NCBI RefSeq assembly: GCF_008329525.1
Contig: NZ_NPKQ01000002.1
Coordinates: 682,001 to 746,000, forward strand
From: Tardiphaga sp. P9-11
GTDB taxonomy: Bacteria; Pseudomonadota; Alphaproteobacteria; Rhizobiales; Xanthobacteraceae
Direction of reading: 5' to 3'
DNA: 64,000 bases
In this document: piece after piece, positions 1 to 64,000 of the stretch
Position numbering within the stretch: the stretch's first letter is position 1
Layout: the number at the start of each line of letters is the position of its first letter
The notes under the pieces: model-generated
The model's database searches: none
The model's input: the letters and a program-made list of their open reading frames with translations, nothing else
What the model was told of the DNA's origin: nothing
Translations under genes and position numbers: made by a program

Positions 1-1119
1 TATCACGGCCGCGAAATTCTCCGCGCTGGCCTGATCCCGGATGACCTGATCTTCCAGAACCCGGTGTTCCGTCCGGAGATGAACGGCCAGGACGTCCCCC
101 ACGACGTCTATGTGCATATCGCCGGCATCGACATTGTCCGGACCAATCCGGACGAATTCTTCGTCCTCGAAGACAATGCCCGCACGCCCTCCGGCGTCTC
201 CTACATGCTGGAGAACCGCGAGATCATGATGCGGCTATTCCCGGATCTGTTCGCGCGGCATCGCGTCGCGCCGGTCGAGAAATATCCAGACGAACTACTG
301 TCCTGCCTGCGCTCCGTCGCACCACGCTCGGCCTCCACGGAGCCGACCGTCGCGCTGATGACACCCGGCGTCTACAACTCGGCCTACTACGAACACTCGT
401 TCCTCGCCGACAAGCTCGGCGTCGAACTGGTCGAGGGCCGCGACCTTATCGTCAAGAACGACGAAGTCTTCATGCGCACCACCGAAGGGCTCAAACGCGT
501 CGACGTGATCTATCGCCGCGTCGATGACGACTTCCTAGATCCCCTCACCTTCCGTCCGGATTCAGCGCTCGGCGTGCCCGGCCTGATGTCCGCCTATATG
601 GCCGGCAACGTCACGCTGGCCAACGCGGTCGGCACTGGTATCGCCGATGACAAGGCGATCTACAGCTACATGCCGGAAGTGGTGAAGTTCTATCTCGGCG
701 AAGAGCCCATCCTGAAGAATGTGCCGACCTGGCGCTGTCGCGAAGCGGGCGATCTCGCTTATGTGCTCGATCACTTAAGCGAACTCGTCGTCAAGGAAGT
801 CCACGGCTCCGGCGGTTACGGCATGCTGATCGGGCCGGCCGCCACCAAGGCCACCATCGAAGCGTTCCGCGACAAGCTGAAGCGCGAGCCGGAAGGCTTC
901 ATTGCGCAGCCGACGCTGGCGCTGTCGACCTGCCCGACCTGCACCGAGTCGGGTCTCGCGCCGCGGCACGTCGACCTTCGCCCCTTCGTGCTCACTGGCA
1001 GCAAGAGCGTGAACATTGTCGCTGGCGGCCTGACCCGCGTGGCGCTGAAGGAAGGCTCGCTGGTGGTGAATTCCAGCCAGGGCGGCGGCACCAAGGACAC
1101 GTGGATTTTGGACGAATAA
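1..1119 (+). CDS. Circularly permuted ATP-grasp protein (DUF404/DUF407), 5' partial
   Basis: The frame is open from the first base with no start, so the N-terminus lies upstream; 372 codons remain. The sequence matches the circularly permuted ATP-grasp family. An acidic block YRRVDDDFLDPL sits near codon 170, a VKEVHGSGGYGM segment (nucleotide-binding loop type) near codon 263, and the conserved C-terminal SSQGGGTKDTWIL ends the protein. ATP-grasp enzymes of this type are predicted to form amide or peptide bonds using ATP. It is followed by an alpha-E gene, a transglutaminase-like gene and an Anbu peptidase, the standard neighbourhood of this family. The substrate is unknown. Family assignment is firm; biochemical role is inference. 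Confidence 0.9.
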   Translation, partial: YHGREILRAGLIPDDLIFQNPVFRPEMNGQDVPHDVYVHIAGIDIVRTNPDEFFVLEDNARTPSGVSYMLENREIMMRLFPDLFARHRVAPVEKYPDELLSCLRSVAPRSASTEPTVALMTPGVYNSAYYEHSFLADKLGVELVEGRDLIVKNDEVFMRTTEGLKRVDVIYRRVDDDFLDPLTFRPDSALGVPGLMSAYMAGNVTLANAVGTGIADDKAIYSYMPEVVKFYLGEEPILKNVPTWRCREAGDLAYVLDHLSELVVKEVHGSGGYGMLIGPAATKATIEAFRDKLKREPEGFIAQPTLALSTCPTCTESGLAPRHVDLRPFVLTGSKSVNIVAGGLTRVALKEGSLVVNSSQGGGTKDTWILDE

Positions 1120-1181
1120 TTCTCGACATAAGCAACCGGACCTCGACCGACGACCCAATTTTCAAAGAGTAACATCCCCGC

Positions 1182-2126
1182 ATGCTGTCGCGCACCGCCG
1201 AGAACCTGTACTGGCTAGCCCGCTACGTCGAACGCGCCGAATATCTCGCGCGCACGATCGAGGCAACACTGCGCGTCACCGCGCTGCCGAACACTTATAT
1301 CGGCCAAACCAATGAATGGGACTCGGCGCTACTGACTGCCGGTGTCAGTGCGGCCTTTTACGAGATCTACGAGGAAGCCAACGAGACCAACGTCGTCGAA
1401 TATCTCTCGTTCTCGACGGCCAATCCCTCCTCGATCCGCAACTGCATCGAGGCTGCGCGGCTGAACTCGCGCTCGGTCCGCACCGCGCTGACCGGCGAGA
1501 TGTGGGACACCATCAACAGCGCGTGGCTGGAGCTGCAATCGGCCTGGAGCGGCGGCGCCAAGACACGCGAGCAGCTGGCGAATTTCTTGCGCTTCGTGCA
1601 GGAGACCTCGCTGCGCTTCGATGGCTCGGCCTACCGGACCATGCTGCGCAACGATGCCTACTGGTTCTCGCGGCTTGGCCTGCATCTGGAACGCGCCGAC
1701 AACACTGCGCGCATTCTCGATGTGAAATATCATCTGCTGCTGCCCGAGGACGAACATGTCGGAGGCCCGCTCGACTACTATCAGTGGACCTCGATCCTGC
1801 GCTCGGTCTCGGCGCTGACGGCCTATCACTGGGTCTATCGCGAGACACTGAAGCCGTGGCTGATCGCCGACCTCCTGATCCTCAACGACACGCTGCCGCG
1901 CTCGCTGGCGAGCTGCTATGGCAACCTCGTCCGCAATCTCGACCAGATCGGCGTGTCCTACGGCCGTCAGGGCGCAGCGCAGCGCCACGCCCGCGGCGTC
2001 CGAAACCGCCTCGAACACAGCAACATGCAGGATATTTTCCAGCATGGGTTGCATGAATTCATCCAGGAATTCATTGCAGATAACAGCCGTCTGGGCGACA
2101 TCATCGCCAAACAATACCTGATTTGA
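1182..2126 (+). CDS. Alpha-E domain protein (DUF403)
   Basis: A 314-residue all-helical protein starting MLSRTAENLYWLARYVER, the characteristic alpha-E N-terminus. No signal peptide or membrane segment is visible. Alpha-E proteins are nearly always encoded beside or fused to circularly permuted ATP-grasp proteins and are thought to act with them, but no activity has been assigned that I know of. The gene lies 62 bp after the ATP-grasp gene and 144 bp before the transglutaminase-like gene on the same strand. The ATG at 1182 is the natural start because the conserved N-terminus begins there. Family is certain; function is not known. Confidence 0.9.
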   Translation: MLSRTAENLYWLARYVERAEYLARTIEATLRVTALPNTYIGQTNEWDSALLTAGVSAAFYEIYEEANETNVVEYLSFSTANPSSIRNCIEAARLNSRSVRTALTGEMWDTINSAWLELQSAWSGGAKTREQLANFLRFVQETSLRFDGSAYRTMLRNDAYWFSRLGLHLERADNTARILDVKYHLLLPEDEHVGGPLDYYQWTSILRSVSALTAYHWVYRETLKPWLIADLLILNDTLPRSLASCYGNLVRNLDQIGVSYGRQGAAQRHARGVRNRLEHSNMQDIFQHGLHEFIQEFIADNSRLGDIIAKQYLI

Positions 2127-2130
2127 GCTA

Positions 2131-2222
2131 GCGCGTTTTCAAGCGAAGTGGATGCCGGTTCGCGTGAAGAAAACGCGTCAAAAATAAGGAGCTGGAGCCT
2201 TCGTTCCGATTTCATCGGAACG
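2131..2222. repeat. Intergenic palindromic repeat of Bradyrhizobium type
   Basis: The gap between the alpha-E and transglutaminase genes holds two palindromes. CGCGTTTTC (2132-2140) pairs with GAAAACGCG (2169-2177), enclosing GCGAAGTGGATGCCGGTTCG. CGTTCCGAT (2202-2210) pairs with ATCGGAACG (2214-2222) across a 3-base loop. The composition resembles a dispersed intergenic element I associate with Bradyrhizobium-type genomes, and related sequence recurs at 8787-8868. It could act as a transcript-processing or attenuating hairpin inside the cassette. Confidence 0.55.
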
Positions 2223-2270
2223 TAAAAAGCTCTAGCGTCCCGGCCCATCTGCAGATTCGGACACGTTACC

Positions 2271-3113
2271 ATGCGCCTGCGTATCGCCCATTCGACCACC
2301 TATCGCTACGAGCCGCCGGCGTCGGGCGTGATCCAGATTCTGCGGATGACACCGGGCAGCCATGACGGCCAGTATGTCGCCGAGTGGCAGATCGACGTTT
2401 CCACGGATTCCCGCCTCGATCTGCATGAGGATGCGTTCGGCAACGTCACTCATGTGCTGACCCATGGGCCGATCGCCGACCTCACGGTGACCGTAGAAGG
2501 CTTGATCGAGACCCAGGACACCGGCGGCGTTCTGAAGGGCACTGATGAGCGCTTTCCACCGAGTTTCTTTCTGCGCCAAACCGATCTGACCGACGCCAGC
2601 ACAGCGATGCAGGCCTTTGCCAAAGACCTCGCGCCCAGCGCCGAGACCGACGTGCTCGGTTTCCTGCATGCGCTGATGATGGCCATCAACGAACACATGA
2701 CCTTCGACATCGATCCGACCAGCACCGGCACATCGGCCAGCGAGGCCTTCATCGGCAAGCGCGGAGTCTGCCAGGATTACGCGCATATCTTCATCGCCTG
2801 CGCCCGCTCGGCCGGCGTCCCTGCCCGCTTCGTCTCCGGGCACTTCTGGCGCGCCGATGGCGAGAGCAACCAGCAGGCAGGGCATGCCTGGGCCGAAGCT
2901 TATGTCCCGAATCTCGGCTGGGTCGGATTCGATCCCGCCAATGCCATCTGCACCACCGATGCCCATGCCCGCATCGCCATCGGCCTGGATTACCTTGGTG
3001 CAGCCCCCGTTCGCGGCACCCGCTATGGCGGCGGCACGGAAACGCTCACCGTGGCCGTCAATGTCGATCAGGCCGGCAGTCGCGGCCAGTCCCAATCGCA
3101 AAGCCAGTCCTGA
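2271..3113 (+). CDS. Transglutaminase-like protein of the Anbu cassette
   Basis: A 280-residue protein with an N-terminal beta domain (MRLRIAHSTTYRYEPPA, typical of bacterial transglutaminase-like N regions) and a papain-fold core. The triad is visible: Cys167 in GVCQDYAH, His in GHAWAEAYV about 38 residues later, and Asp in GFDPANA. It has no signal peptide, so it is probably cytoplasmic. Such proteins may cleave or form isopeptide bonds. In this cassette it is predicted to process the product of the ATP-grasp ligase. The C-terminus ends in a short Gln/Ser tract (QSQSQSQS) encoded by a degenerate repeat. Start chosen at the ATG where family similarity begins. Confidence 0.9.
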   Translation: MRLRIAHSTTYRYEPPASGVIQILRMTPGSHDGQYVAEWQIDVSTDSRLDLHEDAFGNVTHVLTHGPIADLTVTVEGLIETQDTGGVLKGTDERFPPSFFLRQTDLTDASTAMQAFAKDLAPSAETDVLGFLHALMMAINEHMTFDIDPTSTGTSASEAFIGKRGVCQDYAHIFIACARSAGVPARFVSGHFWRADGESNQQAGHAWAEAYVPNLGWVGFDPANAICTTDAHARIAIGLDYLGAAPVRGTRYGGGTETLTVAVNVDQAGSRGQSQSQSQS

Positions 3114-3247
3114 ACAACCTCAAATTGGCGTGTCGAGGTTGCCCGGCTGAGGTCCACCGCGTAAGACGCTTTCCTGTATTATTCTGGAGCGCGACCGGAC
3201 GCAAACAGCGGTGCACTTTTGCTGATCGCGCTCGCAAGGGACTGACG

Positions 3248-3994
3248 ATGACCTATTGCTGCGGAATTCTCGTCAAGGACGGCCTGGTGATGATCGCGGA
3301 CACGCGCACCAATGCCGGACTCGACAACATCTCGACCTTCCGCAAGCTGCACATCTTCAACCAGCCCGGCGACCGCATCATGGCCGTGGCCTCCGCCGGC
3401 AATCTGGCGATCAGCCAGTCGGTGCTCTCCACCCTGAGCGAAGGGCAGGAGAATCCAGCGACCGGCGAATTGGAAACCCTGCTGAACGCGCCGACGATGT
3501 TTCAGGCCGCGCAGCGCATCGGCCGCGCGATCCGGCACGTCAACGCCAGCGAGGGCAAAGCGCTCGAGGCCGAGGACATCAATTTCGATGTCTCGTTCCT
3601 GTTCGGCGGCCAGATCAGGGGCGCCAAGATGCGGCTGTTCATGGTCTACCCGGCCGGCAACTTCATCGAATGCACGGTAGATACGCCCTATCTCCAAATC
3701 GGCGAGCACAAGTACGGCAAGCCTGTGCTCGACCGCGCGATGCATTACGATGTCGAACTCTATGAGGCGCTCAAGACCGGCCTGATCTCGATGGACTCGA
3801 CCATGCGCTCCAATATTGGCGTCGGCCTGCCGATCGATGTGCTGGTGGTACGCACCGATGTCTGCGATGCCGATCTCAACCACCGTATCGAAGCAGGCGA
3901 ACCCTATTTTCACGACCTGCGCTCGCGCTGGTCGGCAGCATTGCGCGCGGCACATCAAAACATTCCGCGCCCGCCCTACAAGAAAGACAATTGA
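3248..3994 (+). CDS. Anbu proteasome-type peptidase (ancestral beta subunit)
   Basis: A 248-residue Ntn-hydrolase starting MTYCCGILVKDGLVMIADTR. After Met removal Thr becomes residue 1, the expected proteasome-type nucleophile; ADTRT and ASAGNLAISQS are conserved core segments. This is the Anbu family, related to HslV and the 20S beta subunit. The frame is open further upstream, but the ATG at 3248 is required to expose the Thr and is the usual family start. No partner unfoldase is encoded nearby. It closes the ATP-grasp, alpha-E, transglutaminase set, and its last bases overlap the next gene, suggesting co-translation. Confidence 0.92.
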   Translation: MTYCCGILVKDGLVMIADTRTNAGLDNISTFRKLHIFNQPGDRIMAVASAGNLAISQSVLSTLSEGQENPATGELETLLNAPTMFQAAQRIGRAIRHVNASEGKALEAEDINFDVSFLFGGQIRGAKMRLFMVYPAGNFIECTVDTPYLQIGEHKYGKPVLDRAMHYDVELYEALKTGLISMDSTMRSNIGVGLPIDVLVVRTDVCDADLNHRIEAGEPYFHDLRSRWSAALRAAHQNIPRPPYKKDN

Positions 3995-4524
3995 GCGCGG
4001 CCGCGATGACCGCAGCTCCGATGAAATGGCGCATCATGACGGAGGCAGACCTGCCGTCAGTCCTCGCCATCGCCGATGCCGTTCATCCCGATTTTCCCGA
4101 AGATGAGGTTGTGTTCGCGAACCGCCTGACACTGCATCCAAGCGGTTGCGCCGTGCTCGAAGCCCAGGACGGGGTTAAGGGTTACATCATCAGCCATCCC
4201 TGGCAGTTCAAGACGCCGCCGGCACTAAACAGCCTGCTGACGATACCCGCTTTGCCATCTACTTATTACATTCACGACCTTGCTCTGCTGCCCGAGACCC
4301 GCAGATCCGGCGCGGCGACCATGGCCGTTGACATGATGGCGGCACATGCCAGGCTGATGCAATTGCCCAATATGACGCTTGTTGCCGTCAACAATTCAGT
4401 TCATTTTTGGCAGCGGCACGCTTTCACCATCATCCGCGATTCCGAACTGGATCAGAAACTGCAAAGCTACGGCGACAACGCACGTTTCATGGTCCGGGAC
4501 CTCACCCAAAAAGACCTCTCGTAA
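3991..4524 (+). CDS. GNAT-family N-acetyltransferase
   Basis: About 177 residues with GNAT features: an N-terminal [21 protein letters not shown] segment and a motif-A region, [20 protein letters not shown], for acetyl-CoA binding. The TTG at 3991 overlaps the Anbu stop codon (TTGA). ATG codons at 4006 and 4021 are alternatives; 4021 (MKWRIM) matches where conserved sequence begins. The substrate cannot be read from sequence. Its tight overlap with Anbu suggests co-translation and hints at a role linked to the cassette, but it could simply be a neighbour. Confidence 0.8.
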
Positions 4525-4546
4525 AAAGAAAACAGGGACGAAACAG

Positions 4547-5305
4547 ATGACCAACAAGATCGCACTTGTAACCGGAGCTGGCACCGGCGTCGGCCGTGCC
4601 GCGTCGCTCGCGCTGATGAATGCCGGCTTCGTCGTCGTGCTCGCTGGCCGCCGGCTCGAACTGCTGCAAGAAACCCAGAAGCTCGGCGCGGCCACTGGCG
4701 GCAAGAGCCTTCCCGTGAGCGCCGACATGGCCGACCCCGCTTCCATCGCAGCGCTGTTCGCCAGGACCATGCAGGAGTTCGGCCGCCTCGACGTGCTGTT
4801 CAACAATGCCGGCATGGGTGCGCCTGCGATCCCCTTCGAGGATCTCGGCCTCGAGCAGTGGCAGGCCGTGGTGAACACCAACCTCACCGCGCCGTTCCTG
4901 TGCACGCAGCATGCCTTCCGCATCATGAAGGATCAGACGCCGCGCGGCGGCCGCATCATCAATAACGGCTCAATCTCCGCCCATGCGCCGCGCCCGTTCT
5001 CCGCCGCCTACACCTCGACAAAACACGCCATCACCGGCTTGACCAAGGCCAGCAATCTCGACGGCCGCGCCTATGACATCGCCGTCGGCCAGGTCGATAT
5101 CGGCAACGCCGCCACCCCCATGACCGACCGCATGGTCAACGGCCCCGGCGTGCTACAGCCCGACGGTACCTCGAAGCAGGAACCGCGCATGGACGCCAAG
5201 GCCGTCGGCGACGCCGTCGCCTATATGGCCGGTCTCCCGCTCGATGCCAACGTGCTGACTATGACGGTCATGGCAACCAAGATGCCGTTCGTCGGACGTG
5301 GCTAA
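4547..5305 (+). CDS. Short-chain dehydrogenase/reductase (SDR)
   Basis: A 252-residue classical SDR. The NAD(P) motif TGAGTGVG lies near residues 10-17, NNAGMG follows the fourth strand, and the active-site Ser and YxxxK are in [20 protein letters not shown]. The start is the ATG of [10 protein letters not shown]. It lies 22 bp downstream of the GNAT gene, so it may belong to the same transcript. Substrate unknown. It is a different subgroup from the SDR at 12124, having DARGYDI-type C-terminal sequence suggestive of Rhizobiales SDRs of unassigned function. Confidence 0.88.
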
Positions 5306-5349
5306 AACGTAATTCGCCTCAGCGGCATTGCGATTGCATGACATGGGGA

Positions 5350-5373
5350 GCCGCGGCATCATCGCCGCGGTTT
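5350..5373 (+). terminator. GC hairpin with short T tract
   Basis: CCGCGGC (5351-5357) pairs with GCCGCGG (5364-5370), followed by TTTC. It sits after the SDR gene and only 11 bp before the transporter start. It could end the upstream transcript or modulate the transporter leader. The T tract is short, so confidence is moderate. Confidence 0.45.
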
Positions 5374-5383
5374 CGGGGGATTT

Positions 5384-6634
5384 ATGCTTCAGCTACAATC
5401 GGCGTTCGGCGTCATCGCACTTTTGGGGATCGCCTGGGCGCTCGGTGAAAACCGCAGCAAGGTGTCGCTGCGACAGGCCGCGATTGGTCTTGCATTGACG
5501 GTCGCCGCTGCCGTGATCCTGCTGAAGCTTCCCGTCGTTACGCGCGCCTTCAGCAGCATCAACGATGCTGTCAGCACCATCGCCGCAGCGTCGCGCGCCG
5601 GCACCTCCTTCGTGTTCGGTTATCTCGGCGGCGGCGCATTGCCGTTCGATCTTAAGAATCCCGGCGCGGATTTCGTGCTTGCGCTGCAGGCACTCCCCGT
5701 GGTGCTGGTCATCAGCGTGCTGACCAGCCTGTTGTTCTACTGGCGTATCCTGCCGCCGATCGTACGCGGCATGGCGTGGCTGCTCGAACGTACGCTCGGC
5801 ATCGGCGGCGCAGTCGGGCTGTCAACGGCCGCGAACATCTTTCTGGGCATGGTCGAGGCCCCGCTGTTCATTCGCCCGTACCTCACGCAGCTCACGCGTA
5901 GCGAACTGTTTCTGGTGATGACGGGCGGCATGGCGGGGATCGCCGGTACCGTGCTGGTGCTCTACGCCACTTTCATGGCGCCGCTGATCCCCGATGCGTC
6001 GGCACACTTCGTGATTGCTTCTGTGCTCTCGGCACCGGCTGCGATCCTTGTCAGCCTGATCATGGTGCCTGAGACGGAGGATCGTCGCACCGGTGGATTG
6101 CTCGCCAATCCGGACGCATCGGCCACGAGCACGATAGATGCGATCGTCAAGGGCACGAGTGCAGGCATCGAACTGCTCGTCAACATTATCGCCCTGCTGC
6201 TGGTCTTCGTAGCGCTGATGTATCTCATGAACGCGATCCTCATGATGATGCCAACCGTGGGAGGCAACACGCTGTCCGTGCAGCGCATGCTGGGTTACGT
6301 GATGGCACCGGTGTGCTGGCTGATGGGCCTGCCGTGGGACCAGGCGCTGACCGCGGGCTCGCTGATGGGCGTCAAGACGATCCTCAACGAGTTGATCGCC
6401 TATGTTCAATTGGCGAAGCTCGGTTCCGATGCGCTGGATGCGCGCTCGCGCCTCATCATGCTTTATGCGCTGTGCGGATTTGCAAATTTTGCCAGCCTCG
6501 GAATTATGATCGGAGGCCTGGGCACCATGGCGCCGGAACGTCGTAACGAAATCAACGCGCTCGGTGTGAAGTCGATCGTCTCGGGGACACTGACGACCTG
6601 CCTGATGGGCGCGATCGTCGGCATGCTCACCTGA
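5384..6634 (+). CDS. Concentrative nucleoside transporter (CNT/NupC family)
   Basis: A 416-residue polytopic membrane protein with about ten hydrophobic segments. CNT signatures are visible: GGGALPFD, a gate-type NIFLGMVEAPLFIRPYL segment and the C-terminal YALCGFANFASLGIMIGGLG. CNT proteins symport nucleosides with protons or sodium across the inner membrane. The length matches bacterial NupC. The gene stands alone on the plus strand and converges with the dipeptidase gene 20 bp downstream. Nucleoside specificity cannot be told from sequence. Confidence 0.9.
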   Translation: MLQLQSAFGVIALLGIAWALGENRSKVSLRQAAIGLALTVAAAVILLKLPVVTRAFSSINDAVSTIAAASRAGTSFVFGYLGGGALPFDLKNPGADFVLALQALPVVLVISVLTSLLFYWRILPPIVRGMAWLLERTLGIGGAVGLSTAANIFLGMVEAPLFIRPYLTQLTRSELFLVMTGGMAGIAGTVLVLYATFMAPLIPDASAHFVIASVLSAPAAILVSLIMVPETEDRRTGGLLANPDASATSTIDAIVKGTSAGIELLVNIIALLLVFVALMYLMNAILMMMPTVGGNTLSVQRMLGYVMAPVCWLMGLPWDQALTAGSLMGVKTILNELIAYVQLAKLGSDALDARSRLIMLYALCGFANFASLGIMIGGLGTMAPERRNEINALGVKSIVSGTLTTCLMGAIVGMLT

Positions 6635-6653
6635 GACACGCCGCCAGCGCCGG

Positions 6654-7715
6654 TCAACCGATCGTCCGCTGCAGTAGATCGAGCCAGTTGCCTGCACCGA
6701 GCTTGCCAAGCAGCGTCTCGGAATAGCCCTTGTCGCGCAAGGCCACGAACAGCGCCTGCAGGCCCGCGGCGGAGTCGATGGCCTCGGGCACCACCGCGCC
6801 GTCGAAATCCGATCCCAGCCCGACGTGATCCTCGCCGAGCTTCTCCAGCAGATAGTCGATCTGCTGCACCATCAGCTCGATGCCGGTGTCGGGCCGCATG
6901 CTGCCGTCGGGGCGCAGGAAGCAGGTCGCGAAATTCAGGCCGACCATGCCGCCGGTGTCGCGGATCGCGGCGAGCTGCTTATCGGTGAGATTGCGCGGCG
7001 ACGGGCACAGCGCATGGGCATTGGAATGGGTTGCCACCAGCGGCGCCTTCGACAGCCGCGCCACATCCCAAAAACCCTTCTCGGTGATGTGCGACAGGTC
7101 GACCAGAATCTTCAGGTAATTGCAGGCGCCGATCAACCGCTCGCCGGCCGCGGTGAGACCGTCGCCGAGATCGGGCCCGGACGGGAAGTGAAACGGCACG
7201 CCATGGCCGAAGATGTTGGTCCGGCTCCACACCGGCCCGATCGACCGCAATCCCGCCGCATAGAGAACGTCGAGGAATCTGAGCTCGGCGTCGATGGCCT
7301 CCGCGCCTTCCAGATGGACCACCACGGCCAGCGCCTTGCGCTCAATGGCGGACCGGATTTCGGCGGTGGTGGTGCAGATCGCCACCGCGCCTGCGGAAGC
7401 GCGTTCGAGCTGCAGCAGGATGGCCAGTTCGGCAACGACGGAATTGCGCGCCTCGTCCATCGTCAGCGGCTCGGGAAGCGGCACGGCGTAGCGTCCGCCC
7501 GTCATCTGCGCCATGAATCCCGACGAAGCCTGAGCCGCCGGCGAATATAGCGCGAACAGCCCGCCGACGAACGCGCCGGCCTTCGCCTTCGGCAGGTCGA
7601 TGTGACCGGCGGCTTCCCCGATCAGGAAGTCGGATACCGGATCGTGCGATTGCGATTTGTACAGCCGTAGCAGCACATCGTTGTGACCGTCGAAAACCGG
7701 AACGGATGCAGTCAT
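6654..7715 (-). CDS. Membrane dipeptidase (renal dipeptidase family, M19)
   Basis: A 353-residue amidohydrolase-fold peptidase. Metal ligands are recognisable: HxD in FDGHNDVLLRL (His11, Asp13), the bridging Glu in VVHLEGAEAID, His in VATHSNAHAL, and the Asp of GLGSDFDGA. The family hydrolyses dipeptides, including L-D and D-D forms in some members. No signal peptide is evident, so a cytoplasmic location is likely, unlike the mammalian enzyme. It is the first of three minus-strand genes that need not be one operon, since 101 bp separates it from the cupin gene. Confidence 0.9.
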   Translation of the reverse strand: MTASVPVFDGHNDVLLRLYKSQSHDPVSDFLIGEAAGHIDLPKAKAGAFVGGLFALYSPAAQASSGFMAQMTGGRYAVPLPEPLTMDEARNSVVAELAILLQLERASAGAVAICTTTAEIRSAIERKALAVVVHLEGAEAIDAELRFLDVLYAAGLRSIGPVWSRTNIFGHGVPFHFPSGPDLGDGLTAAGERLIGACNYLKILVDLSHITEKGFWDVARLSKAPLVATHSNAHALCPSPRNLTDKQLAAIRDTGGMVGLNFATCFLRPDGSMRPDTGIELMVQQIDYLLEKLGEDHVGLGSDFDGAVVPEAIDSAAGLQALFVALRDKGYSETLLGKLGAGNWLDLLQRTIG

Positions 7716-7816
7716 GAGATACTCGTTGAGGGCCAGGGCAGCGACGGGCTCAGCATAGCTGATTCAACGCCACTGCGACGCGCGAACAAGGCACGCGTCG
7801 CATTTCCGCACGCGAA

Positions 7817-8362
7817 CTACCGGACTTCCACCGTCTTGAATTCCGCCGGCAGGATCACTTCAAGCAATTCGCAATTGTCGGAGTAATCGCGGATCAGATG
7901 CCTGATGCGCGGCGGCTGGGTCCAACTGCTCCCCTGGCGCATCAATGTCTCGCCCTCGCCCTCCATATAAGTCTTCACCCAGCCGTTCAGCACATAGACC
8001 AGCTGAAACTCGGCATCGTGATAGTGAAGCTTGGAGACCTCTTTCGGATCGCAAGGTCCGATCAGCCGAATGACATGCGCGTGCGCCAAACCGCCAGTCG
8101 CCGCAGCGACGCCGAGATCGCGATACTTCGCGTAGGCACGCAGGCCGTCGCCGAGAAATGCTTCTTCCTGATAGTGACTTATCGCGACGCGCTGCTTGCG
8201 GCGCGGGCCGGGTTTCGCCGCGGCCTTGGCGGCAGCTTTTGTACTCGCCTTGGCCGGCTTACCAACAGCGAGCTTCTTTGCTGCATTCGCTGCCTGTGTC
8301 GCAGGCTTCTTCGTCGCAGCCGTTTTCACCGCGCTCTTTGACGTTCGCTTCAGCTTCGCCAT
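7817..8362 (-). CDS. Cupin-domain protein with a Lys/Ala-rich histone-like tail
   Basis: 181 residues if started at MAKLKRTSK (ATG at 8362); the frame could extend 11 codons upstream, but the tail composition starts here. Residues 1-58 are almost only Lys, Ala, Thr, Pro and Arg, resembling histone H1 or phasin/HU tails. Residues about 60-181 form a cupin barrel: KLHYHDAEFQLVYVLNGWVK carries the metal-binding HxH and the later conserved Glu/Asp, and IRHLIRDYSDNCELLEV forms the second motif. The basic tail suggests nucleic-acid or polyanion binding. The ligand of the cupin is unknown. Confidence 0.8.
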   Translation of the reverse strand: MAKLKRTSKSAVKTAATKKPATQAANAAKKLAVGKPAKASTKAAAKAAAKPGPRRKQRVAISHYQEEAFLGDGLRAYAKYRDLGVAAATGGLAHAHVIRLIGPCDPKEVSKLHYHDAEFQLVYVLNGWVKTYMEGEGETLMRQGSSWTQPPRIRHLIRDYSDNCELLEVILPAEFKTVEVR

Positions 8363-8469
8363 GTCGTGTTTCCCACCCGGCGCAATGCCTAACAAACGGC
8401 CAGCGCGCGTGGGAACCTAGCTGTAGTTCAGCACACCGGCAATTCATCCGGCGCGTTGAATGTATTGGA

Positions 8470-8754
8470 TCAGTGCAACCGGAAGACGCCATCCACGGCG
8501 CGGAGTTCAGCCGGCTTGATCAGTTTCGAATGCGCGACTGTAACCGCAAACAGTGGCCCATCGAGCTTCTGCTGCCAGAAGTCGAGGAAGTCCTTCAGCG
8601 CGGGAAATTTCGGAAACAGATCGTAGTTCTGCCAGACATAGGTTTGCAGCAGCGAGGGATGGTCGGGCATGCGATAGAGGATCTGCGCCGTCGTCAGTCC
8701 GTAGCCAAGCACCTGCTTTCTGAAATCGTCAGAAGCTGCATTTCTCGAGACCAT
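8470..8754 (-). CDS. usg: Usg family protein
   Basis: A 94-residue protein of the Usg family, conserved in alphaproteobacteria; the core is YGLTTAQILYRMPDHPSLLQ and FLDFWQ. The start is ATG at 8754 (MVSRNAA): a clear ribosome site GGAGG lies 6 bases upstream, whereas the upstream in-frame TTG would sit on top of it. Function is not established; the name comes from a gene first noted near tryptophan synthase-type loci in rhizobia. It is 107 bp downstream of the cupin start on the same strand. Confidence 0.85.
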   Translation of the reverse strand: MVSRNAASDDFRKQVLGYGLTTAQILYRMPDHPSLLQTYVWQNYDLFPKFPALKDFLDFWQQKLDGPLFAVTVAHSKLIKPAELRAVDGVFRLH

Positions 8755-8786
8755 GTTCAACCTCCATGGACAGAGCGCATTCGGCT

Positions 8787-8868
8787 AAGTGGATTCCGGT
8801 TTGACGTCGAACTTCGCTCTGCTCTCCTGTGACCGTGCTGACTGCAGCGAACCGGCTTCCACTTCGCC
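8787..8868. repeat. Inverted pair of repeat fragments
   Basis: AAGTGGATTCCGGTTT (8787-8802) and GAACCGGCTTCCACTTCGCC (8849-8868) are inverted relative to each other, and both resemble the GCGAAGTGGATGCCGGTTCG core at about 2141-2163. This looks like a decayed copy of the same dispersed intergenic element, in the 420-bp gap between usg and groES. Confidence 0.5.
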
Positions 8869-8953
8869 CATGACAACACGATGCATGAAATGTGACGCAA
8901 GCAACGTCCTCATCACAAGCTTAAAAGTTTAATAATGTATTGAAAACCGAATG

Positions 8954-8980
8954 TTAGCAGCCACTTACCGCGGGTGCTAA
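8954..8980 (+). promoter_or_regulatory. CIRCE-like element 1 (HrcA operator candidate)
   Basis: TTAGCAGCC (8954-8962), 9-base spacer, GGGTGCTAA (8972-8980). The CIRCE consensus is TTAGCACTC-N9-GAGTGCTAA; this copy matches 7/9 and 8/9 in the arms with the exact spacer length. It lies about 195 bp before groES, which makes it the distal of two such sites. Confidence 0.7.
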
Positions 8981-9008
8981 CGGGCCTGTCTACCGCTATT
9001 CACGGTTC

Positions 9009-9045
9009 TTAACCAATTCTGGCACCCGTCATATTTGAGTGCCAA
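9009..9045 (+). promoter_or_regulatory. Sigma-70-like promoter overlapping CIRCE-like element 2
   Basis: CTGGCACCC (9019-9027), 9-base spacer, GAGTGCCAA (9037-9045). It matches CIRCE with exact spacing and a shared A-to-G/T-to-C shift in both arms. A weak promoter, TTAACC (9009-9014), 17 bases, TATTTG (9032-9037), is overlapped by the element, the arrangement expected for HrcA repression. Confidence 0.75.
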
Positions 9046-9062
9046 AATATTTGATACAGACC

Positions 9063-9091
9063 CTTGCCGGTAGGGAACGTTCGGCCTATGT
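9063..9091 (+). promoter_or_regulatory. RpoH (heat-shock sigma) type promoter for groESL
   Basis: CTTG (9063-9066), 18-base spacer, CCTATGT (9085-9091). This agrees with the alphaproteobacterial RpoH pattern CTTG-N17/18-CYTATNT. It would start transcription near 9098, about 77 bases before groES and downstream of both CIRCE-like sites. Confidence 0.6.
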
Positions 9092-9174
9092 CCGGTTCAG
9101 TCTGGCTGGCACTTGTCAGCACCGACTGCCAATTTCGAAATTAACTTGCATCTACAGAAACTTAGGAGGACTGC

Positions 9175-9492
9175 ATGAAATTCCGTCCGCTTCACGATCG
9201 CGTTGTGGTCAAGCGTATCGACGCCGAAGAGAAGTCCGCTGGCGGCATCATCATCCCGGATAGCGCCAAAGAGAAGCCCTCCCAGGGCGAGATCGTCTCC
9301 GTCGGTGCGGGCGGCCGCGACGAAGCAGGCAAGCTGATCCCGATCGATCTGAAGGTCGGCGAGCGCGTGCTGTTCGGCAAATGGTCGGGCACCGAGGTCA
9401 AGATCGACGGTCAGGACCTCCTGATCATGAAGGAAAGCGACATCATGGGCGTTCTCGAAGGCCCCGCTCCCGCCAAGAAGAAGGCCGCTTAA
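9175..9492 (+). CDS. groES: Co-chaperonin GroES
   Basis: A 105-residue GroES with the standard N-terminus [14 protein letters not shown], the mobile loop [12 protein letters not shown] and the conserved [17 protein letters not shown] core. It caps the GroEL cavity during ATP-driven folding in the cytoplasm. A strong Shine-Dalgarno (GGAGG) sits 6-7 bases before the ATG. It ends in a Lys/Ala tail (APAKKKAA). It is 40 bp upstream of groEL and is controlled by the CIRCE-like and RpoH-like sites described upstream. Confidence 0.98.
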
Positions 9493-9514
9493 GCGCCTTT
9501 CCTCTCCCCCTTAA

Positions 9515-11176
<1,662 letters not shown>

Positions 11177-11211
11177 GTCCACGCTGTTCAAGCAACCTAT
11201 CAAATGCAGAA

Positions 11212-11236
11212 CCCCGGCAGCGATGCCGGGGTTTTT
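11212..11236 (+). terminator. Rho-independent terminator of groESL
   Basis: CCCCGGCA (11212-11219), loop GCGA, TGCCGGGG (11224-11231), then TTTTT. A textbook intrinsic terminator 35 bp after groEL. Confidence 0.92.
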
Positions 11237-11359
11237 GTTTGGCATTCGACATCAGATGCAACCGCCGCGCCCTCTCCCCGCCACAGTTCCTTCAGTTTCA
11301 ATTCATGCGCAAAACGCAACTCTCCAGCATGGCGGATCGAACCGCCTCACCCAAGGAGA

Positions 11360-11614
11360 ATGCGCTTGAAGAAATTTGCTTTTGGATTTGCCGCTGCCGC
11401 CGTGATCGGGCTTGCCTCGCTCACCGCGCCTGCTTCTGCTTCCACCACCGTGCAGACCACCAAAATGGCCACGCCGATCACCGATTTTTCGTCACAGCGT
11501 TACGTGTCACGCCGCACCGTGATCCGTCGCGGTCCGGTTTGCACCATGCGCACGGTCGTGCGCCGCGGTCCGTATGGCCGTCGCGTCGTGACCAAGACGC
11601 GGGTCTGCCGCTAG
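11360..11614 (+). CDS. Small secreted Arg-rich protein
   Basis: 84 residues. A signal peptide (MRLKKFAFGFAAAAVIGLASLTAPASA) is followed by a basic mature part with repeated RRTVIRRGP / RTVVRRGPYGRR segments and two Cys residues (VCTM and the C-terminal VCR). The start is set by AAGGAG 1-7 bases before ATG 11360. It is probably periplasmic, and its high Arg content could bind envelope polyanions. No family name is recognised; proteins like it are common in Bradyrhizobiaceae. It has its own terminator downstream. Confidence 0.75.
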   Translation: MRLKKFAFGFAAAAVIGLASLTAPASASTTVQTTKMATPITDFSSQRYVSRRTVIRRGPVCTMRTVVRRGPYGRRVVTKTRVCR

Positions 11615-11662
11615 GGGGCGATCGACATCGGCAACTGAGAGACTCTGCTTGCCGTCACACCG

Positions 11663-11689
11663 AAAGCCCGGCCACGTGCCGGGCTTTTT
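11663..11689 (+). terminator. Rho-independent terminator
   Basis: AAAGCCCGGC (11663-11672), 5-base loop, GCCGGGCTTT (11678-11687) running into a T tract. It ends the small secreted protein transcript and lies 12 bp from the convergent ArsR gene end. Confidence 0.88.
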
Positions 11690-11700
11690 CGTTGCGCATT

Positions 11701-12039
11701 TCAGCCGACCGCAACCGGCGGCGCGTCGCTCAGCGAATTCGCCAGGATCGCCATCAGCAGCCCCGGAAATCGCGCTTCGATATCTGCCGCCCGCACCGCG
11801 TTTTGATGCTCGACGCCCTTCTTGCTGGTCTGGATCAGGCCGGCCTCGCGCAGCACGCGAAAATGGTTCGACAAAGTGGACTTGGCGATGGTCGGACATG
11901 GTGACGCTGCCGTGCAGGACAGGCAGCCGCTCTCCTGCAGCAAGCCCCGGACGATCTGCAGCCGAATGGGATCAGCCAGCGCCGAGAGCACGCCGGCCAG
12001 CGTGATGTCCTTGGTCGCGGGGTGAACGAACTGAACCAT
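11701..12039 (-). CDS. ArsR-family regulator with a Cys cluster
   Basis: 112 residues from ATG 12039 (MVQFVHPATKD). A winged helix-turn-helix: LSALADPIRLQIVRGLL then KSTLSNHFRVLREAGLI as recognition helix. Between them is SGCLSCTAASPCPT with Cys39, Cys42 and Cys48, a position used in some ArsR-type proteins for metal, thiol or quinone sensing. The alternative ATG at 12084 would lie inside the operator palindrome, so the shorter form is preferred. It is divergent from an SDR gene across a perfect inverted repeat, implying autoregulation and control of the SDR. Confidence 0.85.
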   Translation of the reverse strand: MVQFVHPATKDITLAGVLSALADPIRLQIVRGLLQESGCLSCTAASPCPTIAKSTLSNHFRVLREAGLIQTSKKGVEHQNAVRAADIEARFPGLLMAILANSLSDAPPVAVG

Positions 12040-12071
12040 GAAAAAAGATATAGGCGCCCTCTTGCGCTCGT

Positions 12072-12100
12072 TCAATAGTTCCATACTTCCGAACTATTGA
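12072..12100. promoter_or_regulatory. Perfect operator palindrome between arsR-type gene and SDR
   Basis: TCAATAGTTC (12072-12081), 9-base spacer, GAACTATTGA (12091-12100): ten paired bases without mismatch. It lies in the divergent intergenic space, 24 bp before the SDR start and 33 bp before the regulator start, where a winged-helix dimer would block both promoters. Confidence 0.8.
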
Positions 12101-12123
12101 AGCATCCGAGAGGGATCACGACC

Positions 12124-12876
12124 ATGACCAAGACATTCGAAGGCAAAGTTGCGCTGGTGACCGGTGGCTCCAAGGGCATCGGCGCCGAAATCGCCATCCA
12201 ATTGGCCGCCGGGGGCGCTGCCGTCGCCGTCAATTACGCATCGAGCAAGAAGGGCGCGGACGAGGTTGTCGCGAAGATCACCGCCAAAGGCGGCAAGGCC
12301 GTTGCGGTACACGGCAATCTCGCCGAGCCGGACGGCGCCAAATCCGTGGTGGCCGAGACGGTCAAGGCTTTCGGACCGATCGACGTTCTCGTCAACAATG
12401 CGGGCGTCTATGAATTCGCCCCTCTCGACAGCATCACGCCGGAGCACTTTCACAGGCATTTCGATCTGAACGTGCTCGGGCTGCTGCTCGTCTCCCAGGA
12501 AGCGGCCAGACACTTCAACCCCAATGGCGGCAGCATCATCAACATCTCATCGGGCGTCTCGACGATCACCCCACCGGGCTCGGCGGTCTATACCGCGACC
12601 AAGGCCTCGGTCGATGCCATCACGTCGGTCCTGGCGAAGGAGCTTGCGCCACGCAAGATCCGCGTCAACGCCGTCAATCCCGGCATGATCGCGACCGAGG
12701 GTGTGGTGTCAGCCGGATTCCATGAAGGCGACATGCGCAAGTGGATCGAATCCGCCACGCCGATGGGTCGCATCGGCAAGGTCGAGGAAATCGCCTCCGT
12801 CGTGGCATTCCTGGCTTCCGATGCAGCATCCTATGTGACCGGCGAAACGCTGCACGTCACCGGCGGATTCAGGTAG
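12124..12876 (+). CDS. SDR family oxidoreductase under ArsR-type control
   Basis: A 250-residue classical SDR: TGGSKGIGAEI cofactor loop, NNAGVYEF, catalytic Ser/Tyr/Lys in ISSGVSTITPPGSAVYTATKA, and PGMIATEG. It resembles the glucose 1-dehydrogenase / 3-ketoacyl reductase subgroup. The start is ATG 12124 with GAGAGGG about 10 bases upstream; the upstream in-frame TTG lies in the operator and is unlikely. Probably induced when the ArsR-type protein senses its signal, for example a reactive carbonyl or quinone (inference from the Cys cluster). Confidence 0.88.
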   Translation: MTKTFEGKVALVTGGSKGIGAEIAIQLAAGGAAVAVNYASSKKGADEVVAKITAKGGKAVAVHGNLAEPDGAKSVVAETVKAFGPIDVLVNNAGVYEFAPLDSITPEHFHRHFDLNVLGLLLVSQEAARHFNPNGGSIINISSGVSTITPPGSAVYTATKASVDAITSVLAKELAPRKIRVNAVNPGMIATEGVVSAGFHEGDMRKWIESATPMGRIGKVEEIASVVAFLASDAASYVTGETLHVTGGFR

Positions 12877-12915
12877 CCCACGCGCTCTGCTCGACAGACC
12901 ATCATCCAACACACA

Positions 12916-12946
12916 TCAAAGGCGATGCAATCAGCACCGCCTTTGA
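12916..12946. terminator. Hairpin between convergent genes
   Basis: TCAAAGGCG (12916-12924) pairs with CGCCTTTGA (12938-12946) over a 13-base loop, between two convergent genes. There is no long T tract, so termination in both directions is plausible but not certain. Confidence 0.5.
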
Positions 12947-12978
12947 CTTGTTATCGCGAGGCCTGACCTCGCCTTGCC

Positions 12979-13323
12979 TCAATCATCATCACCGGCGGCC
13001 GGGGGCATCCGCGGTGTCTCCATGCGATCCGGAGTCGAAGGCTGCGTGCGCTCGCGCATTGGCGCTTGCCCACGCATCATCTGGGCCTGATTGTTGGCCG
13101 ACTGCGGAAAGAACACATCGTAACAGGCGCGGCTCAAGCGCGGTCCTGCGCTGCGCAGGCAGTTTTCCACCCGCCCCTCATCCGGCATAGCCGACGTGCA
13201 GAGGCGAAACGCATCGGGCGTGCAGGCTTCGCGCTGTGCGTCTGTGCCGCCGGCCAAAGCCGCGACGCTGGAACCCGCGATCAGCGCCACGGCGGTCATC
13301 AGGCTTGTCAGAGTGTTTGCCAT
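12979..13323 (-). CDS. Small secreted Cys-containing hypothetical protein
   Basis: 114 residues from ATG 13323. The signal peptide is MANTLTSLMTAVALIAGSSVAALA; the mature part has four Cys (REACTPDAFRLCTSAMPDE, VENCLRS, RACYDVF) and a disordered C-terminal tail rich in Met, Pro and Arg. The four-Cys arrangement resembles small periplasmic proteins of Rhizobiales with no known role. No upstream start was chosen because the signal peptide begins here. It is 127 bp downstream of the second transglutaminase-like gene on the same strand. Confidence 0.75.
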   Translation of the reverse strand: MANTLTSLMTAVALIAGSSVAALAGGTDAQREACTPDAFRLCTSAMPDEGRVENCLRSAGPRLSRACYDVFFPQSANNQAQMMRGQAPMRERTQPSTPDRMETPRMPPAAGDDD

Positions 13324-13450
13324 CGGTCCTGTCCTTGCGAAGGAATGACAGGTGAAATTCCCAGTGGCGCGGCCGGTTCCTTGCGGGCCGCTCACATGCT
13401 GCTGAAAATGCAGGCTTAAGCGAGTGCAACGACAGAGCCGACAAAGCGAA

Positions 13451-14278
13451 TTAGTTGGCAATCCGGGCTTCTTCTTCGATCTCGTCCGTCCATACCTTGA
13501 AACTGACGAGGGTGTTGGGCCCAAATGTCTGCGTGATCGGCACATCCGCGGCGTCGCGACCTTGCGCAATGAGCACACGTCCGATCCGCGGGATATTGTT
13601 GCGGGCATCAAAGGTGTACCAGCGGCCACCAAGATAGGCCTCGAACCAGCCGGCGAAATCGCCGTCGGCCCATGGCTTTGGCATGCCGATATCCCCGAGA
13701 TAGCCTGTGCAGTAGCGCGCCGGGATGTTCATGCAGCGGCAGAAGGTGATGGCCAGATGTGCATAGTCGCGACAGACACCCTTGCCCTCGTTATAGGCGT
13801 CCCACGCGGTCTTGGTCGCGCGCGCATGCTCGTAGCCGAACTGGATATGGTTGTGCACGAAATCGCAGATCGCTTGAACGCGTGCCCAGCCGGGCACGGT
13901 CTTCTCAAACAGCTGCCAGGCGACGTCCGACAGCCGATCCGTCTCGCAGTAACGGCTGCCGAGCAGATAGACGATCGTCTCGGCCGGCAGATCCTCCACT
14001 GCGTGCTGGATGGCGGATGGCACGATGATATCCGGCTTGCCGCTGTCGTTGACGATGCCGTCGGCTTTGAACGTGATGCGGCCCGTCGGCGCAACAATAC
14101 GGCTGCACCAGTTACCGAAGCCATCGCGATACGGCGTTATCGGAACAGCCGGGCTCGTCGTGAGATAATCTGGCACAACGACATCGGAAGCACGCGTGAA
14201 ATGCATGCCCATCACGATCATGACAGGCGTTGGCTGCGGGAACTCATAGATCATCTCGTAGCCAACACGGATCTTCAT
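13451..14278 (-). CDS. Transglutaminase-like protein lacking the canonical His
   Basis: 275 residues from ATG 14278 (MKIRVGYEMIYEFPQPTP), with GAGG 8 bases upstream. The transglutaminase-like core has Cys169 in GKGVCRDYAHLA and Asp in WYTFDARNN. In the cassette paralogue at 2271 the catalytic His lies in GHAWAEAY; the aligned segment here is DFAGWFEAY, so the His position is Ala209. It also carries RIGRVLIAQGRDAADVP, a segment conserved in this subgroup. It may be inactive as a protease, or may use another base. It has no signal peptide and stands apart from the Anbu cassette. Confidence 0.85.
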   Translation of the reverse strand: MKIRVGYEMIYEFPQPTPVMIVMGMHFTRASDVVVPDYLTTSPAVPITPYRDGFGNWCSRIVAPTGRITFKADGIVNDSGKPDIIVPSAIQHAVEDLPAETIVYLLGSRYCETDRLSDVAWQLFEKTVPGWARVQAICDFVHNHIQFGYEHARATKTAWDAYNEGKGVCRDYAHLAITFCRCMNIPARYCTGYLGDIGMPKPWADGDFAGWFEAYLGGRWYTFDARNNIPRIGRVLIAQGRDAADVPITQTFGPNTLVSFKVWTDEIEEEARIAN

Positions 14279-14556
14279 GCAAAACACCTCATCCCGGCAA
14301 GCTCGTTGATTTCAAAAGCGAGACATCGCAAGCGTCGCACATTGCGCGACAGTCTTGCGAGAAAAACTCCGCACAAGCGTCGGCCGGAACGTCATCGATG
14401 TCGGATACATCCTCGAAATGGCGACAAGACGTTAGATAACAAGGCAATCATAGCGAAATTCGACGAAACACCGGATCACTCAAAGAAATCGATAGCTAAT
14501 GCCTGTGAATAGGCGCACGCTCAATACATGCCGGATCTCAGCAGCGACATGCGCGC

Positions 14557-14820
14557 GTGACCACGAGATCGCGCCGTGAGACCGTAACTTTCAAACATCC
14601 TTTCCTGTTGAAGGGCCTTGGTCGGTTGATCCCGGCAGGGTCGTATGACGTCGTCACCGATGAGGAGATGATCGAGGGACTGTCCTTCGCCAGCTATCGG
14701 CGGACGGCGACCATGATCATCGTGCCAGGCGCACCGCCACATACGAGATCTATGGAGATGATCTCGATTGAGTCGCTTGAACTGGCGGATGCACAACGCA
14801 TCGATGCGAGTGCACTATGA
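14557..14820 (+). CDS. Conserved hypothetical protein, 87 aa
   Basis: An 87-residue protein starting at GTG 14557. The segment TFKHPFLLKGLGRLIPAGSY followed by DVVTDEEMIEGLSF is of a type I associate with small conserved Bradyrhizobiaceae proteins of no known role. A short ATG frame starting at 14527 ends right at the GTG (GTGA overlap) and may aid translation. The end overlaps the next gene by ATGA, so the two are translationally coupled. Mostly beta; no membrane segment or signal. Confidence 0.7.
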   Translation: MTTRSRRETVTFKHPFLLKGLGRLIPAGSYDVVTDEEMIEGLSFASYRRTATMIIVPGAPPHTRSMEMISIESLELADAQRIDASAL

Positions 14821-15113
14821 CCGAGGGTCCGGTCGAACTCGATAGCCGTCGCGGCATGGCGGCACAGAAGGCCACCGATATCAGGCGAATTCTTGCCGAG
14901 GTCGAATCCAATGCCAAGGCCTTGCGCGACCGCCAGCAGGAGCTTGAAGAGCACCTCCTCACCGCGCCTGCGACAACATGGCCGGAGGCCGCGACCAAGG
15001 CACGCTACGTGCTCAATCTCTACGCTGCTTCACTGAGCGCGCAGGATGCCCGCCACCGCGATCTGATTGCGATCGTGCTGGACGACTTCACGCGGCTTGC
15101 CGCCAACGATTGA
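14817..15113 (+). CDS. Hypothetical helical protein, 98 aa
   Basis: 98 residues, overlapping the previous gene by the ATGA at 14817. Residues 20-50 (IRRILAEVESNAKALRDRQQ) read as an amphipathic helix or short coiled coil, and the rest is also helical. No cysteine, signal or known motif is seen. The overlap with the previous gene argues for shared expression. Confidence 0.65.
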   Translation: MTEGPVELDSRRGMAAQKATDIRRILAEVESNAKALRDRQQELEEHLLTAPATTWPEAATKARYVLNLYAASLSAQDARHRDLIAIVLDDFTRLAAND

Positions 15114-15172
15114 TCCTATCTGTCACCGAATGTTGCAGCTTCCGGCCGCAATCAACAATCGAAAGTCTCCCC

Positions 15173-15352
15173 ATGCAAAATCTCTTGCACCGTCACGTTC
15201 AGGTCGCAGAATCTCTCCGTCTCGGCGTTGAGTCCGGCTGGTACAGCACCAAGATCAGCGGAACGTTCGTTACAGGCCCACATCCCACCGAGGCCGAATG
15301 CCTGCGCAAGATCGCTGAACTCAATCCTGTCGTGCCGAAGCGCAAGGCCTGA
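15173..15352 (+). CDS. Hypothetical protein, 59 aa
   Basis: 59 residues from ATG 15173 (MQNLLHRHVQVAESLRLG). It has a mixed composition with GWYSTKISGTFVTGPHPTEA and no known motif. It is followed 12 bp later by the DUF1488-like gene on the same strand, which supports it being real. The frame is open upstream, but no good start or ribosome site is seen there. Confidence 0.55.
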   Translation: MQNLLHRHVQVAESLRLGVESGWYSTKISGTFVTGPHPTEAECLRKIAELNPVVPKRKA

Positions 15353-15364
15353 CGCGGGAAGACG

Positions 15365-15643
15365 ATGATGGCGCTTACACACGGTGTTTTCCAAAGTTTC
15401 GAATATAATCGCATGGTCGTCCTGTTCTCGATGATGAACGACGAGACCGAAGTCACCTGCGCGATCAGCACCAGCGCGATGGACGAGCTCGAAAAGGCGA
15501 CACGCACCAAGCCCGAACAGCGTGAGGAGCAATTCGCCCGGCTGCGCGATCGCATCGAGGCTTGCGCGGCGCATAAATTCGCGAACGCCGAATTCGAGGG
15601 CAAGCCACCCGGCATCGTTCTGCGCAGCATCGATTTCCGATAG
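15365..15643 (+). CDS. DUF1488-like protein
   Basis: 92 residues. The pattern FEYNRMVVLFSMMNDETEVTC followed by AISTSAMDELE resembles the DUF1488 family, small proteins of alphaproteobacteria with no known role. Two adjacent Met codons (15365, 15368) are possible starts. It ends a run of four small same-strand genes. Family call is by recognition only; two Cys are present but not as a metal motif. Confidence 0.6.
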   Translation: MMALTHGVFQSFEYNRMVVLFSMMNDETEVTCAISTSAMDELEKATRTKPEQREEQFARLRDRIEACAAHKFANAEFEGKPPGIVLRSIDFR

Positions 15644-15713
15644 CCTCCCCCCACGATTGAACCCTTCCTCCTCGCGGCGTGACCAACGGCAGTCACACGC
15701 GAGAGGTCGAACC

Positions 15714-16628
15714 ATGCGTCGCTTCCCAAGCCTGAACCGTTGCGCTATCCGCATCCTGTTCGTCACCCTGCTGGCAAGCGTGGCAATGCCGGTCGCGCAA
15801 GCTGCTGCCGACGATGCACAGCAGTGTACCAATGCGTCCGGCGTCATCGCGATTGCAGCCTGCGACCGCGCCATCGCCTCAGGCAATTACCGCGGTCGCG
15901 AGCTCGCGGAACTGCAGTTCAATCGCGGTTTCGAATATCAAGAGCGTCATGAAAGCGCCCCTGCTATGGCCGCTTTCGACGAAGCCATCCGCCTGAACCC
16001 GGATTACGCCCGCGCCTATTTCATGCGTGGAAACCTCTGGCTCGCCCGCGGCGACAACGACCGCGCCATCAGCGACTTCAGCGTGGCGCTCGGTCTCGAT
16101 CCCAACAATACCGATGCCTATGTCAATCGCGGTGTCGCCTGGTACGCCAAGGACGACAATGACCGGGCCATTGTCGATTACGACATGGCGATCCGTCTCA
16201 ATCCGCAGGAAACGAGTGCTTATAGCAATCGCGGCGGTGCCTGGCTGGTGAAGGGAGATCACGATCGCGCGGTCGCCGATTTCAGCGAAGCGATCCGGCT
16301 CAATCCAAACGATCCTTGCCCGATCTTCAACCGCGGCTTCGCCTATAGCCTGAAAGGCCACAACGACCGTGCGATCGCCGACTACAATGAGGCGATCCGC
16401 ATCGCACCGACTTACGTGGCAGCGCTGACAGATCGTGGCGGTGTATGGGCCGACAAGGGTGACAACACCCGCGCCATGGCCGATTTCAATGAAGCCCTGC
16501 GCATCAATCCGAAATACGCCAAGGCGCTTTACCTGCGCGGCATGACACGGCTTGAGATGGGCGACAATTCAGGGGGCGCAGCCGATGTTGCGAGTGCGCG
16601 GAAGATCAATCCCAAGGTCGGCTCATAA
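15714..16628 (+). CDS. Periplasmic TPR-repeat protein
   Basis: 304 residues from ATG 15714. The signal peptide (MRRFPSLNRCAIRILFVTLLASVAMPVAQA) is followed by about six to seven consecutive 34-residue TPRs, with repeating motifs such as AFDEAIRLNPDYARAYFMRG and DRAIADYNEAIRIAPTYVAA. The upstream frame would precede the signal, so it is rejected. TPR arrays mediate protein-protein contacts; the partner is unknown. The repeats are very regular (RLNP, NRG, GDxDRAI), suggesting recent internal duplication. It converges with the DUF2778 gene. Confidence 0.88.
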   Translation: MRRFPSLNRCAIRILFVTLLASVAMPVAQAAADDAQQCTNASGVIAIAACDRAIASGNYRGRELAELQFNRGFEYQERHESAPAMAAFDEAIRLNPDYARAYFMRGNLWLARGDNDRAISDFSVALGLDPNNTDAYVNRGVAWYAKDDNDRAIVDYDMAIRLNPQETSAYSNRGGAWLVKGDHDRAVADFSEAIRLNPNDPCPIFNRGFAYSLKGHNDRAIADYNEAIRIAPTYVAALTDRGGVWADKGDNTRAMADFNEALRINPKYAKALYLRGMTRLEMGDNSGGAADVASARKINPKVGS

Positions 16629-16676
16629 GTGACCGGGTACGTGTCACCTGCACGGGCGGCACGTCGGTCACATCAA

Positions 16677-17870
16677 TCAGTCGAGCTTGGCGACGACGAT
16701 GAGGCGCTTCACTTCGCCATTGCGATAGGCCTGCAGGAACTTGTTGTAGTCCCGGAACGAGACGCAACCGTTGGAGTCGCCATTGGGCCCGAGCATGTAG
16801 GTATGCGCCAGCAGACCGGTGCGGCCGTAGATCGCGCCCTCGCCGCCCACCGGCGTCAGACGCAGCGCAGCCACGCCGTGGAACAGGGCTTCGCGCGGCT
16901 TGAGGTCATAAATATGTGGCGGGGTCACACCGCGCATTTTCTCATGCGCGTAAGCGGGATTATCGAGACGGGCGCCGAGGCCGGAATGCGCTTCCAGCTT
17001 GGTGCCGTCGGGCATGTACACTTTGCGTGCGGAGATGTCGTAGACCGCGGTGGTGCGATCGCTCAGGGTCGGCTCATTGCTGGCCGCGGCGTCGGTGCCG
17101 TTGGTCAGCACGCCGCCATCGGAGCCGGCATAAGCGAGCACGGGGCCGGACTGCGGAGCGCTGCCGCCGAACAGTTTCTCGAAGACGTTGAAATTGCCCG
17201 ACTTGGGCTGTGCGGCCAGCGCCAGCCGCGCCTTCTGCACCAGCGAGTCATGACCATAGGCGCCGCCCTTGGCCGCACGGGCCTGTGCGACGGGCTGTTG
17301 CGGTGCTTCAGCAACCTGCGGCGCGGAGGCCGTGCGGGCATCGGAAGGCCGTGCAGCGGGCATCGGAATGCTGTCGACGAGCTGACGCACCGTCGGTACC
17401 GGCTGCATCAGCGCGACTTCCTGCGGCTTCGCAGCCGGTGCAGGGACCACGGACTCAGAAGCCGGCGTACGCTTGACGAAGCGCTCGGGCGCGGCACCCA
17501 TCGAATAGGTCGGGTCGAACCAGGCGACCTGGCGCTTTGGCTCGGTCTGGGCGGCGGCGAGCGGCGCATTAACGGCCGGCTCGAAACGCTCTGAGAAGGA
17601 TGTGCGGTGTTCGGTGCGTGAGAAGCGGCTGTCGAAGCGCTCGGCGAAGGACGACTGGCCAACGCCTGCATCACCACCGAGATTGGCGGAGACCATCGCT
17701 GGCTCCACGCCGCTCTGGAAAAGCTTGCCGGCAAGCGTCCATCCGCCGGTCAGTGCGACGGCGGCGAGTGCAGCACCGGTCACGAACATACGTGAACTGG
17801 ATTTCGACACCTGATGCTGGCCTCGGCGAGAGGATGCAGAATGGTTCAACGCACGTTTACTGCTGCTCAT
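16677..17870 (-). CDS. DUF2778 (Tlde1-like) L,D-transpeptidase-fold protein
   Basis: 397 residues from ATG 17870. A cytoplasmic basic start is followed by a signal-anchor (MFVTGAALAAVALTGGWTLAG), a long disordered Pro/Ala/Gln linker (residues about 70-270) and a C-terminal DUF2778 domain. The catalytic pair is His356 (AHTYMLGPNGD) and Cys369 (SNGCVSF). DUF2778 includes Tlde1, a type VI effector with L,D-carboxypeptidase and transpeptidase exchange activity on peptidoglycan. No T6SS gene is seen here, so a housekeeping cell-wall role anchored in the inner membrane is more likely. Confidence 0.82.
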   Translation of the reverse strand: MSSSKRALNHSASSRRGQHQVSKSSSRMFVTGAALAAVALTGGWTLAGKLFQSGVEPAMVSANLGGDAGVGQSSFAERFDSRFSRTEHRTSFSERFEPAVNAPLAAAQTEPKRQVAWFDPTYSMGAAPERFVKRTPASESVVPAPAAKPQEVALMQPVPTVRQLVDSIPMPAARPSDARTASAPQVAEAPQQPVAQARAAKGGAYGHDSLVQKARLALAAQPKSGNFNVFEKLFGGSAPQSGPVLAYAGSDGGVLTNGTDAAASNEPTLSDRTTAVYDISARKVYMPDGTKLEAHSGLGARLDNPAYAHEKMRGVTPPHIYDLKPREALFHGVAALRLTPVGGEGAIYGRTGLLAHTYMLGPNGDSNGCVSFRDYNKFLQAYRNGEVKRLIVVAKLD

Positions 17871-17921
17871 ACGCCTGACGTCCAACACACGTTTACTAAG
17901 CTCCCTGCCCGTTGTGCCGGA

Positions 17922-17939
17922 CGAGACACACATGTCTCG
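17922..17939. promoter_or_regulatory. Palindrome upstream of the DUF2778 gene
   Basis: CGAGACA (17922-17928), CACA, TGTCTCG (17933-17939): seven perfectly paired bases, 52 bp before the DUF2778 start. Placement fits an operator in its promoter region. Confidence 0.45.
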
Positions 17940-18028
17940 AAAAGCACCGCGCAGGGATGCGAAACGCCATTAAGGCGAGTTTTAGTTAAATGCGAATTAA
18001 TTGGAGGTCCCCCACCGATTGCCTACCT

Positions 18029-18054
18029 AAAGGCCTGCCAATGATGGCCTTTTT
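18029..18054 (+). terminator. Intrinsic terminator with no upstream gene
   Basis: AAAGGCC (18029-18035), 10-base loop, GGCCTTT (18046-18052) with a T5 run. No coding gene reads into it from the left on the plus strand, since the DUF2778 gene is divergent. It could end a short RNA transcribed from about 17945-18000. Confidence 0.6.
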
Positions 18055-18082
18055 GAGTAAGCGACAGGACGAATCCGGGGAA

Positions 18083-18111
18083 CCTGCGAGAGCTTTCGAG
18101 GCTCTCGCAGG
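18083..18111. other. Perfect 11-bp stem-loop in a gene-free stretch
   Basis: CCTGCGAGAGC (18083-18093), 7-base loop, GCTCTCGCAGG (18101-18111). The whole 17871-18289 stretch (419 bp) carries no convincing gene. Besides this hairpin, the terminator at 18029 and the palindrome at 17922, I see only an AT-richer segment near 17970-18005. Confidence 0.55.
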
Positions 18112-18289
18112 CCGGTCTCAGGCGCGCTGGGGTTTTGGGTCACGCCCGGCCCGAACTATTTGGCACGGTGCTATTAGGTCATTGGCCTAGTGCGAGGCTG
18201 GCGCGTGGAGAACCCACATCTTCTTTTACGGTATTTAGGTAATCATAACGATCGATTTGTGCCGGCTGAGCCGCCAACTGATCACGACC

Positions 18290-18991
18290 TCAGTAGCCCA
18301 GCTTCGGATACCAGTCGGTGCCCCGCCCCTCAGGGGTGACGTCCAAAACCGTCCAGAGCGGCATCAGATCCGGCGCCCCGCGCGGGTCCTGGTCGGGATC
18401 GGCCGTGGACCCATCCATCTCGCCGCTCCAGAAATGGCGAATCGTGCCGCTGCGGCGGGTGAAGACGTTGAAGGCCGCGTCGTCGCCACCGTCCTTGGTC
18501 AGGCCGTGATAGTCACGGCTGAACGCGCCTGAAGTGTCCGAGAACAGCGGCAGGTAATGCCAGCCACGCTGCTTCTTGAAGGCGACCAGCCGCTCGATCG
18601 GCGATCGCGCCACAACGGCCAGTGCAACGCGCTGCGTGATGTCAGGCACCTCGCCATCCCAGGCTGACAGCAGCGACGTGCACATCGGACACGGCTTCTC
18701 GCGCTGTGGCCCATACATGTAGGAGTAGACAGCGAGCGTCTGCTTGTCGCCGAACAAGCCCTCAAAATTCACCGGGCCCTTCTCGCCCATGAAATCATAG
18801 TTCTTCGTCACCTCGCCGCCTTCCGGCAGCGCGCGTCGGAGTTCGGCGACGCGCTCGATCTGACGTCGCAGCTCGATTTCCTCGACGAGCAGCGTATTGC
18901 GCGCCTGGCGGTATTCACGGCTTTCGTTGGGATAGCGAAAGCCGGCTTTTTTCACGAGTTCGATCGCGGGTATCAGGCTGGAACCGGTCAT
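18290..18991 (-). CDS. DUF899 thioredoxin-like family protein
   Basis: 233 residues from ATG 18991 (MTGSSLIPAIELVKKAG). The DUF899 pattern is clear: VYSYMYGPQREKPCPMCTSLLSAWDG with a CPMC motif like a thioredoxin active site, then LPLFSDTSGAFSRDYHG and FNVFTRRSGTIRHFW. Proteins of this family are proposed thiol-disulfide reductases of thioredoxin fold, with no established substrate. AAGGAAGGA lies upstream of the start. It is a single gene, divergent from the DUF6886 gene. Confidence 0.85.
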   Translation of the reverse strand: MTGSSLIPAIELVKKAGFRYPNESREYRQARNTLLVEEIELRRQIERVAELRRALPEGGEVTKNYDFMGEKGPVNFEGLFGDKQTLAVYSYMYGPQREKPCPMCTSLLSAWDGEVPDITQRVALAVVARSPIERLVAFKKQRGWHYLPLFSDTSGAFSRDYHGLTKDGGDDAAFNVFTRRSGTIRHFWSGEMDGSTADPDQDPRGAPDLMPLWTVLDVTPEGRGTDWYPKLGY

Positions 18992-19122
18992 GGCATGATC
19001 CTTCCTTGGTGGGCTCAACGTGCTCCGTCTGCAAGACGTTCCGGAACCGGCCGATCCGACAACAGCGCCGAAATAACCGGGCAGACATTGACGCCCCTCA
19101 CGTCGATGCCCATGAGTGCGCC

Positions 19123-19650
19123 ATGCGTCTGTTTCATTTCAGCGAAGAGAACAATATCGAGGTCTTCATGCCGCGGCCGGCGAAGATCGCTTCGCCTCGT
19201 CTCCATGGGCAGGAGTGGCTCAACGGACCCTTGGTCTGGGCGATCGACGACTGGCATCAGCCGATTTATCTATTCCCGCACGACTGCCCGCGCGTTTTTG
19301 TCTGGCCGACAGAGAGCACGACGCCGGAATATCTCACCGCCTACAAGAAGATGACCTCCTGCCGCATGGTCGCGCATATCGAGCTTAGCTGGCTGGATAA
19401 GCTTTCTCAGACGACGCTCTATCGCTACGAGCTTTCACCCGACGGGTTCGAGGATCTCGGAGATGCAGGTGCGTGGGTATCGCGCGCACCATCCATGCCG
19501 CTCAATATCGAGCGAATCGACAGCATCGAAAAGGCGCTGGCGGCTGCTGACGTCGAGTTGCGCGTGCTGCCTTCTCTGAAGACGCTGGCGCCCCTATGGG
19601 ACACCTCGCTTCACGTCAGCAGCATTCGGCTTCGCAATACGTTGGATTGA
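19123..19650 (+). CDS. DUF6886 family protein
   Basis: 175 residues from ATG 19123 (MRLFHFSEENNIEVFMPRP). Conserved features are WAIDDWHQPIYLFPHDCPRV, LYRYELSPDGFE and a C-terminal SSIRLRN. It resembles DUF6886, which has an ADP-ribosyltransferase-like look (start LFHFSE), but no reaction has been shown that I know of. No signal peptide. The upstream in-frame ATGs near 19006 precede any conserved sequence and are rejected. Confidence 0.75.
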   Translation: MRLFHFSEENNIEVFMPRPAKIASPRLHGQEWLNGPLVWAIDDWHQPIYLFPHDCPRVFVWPTESTTPEYLTAYKKMTSCRMVAHIELSWLDKLSQTTLYRYELSPDGFEDLGDAGAWVSRAPSMPLNIERIDSIEKALAAADVELRVLPSLKTLAPLWDTSLHVSSIRLRNTLD

Positions 19651-19758
19651 CCGATCGAGCCGCTCGCGTTCCGCGAACTAGGTACGCTATCCACTTTCGC
19701 AGGCCAAAAACGCCGCCCTTCATTGGAAGCCGCTAACGACATGTCCCTCACGATGCCG

Positions 19759-19798
19759 TTGACATCGAAACTAATCGCGGATAAATAATATCCACGAT
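19759..19798 (+). promoter_or_regulatory. Promoter with overlapping Rrf2-type operator
   Basis: TTGACA (19759-19764), 17-base spacer, TAAATA (19782-19787). Overlapping the -10 is ATCGCGGATA (19774-19783), AATAA, TATCCACGAT (19789-19798), nine of ten bases paired. It lies 19 bp before the Rrf2 gene, so autoregulation is likely. Confidence 0.72.
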
Positions 19799-19817
19799 AG
19801 AGGGCAAGGACGAAGCG

Positions 19818-20321
19818 ATGAAGATGAGCGACGGAGTCGAGCAGGCGATCCACAGCGTGGCGATGCTCGCAGGCCTGCAATCGAACGGCGTGTTGTCCGC
19901 CGGCGCCCTCGCCGAATTCCATGGCGTGTCCACCAGCTATCTCCTGAAACACCTGCAGGCGCTTTCGGGTGCCGGCCTGCTCATCGCACAGCCTGGCCCG
20001 ACCGGCGGCTATCGCCTTGCCCGAACGCCAGACCAGATCACCCTGCTTGATGTCGTCCTTGCCGTTGAGGGCAATGCGCCGGCCTTCCGCTGCAGTGAAA
20101 TCCGCCAGCGCGGCCCCAATCCCCTGCCCGGCAAACCGACGGCGCCCTGCGGCATCAATGCCGCGATGCTGCGCGCTGAACGCGTCTATCGCGACGAACT
20201 GGCCAAAGTGAGCATCGCCGACGTACTCGGTGATCTCCGTACCACGGACACCGACGGTGCCATCGCGGCGCGCGGCTGCGCCTTCCTCGAACTCAACGAA
20301 CGACGTCGCAACATCAGTTGA
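19818..20321 (+). CDS. Rrf2-family transcriptional regulator
   Basis: 167 residues. The N-terminal winged helix (LSAGALAEFHGVSTSYLLKH, then GPTGGYRLAR) is Rrf2 type. The sensor region has only two Cys in this stretch, Cys92 and Cys111, where IscR/NsrR-type members have three, so Fe-S binding is uncertain and a thiol switch is possible. The C-terminus carries one more Cys (RGCAF). It is followed 42 bp later by an AhpD-like gene and is probably its regulator through the operator at 19774. Confidence 0.87.
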   Translation: MKMSDGVEQAIHSVAMLAGLQSNGVLSAGALAEFHGVSTSYLLKHLQALSGAGLLIAQPGPTGGYRLARTPDQITLLDVVLAVEGNAPAFRCSEIRQRGPNPLPGKPTAPCGINAAMLRAERVYRDELAKVSIADVLGDLRTTDTDGAIAARGCAFLELNERRRNIS

Positions 20322-20363
20322 ATTTCAGACCGCAATCCCAACCACCACACAAGGAGAATGACC

Positions 20364-20828
20364 ATGCAAGCCCGTCTCAACATCGCCAAGGCCGCCCCTG
20401 ACGCCTACAAGGCCGTCGCCGCGCTCGATCAATATGTCGTCAAGGAAAGCGGCCTCGAGCCTGCGATCGTCCACCTCATCAAGCTCCGCTCGTCGATCAT
20501 CAATGGCTGCGCTTTCTGCGTCGACATGCATGTGAAGGAATCCCGTCACGACGGTCTCAGCGAGCAGTGGATCAACATGATGTCGGTCTGGCACGAATCC
20601 ACGGTCTACACGCCGCGCGAGCGCGCGCTCCTCGGCTGGGTCGATGCTGTCACACTGATCGCGCAGACTCGCGCGCCCGATGCCGATTATGAAGCGCTGC
20701 GCGCGCATTTCTCGGAAGAGGAATGCCTCAAGATCACAGTGGCAATTGGCGCCATCAATGTCTGGAACCGTCTTGCCGTCGGCTTCCGCGTTCCGCATCC
20801 GATCGAGAAGCCGAAGGCTGCTGCCTGA
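20364..20828 (+). CDS. AhpD-like carboxymuconolactone decarboxylase-family protein
   Basis: 154 residues. The AhpD-type active site is visible: Cys49-x-x-Cys52 in NGCAFCVDMH, with His56. AhpD-fold proteins reduce or relay electrons to peroxidases. AAGGAG at 20351-20356 is only 1 base from the first ATG (20358) but 7 bases from the second, so the start is ATG 20364 (MQARLNIAKA). Its position behind an Rrf2 regulator suggests a redox or nitrosative stress role. It is distinct from pcaC at 48068, which lacks the CxxC. Confidence 0.87.
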   Translation: MQARLNIAKAAPDAYKAVAALDQYVVKESGLEPAIVHLIKLRSSIINGCAFCVDMHVKESRHDGLSEQWINMMSVWHESTVYTPRERALLGWVDAVTLIAQTRAPDADYEALRAHFSEEECLKITVAIGAINVWNRLAVGFRVPHPIEKPKAAA

Positions 20829-20861
20829 ACACCGACTTCAGCAGATAATCGACAAGCAAAG

Positions 20862-20890
20862 GGCCGGGTTGAAACATCAACCCGGCCTTT
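20862..20890 (+). terminator. Rho-independent terminator of the Rrf2/AhpD-like operon
   Basis: GGCCGGGTTGA (20862-20872), loop AACA, TCAACCCGGCC (20877-20887), then TTTCTT. An 11-bp perfect stem 33 bp after the operon. Confidence 0.88.
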
Positions 20891-20939
20891 CTTGGCGTCT
20901 GCTTTGCCCGACCGATGTGTCAGGCAATATGGCTAGTGG

Positions 20940-21914
20940 TCAGAAAAGCTTCGCGCCAGACGCATCGACGACGCGTCCCCAGCGGGCGTAATCGTCCTTG
21001 ATCGTCTTGGCAAAGGCCTGAGGCGTCGAGGTTGTGATGCTGAGGCCCTGCTTTTCCAGGCGATCGCGAACATCCGGCAGCGCGCCTATGCGCACCACTT
21101 CGGCGTTCAGGCGATCAACAATGGCATCGGGCGTCCCTGCAGGCACGACGAGGCCGAACCAGGAGTCGACGACAAAGTCAGCCACGCCTGCTTCCGCCGG
21201 CGTCGGCACATCGGGAAGCTGCGACGAGCGCTCGCGGCTGGTGATCACGAGACCCTTGACCTTACCATCGCGGATCTGCGGCGCCAGCACCGTCAGCGTG
21301 TCGAAAGACAGGTTCACCTGATTTCCGAGCAATGCGTTGACGGCTGGCGCGCTGCCCTTGAACGGCACGTGGAGCAGATCCGTCTCGGTCAGGCTCTTGA
21401 ACAGTTCGCCGCTCAAATGGCAGAGCGTGCCGGGTCCGCACGACGAGTAGGTGAATTTCCCCGGCTCGCGCTTCGCAGCCGCAACCAGCTCCTTGACGCT
21501 GGAGACCGGCGTATCCGGGCTGGCCGCGAGCACATAGGGCACCGACGTCAGCAACGAGACCGGCGTAAAGCTTTTGAAGGGATCGAAGGCGATGGTCTTG
21601 TTGATATGCGGCAGAATGGTGAGCTGCCCCGCGGGCGCGAGCGACAGCGTGTAGCCATCCGGATCGGCCTTGGCGACAGCGTCGGCAGCAATAGCCGTAC
21701 CGGCACCAGCCTTGTTCTCGACCACAATGGTCTGCTTCAGCGCCTCGCCGAGCTTGTCAGCATAGACCCGCGCCGTGATGTCCGCAGCGCCGCCCGGCGG
21801 GAACGGAACGATCAGCTTGATCGTCCGGCTCGGCCAGCTGTCAGCGAACGCCCCCGTCGCGCCGGAAACCAGCAGCACTGCCGCGAAAGCACCTGAGAGG
21901 AAGCGAGAAGACAT
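20940..21914 (-). CDS. Bug-type periplasmic substrate-binding protein
   Basis: 324 residues from ATG 21914. The signal peptide is MSSRFLSGAFAAVLLVSGATGAFA, followed by the Bug family start WPSRTIKLIVPFPPGGAADI and KTIVVENKAGAGTAIAADAV. These proteins bind carboxylates or amides for tripartite tricarboxylate transport. No TctA/TctB membrane genes are in the window, so it is an orphan binding protein, as is common in these bacteria. The longer frame upstream has no extra signal. Ligand unknown. Confidence 0.9.
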   Translation of the reverse strand: MSSRFLSGAFAAVLLVSGATGAFADSWPSRTIKLIVPFPPGGAADITARVYADKLGEALKQTIVVENKAGAGTAIAADAVAKADPDGYTLSLAPAGQLTILPHINKTIAFDPFKSFTPVSLLTSVPYVLAASPDTPVSSVKELVAAAKREPGKFTYSSCGPGTLCHLSGELFKSLTETDLLHVPFKGSAPAVNALLGNQVNLSFDTLTVLAPQIRDGKVKGLVITSRERSSQLPDVPTPAEAGVADFVVDSWFGLVVPAGTPDAIVDRLNAEVVRIGALPDVRDRLEKQGLSITTSTPQAFAKTIKDDYARWGRVVDASGAKLF

Positions 21915-22208
21915 GACGGACCGCACGGTCGTATTCCTTATGATCGATGATGAGAGTGTTTTGCCCGTGGCTCCCGCGACATTTCGACGAGATTTCGCAA
22001 TCATTTCAGCGATGTGGGACCACGTTTGTTGTCATTAAAAATGTCATCGAGACGGGCTTCCGACAAGGAAACGCCTTTGCAAATAAGATCTGGACGATGG
22101 TGGATTGCTATCGTCGGATGGGCGGATGCGAGAAATTGCTTCTTTTGACGGAACTATTTGGCAGCGGAACCTTATGTTCTGATCGAACCGTCGGAGTCGG
22201 AGAGCGTC

Positions 22209-23096
22209 ATGACCGGGCTGAACCAGTCGACCGAGAAGAGCCGCTACCTCAGCGCCCCGAAACGCCCTGACTTCACGCTGGATCAGGACTGGGGTTCCTA
22301 CTCCGCCGCCGAGCATGATCGCTGGGACCGCCTGTTCGCCCGCGCGCAGACCGTCCTTAAGGGACGGGCTTGCGACGAATTTCTCGCCGCGCTGAATACA
22401 TTGCAACTATCAGAGTCGGGCATTCCCAATCTGGAGAAACTGAGTGCCCGTCTGATGCCGCTGACCGGTTGGCAGGTGGTGCCGGTTGCCGAACTGGTGC
22501 CCGATGAGATTTTCTTCGATCATCTCGCCAACCGACGCTTTCCGGCTGGCGCCTTCATCCGCCCCGAGCATGAAATGGATTACCTGCAGGAACCCGACAT
22601 CTTCCACGACGTCTTCGGCCATGTTCCGCTATTGGCGAACCCGGTCTATGCCGATTTCATGCAGGCTTATGGCAAAGGCGGCCAGCGCGCGATGGCGCTC
22701 GGCCAGTTGAAGAACCTGGCACGATTGTACTGGTACACGGTGGAGTTCGGACTGATGAAGAGCGCGGACGGGTTGCGCATCTTCGGCGCCGGCATTCTGT
22801 CGTCAGCAACAGAGTCGGTCTTCGCGCTGGAAGAAGCCTCGCCGAACCGGGTCGCATTCGACCTCGAACGCGTGATGCGGACGAACTACATCATCGACGA
22901 TTTCCAGCAGAGCTATTTCGTCATCGAGAGCTTCGAGAAGCTGCTGCAGGACAGCTATCAGGATTTCGGCGTGCTCTATGGCCGCTTGGCCAACGCACAT
23001 GACATCGCGGCCGATGAGGTGATCCCTGAGGATTACGTCATCTGCCGCGGGACGCTGGACTATTTCAAGCGCAAGCGCGCGTCAGCCATTCATTGA
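22209..23096 (+). CDS. phhA: Phenylalanine-4-hydroxylase
   Basis: 295 residues, full length for bacterial enzymes. The non-haem iron ligands are His133 and His138 (DIFHDVFGHVP) and Glu179 (YWYTVEFGLM). It converts phenylalanine to tyrosine with tetrahydropterin and O2 in the cytoplasm. The start is ATG 22209 (MTGLNQSTEK). Its 3' end overlaps the convergent AraC-type gene by 15 bp. The pterin-recycling gene phhB is not in the window. Confidence 0.96.
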   Translation: MTGLNQSTEKSRYLSAPKRPDFTLDQDWGSYSAAEHDRWDRLFARAQTVLKGRACDEFLAALNTLQLSESGIPNLEKLSARLMPLTGWQVVPVAELVPDEIFFDHLANRRFPAGAFIRPEHEMDYLQEPDIFHDVFGHVPLLANPVYADFMQAYGKGGQRAMALGQLKNLARLYWYTVEFGLMKSADGLRIFGAGILSSATESVFALEEASPNRVAFDLERVMRTNYIIDDFQQSYFVIESFEKLLQDSYQDFGVLYGRLANAHDIAADEVIPEDYVICRGTLDYFKRKRASAIH

Positions 23097-23531
23097 CTGG
23101 ATGCGGAACTTGGCCGGCGACGCGCCGAAGCGGCGACGGAAGCTGCGGTGGAAATAAGAGAGCTCGTTGAAACCGCAGGCGGCCGCAACTTCGCTAATCT
23201 TGAGGCTGCACTGGCGATCGCTGATCAGCATGCTGCGGGCCTTTTCAAGCCGGAGCTCCATAATGCGATCGGTGATGCTGAGGCCCGAGCCCTGCAGCAG
23301 GTCCTGAACGTAGCGGACCGACAGGCCGAGTTTCTCGGCGACCACCCGGGTCGAGAACTGCTGATCGGCAAAGCTCTCATTGATCTGGCTGATCACGCTG
23401 GCGATCCGCGCACCGCGCAGGCCACCGACCTCGGTGAGGTTCACGGGATCCGGCTTGTCGACGCTGTGCGCCTTGGCACGGTCGGATCCGAAGTCGGAGT
23501 GGCTGCTGAATGCGAGATTTGTGTTTTCCAT
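23082..23531 (-). CDS. Short AraC-family regulator, convergent with phhA
   Basis: 149 residues from ATG 23531 (MENTNLAFSS). It is essentially only the AraC DNA-binding domain with a short N-terminal extension: VVAEKLGLSVRYVQDLLQGS, then CSLKISEVAAACGFNELSYFHRSFRR as second HTH and FGASPAKFR. Full AraC proteins have a sensor domain, absent here. The upstream ATG 23555 (MKWAVIGN) is less likely because GGGA sits just before 23531. It may regulate phhA or the outer membrane gene beyond; this is inference from position. Confidence 0.85.
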   Translation of the reverse strand: MENTNLAFSSHSDFGSDRAKAHSVDKPDPVNLTEVGGLRGARIASVISQINESFADQQFSTRVVAEKLGLSVRYVQDLLQGSGLSITDRIMELRLEKARSMLISDRQCSLKISEVAAACGFNELSYFHRSFRRRFGASPAKFRIQSMNG

Positions 23532-23652
23532 GTTCCCAATCACCGCCCATTTCAATGTGTGCGGTGATAGGTCGTCGGGACCCCTGACTTTGGTTCAACG
23601 CCGGCGACGATAATTTGCATCGCTCGAAACCATAGCGGCGCACTGCGCCCCG

Positions 23653-23689
23653 ACGGTGACCCGTCAGTCGTTGGCCGGCGGGTCATCGT
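23653..23689. promoter_or_regulatory. Imperfect palindrome in the araC-Omp intergenic space
   Basis: ACGGTGACCCG (23653-23663) pairs with CGGGTCATCGT (23679-23689), ten of eleven bases. The 369-bp gap 23532-23900 otherwise holds no gene. Its right end (23800-23900) should carry the promoter of the outer membrane gene, but I see no strong box. Confidence 0.4.
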
Positions 23690-23900
23690 ATGGTCCCACG
23701 ATCGCGCGCCCCCTAGTACTTTCAGGTGAGACCGAGCGGCGACAGCCGCTCACAATGCGACGCCAGGTGCGCAATCCAGCACGAGTCACGCGCTTACGAC
23801 CACGACGAGAGCGGTATTTTTATACATGGTCGCTGCTGAAATGACGCGCGAAGCAGCTCCTATTCCTGGAGGGCCGCCAACGCACCTGCAAGGAAACGAC

Positions 23901-25277
23901 ATGAAACAGCTTCTCCTCGGCACCATCGGCATCCTCAGCCTCGGCAACGCCGCCATCGCCGCAGACGTGCCGGCCCGCGCCTATACCAAGGCCCCCGCCA
24001 TTGATCCCACCTATAACTGGACCGGCTTTTACGCCGGCGTTCATGCTGGCTACGGCCTCGGCGGGACCGAATGGCAGATCCTGAATATCCGAACCGATGG
24101 CGCACTGGGCGGCGTTCAGGCCGGCTATAATCAACAGATCGGCAACCTGCTGCTCGGCATCGAGGCCGACATCAGCTTCAGCGGCATCAAAGGCAATCGC
24201 ACGCTGAACGTTCTGAATCAGGCCACACTGTCCCAGACGTCGCAGATCAACTGGCTGTCAACCGTGACCGGACGCATTGGCTTTGCGAATGGCCGCTGGC
24301 TCACTTACGCCAAGGGCGGATTTGCCTGGGCTAATGAAGATCACAGCTACGACGTTCAGGTTTCGGTGCCGGGGCCCGACAGGATCACGTTGTCCGGCAG
24401 CGAGACGCGGCGGGGATGGGTCGTTGGCGCCGGCATGGAATATGCGCTCGCGAACAACTGGTCGCTTCGCGGCGAGTATAATTTCATCAACTTCCCTGAC
24501 CACGATTTCGATCTTAGCGGTACGCAGTCCTCCACCGGGTCGATCTCCACCACGGCATTCACCAAGCAGACGGTGCACCTCGTCAAGCTCGGCGCGAACT
24601 ATCAGTTCGGCGCTCCCGATGCCGCCAAGCCGATCCCGCCACTGCAATACGCGCAGACGGGATTCAACTGGACCGGCTTCTATCTCGGCGCACAGGCAGG
24701 CTACGGATCGGGACAGGGCAACTGGCGTGACTACACACCAGTTGGCAAGTTCTCGATGACCGGGGGCTTTGGCGGTGGCCAGATCGGCGCCAATGTTCAG
24801 CTCGGCGTGATCGTCATGGGCGTCGAAGGCGAACTGGTCGGCGGCGATGTCGGCGGGGGCACCCGCATCAATGCCGGCGGCAATCTCGACATAAGCTCGC
24901 GCACCGACTGGCTGGCGATGGCTACAGCGCGCATCGGCATCGTGACCAACGAGCGCTGGCTGACCTATCTCAAGGGGGGTGTCGCCGTCGCCGGGGATCA
25001 TCATGCCATATCGGTGGTGTCAGGCCCGATGTACGTAAACCTCGATGGATCCCGTATCCATACCGGCTATGTGATCGGTGCCGGCGTGGAATATGCCTTC
25101 GCACCAAACTGGTCCGTCAAGGCAGAGTATAACTACATCGGCTTTGGCCATGACAAAGCGAGTCTCGAAGGCGTGATCAATGCCCCTCCGATGGTCGGCT
25201 CCTACTATTTCAATGCCGATATTGCGCAGACCATGCAGCTCGGAAAGATCGGCGTGAACTATCACTTTGCGCCGTAA
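23901..25277 (+). CDS. Outer membrane protein with two fused Omp25/31-type barrels
   Basis: 458 residues from ATG 23901, with AAGGAA upstream; signal peptide MKQLLLGTIGILSLGNAAIA. Two consecutive copies of an Omp25/31-like eight-strand barrel follow, starting at NWTGFYAGVHAGYG (about residue 39) and NWTGFYLGAQAGYG (about residue 255). Each ends in the aromatic terminal-strand pattern (KLGANYQFG and KIGVNYHFAP). Single-barrel Omp25/31 proteins are about 210-280 residues, so this is an internal duplication. It is predicted to sit in the outer membrane. Confidence 0.87.
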   Translation: MKQLLLGTIGILSLGNAAIAADVPARAYTKAPAIDPTYNWTGFYAGVHAGYGLGGTEWQILNIRTDGALGGVQAGYNQQIGNLLLGIEADISFSGIKGNRTLNVLNQATLSQTSQINWLSTVTGRIGFANGRWLTYAKGGFAWANEDHSYDVQVSVPGPDRITLSGSETRRGWVVGAGMEYALANNWSLRGEYNFINFPDHDFDLSGTQSSTGSISTTAFTKQTVHLVKLGANYQFGAPDAAKPIPPLQYAQTGFNWTGFYLGAQAGYGSGQGNWRDYTPVGKFSMTGGFGGGQIGANVQLGVIVMGVEGELVGGDVGGGTRINAGGNLDISSRTDWLAMATARIGIVTNERWLTYLKGGVAVAGDHHAISVVSGPMYVNLDGSRIHTGYVIGAGVEYAFAPNWSVKAEYNYIGFGHDKASLEGVINAPPMVGSYYFNADIAQTMQLGKIGVNYHFAP

Positions 25278-25290
25278 CTGCAACAGCAGG

Positions 25291-25319
25291 CCACCATCGC
25301 GCCATTGCGCGCATGGTGG
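25291..25319. terminator. Hairpin between convergent genes
   Basis: CCACCAT (25291-25297) pairs with ATGGTGG (25313-25319), with extra GCGC pairing inside. It lies between the outer membrane gene and the convergent GT39 gene. No T run, so a weak candidate. Confidence 0.4.
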
Positions 25320-25328
25320 TCGCGCCTC

Positions 25329-26837
25329 CTAGCGCGGTAACATCTCCGGTGGCGGCGACCGGTCCAGCACGTCACCTTTGGCGCCTTCCAGCAGGTTCAA
25401 CTCCACATTCTCCACGACCAGCGGGCCGCGTTTGCGCTTGAGGTCAGCCACTTTCTCGATGTTGGCAAAGGCCGCCCGCCATTCCGGATTGGCTGCGGCA
25501 TTTTGTTCCCCCACCAGCAAAAGCTTGCCGGACAGCTGCTCTGCATTCGGCTCTGGCATGTTCACCCAGCGAATGCGTTGGGTGCGCTGGAAGACACAGG
25601 TCCCTTTCGGCAGATAGAAAGTGAGCCAGCCCGTGGTGCCGTAATCAGGCGCCACCACGCATGTAGCCCCCACACGGGCGCGGACGGCCTCGATCTCGGC
25701 TGCCAATTCGACGAAGCCGACACCGATGCTGCGCACCGTAGCATCGCGCTTGTAGCCGGACAGCAGGCCGGTATTGGCCTGCACGACCAGCGCTGTGAAC
25801 ATGACGATGCCGGTCGGCCCCGCCCAGCGCAGGCAGAAATCCACGGTGCGCTGCTCGCGCGGTTTCCATTGCACGATGGTTGCAGCGACGGCAGCAATGA
25901 TGGCCAGCGTCGGATAGACCGGCGCGAACCAGTTGGCCTCGACGCGGGCATGCAACGCGTGCCAGCCGAAATACAGCACGATGATCCAGAACATCGCATT
26001 GAGCAGTACCCGCGCCGGCCACGCTCCGGGCCTGCGGACGGCCAAGGCGTAAAGTCCCATCACGCCGAGAATGAACACCAGAGGCGTCGCAAAAGCGAAT
26101 TGCGTCGGGATCAACTCGCCAATGAAAGCCGGATTGAAGTGATCGATCCGGGCGCGCCCGAGTTGCTTGATGAAAGATACCCAGCCATGTTCGGCATTCC
26201 AGAACAACACCGGCGAGAACACCGCCAGCGCTGTGAGGCCCCCGAGGTAAGGCCATGGCGAGACCAACCAGCGCCGCATCTTCGGCACGACAATCAGCCA
26301 AATCAGGATCGCCGGTCCGAAAAACAACGCTGTGTATTTCGATAACAGCGCCGCTCCGACGGCGACGCCCACAGCGAGCCACCACGCGCCCTGCCCTGTG
26401 GCCAGTACCTGGGCGAGCGCCAGCAACACGAAGCTCGAGGCGACCAGTACCGGCGCGTCCGGCGTGACGATCATCAGTCCGACAGACGTGATCATGGTCG
26501 CGTTGAGCAGGATTACCGCCGTCGACGCGAGCCGCTGGCCACCGAACAACAGTTCGGCCGTGCGATACACCGCCCAACTCATCGGCAGAGCCAGTAGGAC
26601 AGAGAATACGCGCACACCGAATTCGGTGTCACCGGCGATCATGGTGCCGAGCCGGATCACCACGGCGACCATCGGCGGGTGGTCGTAGTAACCGCCGGCC
26701 AGATGTTTCGACCACATCCAGTAATAGGCTTCGTCGAAGGTCAGTGGCGTCCATGCGGCCGCCACGAGCCGCAGCAGCACCAGACCGACGACCACGGCCG
26801 CGGTGCCGCGAACCAGCCGCAGTTCCTGCGCATTCAT
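25329..26837 (-). CDS. GT39/ArnT-like polytopic glycosyltransferase
   Basis: 502 residues with about 10-12 hydrophobic segments. The GT39/ArnT-type donor motif is in the first periplasmic loop: WTPLTFDEAYYWMWSKHLAG with Asp-Glu, followed by GYYDHPPMVA. Such enzymes transfer a sugar from a polyprenyl-phosphate carrier to lipid A or another acceptor at the periplasmic face. It is 7 bp downstream of the GT2-GtrA gene on the same strand: the upstream enzyme would make the lipid-linked sugar and this one would transfer it. Acceptor unknown. Confidence 0.88.
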   Translation of the reverse strand: MNAQELRLVRGTAAVVVGLVLLRLVAAAWTPLTFDEAYYWMWSKHLAGGYYDHPPMVAVVIRLGTMIAGDTEFGVRVFSVLLALPMSWAVYRTAELLFGGQRLASTAVILLNATMITSVGLMIVTPDAPVLVASSFVLLALAQVLATGQGAWWLAVGVAVGAALLSKYTALFFGPAILIWLIVVPKMRRWLVSPWPYLGGLTALAVFSPVLFWNAEHGWVSFIKQLGRARIDHFNPAFIGELIPTQFAFATPLVFILGVMGLYALAVRRPGAWPARVLLNAMFWIIVLYFGWHALHARVEANWFAPVYPTLAIIAAVAATIVQWKPREQRTVDFCLRWAGPTGIVMFTALVVQANTGLLSGYKRDATVRSIGVGFVELAAEIEAVRARVGATCVVAPDYGTTGWLTFYLPKGTCVFQRTQRIRWVNMPEPNAEQLSGKLLLVGEQNAAANPEWRAAFANIEKVADLKRKRGPLVVENVELNLLEGAKGDVLDRSPPPEMLPR

Positions 26838-26844
26838 CCAGCGG

Positions 26845-27978
26845 TCACCGTTTCCGCCACACGAAGAGGCCCGACATCGCGTAGTTCCAGACCACGCCCA
26901 TCAGTGCGCCGGAAGCACCGGCCAGCCACCAGATCGGCTCCTGGTCGAAGACCGACCAGGCCACGCCGACATTGGCGAGCAGACCCACGCTGCAGACCAC
27001 GTAGAAAATCGCCAGACCGCGCAGGATGCCGAAACCTTTCAAACGCTGGTCGCGATAAGTCAGGAAATTGTTGAGCAGGAAGTTGCCGGTCATCGCGCAA
27101 AACGCCGCAATGGCCTGCGCCTCCGCGAATGGCGGATCGAACACTTCCAACGTGACGAACAGCACGGCGAAATGCACGAACAGGCCGATCGAGCCGACCA
27201 TAGCGAACAGCAGGAAGCGCAGCGACACCGTGTCGTTGGTCAGCTTCGCCAGCACCAGACCCAGAAAGTCGAGCGCCACCATGGAATCGAGCTTGCTCTC
27301 GCCATGCAGGCGCGAACCGAAGGTGTAGGGCACCTCGATAACGCGCAGATCGCCTTCGGCCGTCGCCACGACGTCGAGCAGGATCTTGAAGCCCTGCGTG
27401 GACAGCTTCGGTGCGAGCTGTTCGAAGCGATCGCGGCGGATCATGAAGAAGCCGCTCATCGGATCGGCGATCTCCACCCGCAGCACGCGCTGCGCCACAG
27501 CAGTCGCAAATTTGCTGGCGCCGAGGCGCTGCGTATTGAAACTGTCGGCGCTGCCACCCTCGATATAGCGGCTGCCGATCACCAGTTCGGCGGCGCCGCT
27601 CTCGATCAGGCCGAGCATTTTTCCGAGCTGGGTCTCATCGTGTTGCAAGTCGCCATCGATCACTGCCGCGCAGGGTGCGCTGGAGGCCAGCATGCCCTCG
27701 ATGCAGGCGCCGGATAGACCACGGCGCCCGATGCGGCGGATGCAGCGCACGCGCGAGTCACCGCGCGCCAGCTCACGTACCGCGTCGGCGGTGCCGTCCG
27801 GCGAATTGTCGTCGACGAAAATGACTTCCCAGGAAATGCCAACCAGCGCCGCGTCCAATCGCTGCACAAGGGTGGCGACATTGCCGCGTTCGTTGAAAGT
27901 GGGGACGACAACGGACAGCTGCAGCGGAGCGCCCGCTTTCGATACCTGTCCGGGCCCCGGTCTGATGGCTTCGTTCAT
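26845..27978 (-). CDS. GT2 dolichol-phosphate-mannose-synthase-like protein with GtrA domain
   Basis: 377 residues from ATG 27978 (MNEAIRPGPGQVSK). Residues about 20-245 form a GT2 domain of the polyprenyl-phosphate sugar synthase type: VVVPTFNERGNVATL, VDDNSPDGTADAV, the DxD-like VIDGDLQHDE and SGFFMIRRDRF. The C-terminal part (about 250-377) is a four-helix GtrA flippase-like domain. It should charge undecaprenyl phosphate with a sugar on the cytoplasmic face and may assist flipping. It is the first gene of a two-gene operon with the GT39 enzyme. Confidence 0.9.
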   Translation of the reverse strand: MNEAIRPGPGQVSKAGAPLQLSVVVPTFNERGNVATLVQRLDAALVGISWEVIFVDDNSPDGTADAVRELARGDSRVRCIRRIGRRGLSGACIEGMLASSAPCAAVIDGDLQHDETQLGKMLGLIESGAAELVIGSRYIEGGSADSFNTQRLGASKFATAVAQRVLRVEIADPMSGFFMIRRDRFEQLAPKLSTQGFKILLDVVATAEGDLRVIEVPYTFGSRLHGESKLDSMVALDFLGLVLAKLTNDTVSLRFLLFAMVGSIGLFVHFAVLFVTLEVFDPPFAEAQAIAAFCAMTGNFLLNNFLTYRDQRLKGFGILRGLAIFYVVCSVGLLANVGVAWSVFDQEPIWWLAGASGALMGVVWNYAMSGLFVWRKR

Positions 27979-28095
27979 GGCGCCAGCATATATCTGCCGC
28001 GCCGGACCCTGCCAAGGCGGACAGGGAACAGCGAAGCCTTGAGAGGTGCCGAAACAAGCCATCAGAAGGGGAAAACGGCCAAAAGCGGCCCAAAA

Positions 28096-28236
28096 ATGCC
28101 AACGACCCCGAACAACAGGCGCACGTACATCCGGCGCACCAAGCTATTCAAGGTCGTTCCAGCGCCGGAGCTGTTAAGCGTCGACGTCGCCGTTGCAAAC
28201 AAGATAGGGACGCTGGAGACGTTCCGCAAGGGGTGA
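28096..28236 (+). CDS. Possible 46-aa hypothetical protein
   Basis: A short frame (MPTTPNNRRTYIRRTKLFKV...) ending at 28236. It is basic, has no recognised motif and no clear ribosome site. The region between the divergent GT2 gene and the M20 peptidase otherwise holds nothing. Low confidence; listed because it is the only plausible frame in this gap. Confidence 0.2.
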   Translation: MPTTPNNRRTYIRRTKLFKVVPAPELLSVDVAVANKIGTLETFRKG

Positions 28237-28431
28237 TCTTGCGGCTTTCTAATGGCCCTCCCAAGGCCAAGGCATTCCTGTTCGCACCATCGCTGTCAAC
28301 GCCAGCCTATAGCCAGCATGGTGGAGCACCGTTACGTTGCGGCAATTAATGCGGTGCATAAGACGGCCATCCGTAGCTACAGCTGCCTCGGCCCATGCCT
28401 GTCGCCGCGCAGAAGACAAACCGGAGGCGCC

Positions 28432-29742
28432 ATGCGACGCTTGCTCAAGCCATATCTGCTCGCCGCGGGGCTGACATGGGGCGCGACCTTCTGCCCAATC
28501 CATGCCGTCGCGCAGACGGTTGATGCCGTCACGACGACGCTGCTCGCCAATGCACGCGTCACGACTGCGCTGGATGCCATCAAGGCCGACGACGACCGCG
28601 CCCTGAAAGAGCAGATCCGAATCACTGAGATCCCCGCGCCTCCTTTCAAGGAGCGCGTGCGCGGCAACTACATTTTGGCCCGGTTTCAGGAACTGGGCTT
28701 TAAGGACGCCAGGATCGACGCCGAAGGCAATGTGATTGCCCTGCGCAAGGGAACGACCGGGACGCCGAAGCTGGTGATCTCCGCGCATCAGGACACGGTG
28801 TTTCCGGAAGGCACCGATGTGACCGTGAAAGAGAAAGACGGCGCATATCTGGCACCGGGGATCGGTGACGACGCCCGCGGGCTCGCCGCTTTGCTGTCGC
28901 TGATGCAGGCTCTCAATGCGCAGCAGATTACGACCGTCGGAGACATCATGTTTGTCGCCAGCGTCGGCGAGGAGGAGCTAGGAAACCTGCGCGGCGTCAA
29001 AGCGCTGTTTCGCGACAACAAGGACATCGATGGTTTCATTTCCATCGACGGACTTGGCGTGACCCGCATCGTCAATCAGGGCACCGGCAGTCACCGCTAC
29101 GAGATGATCTTTAGGGGACCTGGCGGCCACAGTTTTCAGGAGTTTGGACTGCCGAGCGCGACCCACGCATTGGGACGCGCAATCGAGAAAATTTCCGAGT
29201 TGCAGACTCCGTCCGATCCGAAAACCACTTTCACGGTCGGCACGGTCAGTGGCGGCACTTCAGTCAATGCCATCGCCGCCGAAGCGCGCATGGCGATCGA
29301 CATGCGGTCGAATTCCACGGAAGAACTGTTAAAGCTCGAAGCAAAGCTGCTCGATCTGGTGAACGACGCAGTCGTCGAGGAAAATAAACGTTGGGGATCG
29401 GACAAGATCACGGTCGAGATCAAACTGATTGGTGACCGTCCCGCAGGTCTCGTCGCCGAAGATTCACCGCTGGTACAGGCCAGCGCACGCGCCGTCACCG
29501 TTCTGACCCGCGCGCCGCGCGTCACCTTTGCCGGCTCCAGCACCGATTCCAATCTCGCGATGTCGCTCGGCATCCCTGCGGTGACCATCGGCGGCGGCGG
29601 CCAGGGCGGCAACTGGCACTCGCGCAACGAATGGTACAAGCCCGTCGATGCCTATATGGGGCCGCAAAACGCACTACTCACCATGCTGGTCCTGACCGGA
29701 ATGGAAGGTGTGACCAAGCCGATGCTGCCAACACGCCACTGA
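28432..29742 (+). CDS. Secreted M20-family metallopeptidase
   Basis: 436 residues from ATG 28432, with CGGAGG just upstream. A signal peptide ([20 protein letters not shown]) is followed by an M20 di-zinc domain: His and Asp in SAHQDTVFP, Asp in [10 protein letters not shown], Glu pair in VGEEELG, and the last ligand His in [11 protein letters not shown]. The dimerisation lid (about residues 235-345) is present. It probably hydrolyses peptides or acylated amino acids in the periplasm. The longer upstream frame lacks a ribosome site and would hide the signal. Confidence 0.88.
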
Positions 29743-29773
29743 CGTCACATGTAACGTAAAGGTTGATCCCACG

Positions 29774-30592
29774 ATGGCTACAAAATCAACTTCCGTGAAA
29801 TCCGGCAAAATTCGCATCGGCATCGGTGGCTGGACCTTCGCGCCATGGCGCGGGGTGTTCTATCCGGAGAAACTAACACAGGCGAAGGAGCTCAGTTACG
29901 CCGCGTCCAAGCTGACCTCCATCGAGATCAACGGAACCTTCTACGGCTCACAGAAGCCGGAGAGCTTTCGCAAATGGGCGCGCGAAGTGCCCGATGATTT
30001 CGTATTCTCGCTCAAGGGCCCCCGCTTCGCAACCAATCGCCGTATCCTCGCGGAGGCCGGTGACAGCGTGAACCGTTTCTACGATTCCGGCGTGCTCGAA
30101 CTCGGCGATAAACTCGGACCCGTGCTGTGGCAGTTCGCGCCGACCAAGAAATTCGACGAAGCCGATTTCGGGAAGTTTCTCGAATTGCTGCCAACCGAGC
30201 TCGCTGGCCGCAAGCTACGCCACGTGGTCGAGGTCCGCCACGACAGTTTCTGCGTGCCGGGCTTCATCGCGCTTCTGCGCCAGTTCAATATCCCCGTGGT
30301 GTTCTCCGAACACGCCACCTACCCGGCCATAGCCGATGTCACCGGCGACTTCGTCTATCTGCGTTTGCAGAAGGGCGAGGACAGCATCAAAACTGCCTAT
30401 CCCCCAAAGGCGCTGGATGCCTGGGCTAAACGCTTCGAGACATGGGCCGGTGGCGGCGAGCCGAGCGACCTGCCCCGCGTCGACGATGTCAAGATCAAGA
30501 AGCAGCCACGCGACGTGTTCGCTTATGTGATCCATGAGGCGAAGGTGCGTGCTCCTGCGGGCGCGATGGCGTTGATCGAGCGGGTGGCGTAG
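29774..30592 (+). CDS. DUF72 family protein
   Basis: 272 residues, a TIM-barrel-like DUF72 protein: IGIGGWTFAPWRGVFYPEKL, SIEINGTFYGSQKPESFRKW and FVYLRLQKGEDS are conserved. The family is widespread and of unresolved activity; an endonuclease-like relationship has been suggested. No signal peptide. It starts 31 bp after the M20 gene on the same strand, so they may be co-transcribed, though the proteins are in different compartments. Confidence 0.87.
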   Translation: MATKSTSVKSGKIRIGIGGWTFAPWRGVFYPEKLTQAKELSYAASKLTSIEINGTFYGSQKPESFRKWAREVPDDFVFSLKGPRFATNRRILAEAGDSVNRFYDSGVLELGDKLGPVLWQFAPTKKFDEADFGKFLELLPTELAGRKLRHVVEVRHDSFCVPGFIALLRQFNIPVVFSEHATYPAIADVTGDFVYLRLQKGEDSIKTAYPPKALDAWAKRFETWAGGGEPSDLPRVDDVKIKKQPRDVFAYVIHEAKVRAPAGAMALIERVA

Positions 30593-30607
30593 CGCCCACG
30601 ACGCTAC

Positions 30608-31579
30608 TCAGTCGAGCTTGATGCCAGCCTCGCGGATCAGTTTTGTCCAGGTCGCGTGTTCTGACGCGATGAAGCTGTCGAGCTTGTCGTCGGGCATATC
30701 CCAGGGTTCACCGCCGCTCTTTTCGAATCGTTCTTTCAGATCGGGCAACACCGCCCGAATATCCTGGCGGAGTTTTGCGATCACCGCTGGCGGCGTTTTG
30801 GCCGGCACGAAAATGCCCAACCATGAATCCACGTCGAGACCCGGCACGCCCGCTTCCGCCATCGTCGGCACATCAGGCGCCAGCGGACTCCGCTTCGACG
30901 ACAGGACCGCAATGCCCTTCACCTGACCCGACTGCACATAAGGCAGCCCGGCGGCAATCGAGTCGAAGAACAGGTCGATGCGGCCCGCCAGCAAATCGGC
31001 AAAGGCAGCCGGCGATCCCCGGTACGGCACTTCCTGCAGCTTGACGCCCGCGGACTTCATGAAGGCCGCGGCCACCAATTGCTGGCCGGTTCCGACACCC
31101 GCCGTCGCCACGGTGATCGAGCCCGGCTTGGCTGTCGCCGCCGCAACGATTTCCTTCGGTGTCTGCTGCGGCAAATCCTTGCGGCCAACCATGACGTAGC
31201 CAAACTTGTACACCAGCGCGACCGGCACAAAATCCTTGAGCGGATCATAGGCCAGCTTGGCGTAGAGCGCGGAGTTGAATGCCATATTGGAAAGGCCGCC
31301 GACCATCAGCGTATAGCCGTCAGCCTCGCTCTGGGCCGCAGCCTGCGTGCCGACGACAGTACCCGCGCCGGGCTTGTTCTCGACGAAGAACGCCTGACCC
31401 GTTCGCTTTGCCAACGCATCGGCAAGATGCCGTCCGACCAGATCGTAGCTCCCGCCGGGAGCGATCGGCACGATGATCCTGACCGGGCGATCCGGATACG
31501 CGCCTTGCGCCGATGCTACTGAATGAAAGGACACGAGCGCGAACGCGGCCACGCTCAGAGCACCAACCCTGCGAACCAT
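30608..31579 (-). CDS. Bug-type periplasmic substrate-binding protein
   Basis: 323 residues. The signal peptide (VGALSVAAFALVSFHSVASAQG) and the Bug start YPDRPVRIIVPIAPGGSYDL are followed by QAFFVENKPGAGTVVGTQAA. It is a second orphan of this family in the window, with no TctA/TctB genes adjacent, and only distantly similar to the one at 20940. Ligand unknown; carboxylates are typical. Confidence 0.9.
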   Translation of the reverse strand: MVRRVGALSVAAFALVSFHSVASAQGAYPDRPVRIIVPIAPGGSYDLVGRHLADALAKRTGQAFFVENKPGAGTVVGTQAAAQSEADGYTLMVGGLSNMAFNSALYAKLAYDPLKDFVPVALVYKFGYVMVGRKDLPQQTPKEIVAAATAKPGSITVATAGVGTGQQLVAAAFMKSAGVKLQEVPYRGSPAAFADLLAGRIDLFFDSIAAGLPYVQSGQVKGIAVLSSKRSPLAPDVPTMAEAGVPGLDVDSWLGIFVPAKTPPAVIAKLRQDIRAVLPDLKERFEKSGGEPWDMPDDKLDSFIASEHATWTKLIREAGIKLD

Positions 31580-31716
31580 TTATTCCCCCGGTGATATCAG
31601 CCATTGAACTGGCGGAGTTTGTTGAGTTCACTATGTGTCATGTTGCAGATCGGAGCAACGCCTCGCGGCTGGCCGCAACATTGTGCCAATCATATCTCGA
31701 TCACGTGGATGCTTAC

Positions 31717-32181
31717 ATGGCCCGCAAGACGCCCCGCCTCTTCACTGTCGGTTACGAGCAGACGCCAGCAAAAGCCGTGCTCGACGAATTGCAAAATGCC
31801 GGCGTCAAGCTGCTGGTCGATGTGCGTGCCGTCGCCGCATCGCGGCGGCCGGGTTTCTCCAAGAACCAACTCGCCGCCGGCCTCGATGAGCGCGGCATCG
31901 GCTACATCCATTTGCGTGGACTAGGCACGCCGAAGGACGGCCGCGAAGCCGCGCGCAGTGGCAAGCTTGCAGCCCTTGAGAAGATCTATATGGCCCATCT
32001 CAAGACACCGCAGGCACGGGAGGAGATGGATGAGCTGGCGGCGCTGGTGACGAAGTCCGGACCGGTCTGCATCCTCTGCTACGAACGCGACCACGAACAC
32101 TGTCATCGGCGCTGGATCGCCGAGATCATCGAGGAGCGCGAAGGCGCCAAAGTTCAGAACCTGCTGCCGCCGCAGTTTTGA
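31717..32181 (+). CDS. DUF488 family protein
   Basis: 154 residues from ATG 31717 (MARKTPRLFTVGYEQ). Conserved DUF488 features are FTVGYEQTPAKAVLDEL, LVDVRAVAASRRPGFSK, YIHLRGLGTPKDGR and the C-terminal CILCYERDHEHCHRRW with clustered Cys/His that may bind metal. Function is not established. The frame extends upstream to other Met codons (e.g. 31633), but similarity starts at the chosen ATG. Confidence 0.85.
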   Translation: MARKTPRLFTVGYEQTPAKAVLDELQNAGVKLLVDVRAVAASRRPGFSKNQLAAGLDERGIGYIHLRGLGTPKDGREAARSGKLAALEKIYMAHLKTPQAREEMDELAALVTKSGPVCILCYERDHEHCHRRWIAEIIEEREGAKVQNLLPPQF

Positions 32182-32314
32182 CGGCGTTTAGATCATTCGA
32201 AGCAGATTTTTTCGGATTCTCACTTATCCACACTGGACGGCGGCTTATCCCCAAGATAATCTACCTTAAGTTGCATTATATAGTTGTGTTTCTGTTGCGT
32301 TGGGTGGGGGCTCG

Positions 32315-33157
32315 ATGCGTTGGGGACTGGCATTACGCGCATTATGCCTTGCAGCGGCCGCACACTTCTGCGGCGTAGCCTCGGCTCAGGATGTCGGCGA
32401 GATCGATGCCACGATCGAGCCGGCATCCGGCTCATCGAGCTTCTGGTCGTCCTTGTTTGACCCGCCTATCAAAAAACGTCGCGCCTTCGACTTTCTTTCC
32501 GGGGGCATGCCGGACCGCCTGATGTATTTCGGTGGCGTCGATGCATCGCATTGGAGCCTCGGCGCCTATGGTGGCCTGCAATGGGCCCCCGCCGGCCTGA
32601 ACAAGAATGGCTTCATCCTGCGCTTCTTCCTGTCGGAAAACCTCGAACGCTACACAACAGGCACGCGCTCCGACTACACCCAGATCAGCCGCGCAGCGAT
32701 CCTGCCTGGTTACCTCGTCCGCAGCGGCAATCTGGAAGTTCAGTTCTTGGCGGGTCTTGATATGGAGGCCGATTATTTCTTCCACGATCAGCGCCGCTCC
32801 CGGCTGCGCACGATGGCCGGTGCACGCGGTACAATGGATGTTTGGTGGGAGCCGACGCGCGAGCTGATGGTGCAATATGCCCTGTCGGGCACGACGATCG
32901 ATAACGGCTACACCACGCGCATTGCGGCCGGCTGGCGCCTGTTCGATTTGTTCTGGATCGGCCCTGAGGCAGCACTGTCGAACGATTATTTCAGCCAACA
33001 GACCCGGATCGGCGGCCATCTGACTGGCTTGCGCACCGGCCCCTACGAATGGTCGTTCGCCGCGGGACATGTGCGGGATAGTTTCGAGCGCCAGGGAGTC
33101 TATGCACGCTTTGGCATGGTCATGCGGCCGCCCCGCGCTCCATTCTTCGAGAACTGA
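32315..33157 (+). CDS. BcsS-like (cellulose biosynthesis protein S) outer membrane protein
   Basis: 280 residues from ATG 32315; signal peptide LALRALCLAAAAHFCGVASAQ. The rest reads as amphipathic beta strands with BcsS-type segments: MYFGGVDASHWSLGAYGGLQW, ILPGYLVRSGNLEVQFLAG, VWWEPTRELMVQYALSGT. BcsS is a partly characterised accessory of alphaproteobacterial cellulose clusters, but no bcsA/B is in this window, so the link to cellulose is unproven here. AT-rich DNA precedes the gene (32200-32290), a likely promoter region. Confidence 0.72.
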   Translation: MRWGLALRALCLAAAAHFCGVASAQDVGEIDATIEPASGSSSFWSSLFDPPIKKRRAFDFLSGGMPDRLMYFGGVDASHWSLGAYGGLQWAPAGLNKNGFILRFFLSENLERYTTGTRSDYTQISRAAILPGYLVRSGNLEVQFLAGLDMEADYFFHDQRRSRLRTMAGARGTMDVWWEPTRELMVQYALSGTTIDNGYTTRIAAGWRLFDLFWIGPEAALSNDYFSQQTRIGGHLTGLRTGPYEWSFAAGHVRDSFERQGVYARFGMVMRPPRAPFFEN

Positions 33158-33174
33158 CAGTTTATCGTAACTGC

Positions 33175-34335
33175 TCAATCCAGCGTGCGGCGGAAACGGC
33201 TCACTGCGATGGTCATCGCCAGTAGCATCAGCGCAACGAGCGCGATCGCGTCGTAGCGCAGATTTTCCAGTACTGCCCCCTTCAGCATGATGGCGCGGAC
33301 GATCCGTATATAATGCGTCAGCGGCAGGCCTTCGCCGATATACTGCGCCCATACTGGCATGCCGGCGAATGGAAACATGAAGCCGGACAAAAGGATGCTG
33401 GGCAGGAAGAACATCATCGACAGCTGCATCGCCTGCAACTGGTTCTGCACGATGGTGGAGAATGTGTAACCGATCGACAGGTTGGTGGTAATGAACAGCG
33501 TGCTTAGCAGCGCGAGCAGCAGCAAACTGCCCTGCACCGGCACGCCGAACAGCAGAACGCCGATACCGATGATCAGCGTGGCCTGGATGAAGCCCACCAG
33601 CACATAGGGCACGATCTTGCCGAGCATCACCTCCACCGGGGTGATCGGCATCGACAGCAGGTTTTCCATGGTGCCCCGCTCAATCTCGCGGGTCACCGAC
33701 AGCGCGGTGAAAATCAGCATGGTCATGGTCAGGATCGTGCCCACCAGCCCAGGTACGATGTTGAGCCGCGACGACGCCGCCGGATTGTAGCGCGCATGCG
33801 CCCGAATCTCGAACGGCAGCGACGGAGGATCGCCGACGAACAAGTCGTGCTGCAGGGCGGTCTGCATGAGGGTGCCGAGTGCCCCCAGTGCCGAGCCCGC
33901 CGCCACCGGATCGGTGGCATCGGCGGCGACCAGCAAAGCCGGACGGTCGCCGCGCCGCACCGCGCGCTCGAAGCCGCGCGGGATCTCCACGCCGAACAGC
34001 ACCTTGCCCGAGAGCAACAGGCTGTCGAACTCGGCCACCGTATGCACCTCGTGGGTAAACTGAAAATATGAGGTATTTTCCAGCGCCTTGAGGATCGAGC
34101 GGCCGAGGTCGCTGTCCTCCTGCAGCAGCACCGCCGTGGGCAGGTGACGCGGCGTGGTATTGATGGCATAACCGAACAGCAAGAGCTGCATCACGGGGAT
34201 CATTACGATCATGGCGAATGAGACCCGGTCGCGGCGTAGCTGGATGAACTCCTTCACCAGCATGGCGTAGCTGCGCCGCCAAAAACCGAACGGCCTCTCC
34301 TCGACCTCTCGGTCCGGTCCCTCCACGGCACTCAC
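33175..34335 (-). CDS. ABC-2 type exporter permease
   Basis: 386 residues with one N-terminal and five C-terminal hydrophobic segments around a large extracytoplasmic domain, the YbhR/YbhS-type ABC-2 arrangement. Typical segments are VMLGKIVPYVLVGFIQATLI and SMMFFLPSILLSGFMFPFAGMP. It overlaps the ATPase gene by 4 bp (ATGA). With the ATPase and HlyD protein it forms a drug or toxic-compound exporter. Only one permease gene is present, so it should act as a homodimer. Confidence 0.9.
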   Translation of the reverse strand: MSAVEGPDREVEERPFGFWRRSYAMLVKEFIQLRRDRVSFAMIVMIPVMQLLLFGYAINTTPRHLPTAVLLQEDSDLGRSILKALENTSYFQFTHEVHTVAEFDSLLLSGKVLFGVEIPRGFERAVRRGDRPALLVAADATDPVAAGSALGALGTLMQTALQHDLFVGDPPSLPFEIRAHARYNPAASSRLNIVPGLVGTILTMTMLIFTALSVTREIERGTMENLLSMPITPVEVMLGKIVPYVLVGFIQATLIIGIGVLLFGVPVQGSLLLLALLSTLFITTNLSIGYTFSTIVQNQLQAMQLSMMFFLPSILLSGFMFPFAGMPVWAQYIGEGLPLTHYIRIVRAIMLKGAVLENLRYDAIALVALMLLAMTIAVSRFRRTLD

Positions 34336-35276
34336 TGGAAATTGTCCCTGGCGCGCGTCATCAGATCGATGAATACGTCCTCGAGCGATGGCGCGCCGTG
34401 CTGCCAGTGCTGTCCCGGCCGGTCGCGGTACGACGAAACGGTAGCTTCAAGGGCAGCATGATCGCGCCCGGAGACGTGTAGGCTGGTGCCGAACGGCGCC
34501 ACCATGTCGACGCCGGGCTTATCGGCGAGGTCTGCCGCAAGCTCATTGAGATCCGCGCCGGTGACAGTCCAGGTCGCCAGTGACGATGCCGCAATCACCT
34601 GCTCGACAGTACCGTGCGCCAGCAAGTGTCCATAGGCGATGTAAGCGATCTCGTGGCAGCGCTCGGCCTCGTCCATGTAATGGGTCGAGACCAGCACAGT
34701 CAGGCCCTGCGCGGCCAGCGCATGAATCTCGTTCCAGAAATCGCGCCGCGCCTTCGGATCGACACCCGCGGTTGGCTCGTCGAGCAGCAGTAATTGCGGG
34801 TTCGGCAGCGTACAGGCGCCCAGTGCCAAGCGCTGCTTCCAGCCGCCGGATAATTCGCCGGCCAGCTGCTCATCGCGGCCATTGAGCCCAAGCCGCGCGA
34901 TCATGTCGCGCGCCGCCTTGCGCGGATCGCGCACGCCATACAGCCTGGCTACGAATTCCAGATTCTCGCGCACCGATAAATCTTGATACAGACTGAAGCG
35001 CTGGGTCATGTAGCCGACCCGACGCTTGATCTTGTCGGCATCACGCCGAATATCGAAGCCAAGACATGTGCCCGTCCCGCTGTCCGGCGTCAGCAACCCG
35101 CACAGCATGCGGATCGTGGTAGTCTTGCCAGAGCCGTTGGGACCGAGGAAGCCGTAGATGGTACCGCGCTTCACCTGCATCGACAGGTCATGCACCACCT
35201 CGCGGCCGTTGAACGATTTCGACAGGCCGGTCACCTCGATGGCAATGTCGGGCGCGGCAACGGTTGCTGCGGTCAT
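34332..35276 (-). CDS. ABC exporter ATP-binding protein
   Basis: 314 residues: Walker A GPNGSGKTTTIRM, signature LSGGWKQRLALG, Walker B LLLLDEPTAGVDPK, and a switch His in VSTHYMDEAE. It is of the ABC-2/YbhF half type with a single NBD. The C-terminal part (LADKPGVDMVAPFG) is the usual extension of this subgroup. It overlaps HlyD by 4 bp and the permease by 4 bp, so the three are translationally coupled. Confidence 0.93.
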   Translation of the reverse strand: MTAATVAAPDIAIEVTGLSKSFNGREVVHDLSMQVKRGTIYGFLGPNGSGKTTTIRMLCGLLTPDSGTGTCLGFDIRRDADKIKRRVGYMTQRFSLYQDLSVRENLEFVARLYGVRDPRKAARDMIARLGLNGRDEQLAGELSGGWKQRLALGACTLPNPQLLLLDEPTAGVDPKARRDFWNEIHALAAQGLTVLVSTHYMDEAERCHEIAYIAYGHLLAHGTVEQVIAASSLATWTVTGADLNELAADLADKPGVDMVAPFGTSLHVSGRDHAALEATVSSYRDRPGQHWQHGAPSLEDVFIDLMTRARDNFQ

Positions 35277-36055
35277 CGCGTCGCCTCCATGGAAGCACGG
35301 GTGAACACGCTGACCGGCTGGCCAACACGGACGCTCGATGGCTTGTTGGGCCGAGCCTGCACGAGATAGACGAGCTTGTTGCGTTCATCGAGACTGTAAA
35401 TCACCGGCGGCGTATATTCCGCCGTGGTCGCGATGTAGTAGATCTTGGCCGTCAGGTCGGCCGCGCAGTTATCGCAGGCGACGCGGACCTCGTCGCCGCC
35501 GGCGAGCTTGGCCAGATCGGTCTCCGGAATATAAAAGCGGATCTTCATATTACCCGGCGGCAAGATCGACAATACGGGCCGCTGCGCCGGCACCATCTCG
35601 CCCTCGCGGAAATAGATCTGCTGAATGGTGCCGCTCACCGGCGCGAAGGCGTTGCGCCGCGTCAGCCGCGTTTGCGAGGTGTTTACTCGCGCCTCCGCGA
35701 CGCGCAGTGCCGATATCGCGGCGTCCAGGTTGGCCTGGGTGCCGGAGCCGGTCTTGCTGAGCGACTGGGCGCGATCATAGGTCTGTTTTGCATTGGCCAG
35801 TGTAGCGTTGTTCTGGTTGAGATCGGCCTGCTGCAAATCGTCGTCGACCGCGTAGAGCGGGGCGCCGGCATGAACCCCGTCGCCTTCGCGAATGTTGAGT
35901 TTGGTAACACGCCCGGATTCGTCAGGACTGACAAAGATCATGTCGGCCTCGACCCAGCCTTGATAGCCGGGGTCCCTGCGCTCGTTGCAACCGGCAAGGA
36001 CCAACATCAACGCCAGCATGCCCAACAAACGGCAGGTCTTGTGCGACGACATCAT
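35273..36055 (-). CDS. HlyD-family membrane-fusion lipoprotein
   Basis: 260 residues from ATG 36055. The lipobox LMLVLAGC gives Cys23, so it is a lipoprotein. It is followed by a biotinyl-lipoyl-like half-motif, a coiled-coil hairpin (residues about 75-135: QADLNQNNATLANAKQTYDR) and a beta-barrel domain. GGAGG lies 5 bases before the ATG. The start overlaps the TetR stop (ATGA), so the operon begins at TetR. It links the inner-membrane ABC exporter to an outer membrane channel. Confidence 0.9.
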   Translation of the reverse strand: MMSSHKTCRLLGMLALMLVLAGCNERRDPGYQGWVEADMIFVSPDESGRVTKLNIREGDGVHAGAPLYAVDDDLQQADLNQNNATLANAKQTYDRAQSLSKTGSGTQANLDAAISALRVAEARVNTSQTRLTRRNAFAPVSGTIQQIYFREGEMVPAQRPVLSILPPGNMKIRFYIPETDLAKLAGGDEVRVACDNCAADLTAKIYYIATTAEYTPPVIYSLDERNKLVYLVQARPNKPSSVRVGQPVSVFTRASMEATR

Positions 36056-36786
36056 GTCGTCCTCCGGTCGCCAAAGATCAGGTCGATATGAACCTGCAAC
36101 ATCGCCATGGCGTCGAGCGGCGCCAGCCGGGCAAACAGCCCCTGCCAAATCACCGCGACCATGGCCGGAGCCGCCAGAATCTGCGGAAACTGCAGCAGCG
36201 CGGGATTGCGGATCTCACCACGCGTGATGCCGTACTCGATCATTTGCCTCATGCCGGCCATCCCCCGTTCCACGACTTCGCGGTAGTAGAATTCCGACAA
36301 TGACGGGAAGCGCGCACCCTCCGCTATGATCAGGCGCAAAATATCGCCGCGCCGGGTTTGCGCGACGTCGCGCACAAAGCTCTCGGCGAAGCCTTCCAGC
36401 ATGGCGCGGGCCGAGCCACCCGCAACCGGCGGAGCACTCATCCGGCTGATCAGCGGGCCAAGCGCGCTGCGCACCAGTTCCTGGAACAACGCCTCCTTGT
36501 CGGTGAAGTAGAGATAGATCGTGCCCTTGGCGACGCCTGCGCGCTTCGCCACGTCGTCGAGCCGGGTGGCGGCAAAGCCGCGGGCAACGAATTCGTCGAG
36601 CCCGGCGGCGATGATTGCCGCCCGCCGCTCCTCCGCTTTGGCCTCACGTTTCGATGGTGGTTTCGACACGGCAACCTTCGGTGCTGCCACTCTGGCCGGC
36701 TTGGCGGCAGCCGCCTTCGCGCTACCTCGGCCAGTGGCCGCACGGGCTGGCCGTGCCGCCTTCGGTTTCGGCTTTGATGTGCTCAT
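36052..36786 (-). CDS. TetR-family regulator with a Lys/Ala-rich tail
   Basis: 244 residues. Residues 1-50 are Lys/Ala/Pro/Arg-rich (KPKPKAARPARAATGRGS), then EERRAAIIAAGLDEFVARGF and KRAGVAKGTIYLYFTDKEAL form the TetR HTH at about residues 52-100. The ligand domain follows (AMLEGFAESFVRDVAQTRRG). It is a CecR/YbiH-like arrangement with HlyD, ATPase and permease, so it most likely represses its own exporter operon through the palindrome at 36791. A promoter with -35 TTGCCG (complement of 36839-36844) reads into that palindrome. Confidence 0.9.
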   Translation of the reverse strand: MSTSKPKPKAARPARAATGRGSAKAAAAKPARVAAPKVAVSKPPSKREAKAEERRAAIIAAGLDEFVARGFAATRLDDVAKRAGVAKGTIYLYFTDKEALFQELVRSALGPLISRMSAPPVAGGSARAMLEGFAESFVRDVAQTRRGDILRLIIAEGARFPSLSEFYYREVVERGMAGMRQMIEYGITRGEIRNPALLQFPQILAAPAMVAVIWQGLFARLAPLDAMAMLQVHIDLIFGDRRTT

Positions 36787-36790
36787 GGCC

Positions 36791-36820
36791 TGAATATGAC
36801 TGACCGGTCAGTCATATTCA
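36791..36820. promoter_or_regulatory. 30-bp perfect palindrome, TetR operator
   Basis: TGAATATGACTGACC (36791-36805) followed directly by its reverse complement GGTCAGTCATATTCA (36806-36820). Fifteen of fifteen positions pair, with no spacer. It ends 4 bp before the TetR start codon and overlaps the predicted -10 region, so a bound dimer pair would block transcription. Confidence 0.9.
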
Positions 36821-36929
36821 AGGCCTTTCGAGCGATTTCGGCAAACCGCACGCTTGATGGCTAGATGAGCGTGCCGGACATGCGTAGTGCTGTTGCATAG
36901 CCGTTCTTGGGAGAACGATCGGGATCAGC

Positions 36930-38249
36930 TCAGCCGAGTCGCCAGATCGCCTGAGGCAGGTCATAGCCCCGGATCGGCACATCGCCCAGCAATTCCGCAT
37001 CACTGCAGGTCTCGCCCAGGGCATCGCGTATGGACGCAGAGATCAGCAACTGCGACCCGAACTGCTTGTTGAGAGCTTCGAGGCGCGCAGCAAAATTCAC
37101 CGTGTCGCCGATCACGGTGTATTCCTTGCGGCGCGGCGAGCCGACATTGCCGGCGATGACGGCGCCCATGTGAATGCCAATACCGATGCGCAGCGGCCAT
37201 TCGTTGCCGCAGTTATTCTCTTCCATCGCCGCAAGCATCTGCCGCGCGGCCTCGACCGCGCATTGGGCGGCTTTGGGATCTTCAATCGGCGCGCCGAACA
37301 GTGCAAGAAAACCGTCGCCGAGAAATTTGTTGACGATGCCGGAATGGCTATCGAGTACATCGACCAGCACGGCGAAGGCCTCGTCCAGCCGCCGGACAAC
37401 CTCCGTCGGCGTATGTGTCCGCGTTGCTGCCGTGAAGTTGCGGATGTCCACAAACATGACCGCGACCCGTTGCATCTCGGTCGTAGGAGAGGCTCCGGAT
37501 GAAAGCAGCCGCTCCACCACCTGCGGGGAGACGTGCTGGCCGAAGAGATTGGTCACGCGGTCGCGCGACGATGTCGCCACGATACTGGCCTCGAACTGAC
37601 GCTTGAGCTGAACGCCTACGCCGCCCGCCAGCACGCCGCCAACCAAAAGAATGACGGCCCGCAGAAGCTGGAAGGCAGTGTCTGGTGGCGGCTCGGCCGC
37701 ATATGCCGCCGGATGATACAGCATCGCCAAGGCAAACATCTGCGCGGCCGAGACAAGCCCCGTAAAGGCTGAGAGCCAAAAATCCAGCCGAAGGGTTGAG
37801 AGGATGATGAACAGGAAATACGTAAGGGGTGCAGCGAAAGCGAGACCCGTCTCCGGCCCCATCCAGGTCATGTGCAGATAGAGCGCGGCAGTCGGTAAGG
37901 AAGTTTCAATCAGGGCGCTGAAATAGCGCCGCAGAACCGGAATATCCTTGCGCTGTCTGATGCGGCGGCCAACGAGATAGAGCACCCCCAGTTCGAACAG
38001 CAGGAACGGCGCCGTGATCGCCCATGTCGCGGTCAAGTTGAAACCGCCGCGCGACATCTTCACAAACGCGGAGGGAGCGACGAGCTGTGCGACGGACGCC
38101 ACGCTAACCAGCACAGCGACCGTGATGATGAGAGCCTTGAGACGCAACTGCTCCGTCAGCAGCATCTGATGCGACAACGCATTGCGAAATTCGCGAACGG
38201 ACGGTTCGTCGTCGGCAGGCTTTAAAAATGTCCGGAAAAACTGAATCAT
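36930..38249 (-). CDS. Class III adenylate/guanylate cyclase with membrane domain
   Basis: 439 residues. About six hydrophobic segments fill residues 35-220, followed by a class III catalytic domain: VMFVDIRNFTAATRTHTP (metal Asp), GIVNKFLGDGFLALFG (Lys plus second metal Asp) and EYTVIGDTVNFAARLE with Thr at the purine-specifying position, favouring ATP. It should make cAMP at the inner membrane in response to an unknown signal. It is a single gene, separated from the exporter operon by about 140 bp. Confidence 0.9.
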   Translation of the reverse strand: MIQFFRTFLKPADDEPSVREFRNALSHQMLLTEQLRLKALIITVAVLVSVASVAQLVAPSAFVKMSRGGFNLTATWAITAPFLLFELGVLYLVGRRIRQRKDIPVLRRYFSALIETSLPTAALYLHMTWMGPETGLAFAAPLTYFLFIILSTLRLDFWLSAFTGLVSAAQMFALAMLYHPAAYAAEPPPDTAFQLLRAVILLVGGVLAGGVGVQLKRQFEASIVATSSRDRVTNLFGQHVSPQVVERLLSSGASPTTEMQRVAVMFVDIRNFTAATRTHTPTEVVRRLDEAFAVLVDVLDSHSGIVNKFLGDGFLALFGAPIEDPKAAQCAVEAARQMLAAMEENNCGNEWPLRIGIGIHMGAVIAGNVGSPRRKEYTVIGDTVNFAARLEALNKQFGSQLLISASIRDALGETCSDAELLGDVPIRGYDLPQAIWRLG

Positions 38250-38302
38250 CGCGGCACTTTAGCGGCCGCGCACCGTTTGAACGAGAATTTTGTCGGTAAA
38301 TG

Positions 38303-38683
38303 CTAGCCCTTGGCGTCGCAGGCCCAAGCGCGAATGACGCATTCCTTGCCACCATAATCGTAGCATTTCTTGGTCGCCTGATTCAGCGAGCTGGAAATGC
38401 GCGGCGCCACCGCATAGCCATGTGCGCCGCAGGGGTTCTTCATATCCACAGCGAACGCTGCACAGGCACGATTCATCGTTACGGTCGTGCATTCGCCCTT
38501 GCACTGCTTTTTAGCCGCCGCCAGCGCCGCCCCCTGTGCCGGATAGTCGAAGGCCTGGCCATAGGCGCCGCACTTGCCCACGGCCAAGGCGCCAGCGGCC
38601 GAGGCCACGTCCACGGCACCGACGCTCATCAGCAAGGCAACGGTGATAATCGCGCGACGACGCGCGGCAGCAAACAGTGACAA
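38303..38683 (-). CDS. DUF4189 secreted protein
   Basis: 126 residues: signal peptide (AIITVALLMSVGAVDVASAAG) followed by a DUF4189 domain. The pattern CGAYGQAFDYPAQGAALAAA is typical (GYS-type, with A repeats). Eight Cys spread through the mature part suggest disulfides in the periplasm. The role of DUF4189 proteins is unknown. It lies 53 bp upstream of the cyclase gene on the same strand. Confidence 0.8.
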   Translation of the reverse strand: MSLFAAARRRAIITVALLMSVGAVDVASAAGALAVGKCGAYGQAFDYPAQGAALAAAKKQCKGECTTVTMNRACAAFAVDMKNPCGAHGYAVAPRISSSLNQATKKCYDYGGKECVIRAWACDAKG

Positions 38684-38784
38684 TTTCCCCTCCCCCGAGG
38701 CCGAACGAGGCAGACGCTACAGGGAGGGCGTTTCAACTTGGTGAACGAAAGCGAAATGCGGCGGCGCGCCGCATCCGCCATGTA

Positions 38785-40389
38785 CTAGCCGCTCCGCGCG
38801 TCTTCCAGCGCCTGCGGCGTATCGATATCGAGGAAGGCACCCTGACCTTCGACTGCCACATCGGCAACGGCTTCGGCGTGCTTCATGATCAGGTGCCGAG
38901 CGCCGATATCGCCGTCCAGCGTCATCAACTCATTGAAGAAGCGCCGAGACCACAGCACGGGATTACCGCGCCGGCCATCGCTTACAGGCACGACGATGAG
39001 GTTGCCGCGATCCGGCGCAAAGGATTCGATCAACCGGTCGATCAGCCGGGCATCGATCAATGGCATGTCGCCGAGGCAGACCACCGCGCCATTGGCCCCG
39101 GCCGGGACCGCTGCGATGCCAGCCTTCACAGAGCTGGCGAGACCATCGGCAAAATCAGGGTTGTAGACGAACGCAACCTTGAGCCCGGCCAGCGCCTTCT
39201 CGACCTCCGGCGCCTGATGACCTGTCACCACCGTTACGCTCGACGATTTCGATGCAATCGCCTGTTCGGCGACGATCCGCACCAGCGCCTTGCCGTTGAG
39301 TTCGGCGAGCAACTTGTTCGGCCCGCCCATTCGGGTCGAGCGCCCCGCAGCCAGAACGACCGCCGCGACATTGCTGTTGCCGTCAGTGCCGACGGGCACG
39401 CGCGGTTGTGGCCGGGTGACGATTTCCATCAGCAACCCGCCGACGCCCATGTTGGTGAGATCGGCGCGGGTAACCTTGAGGCCGGCCAGCAGCCGCATCA
39501 GCACCCAGTCGAAACCGTTTTCCACCGGCGACCGCGCACAACCCGGCGCGCCCAGCACCGGCACGTTGCCGGCCCTGCCGATCAGCAGCAGATTGCCAGG
39601 ATCGACCGGCATACCAAAATGCTCGATAGCGCCACCGATTTGCTCGATCGCCGACGGGATAACGTCGCGGCGGTCGGCAATGGCCGAGGCGCCGAACACG
39701 ATCACCAGTTCGGCACCGAGGCCGAGCAATTCCTTGATTGTCTTCGCCAGCACCTTCTCGTCATGCGGCACGCGGCGTTCGGCGATGATCTTCGCACCTG
39801 CAGGCGCAAGGCGCTCTTCAGTAACACGCAGGGTCTTGTCGATCACCTTCGGCGACAGCCCCGGCAGTAGCGTCGAGACAATGCCGACTTTCTTGACCGT
39901 GTAAGGTGCGATCCGCATCGCGCCGCCGCGCGCCGCCTCCACCGCCGCGTCGCGCAGCGTACCTGCAACACCAAACGGGATCAGCTTGACCGTCGCAATC
40001 ATCTCGCCTTCGACCACCGGCTTGTAGGCCGCCAGCGTTGCAAAGGTGATCGCTTCATCCACGGCATTGATGCGATCGACGATGGCGCGATCGACGACGA
40101 GCACACCCGGAGTCCCGGCAAACAGATTGGCGCGGCCCGTGAAGGCACGTTCGACATTGACGCCCTCGCCCGCCACCGCCTGCGCGATACTGGCTGCAGC
40201 GACGTCTTCGGACACATCGCCGTCTTCGAGACGCACGACGACAACGTCCTTGACGCCGGCGCTGGTCAGCGCCGCGACTTCATCGGGACCAATGGTGGTG
40301 CCCTTCTTGAGAACGAGCGAGCCCTGACGCAACGTATGGACGGTGACGCCGCCAAGTGCATCCGCCGGACTGGCGGGACCAAACTTCAT
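38785..40389 (-). CDS. MoeA-like / MobA-like molybdopterin cytidylyltransferase fusion
   Basis: 534 residues. The N-terminal part (1-335) is a MoeA/MogA-like molybdopterin-binding module (LVIVFGASAIADRRDVIPSA, VDPGNLLLIGRAG). The C-terminal part (from about 343) is a MobA/MocA-like nucleotidyltransferase with LAAGRSTRMGGPNKLL and PLIDARLIDRL. The MocA-type step adds CMP to molybdopterin, giving the cytosine dinucleotide cofactor of xanthine dehydrogenase-family enzymes. It overlaps the XdhC gene by 4 bp and ends the cox-like cluster. Confidence 0.9.
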   Translation of the reverse strand: MKFGPASPADALGGVTVHTLRQGSLVLKKGTTIGPDEVAALTSAGVKDVVVVRLEDGDVSEDVAAASIAQAVAGEGVNVERAFTGRANLFAGTPGVLVVDRAIVDRINAVDEAITFATLAAYKPVVEGEMIATVKLIPFGVAGTLRDAAVEAARGGAMRIAPYTVKKVGIVSTLLPGLSPKVIDKTLRVTEERLAPAGAKIIAERRVPHDEKVLAKTIKELLGLGAELVIVFGASAIADRRDVIPSAIEQIGGAIEHFGMPVDPGNLLLIGRAGNVPVLGAPGCARSPVENGFDWVLMRLLAGLKVTRADLTNMGVGGLLMEIVTRPQPRVPVGTDGNSNVAAVVLAAGRSTRMGGPNKLLAELNGKALVRIVAEQAIASKSSSVTVVTGHQAPEVEKALAGLKVAFVYNPDFADGLASSVKAGIAAVPAGANGAVVCLGDMPLIDARLIDRLIESFAPDRGNLIVVPVSDGRRGNPVLWSRRFFNELMTLDGDIGARHLIMKHAEAVADVAVEGQGAFLDIDTPQALEDARSG

Positions 40390-41102
40390 GGGTTGCTCAC
40401 TTTGGACGATTCCGCCGTTATCGTCTTGGGCATACGCAACTCAGCCGTGATCTCGGCCATGATCGAGACCGCGATTTCGGAAGGCGACACCGCGCCGATG
40501 TTGAGACCGATCGGCGCCTTGATCCGCGCGAAGTCAGCCTCGCTGGCGCCCTGCGCCTTCAACCGGTCGCCGCGCTTGGCATGCGTCTTTCGCGAACCCA
40601 GCGCGCCGATATAGAAGCAGTTCTTCTCGAACGCGTGCAACAGCGCTGGATCGTCGATCTTCGGATCATGGGTCACCGCGACGAAGGCTGTGTAGTGATC
40701 GATGTTGAGGGCCGGCAGCGCCTCTTCCGGCCATTCGGCGATCAGCTTCACGTCCGGGAAACGCTCGGGGCTGGCAAAGGCCGTGCGCGGATCGACCACC
40801 GTCACATCGTAATCCAGCGACCGCGCCAGCGGCGCCAACGCCTGGCTGATATGGACGGCGCCGATGATCACGAGGCGCGCGGTCGGCGCGTAGACGTTCA
40901 GGAACAGCTTCTTGCCATCGGACTCGACCATGGCGCTCTTGCCCATACGGAGCTGCTTCTCGAGCTCGACATGCAGCGGATCGCCACCGAAATCGGCAGC
41001 CTTCACCAGGCGTTGTGTTCCATCGGATATATCGGTGATCAAAATAACGGGGCGCCGAGCGGCGCGTTCCGTGTTCAGGATGGCAAGTGTCTCGGCTTTC
41101 AC
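40386..41102 (-). CDS. XdhC-family protein (Rossmann part)
   Basis: 238 residues. The N-terminal region (VILITDISDGTQRLV) and a C-terminal Rossmann-like domain (GAVHISQALAPLARSLDYDV, YIGALGSRKTHAKR) are of XdhC type. XdhC binds the molybdenum cofactor, supports its sulfuration and delivers it to the apo-enzyme. Overlaps of 4 bp on both sides show an operon. Together with the short XdhC at 41099 it forms the two halves usually found as one protein. Confidence 0.88.
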   Translation of the reverse strand: MKAETLAILNTERAARRPVILITDISDGTQRLVKAADFGGDPLHVELEKQLRMGKSAMVESDGKKLFLNVYAPTARLVIIGAVHISQALAPLARSLDYDVTVVDPRTAFASPERFPDVKLIAEWPEEALPALNIDHYTAFVAVTHDPKIDDPALLHAFEKNCFYIGALGSRKTHAKRGDRLKAQGASEADFARIKAPIGLNIGAVSPSEIAVSIMAEITAELRMPKTITAESSKVSNP

Positions 41103-41428
41103 GACTGACCGACTTTCTCGACGAACACACGAATGGTGCCGCCGCAGGACAGACCGACATTCCAGGCGGTTTCGTCAGCCACGCCGAATTCGAGCAATTT
41201 CGGCTCACCACTCGCAATTACATCAAGCGCCTCCGTGACCACGGCGCCTTCAACGCAGCCGCCGGAAACCGAGCCCAGGAAGGTGCCATCGTCATTGATC
41301 ACGAGATTCGAGCCTGCGGGACGCGGCGCTGATCCCCAGGTCTCTACCACGGTAGCCAGCGCCACGCCGTGCCCGGCCTTCTGCCACGCCTCGGCGGCCT
41401 GCAGGATGTCTTCATCGCGATTGAGCAT
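41099..41428 (-). CDS. XdhC/CoxI N-terminal-domain protein
   Basis: 109 residues: ILQAAEAWQKAGHGVALATV, GSAPRPAGSNLVINDDG and SGGCVEGAVV, the conserved XdhC/CoxI N-terminal domain. It overlaps the second XdhC gene by the ATGA at 41099-41102. Splitting into two proteins is known in such clusters and need not be a frameshift. Chaperone for the molybdenum cofactor. Confidence 0.87.
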   Translation of the reverse strand: MLNRDEDILQAAEAWQKAGHGVALATVVETWGSAPRPAGSNLVINDDGTFLGSVSGGCVEGAVVTEALDVIASGEPKLLEFGVADETAWNVGLSCGGTIRVFVEKVGQS

Positions 41429-41439
41429 GGAAGCCTCTC

Positions 41440-42672
41440 TTAAGCTGCGGGCCGGATCAGGCTGCGGTGATGGACCGGGGGGGCCGATGATAGCGCCTTG
41501 ATCAGTCCGTCGATCGAACTCAAATTATGTACCGGGCGGAATTCGTCAACGTGCGGAAGCATCATTTTGATGCCCTGAGCTTTCGGCTCGAAGCCATCGA
41601 AACGCAACAACGGGTTGAGCCAGATCAGCCGCCGGCAGGAGCGATGCAGCCGGTCCATCTCGAAGGCCAGCTGCGAATCCGCCTCGCGCTCCAGTCCGTC
41701 CGAGATCAGCAGCACGATGGCCCCTTGGCCGAGCACGCGGCGTCCCCAGAGCTTGTTGAAGTTGTGCAGCGACGCGGAAATGCGCGTGCCGCCGGCCCAG
41801 TCTTCCACCGAGGCCGAGCACGAGGCCAGCGCCTCGTCGGGATCGCGCGAGCGCAGCGCCCGCGTCACATTGGTCAGCCTTGTGCCGAACAGGAAGACCG
41901 AGACGCGCTTGCGGGCATCCGTAATGGCATGAAGAAAGTGCAGGAACAGCCGGGTATATTCACTCATCGAGCCGGAGATATCGAGCAACGCGACAATCGG
42001 CGCCGGCTTGTCGATCAGGCCTAGTCTGCGGATATCGATGATATCGCCGCCCGTACGCAGGCTACCACGCAGCGTGCGCCGCAGATCGAGCCGCGCGCCG
42101 CGCTTGTCCGGCTGGGTGCGGCGCGTGCGCAGTTCAGCTTGCGGCAGCCGCATATTGGCGATAGCGCGCGTGACCTCGGCGATCTCCGTGGCGCTCATCT
42201 GCGCAAAGTCCTTCTTCTGCAAAACCTCGCGGTCGGAGACCGACAGCCTGATCTCCTGCTCCTGCGGTGCCTCGCGTTCTGCGCCCTGTGCCGGCTGCGC
42301 CATCGCCTCCTGCACGCGGCGCGAGGCCGGCGGCGGCTTGCGCTTGGCATCGTCGGGCAGCGGCACCGAATCCAGCATCTGCTTCCATTCGTCGGCCGCA
42401 CGGAAGAACAGATCGAAGGCCTGGGCAAACACCAACGCATGTTCGTGGCGTTTGACGAAGATCGCCTCCAGCGTCGTGAATACGTCGGCGCGCTTGCCGA
42501 TCTCAATCATCTGCAACGCATTGAGCGCATCGATCACCGCCCCCGGCCCGACCGGCAGCCCGGCGGCACGGAGCGCACGCGCAAAGCCGATAACATTATC
42601 TGCCATCTGGCCGGTGGGTGGATTGAGATGGTCGATGGGCAAACCAAACTCCGTCGTTGCCTCTGTCATCAT
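41440..42672 (-). CDS. coxE: CoxE-like VWA-domain protein
   Basis: 410 residues with Met codons at 42672 and 42669. The C-terminal VWA domain has a MIDAS motif (VALLDISGSMSEYTRL) and FLFGTRLTNVTRAL; the N-terminal half is helical. CoxE works with the MoxR ATPase CoxD in maturing molybdenum hydroxylases such as CO dehydrogenase (copper or sulfur insertion). Its upstream end carries a palindromic repeat that begins at the start codon. Confidence 0.9.
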   Translation of the reverse strand: MMTEATTEFGLPIDHLNPPTGQMADNVIGFARALRAAGLPVGPGAVIDALNALQMIEIGKRADVFTTLEAIFVKRHEHALVFAQAFDLFFRAADEWKQMLDSVPLPDDAKRKPPPASRRVQEAMAQPAQGAEREAPQEQEIRLSVSDREVLQKKDFAQMSATEIAEVTRAIANMRLPQAELRTRRTQPDKRGARLDLRRTLRGSLRTGGDIIDIRRLGLIDKPAPIVALLDISGSMSEYTRLFLHFLHAITDARKRVSVFLFGTRLTNVTRALRSRDPDEALASCSASVEDWAGGTRISASLHNFNKLWGRRVLGQGAIVLLISDGLEREADSQLAFEMDRLHRSCRRLIWLNPLLRFDGFEPKAQGIKMMLPHVDEFRPVHNLSSIDGLIKALSSAPPVHHRSLIRPAA

Positions 42673-42783
42673 TCCGGGGCGAACGCGCCTTCGCGTTCGA
42701 ACCCGGAATCTCGCAATGTTTGCACGCTGAACATTTCGGAATTCCGGATTCGCGTTCGGCTATCGCCGCCCGCCCCCCGGAAT
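42671..42783. repeat. Two REP-like palindromes between coxD and coxE
   Basis: First copy: ATTCCGGG (42671-42678) with CCCGGAAT (42702-42709) and inner CGAACGCG (42680-42687) with CGCGTTCG (42692-42699). Second copy: ATTCCGG (42741-42747) with CCGGAAT (42777-42783). The ATTCCGGG...CCCGGAAT frame with CG-rich stem resembles extragenic repeats of Bradyrhizobium-type genomes. The first copy touches the coxE start codon. Confidence 0.7.
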
Positions 42784-42791
42784 GACGAGTG

Positions 42792-43700
42792 TTAATCGTT
42801 CGTCGCTTCCTTGATGACCTTCGCCAGCGCATCACCCTGCATGCGCTGGATATCGTCCTGATACTTCAATAGTGCGCCCAACGTATCGCCCACCACCTGC
42901 GGCGTCAGCGAGCGAGCGTCGAGTTCGGTCAGCGCAGTCGCCCAGTCCAGCGTCTCGGCAACGCCCGGCGATTTGTAGAAATCCTGGTCACGCAGCGCCT
43001 GCACGAATTTCACCACCTGCTGCGACAGCTTCGCGGAGATACCCGGCACGCGCGACTTGACGATGGCGAGTTCGCGCTCAGCATTAGGATAGTCGACCCA
43101 GTGATACAGACAACGGCGCTTCAGTGCGTCGTGGATTTCACGGGTGCGGTTCGAGGTGACGATCACGATCGGTGGCACCGGCGCCTTCACGGTACCGAGT
43201 TCGGGGATGGTGACCTGAAAGTCGCTGAGGATTTCGAGCAGATAGGCCTCGAACGCCTCATCGGCACGATCAAGTTCGTCGATCAACAACACCGGCGCGC
43301 CGTTCACATCGGGCTCCAGCGCCTGCAGTAGCGGACGCTTGATCAGATAGCGCTCGGCGAAGATGTCGCTGGATAGCTGATCGCGATCGGTATCGCCAGC
43401 CGCCTCCGCCAGACGGATTGCGATCATCTGCGAGGCGCTGTTCCACTCATAGACCGCGGACGAGACGTCGAGGCCTTCATAGCACTGCAGCCGGATGAGC
43501 TTGCGGCCGAGTGCGGCCGACAGCACTTTAGCGATCTCGGTCTTGCCGACGCCGGCCTCGCCTTCAAGAAACAGCGGCCGACCCATCTTCAATGCCAGAT
43601 AGGTAACTGTCGCCAGCGAACGCTCGGCGAGATAGCCGTGCGATGTCAGCAACTCTAGCATGCCATCGACGGAGGTGGGGAGCGCCGCTGGCTTGGTCAT
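42792..43700 (-). CDS. coxD: CoxD-like MoxR AAA+ ATPase
   Basis: 302 residues: Walker A GEAGVGKTEIAKVL, Walker B VLLIDELDRAD, and the sensor/arginine segments VTSNRTREIHDALKRRCLYHW. MoxR ATPases drive metal-cofactor maturation with VWA partners. In the CO dehydrogenase system CoxD acts with CoxE on the large subunit's active site. Its normal client, the large subunit, is not encoded here. It follows CoxM by 38 bp. Confidence 0.92.
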   Translation of the reverse strand: MTKPAALPTSVDGMLELLTSHGYLAERSLATVTYLALKMGRPLFLEGEAGVGKTEIAKVLSAALGRKLIRLQCYEGLDVSSAVYEWNSASQMIAIRLAEAAGDTDRDQLSSDIFAERYLIKRPLLQALEPDVNGAPVLLIDELDRADEAFEAYLLEILSDFQVTIPELGTVKAPVPPIVIVTSNRTREIHDALKRRCLYHWVDYPNAERELAIVKSRVPGISAKLSQQVVKFVQALRDQDFYKSPGVAETLDWATALTELDARSLTPQVVGDTLGALLKYQDDIQRMQGDALAKVIKEATND

Positions 43701-43738
43701 GAGAGAACCGATCCGAGGAAGTGCGAACCTGACAAATA

Positions 43739-44545
43739 TCAGGCCCGGTTGTTGGCGGCTTCGACCGCACGCTTGGCCAGTACACCGATCAGATGCGCGC
43801 GATATTCGGCGCTGCCATGGAGATCGCTGTTGAGGCCTTCGGCAGGCACTGTAAGCCCATCGAGCGCCTTCGGCGAGAACCGCTTCTGCAATGCAGCCTC
43901 GAACTCCTCGACGCGGAACACGCCATCCGAGCCCGCACCGGTGACAGTGACCCGCACACCCGAGGGCAGACGCGCCACGAACACCCCGACCAGCGCGTAG
44001 CGCGAGGCCTGGTTGCGGAACTTGATATAGGCGGCCTTCTTCGGCACGGGGAAGGAGACCTTGGTAATGATCTCGTCGGCCTCCAGCGCGGTCGTGAACA
44101 AGCCCTGGAAAAATTCTTCTGGCTTCAGCTTGCGCTTGTTGGTGGTGATGGTGGCACCGAGGGCCATCACGGCTGCAGGATAGTCCGCGGTGGGATCGTT
44201 GTTGGCCAGCGAACCACCGATGGTGCCCTTGTGGCGCACAGCGGGATCGCCGATCAGGCCGGCGAGCTCGGCCAGCGCCGGGATGGCTTCACCAACGATC
44301 GGCGATGCCGCGACAGCGGCATGCTTGGCCAGCGCGCCGATCACCAGCGAACGGCCCTTCATTTCGATGCCGTCGACGCCCTCGATATGCGAGAGATCGA
44401 TGATATGCGGCGGCGCCGCCAGACGCTGCTTCATGACCGGCACCAGCGTGTGACCGCCGGCAATCAGCTTGGCGTCTTCGTTCTTGATGAGGAGATTGGC
44501 GGCCTGCCGCACGGTCGACGGACGATGATATTTGAATTCGTACAT
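43739..44545 (-). CDS. FAD-binding subunit of a xanthine dehydrogenase/CO dehydrogenase-family enzyme (CoxM-like)
   Basis: 268 residues. FAD motifs: AGGHTLVPVM near the N-terminus and IGDPAVRHKGTIGGSLANND; start MYEFKYHRPSTVRQAANLL. Electrons pass from the Mo site through the Fe-S subunit to this FAD. It lies 46 bp after CoxS on the same strand. In related genomes I recall the large subunit lying beside or between these two; the 46-bp gap leaves no room for it here. Confidence 0.92.
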   Translation of the reverse strand: MYEFKYHRPSTVRQAANLLIKNEDAKLIAGGHTLVPVMKQRLAAPPHIIDLSHIEGVDGIEMKGRSLVIGALAKHAAVAASPIVGEAIPALAELAGLIGDPAVRHKGTIGGSLANNDPTADYPAAVMALGATITTNKRKLKPEEFFQGLFTTALEADEIITKVSFPVPKKAAYIKFRNQASRYALVGVFVARLPSGVRVTVTGAGSDGVFRVEEFEAALQKRFSPKALDGLTVPAEGLNSDLHGSAEYRAHLIGVLAKRAVEAANNRA

Positions 44546-44591
44546 GGGTGGGGATCCCTGATTCGCGGTGCGCGATTATCGTTGTGCGTCG

Positions 44592-45077
44592 TTATGCGAG
44601 ATCGGACTTCGCCATCGCCTTGGCGCCGGCTGCGATCGACGCCACGATGTTCTGATAACCGGTGCAGCGACAGAGATTGCCTTCGAGTTCTTCGCGGATC
44701 AGATGATCACTGAGATCATGTCCCTTGCGATGCACGAGGTCCACCGCGGTCATGATCATACCGGGGGTGCAGAAGCCGCACTGCAGGCCATGATGCTCGC
44801 GAAACGCTTCCTGCATCGGATGCAGCGGCGCACCATCGGCAGCGAGGCCTTCGATGGTCTTCACCTCGTGGCCATCGGCCATGACAGCGAGCGTGGTGCA
44901 GGATTTCACAGCCTTGCCGTCGAGATGCACAACGCAGGCGCCGCATTGCGACGTGTCGCAACCCACATGGGTGCCGGTGAGTCGCAGATTCTCACGCAGA
45001 AACTGCACCAGCAATGTGCGCGGATCGATATTGCCGGTGACGGGATTGCCGTTCACGATCATCGAGATTTTGGCCAT
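44592..45077 (-). CDS. [2Fe-2S] subunit (CoxS-like)
   Basis: 161 residues from ATG 45077 ([13 protein letters not shown]), with AGAGAG upstream; a GTG at 45083 is the alternative. The two cluster motifs of this subunit are present: [15 protein letters not shown] for the plant-type ferredoxin cluster and [10 protein letters not shown] with CRCTGY for the second. It transfers electrons between Mo site and FAD. A promoter candidate (45141-45169, minus strand) precedes it. Confidence 0.95.
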
Positions 45078-45140
45078 ATGCACTCTCTTGGTCGCACCGC
45101 CATTGCGTGGCTGCGCGTCATTAAAATCATTCCAAAAGGG

Positions 45141-45169
45141 ATATTATGACCCATCCCGGCAATGAGCAA
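45141..45169 (-). promoter_or_regulatory. Promoter candidate for the coxS-led operon
   Basis: On the minus strand: TTGCTC (45169-45164), 17-base spacer, TAATAT (45146-45141). The leader would be about 57 bases to the coxS start. Both boxes match only partly, so confidence is modest. Confidence 0.4.
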
Positions 45170-45207
45170 CCTCAAGTCGGGACGGTCTCTGGCGCGCTTT
45201 TACGAGG

Positions 45208-45225
45208 GATCAAGAACACTTGATC
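45208..45225. promoter_or_regulatory. GATCAAG-N4-CTTGATC palindrome
   Basis: GATCAAG (45208-45214), AACA, CTTGATC (45219-45225): seven perfectly paired bases. It lies about 40 bp upstream of the coxS promoter candidate's -35 and 23 bp after coxG's stop. It looks like a regulator site for the cox-like operon. It is not an FNR box, whose arms are arranged the other way round. Confidence 0.5.
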
Positions 45226-45247
45226 GTAATCGGAAGGTCCTGTGCGC

Positions 45248-45694
45248 CTAGCCCTGAACGGCCTTAGCGAAGTTCGCGAAGAATTCGTCGGCGATCTTCT
45301 TGGCCGAACCGTTGATCAGGCGCTGACCGAGCTGGGCCAGCTTGCCGCCGATCTGGGCTTCCACATTGTAGGTCAGGAGTGTGCCGCCATCCTTGTCGGT
45401 CAGGCCGACGACGGCGCCGCCCTTGGCAAAGCCGGCCACGCCGCCCTCGCCTTCACCGGTGATCTTGTAGCCATTGGGCGGATCGAGATCGCTGAGCGTA
45501 ACCTTGCCCTTGAAGCGCGCCGAGACCGGGCCGACCTTGATCTTGGCGGTGGCACGGAAACCACCTTCCTCGGTGGTCTCGAGCTCTTCGCAGCCCGGGA
45601 TGCAGGCCTTCAGCACTGCCGGATCGTTGAGCTTTTCCCACACCACGTCGCGGGGTGCCGCAAGCTGGACTTCACCGCTCATCGTCATGGCCAT
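45248..45694 (-). CDS. coxG: CoxG-like SRPBCC protein
   Basis: 148 residues: MSGEVQLAAPRDVVWEKLNDP, PGCEELETTEEGGF and the core of the CoxG/SRPBCC family (KVGPVSARFKGKVTLSDL). CoxG is reported to anchor CO dehydrogenase to the membrane in carboxidotrophs. AGGAG lies about 9 bases before the ATG at 45694. It heads the minus-strand cluster, followed by a 170-bp gap with regulatory-looking sequence before coxS. Confidence 0.9.
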   Translation of the reverse strand: MAMTMSGEVQLAAPRDVVWEKLNDPAVLKACIPGCEELETTEEGGFRATAKIKVGPVSARFKGKVTLSDLDPPNGYKITGEGEGGVAGFAKGGAVVGLTDKDGGTLLTYNVEAQIGGKLAQLGQRLINGSAKKIADEFFANFAKAVQG

Positions 45695-45902
45695 GGGTCT
45701 GTCTCCTGAATTTGTCGCCGTCCGGAATTGAGGCTGTCATCCCCAAGGGATTGCCCCCAATCCCAAGTAATGCACGGAGGGCGCAAAGGAAAGACCGGCC
45801 CGCGGATGGATGCACTGCCTATTCGCAATGCAACAAGCAATGTCGACAGGGAGTTTGTGGGGATTGGCAGACTCTGCCCGGAATGGTTAGGGTCCCGCAC
45901 AG

Positions 45903-47252
45903 ATGAGCACCTCCCTTTCCCCTCTGCTGGCGCCCTTGTTATCGAGCCCCGCGATGCGCGCGGTTTGCGATGATACCGCCCATTTGCAGCATATGCTGGA
46001 CTTCGAAGCCGCACTGGCGCGGGCCGAGGCCACAGTCGGGGTGATTCCCGCCAGCGCCGTAAAGGCCATCGAGGCCGCCTGCAAAGCCGACCAGTTCGAT
46101 CTGGCCGCATTGGCAGAAGCTGCAACGCATGCCGGCAACCTCGCAATTCCGCTGGTCAAGACGCTCACCGCCAAAGTGGCGAAAGCCGATGTCGAGGCCG
46201 CGCGCTACGTGCATTGGGGCGCGACCAGTCAGGACGTCATCGACAGCGCAACCATGCTCGGCCTGCGCGCCGCGATCGACGCCCTGGTGGCGGATATCGA
46301 CCGCGCCATTGCCGGCTTTGCAGGCCTTGCGGTCAAGCACCGCAACACCGCCGTGGTCGCCCGCACCTGGCTGCAGCACGCGCTGCCGATGCCGTTCGGG
46401 CTGAAGCTTGCTGAATATGCCTCGGCCCTGAATCGTTCGCGCCTGCGCCTGAAGCGATCGCGCACCGAGGGCCTCGCGCTGCAATTCGGCGGCGCCGCGG
46501 GCACGCTCGCTGCGCTCGGCGACAAGGGGCTTGTCGTTGCCGAGCAACTCGCCAAGGAATTGCAGCTGCCGCTGCCCGATGCGCCGTGGCACACCCATCG
46601 TGATCGCATCGCGGAAGTCGCCTCCGTGCTGGCAATCCTGTCGGGCTCATGCGGCAAGATCGCCCGCGACGTGTCACTGATGATGCAGACCGATGTCGGC
46701 GAAGCGTTCGAACCGTCAGGCGAAGGCCGCGGCGGCTCGTCGACCATGCCGCATAAGCGCAACCCGGTTGCTTCCGCTTCGGCGCTCGGGGCCGCGACCA
46801 TGGCGCCGAATCTTGCTGCAACCATCTTTGCCGCGCAGATCCAGGACCACGAACGCAGCGCTGGTCCGTGGCACGCGGAATGGCCGACACTGCCGACGCT
46901 GCTGCTGGTCACCTCAGGCGCGCTGGCGGCTATTGTCGACATCGCCGAAGGGCTTGAGGTCGATGCCATCAGGATGCGCAGCAACCTCGACACCACCCAC
47001 GGTCTCATTATGGCGGAAGCCGTGACCTTCGCGCTGGCCGAAAAGCTCGGTAAGAGCGACGCCCATCATCTGGTCGAGGCCGCCACGAAGCGCGCCGTCG
47101 CCGAGAAGAAACATTTGCGCGATGTGCTCGCGGCCGATCCCAAGGTCAGCGCGCAGCTCAGCGCTGCCGCGATCGCCAAACTGTTCGAGCCGATGGATTA
47201 TCAGGGCGTCTCGCAAGCCCTGATCGACCGCCAGCTCGCCTCACTCCGTTAA
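45903..47252 (+). CDS. pcaB: 3-carboxy-cis,cis-muconate cycloisomerase
   Basis: 449 residues of the fumarase/aspartase superfamily. It shows HWGATSQDVIDSA and the signature GGSSTMPHKRNPVASA. It cyclises beta-carboxymuconate to gamma-carboxymuconolactone in the protocatechuate branch of the beta-ketoadipate pathway. It starts a pcaB-pcaD-pcaC run on the plus strand, divergent from coxG across 208 bp. pcaGH (the ring-cleavage dioxygenase) and a PcaQ-type regulator are not in the window. Confidence 0.96.
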   Translation: MSTSLSPLLAPLLSSPAMRAVCDDTAHLQHMLDFEAALARAEATVGVIPASAVKAIEAACKADQFDLAALAEAATHAGNLAIPLVKTLTAKVAKADVEAARYVHWGATSQDVIDSATMLGLRAAIDALVADIDRAIAGFAGLAVKHRNTAVVARTWLQHALPMPFGLKLAEYASALNRSRLRLKRSRTEGLALQFGGAAGTLAALGDKGLVVAEQLAKELQLPLPDAPWHTHRDRIAEVASVLAILSGSCGKIARDVSLMMQTDVGEAFEPSGEGRGGSSTMPHKRNPVASASALGAATMAPNLAATIFAAQIQDHERSAGPWHAEWPTLPTLLLVTSGALAAIVDIAEGLEVDAIRMRSNLDTTHGLIMAEAVTFALAEKLGKSDAHHLVEAATKRAVAEKKHLRDVLAADPKVSAQLSAAAIAKLFEPMDYQGVSQALIDRQLASLR

Positions 47253-47274
47253 GAAGAAACTCGGGAGACACACC

Positions 47275-48054
47275 ATGCCCATGATCGACGCCGACGGCTG
47301 CCTGCTGAATGTCTCCGTGGAGGGCCGCGACAGCGGGCCGACGCTAATGATGTCGAATTCGCTCGGCTGCACCATGGCGATGTGGGAGCCGCAGATGCCG
47401 GCGCTGACAAAACTGTTTCGCGTGATCCGCTACGATCGCCGCGGCCACGGCAAGTCCGGCATGAACGGTCCGACCTCGATGGAGCGCTATGGCAAGGACG
47501 TGCTGGCGATCCTCGACGATCTCAACATCGACAAGGTGCACTGGTGCGGATTGTCGATGGGCGGCATGGTCGGCCAGTGGCTCGGGGCCAACGCGCCTGA
47601 GCGTTTCAACAAGATCATCCTGGCCAACACCAGCTGCTACTATCCGGATCCAACCAACTGGCATAACCGCGTCAAGGCGGTGCGTGAGGGTGGCATTGTC
47701 GCGGTGGCCGACGCCGTCATCGGCGGCTGGCTGACCGCCGACTTCCGCGAGCGCGAGCCCGAGACCACCGCGAAGATGAAGGCGATGCTGATCGCCTCAC
47801 CGGTCGAAGGCTATCTTGCTGCCTGCGAGGCGCTAAGCACGCTCGATCAGCGCGCGCTGCTGCCCAAGATCAAAAGCCCCACGCTGGTGATCGCCGGCCG
47901 TCAGGACAACGCAACACCGGTTGCGGCTGGTGAACTGATCCGCAGCAACATCCCCGGCGCGAGCATGACGCTGTTGGACGCCGCACACATCTCGAACGTC
48001 GAACAGCCCTACGCTTTCACTGACGCCGTCGTTGGCTTCCTGACGCAGCGCTGA
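47275..48054 (+). CDS. pcaD: 3-oxoadipate enol-lactonase
   Basis: 259 residues, alpha/beta hydrolase. The nucleophile elbow is GLSMGGMVGQW and the catalytic His is in DAAHISNVEQP. It hydrolyses beta-ketoadipate enol-lactone. Starts MPMIDADGCLLNVSVEG, 22 bp after pcaB, and is followed 13 bp later by pcaC. Length is typical for PcaD not fused to PcaC. Confidence 0.95.
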   Translation: MPMIDADGCLLNVSVEGRDSGPTLMMSNSLGCTMAMWEPQMPALTKLFRVIRYDRRGHGKSGMNGPTSMERYGKDVLAILDDLNIDKVHWCGLSMGGMVGQWLGANAPERFNKIILANTSCYYPDPTNWHNRVKAVREGGIVAVADAVIGGWLTADFREREPETTAKMKAMLIASPVEGYLAACEALSTLDQRALLPKIKSPTLVIAGRQDNATPVAAGELIRSNIPGASMTLLDAAHISNVEQPYAFTDAVVGFLTQR

Positions 48055-48067
48055 ACGGAGACCTAAG

Positions 48068-48457
48068 ATGGACGAGCAACAGCGCGCCGCTGAAGGCACC
48101 GCAAAACGCCGCAAGGTTCTCGGCAATGCCTGGGTCGACAAATCGGCCGCCGGCAAGAACGCATTCAATGCGGATTTTCTCGATCTGATCAGCCGCTACG
48201 CCTGGGGCGAGATCTGGACGCGGCCGCATTTCGATGATCGCACGCGCCGCGTATTGGTGATCGGCACCATGCTGGCGCTCGGCCAGTGGGACGAATTTCG
48301 CATGCATGTGCGCGCCGCCCTCACCGAAGGCGGCTTCACACCTGACGACATCAGGGAAATCCTGTTGCAGCAGGCGATCTATTGCGGCGTCCCGGCGGCC
48401 AATCACGCCACCAAGGAAGCCGGCGCGATCATTAAAGAACTCGGACTCGCCATTTAG
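48068..48457 (+). CDS. pcaC: 4-carboxymuconolactone decarboxylase
   Basis: 129 residues: AFNADFLDLISRYAWGEIW, RRVLVIGTMLALGQWDEF, HVRAALTEGGFTPDDIREIL and the helix YCGVPAANHATKEA. It decarboxylates gamma-carboxymuconolactone to the enol-lactone hydrolysed by PcaD. It lacks the CxxC of AhpD-type relatives (one is at 20364), which supports the decarboxylase call. Last gene of this pca run; a membrane protein gene converges on it. Confidence 0.95.
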   Translation: MDEQQRAAEGTAKRRKVLGNAWVDKSAAGKNAFNADFLDLISRYAWGEIWTRPHFDDRTRRVLVIGTMLALGQWDEFRMHVRAALTEGGFTPDDIREILLQQAIYCGVPAANHATKEAGAIIKELGLAI

Positions 48458-48469
48458 GCGACCTTTTAG

Positions 48470-49081
48470 TTAGGCGACTTTTTGCAGAAGCTGTGCGTCG
48501 TTGGCTGCCTTGCCCGGCTGCCCGGGGTCAAGCTCCTGCGCCGCCGCGCGACGCAGCGGCGGCTCGATCGCCATCAGCACCGCGGTGCCCAGCAGCAGCA
48601 GCAATTCTGTGATGTGCAGGCGCATTGCGGCGATCTCGCCGACTTTCGATGCCATGATCATACTGGCGAACGAGATCACGCCGCCGATACCGAGCGCCAT
48701 CATCAACGCCTCATCGCAGCCGCCCGTCTTGCGGATTTTCGGCCGTGTGATGAACACCAGGAATACCATGAAGAAAGCAACCACCGTCAGCTTGCCGACG
48801 GCGAGCAGCCACGCATAGCGCACCGTGCCCATGCTGGAAAATTGCATGTAGTCGCTGAGAAACAGCGCCAGTGAAATATTGGGGCGCTCATAGAAGCCCT
48901 GGATCGGCGAGACCATGATGCGGAACGCGAAGATCGTCCAGGTCGGGATGAAATAGCAGGCGATCAGCGCGCCCGTGAACGTGCTGATCCGCCAAGTCTG
49001 AAACGTACCGGTCTGAAACGTGCCAGCCTGCAGAGTTCCACCCTGATGGGCTCCGGTCTGGTCTGCGCTGCTCTGATCCAT
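48470..49081 (-). CDS. Unknown integral membrane protein
   Basis: 203 residues from ATG 49081 (MDQSSADQTG). The first 30 residues carry an irregular Gly-Thr-Phe-Gln repeat (AGTFQTGTFQT), then about four hydrophobic segments (FTGALIACYFIPTWTIFAFR, ACWLLAVGKLTVVAFFMVFL-like and two more) and a charged C-terminus. No family recognised. An upstream Met at 49150 would add a basic segment without a ribosome site. No link to pca genes is visible. Confidence 0.7.
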   Translation of the reverse strand: MDQSSADQTGAHQGGTLQAGTFQTGTFQTWRISTFTGALIACYFIPTWTIFAFRIMVSPIQGFYERPNISLALFLSDYMQFSSMGTVRYAWLLAVGKLTVVAFFMVFLVFITRPKIRKTGGCDEALMMALGIGGVISFASMIMASKVGEIAAMRLHITELLLLLGTAVLMAIEPPLRRAAAQELDPGQPGKAANDAQLLQKVA

Positions 49082-49242
49082 CACGTCGTCCACCGCTCTG
49101 CCGGCGACTCGCAGGAGTCGCACGCCTGCGTCGACGTAACGCCCGTTCAATCAGACGGACAATGTAAACCAATTGGTAACCTTAATTCGAAAATTGCCGG
49201 GATAACGGCGGGGGAATACGATCGGGACTTGCCAAACGAAAA

Positions 49243-49262
49243 GCCCCGCCTTTCGGCGGGGC
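49243..49262 (-). terminator. Rho-independent terminator of the small Gln/Gly/Pro protein gene
   Basis: GCCCCGCC (49243-49250), TTTC loop, GGCGGGGC (49255-49262). On the minus strand the stem is followed by TTTTCGTTT, so it terminates the leftward transcript from 49471. Confidence 0.9.
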
Positions 49263-49318
49263 CTTCCACATGGGTCGCTGAGAACGACCCAAACCTCAAT
49301 TGATGTCTGCCTGACGGC

Positions 49319-49471
49319 CTATCTCTGGCCCTGCCGGCCCGGGTCCTGCTCGTGGTCGGGCTTCATTCCACCGCCCTGCTGCTGGCCGGGTTTCTGGCCC
49401 TGCTGCCCCGGGTTCTGGCTCTGCTGGCCCGGCTTCTGCTGACCGGGCTTTTGCTGGTTCTGATTGGACAT
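49319..49471 (-). CDS. 50-aa Gln/Gly/Pro/Lys repeat protein
   Basis: A very short gene: MSNQNQQKPGQQKPGQQSQN and onward to the stop, built on a QQ-x-PG type repeat (QKPGQQ, QSQNPGQQ, GQKPGQQ), ending HEQDPGRQGQR. It is expected to be disordered. It has a strong Shine-Dalgarno AGGAGA 7 bases before ATG 49471 and its own terminator at 49243. It is too short for standard gene callers at many cut-offs. Function unknown. Confidence 0.75.
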   Translation of the reverse strand: MSNQNQQKPGQQKPGQQSQNPGQQGQKPGQQQGGGMKPDHEQDPGRQGQR

Positions 49472-49486
49472 TCTTCAATCTCCTGT

Positions 49487-49501
49487 GTTGAACCATTCAA
49501 C
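49487..49501. promoter_or_regulatory. Palindrome at the 5' end of the 50-aa gene
   Basis: GTTGAA (49487-49492), CCA, TTCAAC (49496-49501), 16 bp before the start codon of the 50-aa gene on the minus strand, next to its ribosome site. It could be an operator or leader stem. The rest of 49472-49694 shows nothing else. Confidence 0.35.
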
Positions 49502-49694
49502 GCCCGACAACGTGCAGCCCCGATCTTCGTTTCGGTTCCCGCGTGATAATTGCAAGGCCGTTGCACGGCGCAACTGTGACACCGGAACAGCCGCAAATAA
49601 GGCGCGGATTTGTGTGCGCTGCGGCGCAAGCGAACGGACGCCAATCGCCGCGAAAAACAGCATGTACAGGCTACTTTAGCCGCACCAGCCCCTG

Positions 49695-49723
49695 TTGCCG
49701 CCTCCAATGGCCGCTGTTAGAAA
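49695..49723 (+). promoter_or_regulatory. Promoter candidate for livH operon
   Basis: TTGCCG (49695-49700), 17-base spacer, TAGAAA (49718-49723). The start would be near 49730, so the palindrome at 49740-49760 lies in the leader. Confidence 0.45.
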
Positions 49724-49739
49724 ACGATACAACGACGCA

Positions 49740-49760
49740 ATGATCCGGCTGCCGGATCAT
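49740..49760 (+). promoter_or_regulatory. Perfect 9-bp palindrome upstream of livH
   Basis: ATGATCCGG (49740-49748), CTG, CCGGATCAT (49752-49760), 29 bp before the livH start. It may be a repressor site just downstream of the transcription start or a leader stem-loop. Confidence 0.55.
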
Positions 49761-49789
49761 GGTGGCGCCTCACTCGAATTCGGCAGCGC

Positions 49790-50707
49790 ATGGATTATTT
49801 CGCCCAGCAACTGATCAACGGTCTCGTGCTCGGCTCCATCTATGGCCTGATCGCGATCGGCTACACGATGGTCTACGGCATCGTCGGCATGATCAATTTC
49901 GCCCATGGCGATATCTTCATGATCGGCGGCTTCATCGCGCTGATCACCTTTCTCATTCTCGTCTCGATCGGCCTCACCGCGGTGCCGGTGATCCTGCTGC
50001 TGGTGCTGCTGGTGTCGATGGCGATCACCTCGCTCTATGGCTGGACCATCGAGCGCATCGCCTATCGTCCCCTGCGCCATTCCTTCCGCCTCGCACCGAT
50101 GCTGTCGGCGATCGGCATGTCCTTCGTGCTGACGAACTTTTCGCAGGTCGCGCAGGGCGCCCGCGTCAAGCCGGTGCCGCCGATCATCACCGGCGGCTAC
50201 ACGCTACATGAAGGCGCCGACGGTTTCGCCGTGCGCTTGTCCAACATCCAGATCATCGTCGTCATCACCACCATCGTGCTGCTGGCGCTGTTCACCTGGC
50301 TGGTGGCCCGCACGCGCCTCGGCCGCGACATGCGCGCCTGCGAGCAGGACCAGACCATGGCCTCGCTGCTCGGCGTCGATGTCGACCGCACCATCTCCAT
50401 GACCTTCGTGATCGGCGCGGCACTCGCTGCAGTTGCGGGCATGATGTACCTGCTCTATTACGGCCTCGTAGATTTCTTCATGGGCTTCGTCGCCGGCATC
50501 AAGGCCTTCACGGCCGCCGTGCTCGGCGGTATCGGCTCGCTGCCCGGCGCGATGCTCGGCGGCTTGCTGATCGGCCTGATCGAGACATTGTGGGCCGCCT
50601 ACTTCTCCACCGAATACAAGGACGTCGCCGCCTTTTCGATTCTGATCGTGGTGCTGATCTTCCTGCCGACCGGCCTCCTCGGCCGTCCCGAAGTCGAAAA
50701 AGTCTGA
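49790..50707 (+). CDS. livH: Branched-chain amino acid ABC permease LivH
   Basis: 305 residues, eight or so hydrophobic segments; signature GLVLGSIYGLIAIGYTMVYG at the start and SLLGVDVDRTISMTFVIGAA plus LGGIGSLPGAMLGG. It forms the transmembrane pore with LivM for high-affinity uptake of branched-chain amino acids or related compounds. First of a livHMGF operon in which later genes overlap. Confidence 0.95.
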   Translation: MDYFAQQLINGLVLGSIYGLIAIGYTMVYGIVGMINFAHGDIFMIGGFIALITFLILVSIGLTAVPVILLLVLLVSMAITSLYGWTIERIAYRPLRHSFRLAPMLSAIGMSFVLTNFSQVAQGARVKPVPPIITGGYTLHEGADGFAVRLSNIQIIVVITTIVLLALFTWLVARTRLGRDMRACEQDQTMASLLGVDVDRTISMTFVIGAALAAVAGMMYLLYYGLVDFFMGFVAGIKAFTAAVLGGIGSLPGAMLGGLLIGLIETLWAAYFSTEYKDVAAFSILIVVLIFLPTGLLGRPEVEKV

Positions 50708-50717
50708 CGGGATCCAA

Positions 50718-52040
50718 GTGGCAGCAAACGCATCACAAGCTAAGACTGCCCGCGGCCCGGACGCCGCATTCATTCTGAAGAAGGCCGTGATCTCCGCGTT
50801 GGTCGCGCTGGTGCTGTTCTCACTGATGATCGGCATCCGCACCGAGGCCGGCTCCGATGGGCAACTGACTTGGTGGACGCGCTTCGGCGATCTCGCCGCG
50901 ATGGTCGCCGTGGTGTTCGGCGGCAGTATCGTCATGGAGCTGCTGCGCCGCTGGTGGGGCCCAGTGGACACCGTGCGCGTCGTGCCGCCGTCGGCGCAGA
51001 AGGTATTTTCCTTCGCCGGCCGAGCGCTGGTGCCGGCGCTGTTGATCTTCACCTTCCTCGTCCCGGTGATCTTCTATGACGAGCGCTACATCCTCGATCT
51101 CGGCATTCTCGTGCTGACTTACGTGATGCTCGGCTGGGGCCTCAATGTAGTTGTCGGCCTCGCCGGCCTGCTCGATCTCGGCTATGTCGCGTTCTACGCG
51201 GTCGGCGCCTATTCCTACGCGCTGCTGGCCACCAATTTTGGCCTGTCGTTCTGGATCTGCCTGCCACTCGCCGGCATTCTCGCCGCGTTCTTCGGCGTGC
51301 TGCTCGGCTTTCCGGTATTGCGGCTGCGCGGCGACTACCTCGCGATCGTTACACTGGCGTTCGGCGAGATCATCCGCCTCGTCATCATCAACTGGCAGAC
51401 CCTCACCGGCGGCCCCAACGGCGTCTCCGGCATTCCGCGTCCCACGATGTTCGGCATTCCGCTGACGCCGGGCGATGACGGCCTTGCCGCTTTACTCGGC
51501 ATCGAATTCTCGCCGACCCATCGCATCGTCTTCCTGTTCTATCTGATCCTCGCCCTCGCCCTCCTCACCAACTGGGTCACCATCCGCCTGCGCCGCCTGC
51601 CGATCGGCCGCGCCTGGGAAGCACTGCGCGAGGACGAAGTCGCCTGCCGCGCGCTGGGCATCAACACCACCACCACCAAGCTCACCGCCTTTGCCACCGG
51701 CGCCATGTTCGGCGGCTTCGCCGGCGCGTTCTTCGCGACTCGTCAGGGCTTCATCAGCCCGGAATCCTTCACCTTCCATGAGTCTGCGCTGGTGCTGGCC
51801 ATCGTCGTGCTCGGCGGCATGGGCTCGCAGCTCGGCGTGGCGCTCGCAGCGCTGGCGATGATTGGCGGCTTTGAATTGTTCCGAGGACTTGAGCAATTCC
51901 GCATGCTGGTATTCGGCGGCGCCATGGTGCTGCTGATGATTTGGCGCCCGCGCGGGTTGATCGGCCACCGCGCGCCCACCGTCTTTCTCGAACGCAACAC
52001 GGTGATCTCGTCCGACCTCGTCAAAGAGGGGCACGGATGA
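50718..52040 (+). CDS. livM: Branched-chain amino acid ABC permease LivM
   Basis: 440 residues from GTG 50718, long for LivM: an N-terminal extension of about 110 residues with extra hydrophobic segments precedes the conserved core (VVGLAGLLDLGYVAFYAVGA and GGMGSQLGVALAALAMIGGF). Long LivM forms are usual in alphaproteobacteria. It overlaps livG by ATGA. Inner membrane. Confidence 0.95.
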   Translation: MAANASQAKTARGPDAAFILKKAVISALVALVLFSLMIGIRTEAGSDGQLTWWTRFGDLAAMVAVVFGGSIVMELLRRWWGPVDTVRVVPPSAQKVFSFAGRALVPALLIFTFLVPVIFYDERYILDLGILVLTYVMLGWGLNVVVGLAGLLDLGYVAFYAVGAYSYALLATNFGLSFWICLPLAGILAAFFGVLLGFPVLRLRGDYLAIVTLAFGEIIRLVIINWQTLTGGPNGVSGIPRPTMFGIPLTPGDDGLAALLGIEFSPTHRIVFLFYLILALALLTNWVTIRLRRLPIGRAWEALREDEVACRALGINTTTTKLTAFATGAMFGGFAGAFFATRQGFISPESFTFHESALVLAIVVLGGMGSQLGVALAALAMIGGFELFRGLEQFRMLVFGGAMVLLMIWRPRGLIGHRAPTVFLERNTVISSDLVKEGHG

Positions 52041-52867
52041 ACATCAACGACATCCTCAGCGTCGAAAATCTGACCATGCGCTTCGGAGGCATCGTCGCCG
52101 TCAACGATCTCTCATTTACCGCCGAGCGCGGCAAGATCACCGCGCTGATAGGTCCCAACGGCGCCGGCAAGACCACCGTCTTCAATTGCATCACCGGCTT
52201 CTACAAGCCGACATCCGGGACCATCCGTCTGCGCAACGGTGACGACGAATGGCGACTAGAGAAGCTCAACGATTTCCGTATCTCGAAGATCGCCAAGGTC
52301 GCGCGCACCTTCCAGAACATCCGGCTGTTTCCGGGCATGACCGCGCTGGAAAACCTGATGGTGGCGCAGCACAACACACTGATGCGCGCCTCGGGCTTCA
52401 CCTTTCTCGGCCTGTTCGGCGTGCCCAGCTATCGCGCTGCCGAGAAGGCTGCGATCGACCTCGCGCGCTACTGGCTCGATCAGATCGACCTTCTGGAGCG
52501 CGCTGACGATGCCGCTGGCAACCTGCCTTACGGCGACCAGCGCCGACTCGAAATCGCGCGTGCGATGTGTACCGAACCCGCACTGCTCTGCCTCGACGAA
52601 CCTGCCGCAGGCCTCAATGCGCGCGAGAGCGCCGCACTCAATGAGCTGCTGCTGAAGATTCGCGCCGATCATGGCACATCGATTCTTCTAATCGAGCATG
52701 ACATGTCGGTGGTGATGGAGATCTCCGACCACATCAACGTGCTCGACTATGGCGTGCAGATCGCTGACGGCACGCCGCAGGAAATTCGCGACAATCCTAA
52801 AGTCATCGCGGCTTATCTTGGTGCGGACGAGGAAGAAGCGATTGCAGTGATGGAGGGCGAGACGTGA
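52037..52867 (+). CDS. livG: Branched-chain amino acid ABC ATPase LivG
   Basis: 276 residues from ATG 52037 (MNINDILSVENLTMRFGG), overlapping the livM stop codon. Walker A GPNGAGKTTVFN, LivG/LivF-type signature LPYGDQRRLEIARAM, Walker B LLCLDEPAAGLN. A short insertion (GDDEWRLEKLNDFRISK) is typical of LivG. It overlaps livF by 4 bp. Confidence 0.96.
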   Translation: MNINDILSVENLTMRFGGIVAVNDLSFTAERGKITALIGPNGAGKTTVFNCITGFYKPTSGTIRLRNGDDEWRLEKLNDFRISKIAKVARTFQNIRLFPGMTALENLMVAQHNTLMRASGFTFLGLFGVPSYRAAEKAAIDLARYWLDQIDLLERADDAAGNLPYGDQRRLEIARAMCTEPALLCLDEPAAGLNARESAALNELLLKIRADHGTSILLIEHDMSVVMEISDHINVLDYGVQIADGTPQEIRDNPKVIAAYLGADEEEAIAVMEGET

Positions 52868-53601
52868 GCGCCACCCCCATCCTCACCGTCACCGGCCTGC
52901 GCGCGTCCTATGGCAAGATCGAAGCGCTGAAAGGCGTCGATCTCGACATCAAGCACGGCGAGATCGTCGCACTGATCGGTGCCAATGGCGCCGGCAAGTC
53001 GACACTGATGATGACGATCTTCGGCAAACCGCGGGCGCGCTCGGGCGTGATCACCTATGACGGAACGGATATCACCGACCTGCCGACCCACGAGATCGCG
53101 CGCATGCGCATCGCGCAATCACCCGAAGGCCGCCGGATTTTCCCGCGTATGAGTGTCGCGGAAAATCTGCAGATGGGCGCCGACGTCAACGAGAGCACGC
53201 CAACGGAGCGCGCCGGCAGCCTCGACAAGGTGCTGACGCTGTTTCCGCGCCTCAAGGAGCGCATGACCCAACGTGGCGGCACGCTCTCCGGCGGCGAACA
53301 GCAGATGCTGGCCATCGGTCGCGCACTGATGAGCCGCCCGCGCCTGCTGCTGCTCGATGAGCCGTCGCTCGGGCTCGCACCGCTGATCGCCAAGCAGATT
53401 TTCGATGCCATCCGCGTGCTCAACAAGCAAGACGGCCTGACGGTCCTGATCGTCGAACAGAATGCCAATCACGCGCTGCGTCTGGCTCATCGCGGCTACG
53501 TCATGGTCAACGGACTGATCACCCTGTCAGGCACGGGCAGTGAATTGCTGAAGGCTCCGGAAATCCGCTCCGCCTATCTCGAAGGCGGCCGGCACGGCTG
53601 A
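52864..53601 (+). CDS. livF: Branched-chain amino acid ABC ATPase LivF
   Basis: 245 residues from GTG 52864 overlapping livG (GTGA). Walker A GANGAGKSTLMM, signature LSGGEQQMLAIGRAL, Walker B LLLLDEPSLGLAPL, and H-loop area IVEQNANHALR. With LivG it forms the ATPase pair of the importer. Followed 147 bp later by the first binding protein. Confidence 0.96.
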   Translation: MSATPILTVTGLRASYGKIEALKGVDLDIKHGEIVALIGANGAGKSTLMMTIFGKPRARSGVITYDGTDITDLPTHEIARMRIAQSPEGRRIFPRMSVAENLQMGADVNESTPTERAGSLDKVLTLFPRLKERMTQRGGTLSGGEQQMLAIGRALMSRPRLLLLDEPSLGLAPLIAKQIFDAIRVLNKQDGLTVLIVEQNANHALRLAHRGYVMVNGLITLSGTGSELLKAPEIRSAYLEGGRHG

Positions 53602-53748
53602 CGGATCGACATTCTTCACCGTATGACAATCAAACACGCAGAGCGACGCAAACAATCGACACTATTCTCAAGGTAGAATGATGCGCCAATCGCGATTCCG
53701 TCACGGCGTCGCAATTGCCCGCATTCGAACGGAACACGGGGACTTCCT

Positions 53749-54858
<1,110 letters not shown>

Positions 54859-54867
54859 GCCTGCAGG

Positions 54868-54944
54868 GCCGCACCTCTCCGCGGATAGCGCGAGGTGCGG
54901 CTCGCCTCACGTCATGATGTCGATGCCTGAGCCGATGTGAGGCG
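54868..54944. other. Two consecutive stem-loops between the binding-protein genes
   Basis: GCCGCACCTC (54868-54877) pairs with GAGGTGCGGC (54892-54901). CGCCTCAC (54903-54910) pairs with GTGAGGCG (54937-54944). No T tract. They may stabilise the first binding-protein mRNA end, a common way of raising its level over the pore genes, or attenuate read-through. Confidence 0.55.
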
Positions 54945-55050
54945 ACTGCCCAGCAGGGCGGCTTCGGCATCTTTTCTGATCCGCTGGAGCGGGTTCACGC
55001 AACGAAAGCTATTGCGACGACCTGCCGCAGCCGGACTCACAGGCAGGCTG

Positions 55051-55142
55051 TTTGCGGCCGAAAATTGCCGATGACTCGGCATCAAAATAAGTTGAGAATG
55101 ATCCTATCGTTCGGGCGGCCGGATTGCCTTTGCGGCCGAAAA
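55051..55142. repeat. Exact 14-bp direct repeat before copy 2
   Basis: TTTGCGGCCGAAAA occurs at 55051-55064 and again at 55129-55142, 78 bp apart, in the 306-bp gap before the second binding-protein gene. The internal CGGCCG gives local dyad symmetry. It could be a pair of regulator sites. Confidence 0.6.
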
Positions 55143-55164
55143 CTCTTTGCGAGGATCATCCCCC

Positions 55165-56292
55165 ATGAAACCATTGAATGTGATCGGCAAGTTGACCGGT
55201 CTTGCCTTTGCCGCGTCGCTGCTCTCAACCGCAGCTTTTGCGCAGGACATCAACGTCGCGGTCGCCGGCCCGATGACCGGCGGCGAATCTGCCTTCGGCC
55301 GCCAGATGAAGAACGGCGCCGAACAGGCCGTGGCCGATCTCAATGCCGGCGGCGGCGTGCTCGGCAAGAAGCTGGCGCTGCAGGTCGGCGACGATGCCTG
55401 CGACCCCAAACAGGCGCGCTCTATCGCCGAGAAGCTTGCAAGCTCCAAAGTGCCGTTCGTCGCCGGCCATTTCTGCTCGTCGTCGTCGATCCCCGCTTCC
55501 GAAGCCTATGCCGATGGCAACGTGCTGCAGATCACACCGGCCTCGACCAATCCACTGTTCACCGAGCGCAAGCTCGCCAATGTGCTGCGCGTCTGCGGCC
55601 GCGACGATCAGCAGGGCCTCGTTGCCGCCGACTTCATTGCCAAGAACTTCAAGGGCAAGAACGTTGCGATCCTCAACGACAAGACCACTTACGGCAAGGG
55701 TCTCGCCGACGAGACCAAGAAGGCACTCAACAAGGCCGGCTTCACCGAAAAGATGTTCGAGAGCTACAACAAGGGCGACAAGGATTTTAACTCGATCGTC
55801 TCGCGCCTGAAGCGCGACAATATCGATCTGGTTTATGTGGGTGGCTATCATCAGGAAGCCGGTCTGATCCTGCGCCAGATGCGCGACCAGGGCCTCAAGA
55901 CCGTGTTGATGGCCGGCGACGCCATGAACGACAAGGAATTCGCCTCCATCACCGGCCCGGCTGCGGAAGGCACGCTGTTCACCTTCGGCCCAGACCCGCG
56001 CAACAAGCCGACCGCGAAAGCGATCGTCGAGAAGTTCAAGGCCAAGAACATCGATCCGGAAGGCTACACGCTCTACACCTACGCGGCATTCCAGGTCTGG
56101 TCGCAGGCCGTCGCCAAGGCCGGCTCCACCGACACCAAGAAAGTGATGGACGTGATCAAGGCCGGTGAATGGGACACCGTACTCGGCAAGATGGCGTTCG
56201 ACGCCAAGGGCGACATCAAGGCGATCGACTACGTCGTCTACAAGTGGGACGCCAAGGGCAACTACAGCCAGATCGATGCGAAGGGAACGTGA
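55165..56292 (+). CDS. Branched-chain amino acid periplasmic binding protein, copy 2
   Basis: 375 residues from ATG 55165; signal peptide ends near ...STAAFA before QDINVAVA. It is nearly the same protein as copy 1: by eye, about 40 changes over roughly 345 aligned residues. The changes fall mostly in the first half (for example ASSMTGS to AGPMTGG). A seven-residue change ends the C-terminus (SQIDAKGT). Tandem duplication of a receptor gene, probably for altered ligand preference or dosage; its own promoter region is suggested by the gap before it. Confidence 0.93.
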   Translation: MKPLNVIGKLTGLAFAASLLSTAAFAQDINVAVAGPMTGGESAFGRQMKNGAEQAVADLNAGGGVLGKKLALQVGDDACDPKQARSIAEKLASSKVPFVAGHFCSSSSIPASEAYADGNVLQITPASTNPLFTERKLANVLRVCGRDDQQGLVAADFIAKNFKGKNVAILNDKTTYGKGLADETKKALNKAGFTEKMFESYNKGDKDFNSIVSRLKRDNIDLVYVGGYHQEAGLILRQMRDQGLKTVLMAGDAMNDKEFASITGPAAEGTLFTFGPDPRNKPTAKAIVEKFKAKNIDPEGYTLYTYAAFQVWSQAVAKAGSTDTKKVMDVIKAGEWDTVLGKMAFDAKGDIKAIDYVVYKWDAKGNYSQIDAKGT

Positions 56293-56320
56293 TAACTCTT
56301 AAGTGGCAGCGCTTTCCTAA

Positions 56321-56366
56321 CCTCTCCCCGCCCCGGCAAAGTGAAGCTTCGCCCGGCGGGGCGAGG
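56321..56366. terminator. GC-rich imperfect hairpin between convergent genes
   Basis: CCTCTCCCCGCC (56321-56332) pairs with GGCGGGGCGAGG (56355-56366) with one mismatch. It separates the binding-protein gene from convergent ccdA. Similar cctctccccgc-type palindromes recur in related genomes, so it may also be a repeat. No long T run. Confidence 0.5.
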
Positions 56367-56377
56367 TAAAAGAAAGC

Positions 56378-57112
56378 CTACCCGAAATTCTGCAGCGCGG
56401 GAAACGTCTCCAGCAGCCAGATGCTGGCATTCGAAACGGCACCGGTGAGAAACGCGACGCCGGTGATCACCATCAGCACGCCCATGGCGCGCTCGACATG
56501 GACGAGATGCTTCTTCATGCGCGCGAACATGCTGGAGAATTGCTCCACCATGAAGGCCGCAATCAGGAACGGGATGCCGAGGCCGAGGGAATAAACCGCG
56601 AGCAGCCCCGCGCCTTTGGTCACCGTCGCCTCCGCCGCCGCCACCGACAGGATCGCCGCGAGGATCGGGCCGATGCACGGCGTCCAGCCAAACGCGAAAG
56701 CCAGGCCCATCACATAGGCGCCCCACAAGCCGACCGGCTTGGGCATGCTCAGGCGTCCCTCGCGCATCAGCAACCCGATGCGCGTGAGGCCAAGGAAATG
56801 CAGGCCCATCAGGATGATCAGGATGCCGGCAACGATTGACAGTTCCGCCGCATAGGAGCGGATCACGCTGCCGACCAGACTGGCGCTGGCGCCAAGCGCA
56901 ACAAACACCGTGGAGAAACCCAGCACGAACACGGCAGCGGAGATCATCACCGCGCGCTTGGAGGCTGCTTCCTGTTCGTCATTGGCGACGTGCTCGATGG
57001 TCGCGCCCGTCAGATAGATCAGATAGGGCGGCACCAGCGGCAGCACGCAGGGCGACAGGAACGAGACAATACCGGCAATCAATGCGGCGGGAATGGTGAC
57101 ATCGGAGATCAT
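56378..57112 (-). CDS. ccdA: Cytochrome c biogenesis protein CcdA
   Basis: 244 residues with six hydrophobic segments. The paired redox Cys are in FLSPCVLPLVPPY (Cys22) and GWTPCIGPIL. CcdA carries electrons from cytoplasmic thioredoxin across the inner membrane for periplasmic thiol reduction (haem c attachment). It has the length of the small CcdA form without a DsbD domain. No CcmG or thioredoxin partner is adjacent. Confidence 0.92.
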   Translation of the reverse strand: MISDVTIPAALIAGIVSFLSPCVLPLVPPYLIYLTGATIEHVANDEQEAASKRAVMISAAVFVLGFSTVFVALGASASLVGSVIRSYAAELSIVAGILIILMGLHFLGLTRIGLLMREGRLSMPKPVGLWGAYVMGLAFAFGWTPCIGPILAAILSVAAAEATVTKGAGLLAVYSLGLGIPFLIAAFMVEQFSSMFARMKKHLVHVERAMGVLMVITGVAFLTGAVSNASIWLLETFPALQNFG

Positions 57113-57250
57113 GCGGCTAGATGCACTGCTGACATGACGGGATGCAAGCGGGATGGATCAAATGCCCGCCACTTCCGGCTGTTGTGATCGCGCGTGATCG
57201 GTTGACCGGGCAGCCTTGCTGCGGTCTGGTCGGGCCAAGAGGGAACCGCC

Positions 57251-58243
57251 ATGAAGAACCTGCTCACCGATATCGCCGGCGTACGCGTCGGCCATTCCGA
57301 CGACGCCCAACTGGCCTCCGGCGTCACCGCCATCCTGTTCGACAGGCCAGCCGTGGCCTCAGTAGACATACGCGGCGGCGGACCGGGCACGCGCGAAAGC
57401 GCCCTGCTCGATCCTGTGAACACCGTGGACGCCATCCACGGCCTCGCGCTGGCCGGCGGCTCGGCCTTTGGACTCGAAGCCGGCGGCGGCGTGCAAGCCT
57501 GGCTCGCCGAGCAGGGCCGTGGCTACCAGATCGGCAATGCTGTCATCCCCATCGTGCCCGGCGCGATCCTGTTCGATCTGCTCAATGGCGGTGACAAGAA
57601 CTGGGGCCGTTTCCCGCCCTATCGCGATCTCGGCTATGCAGCGGCCGCCGCGGCCAGTGACGACTTCAAGCTCGGCAGCGTCGGCGCAGGGCTTGGTGCC
57701 ACGACGGTCAATTTCAAGGGCGGCCTCGGCTCGGCCTCCGCCATCACGCCATCGGGCGTGCGCGTGGCTGCGCTCGCGGCAGTCAATGCGGTCGGCAGCG
57801 TCACCATCGGCGACGGTCCGCATTTCTGGGCGGCGCCGTTCGAAGTCGGCAGCGAGTTCGGCGGACACGGCATGCCCGACAAAATGAAACCCGAGATGCT
57901 TGCGATGCATATCAAGGGCGGCCCCGCAGCAACGTCGATCGAGAACACGACACTTGCCGTCGTCGTTACCGATGCGATCCTGACCAAGGCGCAAGCAAAA
58001 CGTCTCGCCATGATGGCGCAGACCGGATTCGCGCGCGCAATCTATCCGGTACATGCGCCGCTCGATGGCGATATCGTGTTCGCAGCCGCGACGGGTGAAA
58101 AACCCATCGATCCGCTGATCGGATTAACTGAACTCGGCATGCTCGCCGGCAACGTGATTACGCGTGCCATCGCACGCGGTGTGTATGAAGCGACGGCGCT
58201 GCCGTTTACCGGCGCGCTTCCAGCGTTTCGCGACCGTCACTAG
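57251..58243 (+). CDS. P1 family peptidase (DmpA/L-aminopeptidase-like)
   Basis: 330 residues: KNLLTDIAGVRVGHSDDAQL, GGSAFGLEAGGGVQAWL, and ENTTLAVVVTDAILTKAQAK, where the family self-cleaves and exposes a Thr/Ser nucleophile. These enzymes remove N-terminal amino acids or act on beta-peptides and D-amino amides. No signal peptide, so cytoplasmic. Divergent from ccdA across 138 bp. Confidence 0.9.
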   Translation: MKNLLTDIAGVRVGHSDDAQLASGVTAILFDRPAVASVDIRGGGPGTRESALLDPVNTVDAIHGLALAGGSAFGLEAGGGVQAWLAEQGRGYQIGNAVIPIVPGAILFDLLNGGDKNWGRFPPYRDLGYAAAAAASDDFKLGSVGAGLGATTVNFKGGLGSASAITPSGVRVAALAAVNAVGSVTIGDGPHFWAAPFEVGSEFGGHGMPDKMKPEMLAMHIKGGPAATSIENTTLAVVVTDAILTKAQAKRLAMMAQTGFARAIYPVHAPLDGDIVFAAATGEKPIDPLIGLTELGMLAGNVITRAIARGVYEATALPFTGALPAFRDRH

Positions 58244-58451
58244 ATGATCGCAACGCTGCCGCAGCATCGCTGCACGAATTGCGGCAGGTATACTTCTCTG
58301 CAACAGCGTACAAATCTACCTGAACTGTAGTACGCGATCAGTAGAACTCGCACCCTTTAATGTTAAAAATCGCTTTCGATTGCCGGGACAAATCAAACGA
58401 CGCATCTTCCAGCGTGTCCAACAAGGGCACAAACAACAGAGGAGAAACGTC

Positions 58452-58712
58452 ATGAAGAAGATGCTCTACGTCGCAGCCATGGCAACCGCATTGATCAGTG
58501 CTCCGGCTTTTGCCGGCGGTGGTGGTAAAGGCCTCGGCGTGAATGCGAACGTGCTGACTGGGTCGGGCGGCGTGCTCGGACTGCTCAGCGGTCGTGGCGG
58601 TCTGGTGGTCAACGCTAGTGTCGTCACCGGCAAGGGCGGCATTCTTGGCGCTGTGCTTGGCCGTGGCGGCCTGCTCGGCGGACTTGGCGGCCACGGTGGC
58701 TGCGGCTGCTAA
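58452..58712 (+). CDS. Small Gly-rich secreted protein
   Basis: 86 residues from ATG 58452, with GGAGAA upstream. Signal peptide MKKMLYVAAMATALISAPAFA, then a mature peptide of about 65 residues built of NANVLTGSGGVLG / NASVVTGKGGILG-type repeats, GRGGL steps and a C-terminal GGHGGCGC with two Cys and a His. Reminiscent of short glycine-rich surface peptides; no family recognised. The repeat is VTG-x-GG-x-LG. It may assemble at the cell surface; inference only. Confidence 0.72.
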   Translation: MKKMLYVAAMATALISAPAFAGGGGKGLGVNANVLTGSGGVLGLLSGRGGLVVNASVVTGKGGILGAVLGRGGLLGGLGGHGGCGC

Positions 58713-58804
58713 GAACTCGCCTCTGCAGCTATTCGTAGCTGAACTCAAGAAGCGGACGAACGGGGGACGCCCTGCTCGTCTTCCCGACCGCCGATTTGCA
58801 GGTT

Positions 58805-59980
58805 CTACTTTAAAGGCTTGGCGCTTTCATCCGCCTTTGTCTTTGCCAGATCCGGTGAAAACGTCTTCGTCAGCGACGAGGCGACGATGATAGCCTGGCT
58901 CTTCTCGCCATCGATCAGCGTGCCCCAGGTGCGCGACACATCCATCCCCCACTTCAGGTCCTTCATGATCTCGCGCGACATGCCGACCGCCACCGAATAG
59001 GTCTGGCTGCGGAACGGCGAGTCCAGATATTCCATCGTCGCATAAGCCGCGCCCGCCGTGATCGCCAGCTTGGGATCGACCTGCCAGGCCGCTTTCGCCG
59101 AATAGATGGTGTCGATTGTGATCGGGGAAATCGGAAACGATGTCTCCGCCGCACGCCGCGAGGCCGTAAAATCAAGGGTTACCGGCTTCAGCCGCCAGGT
59201 CAGGGTCGCGTCATACATGGTGCGATTGACGTTGCTGAAATCAACATCGTGGAAATAGCCGAACAGTTGCGACACCGACGCGGAAGCTGTGATCGTGTCG
59301 CTGTCGTATTTGGCGAACAGAAACGGCTGAATGCGTTCATTGTCGCGGCGATAGCCGAACACGTCGAATTCTTCGGTGTAGCGCCGCGCCGACAGATTGA
59401 CCGAGACGCCGATCTCGGTCTTGTCGCGGATCACGCTCACGCCGGGAATGATCGCACCGCGCCAGTATTGCAGAGGCACCGGCAGAAAGTCGGCGAAGAT
59501 CGCATTGGTCTGGTTGATGGTCGAACGCCCGCCTTCAGCGGTGGCAAACAGCTTGATGTTGTTCTGCAGGCTCTCCACCTTGATCGCCTGCAACAAATCC
59601 GTCGTGCGCAGGTTGTAGGTGTTGACGTCGGCGATGGTCGTGGTCGAACTCAGGCGAAACTCGTCGTCGCCCATCGAACCGCGCAAGATCACCTTGCCCG
59701 TCAGCGCCGGCACCAATTCGGGCGCCGCATAGCGCGTCGCGCTGGCTTCGGCCACGATGCCCCAGCTCGTTTTGTCCTTGTCGTCCTTGCCGGCCGCTGC
59801 GAGCGCAACATCGGTGGCGATGAAGGCACTACCGATCGGCGCGCCGCGCGAGGTGAATTGTGGATTGGTATCATAGCCGCCGCGCAGCCGCAGCGAGCCG
59901 ACGAATTCGTCTTCCGCATGCGCGGGAACGCCGAGCAAACACATACCTATGACGGCAATAAATACTTTCATACGCAACAT
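58805..59980 (-). CDS. Outer membrane beta-barrel protein
   Basis: 391 residues with a signal peptide (FIAVIGMCLLGVPAHAED) and many amphipathic strands (FVGSLRLRGGYDTNP at the start, typical of outer membrane beta-barrel porin-like proteins of this group). The ending AKTKADESAKPLK is charged. Starts ATG 59980; MKVF at 59971 is an alternative. No ligand or partner known. It is divergent from the KTSC gene. Confidence 0.75.
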   Translation of the reverse strand: MLRMKVFIAVIGMCLLGVPAHAEDEFVGSLRLRGGYDTNPQFTSRGAPIGSAFIATDVALAAAGKDDKDKTSWGIVAEASATRYAAPELVPALTGKVILRGSMGDDEFRLSSTTTIADVNTYNLRTTDLLQAIKVESLQNNIKLFATAEGGRSTINQTNAIFADFLPVPLQYWRGAIIPGVSVIRDKTEIGVSVNLSARRYTEEFDVFGYRRDNERIQPFLFAKYDSDTITASASVSQLFGYFHDVDFSNVNRTMYDATLTWRLKPVTLDFTASRRAAETSFPISPITIDTIYSAKAAWQVDPKLAITAGAAYATMEYLDSPFRSQTYSVAVGMSREIMKDLKWGMDVSRTWGTLIDGEKSQAIIVASSLTKTFSPDLAKTKADESAKPLK

Positions 59981-60182
59981 AGCTCGCCAATATTACTTCC
60001 AACTCGTGGAAGCGTGGCGAGTTATAGTTAGCGAGACATGAAGTTCGCGGGCTTTGCAGGACATCTGCGACATCGCGCGCGCAGAAACATGCTGCGCGCA
60101 TAAGCTCCTACCGATCAGCCGCGATCCGCAACCAATCGCGCCGGTACTTGTTTCTATCGGAGAGACATTCGGAGGATGTGCG

Positions 60183-60434
60183 ATGCCGTCGACTGCGATT
60201 CGACATATCACCTACGATCCGGTGATTCGCGAGTTGCGCGTCACTTTCACCAGCGGCCGTCGGTATGCTTATGCGCAAGTGCCGCCGGAAGTTCACGCGG
60301 CTCTCAGCAGCGCAGCGTCACGCGGCACGTTTTTCAACCACCGGATCCGCGACCGGTTTGCCTATCGTGAACTGCCGCGTTCGGGATCAGAACGCAGATC
60401 AGGCGCTGATCGCCAGCGTCGACTTCGCATTTGA
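60183..60434 (+). CDS. KTSC-domain protein
   Basis: 83 residues from ATG 60183 with GGAGG upstream. The KTSC domain is visible: LRVTFTSGRRYAYAQVPPEV and SRGTFFNHRIRDRF. KTSC domains are found alone or fused to other modules and are thought to bind nucleic acid or act in RNA contexts; function unproven. The end overlaps the convergent EF-hand gene by 36 bp. The C-terminus ([13 protein letters not shown]) is basic. Confidence 0.85.
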   Translation: MPSTAIRHITYDPVIRELRVTFTSGRRYAYAQVPPEVHAALSSAASRGTFFNHRIRDRFAYRELPRSGSERRSGADRQRRLRI

Positions 60435-61148
60435 GATCTGCTGCGCCTGACGCGCGATCATCTTTTCGACCGCGTTATAGGACGAGTTCGCGGTAGTGGT
60501 CGTCGACGACGCCGGGACGGCAGTGGTCGACGTCACCGACGATCCGTCCGCATATGCGATAGACGTCGTGGTGCTGCCATCGGCATTCACCGTGGTCGTT
60601 GTCGTGGAACCGGCAGTATCGGATTCACCACCGGCCCCGGCCCCGCCGCCGCCGCCGGCGTGATGCCCCTTGCCGGAGCCCTTCAGCGCCGAGCCTAGCT
60701 CATCGAGGCTGACGGACCCATCGCCGTTCTTGTCGAGCTTGGCGAACACCTTGTCGGCATTCTCCACATTGGTGCCGCCGGCGCCGAGCTTGTCCTCGAA
60801 TTCCGCCTTGCTGATCCCGCCACTGCCATCGCCATCGAGCTGCGCAAACAGGCTCTTCAGCGCGTCCGACCGGCTCTTCGAGGACGACGAGACCGACTGG
60901 CTCTGTGCATCCAGCAGCGCGCTCATCGTGCTGGCCGAGATCGAGGTCGAGGATGACGAGCTCGTGCTCGCTGTCGAACTGGACGAACTGGACGAACTGG
61001 CCTGCGACGTCGTGTTGGAGATATTGAAGACGCTCGCCGCCGATTGCTGCGTGAGGCCGGTGGTCGGCTTCGCCGCAGTGGTCTTCTTTGACGTCAGCGC
61101 CTGAAGCGCATCCAGTGCGGACGAGGCAAGACCGAGGGCCTGCAACAT
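60399..61148 (-). CDS. Ser-rich EF-hand protein
   Basis: 249 residues from ATG 61148, with AGGAGA 6 bases upstream. Residues 50-70 are almost pure Ser/Thr; two EF-hand calcium loops follow, residues 105-116 ([14 protein letters not shown]) and 139-150 ([12 protein letters not shown]), then a Gly-rich linker (GAGAGG) and a Thr/Ser-rich tail. Both loops keep Asp at positions 1, 3, 5 and Glu at 12, so they should bind Ca2+. No signal peptide is seen. Similar proteins are frequent in Bradyrhizobium, with unknown function. Confidence 0.82.
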
Positions 61149-61403
61149 CGCGTGTCTCCTGCTCATGCCGCATCCGCGGCGCAATTCCCTGCAAGGATTT
61201 CAGCAAGCCGCGTGCCAGCGAAAAAACGTCGCAAAAACAATGGCCCGCAGCAACGGCCGCGCGCACATGTCCCGGCAAATCATGCCGCTGCGGCAGAACT
61301 TGCCGGCGCGCCGCGAGCGTTGCCCGCCCCCCGGCCCCATGTTACGCGAGGCGGTCCATTCGCTGCCGTCAGAAAACGTTCAGGAAAACCCCAGGAAAAC
61401 TCG

Positions 61404-62105
61404 ATGTCCCAGAGCTTCACGCCCCGCCCGCTGGTAATCGCCCCGTCCATTCTGGCGGCTGATTTCGCCAGGCTTGGCGAAGAGGTCCGCGCCGTGGATA
61501 GCGCCGGCGCCGACTGGATGCATCTCGACGTGATGGACGGCCATTTCGTGCCGAACATTTCCTACGGCCCAGACGTCATCAAGGCGATGCGCCCGCACAC
61601 CAAGAAGATCTTCGACGCGCATCTGATGATCGCGCCCGCCGATCCCTATCTCGAAGCCTTCGCCAAGGCCGGCTGCGACCACATCACCGTCCATGCCGAA
61701 GCGGGCCCGCATCTGCATCGCTCGCTGCAGGCGATCCGCGCGCTCGGCAAGAAGGCCGGTGTCTCGCTCAATCCCGGCACGCCCATCTCAGCGATCGAAT
61801 ATGTGATCGATCTCGTCGATCTCGTGCTGGTGATGTCGGTCAATCCCGGCTTCGGCGGCCAGGCGTTCATTCCCTCGGCGCTCGGCAAGATCAGCGACCT
61901 GCGCGCGATGACCGCGGGCCGTCCGATCGACATCGAAGTCGACGGCGGTGTGTCCGCTGCAGTCGCCGGGCAACTCGCCGCAGCGGGTGCCAATGCCTTC
62001 GTCGCCGGCTCGGCCGTGTTCAAGGGCGGCACGGTGGAAAGCTACAAAGCGAATATCGACGGCATCCGCGCAGCGGCAGCAAATGCGCGCGGCGAGATGG
62101 TGTAG
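61404..62105 (+). CDS. rpe: Ribulose-phosphate 3-epimerase
   Basis: 233 residues from ATG 61404 ([20 protein letters not shown]). Catalytic Asp/His motifs: [12 protein letters not shown] and MIAPADPYL, with [12 protein letters not shown] and DGGV. It interconverts ribulose 5-phosphate and xylulose 5-phosphate in the pentose-phosphate pathway or Calvin cycle. The long upstream open frame precedes any similarity and is not used. No cbb genes are adjacent. Confidence 0.97.
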
Positions 62106-62183
62106 CCGTAGGGCGCAATAGCACAGTGTATTGCGCCGCTTGCGCATCCGCGGATTACGCCTTCGGCTAATCCGCCCTACGGC
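62105..62183. repeat. Dispersed palindromic repeat, copy A
   Basis: GCCGTAGGGCG (62105-62115) pairs with CGCCCTACGGC (62173-62183). Inside, GGCGCAATA pairs with TATTGCGCC, and GGATTACGCCTTCGGCTAAT forms a second stem. A second copy lies at 62785-62859 with the same order of blocks, one on each side of the 62329 gene. Confidence 0.82.
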
Positions 62184-62328
62184 TTGCTGATCGCGAACGG
62201 CGACACCGTTCCGGCCGCGCTGTGCCGCTACGTCGATGCGCAATAACAGCAGGCGTCGGTGCAGCGATGGGTTCAGATCGAGCGGTCATAGGGAGCACTA
62301 GCGAAGCGTATACGCCGAACAGAAGGAC

Positions 62329-62679
62329 ATGCAGCGAATGACAGCGCAAGCGAAGCAACTGCTTGTTGAAACCGCAAAATTGATGATCGCGGGAGATCTG
62401 GATCTTGTCGAAGGATGCCGCAAACTGATTCGGGTTTCTCGCGGCTGCGATGCTCTACTAAGCCACCCCGACCTGGTGCCCATTGTCGGCTTTGAATCAG
62501 AAACCGACGACTATCCTTTAGGCGAAGTGAGAAGCGCATACGAAAAAACATATCTTGCGAAACTGGATCAAGAAATTGCGGAATACAGCGGCAGAGCGCG
62601 CCCAAGCGTTCTGAAAGCCTGCCAATTTATTGTCGCGATGTACGGCGAGAAAAACGCGGGTGGAGCTAAGCAAGCCTAG
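62329..62679 (+). CDS. Hypothetical protein between two repeat copies
   Basis: About 116 residues: MTAQAKQLLVETAKLMIAGD, then VEGCRKLIRVSRGCDALLSH. It looks helical and soluble; no family recognised with confidence. ATG 62329 is only a base or two after AAGGA; ATG 62338 (MTAQAK) is a better-spaced alternative. Codon use is slightly less GC-biased than neighbours. Two copies of the same palindromic repeat flank the gene (62105 and 62785), consistent with an inserted cassette. Confidence 0.6.
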   Translation: MQRMTAQAKQLLVETAKLMIAGDLDLVEGCRKLIRVSRGCDALLSHPDLVPIVGFESETDDYPLGEVRSAYEKTYLAKLDQEIAEYSGRARPSVLKACQFIVAMYGEKNAGGAKQA

Positions 62680-62784
62680 CCCGGATGAACAAAGCAACAT
62701 CCGGACTAAGACCGCTGTCGTATATTTTGGCTGCTCGGTCGCGATTGCGTTCAAGAACAGCCGGCCCGCTCGGCGCAATAGCCC

Positions 62785-62859
62785 CTAGGGCGCAATAGCA
62801 AAGCGTATTGCGCCGCCTTTGCGGTGGGCAGATTACGCCTTCGGCTAATCCTCCCTACC
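62785..62859. repeat. Dispersed palindromic repeat, copy B
   Basis: Same block order as copy A: CTAGGGCGCAATAGC, GCGTATTGCGCC, GATTACGCCTTCGGCTAATC, CTCCCTACC, with point differences. It lies 106 bp after the 62329 gene. Confidence 0.8.
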
Positions 62860-62952
62860 TTTCAAGTTCAAATATCAAACAGCCACGCTTCCGCAGTCTC
62901 GCGGCTCAATGAGCCCGAGTTATGCGGATCGACTCCTCCTCAAAACATGAGG

Positions 62953-63290
62953 GGTGGCGGCGCGCCGTGAGGCGCAAGGGGTGGTTTTTATCGCGATCCG
63001 CTCCACCGGAACGCCGGCAAGCTGCAACCGCGCAACGCCTCACGGCGCGCCACCGCGGCGATTTTGGGCCGGGGACCGTTCTTCCTGGGACGTGGCGGTA
63101 GCGGATTTCCCGCGCCTACCTGTCCCAGTCCAGCCGCACGCTAGCGGCAGACCCCCGTAGTGGGGTCGGACGGTGACCTCCAGGCCTCCCGGGTGCGCAA
63201 GGGAACGTCTCCCTCGTGCCCGCAGGCGCCGCAATCCAGATCCCACCTCAAGACGCCTCTAGAAGCGCCCCTCGCGAACCGGACGTGCGG
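62953..63290. other. Gene-poor GC-rich structured stretch, possible ncRNA or element remnant
   Basis: GGCGCGCCGTGAGGCG (62959-62974) is perfectly inverted at 63036-63051, and a second imperfect layer extends outwards. Several shorter palindromes follow to about 63290. On the minus strand, near 63265-63290, CCGCACGTCCGGTTCGCGAG recalls a group II intron stem, but no maturase is present. No convincing open frame on either strand. Between 62680 and 63574 I otherwise see only repeat copy B and the palindrome at 63365. Confidence 0.5.
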
Positions 63291-63364
63291 AGGATAATCC
63301 TGAATGGAATATTGTCAGTATAAGATAGGAAAAAATATTTGACGCCGTCTAGCCCCGCGCTGCC

Positions 63365-63398
63365 ATTCCCCGACTCACCCATGGGCGTGTCGGGGAAT
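63365..63398. repeat. ATTCCCCGAC palindrome
   Basis: ATTCCCCGAC (63365-63374), 14-base loop, GTCGGGGAAT (63389-63398): ten perfect pairs. Its frame ATTCC...GGAAT is like the repeat at 42671. It lies 177 bp before the GntR gene in an AT-richer region (63300-63345). Confidence 0.65.
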
Positions 63399-63574
63399 GA
63401 CAGCTCATGCGTCGACGATGGTAAGGACAGCGGTGCGCGCCGATGCGCGCTGGGATGCTATAGACTTTTTTCCGGCCATGCCGATCTGTTATCAACACGC
63501 ATAGCCTCGCTGCCCGGCGCGACCACAGGCCGAATCTGCCCTTGCCAGGGCCGCGCCCCTCTCTCAGGACAACG

Positions 63575-64000
63575 ATGACCCGAAAAAATGCCGCTGCAGA
63601 AGTCGTCCGCACCCTTCGCGAGCGGATTTTATCCGGGGCGCTGCAAGAAGGCACCGCGCTGCGCCAGGAGAAGATCGCGACCGAACTGGGCGTGAGCCGC
63701 ATTCCCGTCCGCGAGGCGCTGACCCAGCTTGAGGCAGAAGGGCTTGTCAAAATTGTATCCCATATTGGCGCGATTGTGGCCGAATGGTCCCTGGAAGAGA
63801 TCCGCCAAACCTTTGAAATGCGCGCCGTTCTGGAAACCTGGATCCTGGGAGCGGCCCTGCCCTTCATGACCGAGGCCGACCTTCTCAAGGCCGAAGCCGT
63901 CATCGAGGAGATGGAGACCGCCGACCTCGAGGGCTGGGGGCAGATGAACTGGCGCTTCCACGAAGCGCTCTACAGCCCATCCCGCAAGGATCACGTCATC
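63575..64000 (+). CDS. GntR-family (FCD-type) regulator, 3' partial
   Basis: Runs off the window; 142 codons are seen from ATG 63575. The N-terminal winged helix is clear: VRTLRERILSGALQEGTALR, EKIATELGVSRIPVREALTQ, LEAEGLVKI. It continues into an FCD-type all-helical effector domain (RAVLETWILGAALPF, WRFHEALY). These regulators respond to acidic metabolites. Its targets are outside the window. Confidence 0.92.
   Translation, partial: MTRKNAAAEVVRTLRERILSGALQEGTALRQEKIATELGVSRIPVREALTQLEAEGLVKIVSHIGAIVAEWSLEEIRQTFEMRAVLETWILGAALPFMTEADLLKAEAVIEEMETADLEGWGQMNWRFHEALYSPSRKDHVI

Follow-up and report, generated by a model that had tools for sequence, protein, structure and literature searches.

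The closest described counterpart of the locus analysed here is the Anbu operon of Pseudomonas, Yersinia and other bacteria, which holds the same four gene families in the same order (PMC5666114, PMC6376114). Structures of Anbu, a relative of the proteasome, have been solved, and the portions of the published Anbu work considered here name no substrate. As far as the excerpts used go, the Anbu and ATP-grasp genes of P. putida are higher on nitrate than on ammonium, and a related cluster of B. cenocepacia, described in excerpts that name no Anbu, is NtrC- and sigma54-dependent. We analysed a window of 64,000 nucleotides (the whole stretch of Tardiphaga sp. P9-11 DNA whose first lines are shown above), which opens with such a cassette followed by a GNAT acetyltransferase gene. 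We consider it probable (roughly 0.78) that the locus is a canonical nitrogen-starvation Anbu operon with a lineage-specific GNAT passenger that stands outside the Anbu system.

Gene content of the cassette

The cassette was compared with named family loci, which are the closest 80 of 516 relatives, and with 75 Anbu loci from outside the family, one of which (L312) stops about 250 nt past Anbu. Its features are as follows:

1..1119, + strand: 3′ part of a circularly permuted ATP-grasp protein (CP_ATPgrasp_2, Pfam E 3e-151; relative of PDB 3n6x)
1182..2126, + strand: alpha-E protein (DUF403), 314 aa (Pfam E 3.4e-90; model pLDDT 93)
2128..2250, + strand: dispersed repeat between the alpha-E and transglutaminase genes (15 matches in its own genome)
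2271..3113, + strand: transglutaminase-like protein with Cys167/His205/Asp221 (Pfam Transglut_core, E 4.9e-23, and Bact_transglu_N)
3248..3994, + strand: proteasome-type Anbu, with Met followed by Thr1, Asp17 and Lys32 (Pfam Proteasome E 1.1e-7)

The window truncates the 5′ end of the ATP-grasp gene, whose ATG lies 300 bases upstream of window base 1 (C16:681701; L003:4701). The 15 matches to the repeat include its own copy, and the majority are partial. Pfam bore out the initial annotation's reading of a four-gene ATP-grasp, alpha-E, transglutaminase-like and Anbu cassette, and the tie that it drew to a published ligase/peptidase prediction is correct; an Anbu operon of this make-up is already published. 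The residues it had pointed to are also in the sequence: the transglutaminase Cys, His and Asp, which a residue check found in 48/49 further loci as well, and the predicted Thr nucleophile of Anbu. Thr1, Asp17 and Lys32 of Anbu, numbered for the protein once its Met would have been removed, recur in 74 of the 75 out-of-family loci, the remaining one having Ser1. Five PDB sequences of Anbu or Anbu-like proteins (5loy, 5nyj, 5nyf, 5nyw and 5lox) align with the protein over about 240 residues. The alpha-E model matched no PDB fold at E ≤ 0.001, so that no mechanism could be learned from this confident model.

All four genes lie on a single strand in the order ATP-grasp, alpha-E, transglutaminase, Anbu, the arrangement by which an Anbu operon is recognised. 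The same order within 4.5 kb was found in 45/74 out-of-family loci and in 50 of the 73 named family loci for which 4 kb or more of upstream sequence was available. The locus is a canonical four-gene Anbu operon of the published kind.

In the remaining 23 of these 73 loci, Anbu stands apart from the other cassette genes or an insert lies between them. Such separation would suit a general protease that serves protein turnover during nitrogen starvation while the ligase genes work separately. The sections of PMC5666114 considered here lean the same way, with epoxomicin and MG132 bound at Anbu Thr1 and the authors preferring a role in degradation. Against this, the substrates tested gave no peptidase activity in two studies, as far as the excerpts go (PMC5666114, PMC6376114). 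No unfoldase gene was found in the cassette, as the initial annotation had noted, and HslV is encoded elsewhere in the same genome. We regard the general protease as rather unlikely.

A predicted sigma54- and NtrC-type promoter

The -24/-12 consensus of sigma54 promoters is GG-N10-GC. Such an element precedes the first gene of the cassette:

C16:681629 (start), 372 bases before window base 1: sigma54 element TGGCCCGCCCCTTGCT, 72 nt before the ATP-grasp start

Besides our own locus, all 55 testable named loci have this element before the first gene. Upstream sigma54 elements were found in only 18/50 out-of-family loci, and none of the 23 detached or insert-separated Anbu genes at named loci has a sigma54 element of its own. 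All 49 distinct upstream regions contain NtrC-type boxes of the form TGC-N11-GCA, with 69 sites where shuffled sequences give 4.3. Relative to the sigma54 element, such boxes stand 89 and 25 nt upstream. This form was chosen post hoc by inspecting the sequences, and it is supported by the shuffles and by other spacings. The form TGC-N8-GCA was found in 35/49 regions, seemingly because the main box contains a second TGC. Two other box types were tried and set aside, namely NifA-type TGT-N10-ACA (0/48) and an NtrC box written as GCAC-N(3-9)-GTGC (1/48). Across the genome, the box-plus-promoter pattern occurs 13 times, against six occurrences of a control pattern. Of the three PII genes in the genome, which served as a check, one has no TGC-N11-GCA within 500 nt upstream.

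The GC-N11-GC spacing of the boxes agrees with the part of PMC8443478 considered here. The genome encodes both rpoN and ntrC, and its NtrC has the GAFTGA motif. According to the sections of PMC10274813 that we drew on, Caulobacter NtrC lacks GAFTGA and works at sigma70 promoters; NtrC function therefore differs among alphaproteobacteria. A Bradyrhizobium RpoN paper (PMC13207237, in part) reports an ATP-grasp gene, not matched to the operon studied here, with a different element at a different distance.

Judging from the promoter sequence, the operon is most likely turned on by sigma54 RNA polymerase and NtrC under nitrogen shortage. The ATP-grasp and transglutaminase-like proteins would then make or exchange amide bonds, and Thr1 of Anbu would cleave peptide or isopeptide bonds, as their families suggest. 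The conserved promoter indicates nitrogen limitation as the growth condition under which to seek the substrate of Anbu, and does so for a soil bacterium that is tractable.

The GNAT gene behind Anbu

Directly behind Anbu lies one further gene:

3991..4524, + strand: GNAT acetyltransferase (Acetyltransf_1, E 1.2e-7, above cut-off), with candidate starts TTG 3991, ATG 4006 and ATG 4021

The initial annotation had the GNAT start overlap the Anbu stop in the letters TTGA. These letters are present at 3991-3994; the TTG start is unproven, as ATG 4006 and ATG 4021 are in frame and either may be the true start, and the overlap is kept in only 6/20 linked GNAT loci. The protein contains RRSGAA, which agrees with the acetyl-CoA motif of GNAT acetyltransferases, R/Q-x-x-G-x-G/A, and its model (pLDDT 95) retrieved GNAT folds, so it is predicted to be a stand-alone acetyltransferase. 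No relative was found among PDB sequences at E ≤ 0.1. The gene is retained, as it is unsplit in 6/7 same-genus genomes and under purifying selection (dN/dS 0.15-0.28), which counts against a mere passenger.

We considered whether, in this lineage, the GNAT serves the operon as a functional fifth member that would turn the peptidase off by acetylating either the peptide product or Anbu itself, at the Thr1 alpha-amine. It shares its strand with Anbu, and neither a sigma70-type promoter nor a terminator-like site was found at 3700-5450, which includes the interval from Anbu to the next conserved gene. Transcription could therefore continue from Anbu into the GNAT, and the two may be co-transcribed. 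Among the genomes listed, the GNAT adjoins Anbu in 7/7 of genus g1, 6/6 of g28 and 1/1 of g46. The top fold matches of the model are N-terminal acetyltransferases (among them Ard1, NatB and RimI), the best being Ard1 (E 8.2e-10; identity about 13-20% among the rows listed). At E ≤ 0.001, however, the model matches 674 PDB chains, and its fold therefore does not identify a substrate. The GNAT also evolves faster than Anbu, for which dN/dS is 0.01-0.11. In one genome of the same genus its coding sequence is spread across two frames, and it is absent from one Tardiphaga record (L068).

The distribution of the GNAT bears most directly on its role. Counts rest on tblastn or genome searches, since the ORF caller overlooked the gene in some tblastn-positive loci. 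In a family sample of 149 genomes, 124 of them Anbu-bearing, a GNAT ortholog adjoins Anbu in 14/124 and is missing there in 110/124; outside the family, it lies beside Anbu in 0/75 loci. This count of GNATs directly behind Anbu had been set beforehand as the possible refutation of the initial annotation's view that the GNAT belongs to the cassette, and that view is not supported: most GNATs lie elsewhere, and the overlap is not conserved. A conserved fifth operon gene is rejected on the same numbers. GNAT matches occur in 61/149 genomes of the family sample, seven of which have no Anbu. Among 37 unlinked GNAT loci examined, purF and/or a different SDR gene stands beside the GNAT in 17, and both do in 14; the GNAT was found in this purF-SDR stretch in 0/19 genomes of Tardiphaga, g28, g46, Bradyrhizobium and g6.

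Other searches gave similar results. A profile of GNAT orthologs, built without five hits that extend past the stop, retrieved 13 called proteins, all from loci already known to be GNAT-positive. Pfam matches were listed for all families with at least two members and for single-member families among the matches listed; within these, no GNAT family appeared in the 74 first genes behind Anbu outside the family or in the downstream genes of 30 family representatives. Within this scope, a recurrent non-orthologous GNAT behind Anbu in other taxa is rejected. A functional fifth component is, overall, quite improbable, and the GNAT would instead be a passenger, from a line of acetyltransferases whose genes occupy different positions in different members of the family.

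Downstream neighbours and origin of the insertion

Two further genes follow the GNAT:

4547..5305, + strand: SDR oxidoreductase, here SDR1 (adh_short E 4e-46)
5384..6634, + strand: NupC-type nucleoside transporter (Pfam and NCBIfam)

In all 70 named loci without the GNAT, SDR1 lies directly behind Anbu at a median distance of 46 nt, and 63 of them have the transporter gene. Insertion of the GNAT between Anbu and SDR1 in Tardiphaga and two related genera is therefore the simplest reading. On the origin tree, Anbu-linked GNATs require two changes; a single origin, with one change, is found in 12% of bootstrap trees.

SDR1 stays behind Anbu even at those named loci in which Anbu has lost contact with its cassette partners, which could mean that Anbu and SDR1 are the true functional pair and that the GNAT and the three remaining cassette genes are variable. 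Yet among the 75 out-of-family loci only L300 has an SDR1 match behind Anbu, and that one is oppositely oriented; as the named loci are the closest relatives, their synteny may simply be undecayed. We find this pairing unlikely.

It is highly improbable that, in Tardiphaga and related genera, a nitrogen-starvation Anbu operon took up the GNAT to serve as its off switch, either through acetylation of the Thr1 alpha-amine in the catalytic centre of Anbu or by capping the amide product of the operon. Any action of the GNAT on Anbu would amount to a novel off switch for a proteasome relative. With the GNAT as a passenger, it can be dropped as a misleading pointer to Anbu function.

Comparison with known systems

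The same domain families recur in this genome in a second cluster (C16, near 860000), in which ATP-grasp and alpha-E are fused. No Anbu was seen near it in a 13 kb stretch, and neither a sigma54 element nor TGC-N11-GCA occurs within 400 nt upstream of its first gene. As a counterpart, the secreted P. aeruginosa Rlo system was set aside: it combines an ATP-grasp with an inactive transglutaminase domain, and the sections of PMC12239564 considered describe no Anbu or alpha-E. The GNAT resembles Ard1/RimI/NAT-type enzymes in its predicted fold.

As far as the excerpts go, gene families and presumed nitrogen control are shared with P. putida PP_2685 (Anbu) and PP_2688 (ATP-grasp), and with B. cenocepacia I35_5080-83 (DUF404/407, DUF403 and two transglutaminase-type proteins), whereas nitrogen control at our locus is read from sequence alone. 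A split-ring dodecamer of Anbu is a further mark of the published operon; the Anbu protein here has sequence relatives whose structures are solved. The published Anbu operon, in the portions considered, and the present one share conserved Thr1, Asp17 and Lys32 and have no AAA+ ATPase inside the operon. They differ in what follows: here, a GNAT stands behind Anbu, and then an SDR gene and nupC.

The Anbu operon and its products

The window spans 682001-746000 of contig C16 in a 6.16 Mb genome. The locus at its start is the known Anbu operon plus a lineage-specific neighbour:

1-1119, +, circularly permuted ATP-grasp (gene start 300 bases upstream of window base 1)
1182-2126, +, alpha-E (DUF403)
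2271-3113, +, transglutaminase-like protein
3248-3994, +, Anbu
3991-4524, +, GNAT acetyltransferase
4547-5305, +, SDR oxidoreductase (SDR1)

All five proteins from ATP-grasp to GNAT are backed by Pfam. The initial annotation had correctly recognised the four-gene cassette and had read the Cys-His-Asp of the transglutaminase-like protein as intact and the Thr nucleophile of Anbu as exposed; a residue check found the catalytic residues of both proteins in place. By Anbu, Bradyrhizobium sp. NFR13 and Tardiphaga robiniae stand closest (98-99% identity) among the named relatives, taken as the best 80 of 516. Sequence searches of the PDB returned five relatives for Anbu, 3n6x for ATP-grasp and 3isr and 6g49 for the transglutaminase-like protein, and no relative of alpha-E or GNAT at E ≤ 0.1. 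The alpha-E model is confident (pLDDT 93) and all-helical, with no match at E ≤ 0.001 in a PDB fold search. The spacer between alpha-E and the transglutaminase gene (2128-2250) is a dispersed repeat with 15 genome matches, counting itself.

The same genes in the same order are described in excerpts of PMC5666114 and PMC6376114. According to these excerpts, Anbu had no peptidase activity on the substrates tested, an inhibitor bound at Thr1, the Yersinia ATP-grasp releases phosphate, and no specific mutual interactions were detected among the Yersinia operon proteins.

Distribution and origin of the acetyltransferase gene

We compared separate searches for GNAT and Anbu over the same 149 Xanthobacteraceae genomes. 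Anbu was matched in 124 and GNAT in 61, three of the latter weak and partial. Adjacency was found in 14 of the 124 Anbu genomes in this sample: 7/7 listed genomes of the window's genus (g1), 6/6 of genus g28 and the single one of g46. One of the seven g1 copies, that of G140, is split across two reading frames (L324:8008-8486). Both genes were present but apart in 40 genomes, and seven, one of them only 74% complete, had GNAT without an Anbu match.

Among the named Anbu loci (L065-L144, the best 80 of 516 relatives), GNAT lies behind Anbu in ten. Where at least 600 nt behind Anbu were available (79 of these best 80), nine had GNAT and 70 did not. SDR1 came next after Anbu in all 70 GNAT-less loci, with a median gap of 46 nt (maximum 267; ≤60 nt in 64/70), including L068, a Tardiphaga record. 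This suggests an older Anbu-SDR1 arrangement into which GNAT was inserted. SDR1 keeps its place even in loci whose ATP-grasp, alpha-E and transglutaminase genes are detached or separated from Anbu.

We inspected 37 unlinked GNAT loci in two batches (17 + 20); in 17 the neighbours include purF or another SDR gene (both in 14), and the remaining 20 have other surroundings. By tblastn, GNAT was absent from the purF-SDR stretch in 19/19 genomes of Tardiphaga, g28, g46, Bradyrhizobium (g25) and g6. In a tree of 54 GNATs the Anbu-linked and purF-linked copies clustered, neither set forming a single clade; a single origin of the Anbu-linked copies would still be compatible with this tree.

The comparative study Iyer 2009 is said, in papers citing it, to have predicted a peptide-synthesis system. 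Our search of open-licence literature, in which that study is represented through the papers citing it, found no report of GNAT behind Anbu in the text available.

Junction, constraint and fold

The TTGA overlap of the GNAT start with the Anbu stop, taken earlier as joining the gene to the cassette, is present in the window; it is not conserved. It occurs in 6/20 linked loci: the window itself plus the five loci closest to it in sequence (L006-L009, L073), all with in-frame ATG codons downstream of the TTG. In L071 the overlap takes the form ATGA. The other 13 offer no usable start until a few to about 250 nt past the Anbu stop, several showing palindrome-like sequence by eye at the junction. 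The stretch 3700-5450 yielded neither a sigma70-type promoter nor a terminator-like site, so co-transcription of Anbu and GNAT is possible.

Judged by dN/dS of nine relatives against the window's genes, GNAT is constrained (0.15-0.28), but less so than the neighbouring transglutaminase (0.04-0.14), Anbu (0.01-0.11), alpha-E (0-0.12) and SDR1 (0.02-0.13). Its model (pLDDT 95) has the GNAT fold and best matches Ard1 and other N-terminal acetyltransferases. Because 674 chains match at E ≤ 0.001, a substrate class of the N-terminal acetyltransferase type is only a lead.

Gene order across genomes

The complete order was found within 4.5 kb in 50 of the 73 named family loci (best 80 of 516) whose upstream sequence reached 4 kb or more, and in 45/74 out-of-family loci. 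Of the 93 out-of-family genomes with an Anbu match, 75 are represented by one locus each; in one of these the upstream sequence was too short. A transglutaminase-type match follows Anbu directly, instead of preceding it, in nine of the 75 (L301, L302, L304, L305, L307, L309, L315, L316, L320), and DUF2126 occurs in 7/74 first downstream genes.

In 23/73 named loci (best 80 of 516) Anbu lies detached or separated from the rest of the operon genes and lacks its own sigma54 element; this counts against the operon being obligatorily single. Bradyrhizobium loci such as L096, L110 and L130 carry an insert between transglutaminase and Anbu that includes an opposite-strand gene resembling a transporter binding protein by eye. 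In a second amidoligase-type cluster (L004, C16:855001-868000) ATP-grasp and alpha-E are fused; the cluster also encodes a transglutaminase-like protein and one of 1101 aa whose start resembles such a protein, and no Anbu was seen there.

A predicted nitrogen-type promoter

A sigma54 -24/-12 element, TGGCCCGCCCCTTGCT, lies 72 nt upstream of the ATP-grasp start (L003:4629 in the upstream stretch, 372 bases before window base 1). Calling elements at ≥9/11 positions, we found one in 55/55 named family loci with sufficient upstream sequence (of the best 80 of 516) and in 18/50 out-of-family loci, against 0 and 1 in the respective antisense controls and 4.2 on average (maximum 9) in shuffles of all 105 loci. 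The block TGGCCCG.CCCTTGCTACC and the immediately preceding bases are conspicuous against a variable background.

Upstream, all 49 of 49 distinct regions hold TGC-N11-GCA at -88 to -90, and 20 of them have a further copy at -25; these 69 sites compare with 4.3 in shuffles (maximum 10), for a motif found by inspection and tested on related loci. Spacings of 9, 10, 12 and 13 gave 0-2 sites and spacing 8 gave 35, seemingly the same box. NtrC sites are described, in an excerpt of PMC8443478, as GC and GC elements 11 nt apart. The genome has rpoN and an ntrC above the curated cut-off with its GAFTGA loop. As a check, the 500 nt upstream of its three PII genes hold two boxes, one box and none. A limit on this reading is that box and promoter turn up together 13 times across the genome, versus 6 for a control pattern. 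Counting against a nitrogen-type promoter, operon expression was reportedly constant across various other conditions (PMC5666114, in part); the 23 Anbu genes that lie apart from the other operon genes, with no such element of their own, count against it too.

Portions of three further reports support such control. In P. putida, nitrate versus ammonium raised PP_2685 (Anbu) by log2 4.44 and PP_2688 (ATP-grasp) by 3.99 (PMC8050072). In B. cenocepacia, a cluster that includes DUF403 and transglutaminase-type proteins, with no Anbu named, is NtrC- and sigma54-dependent (PMC5491218), and COG3484 appears in the sigma54 regulons predicted for alpha-, beta- and gammaproteobacteria (PMC12316311). That sigma54 controls Anbu is therefore not in itself new; the useful additions of our sequence comparisons are the putative nitrogen-type promoter in this lineage and the Anbu-SDR1 synteny.
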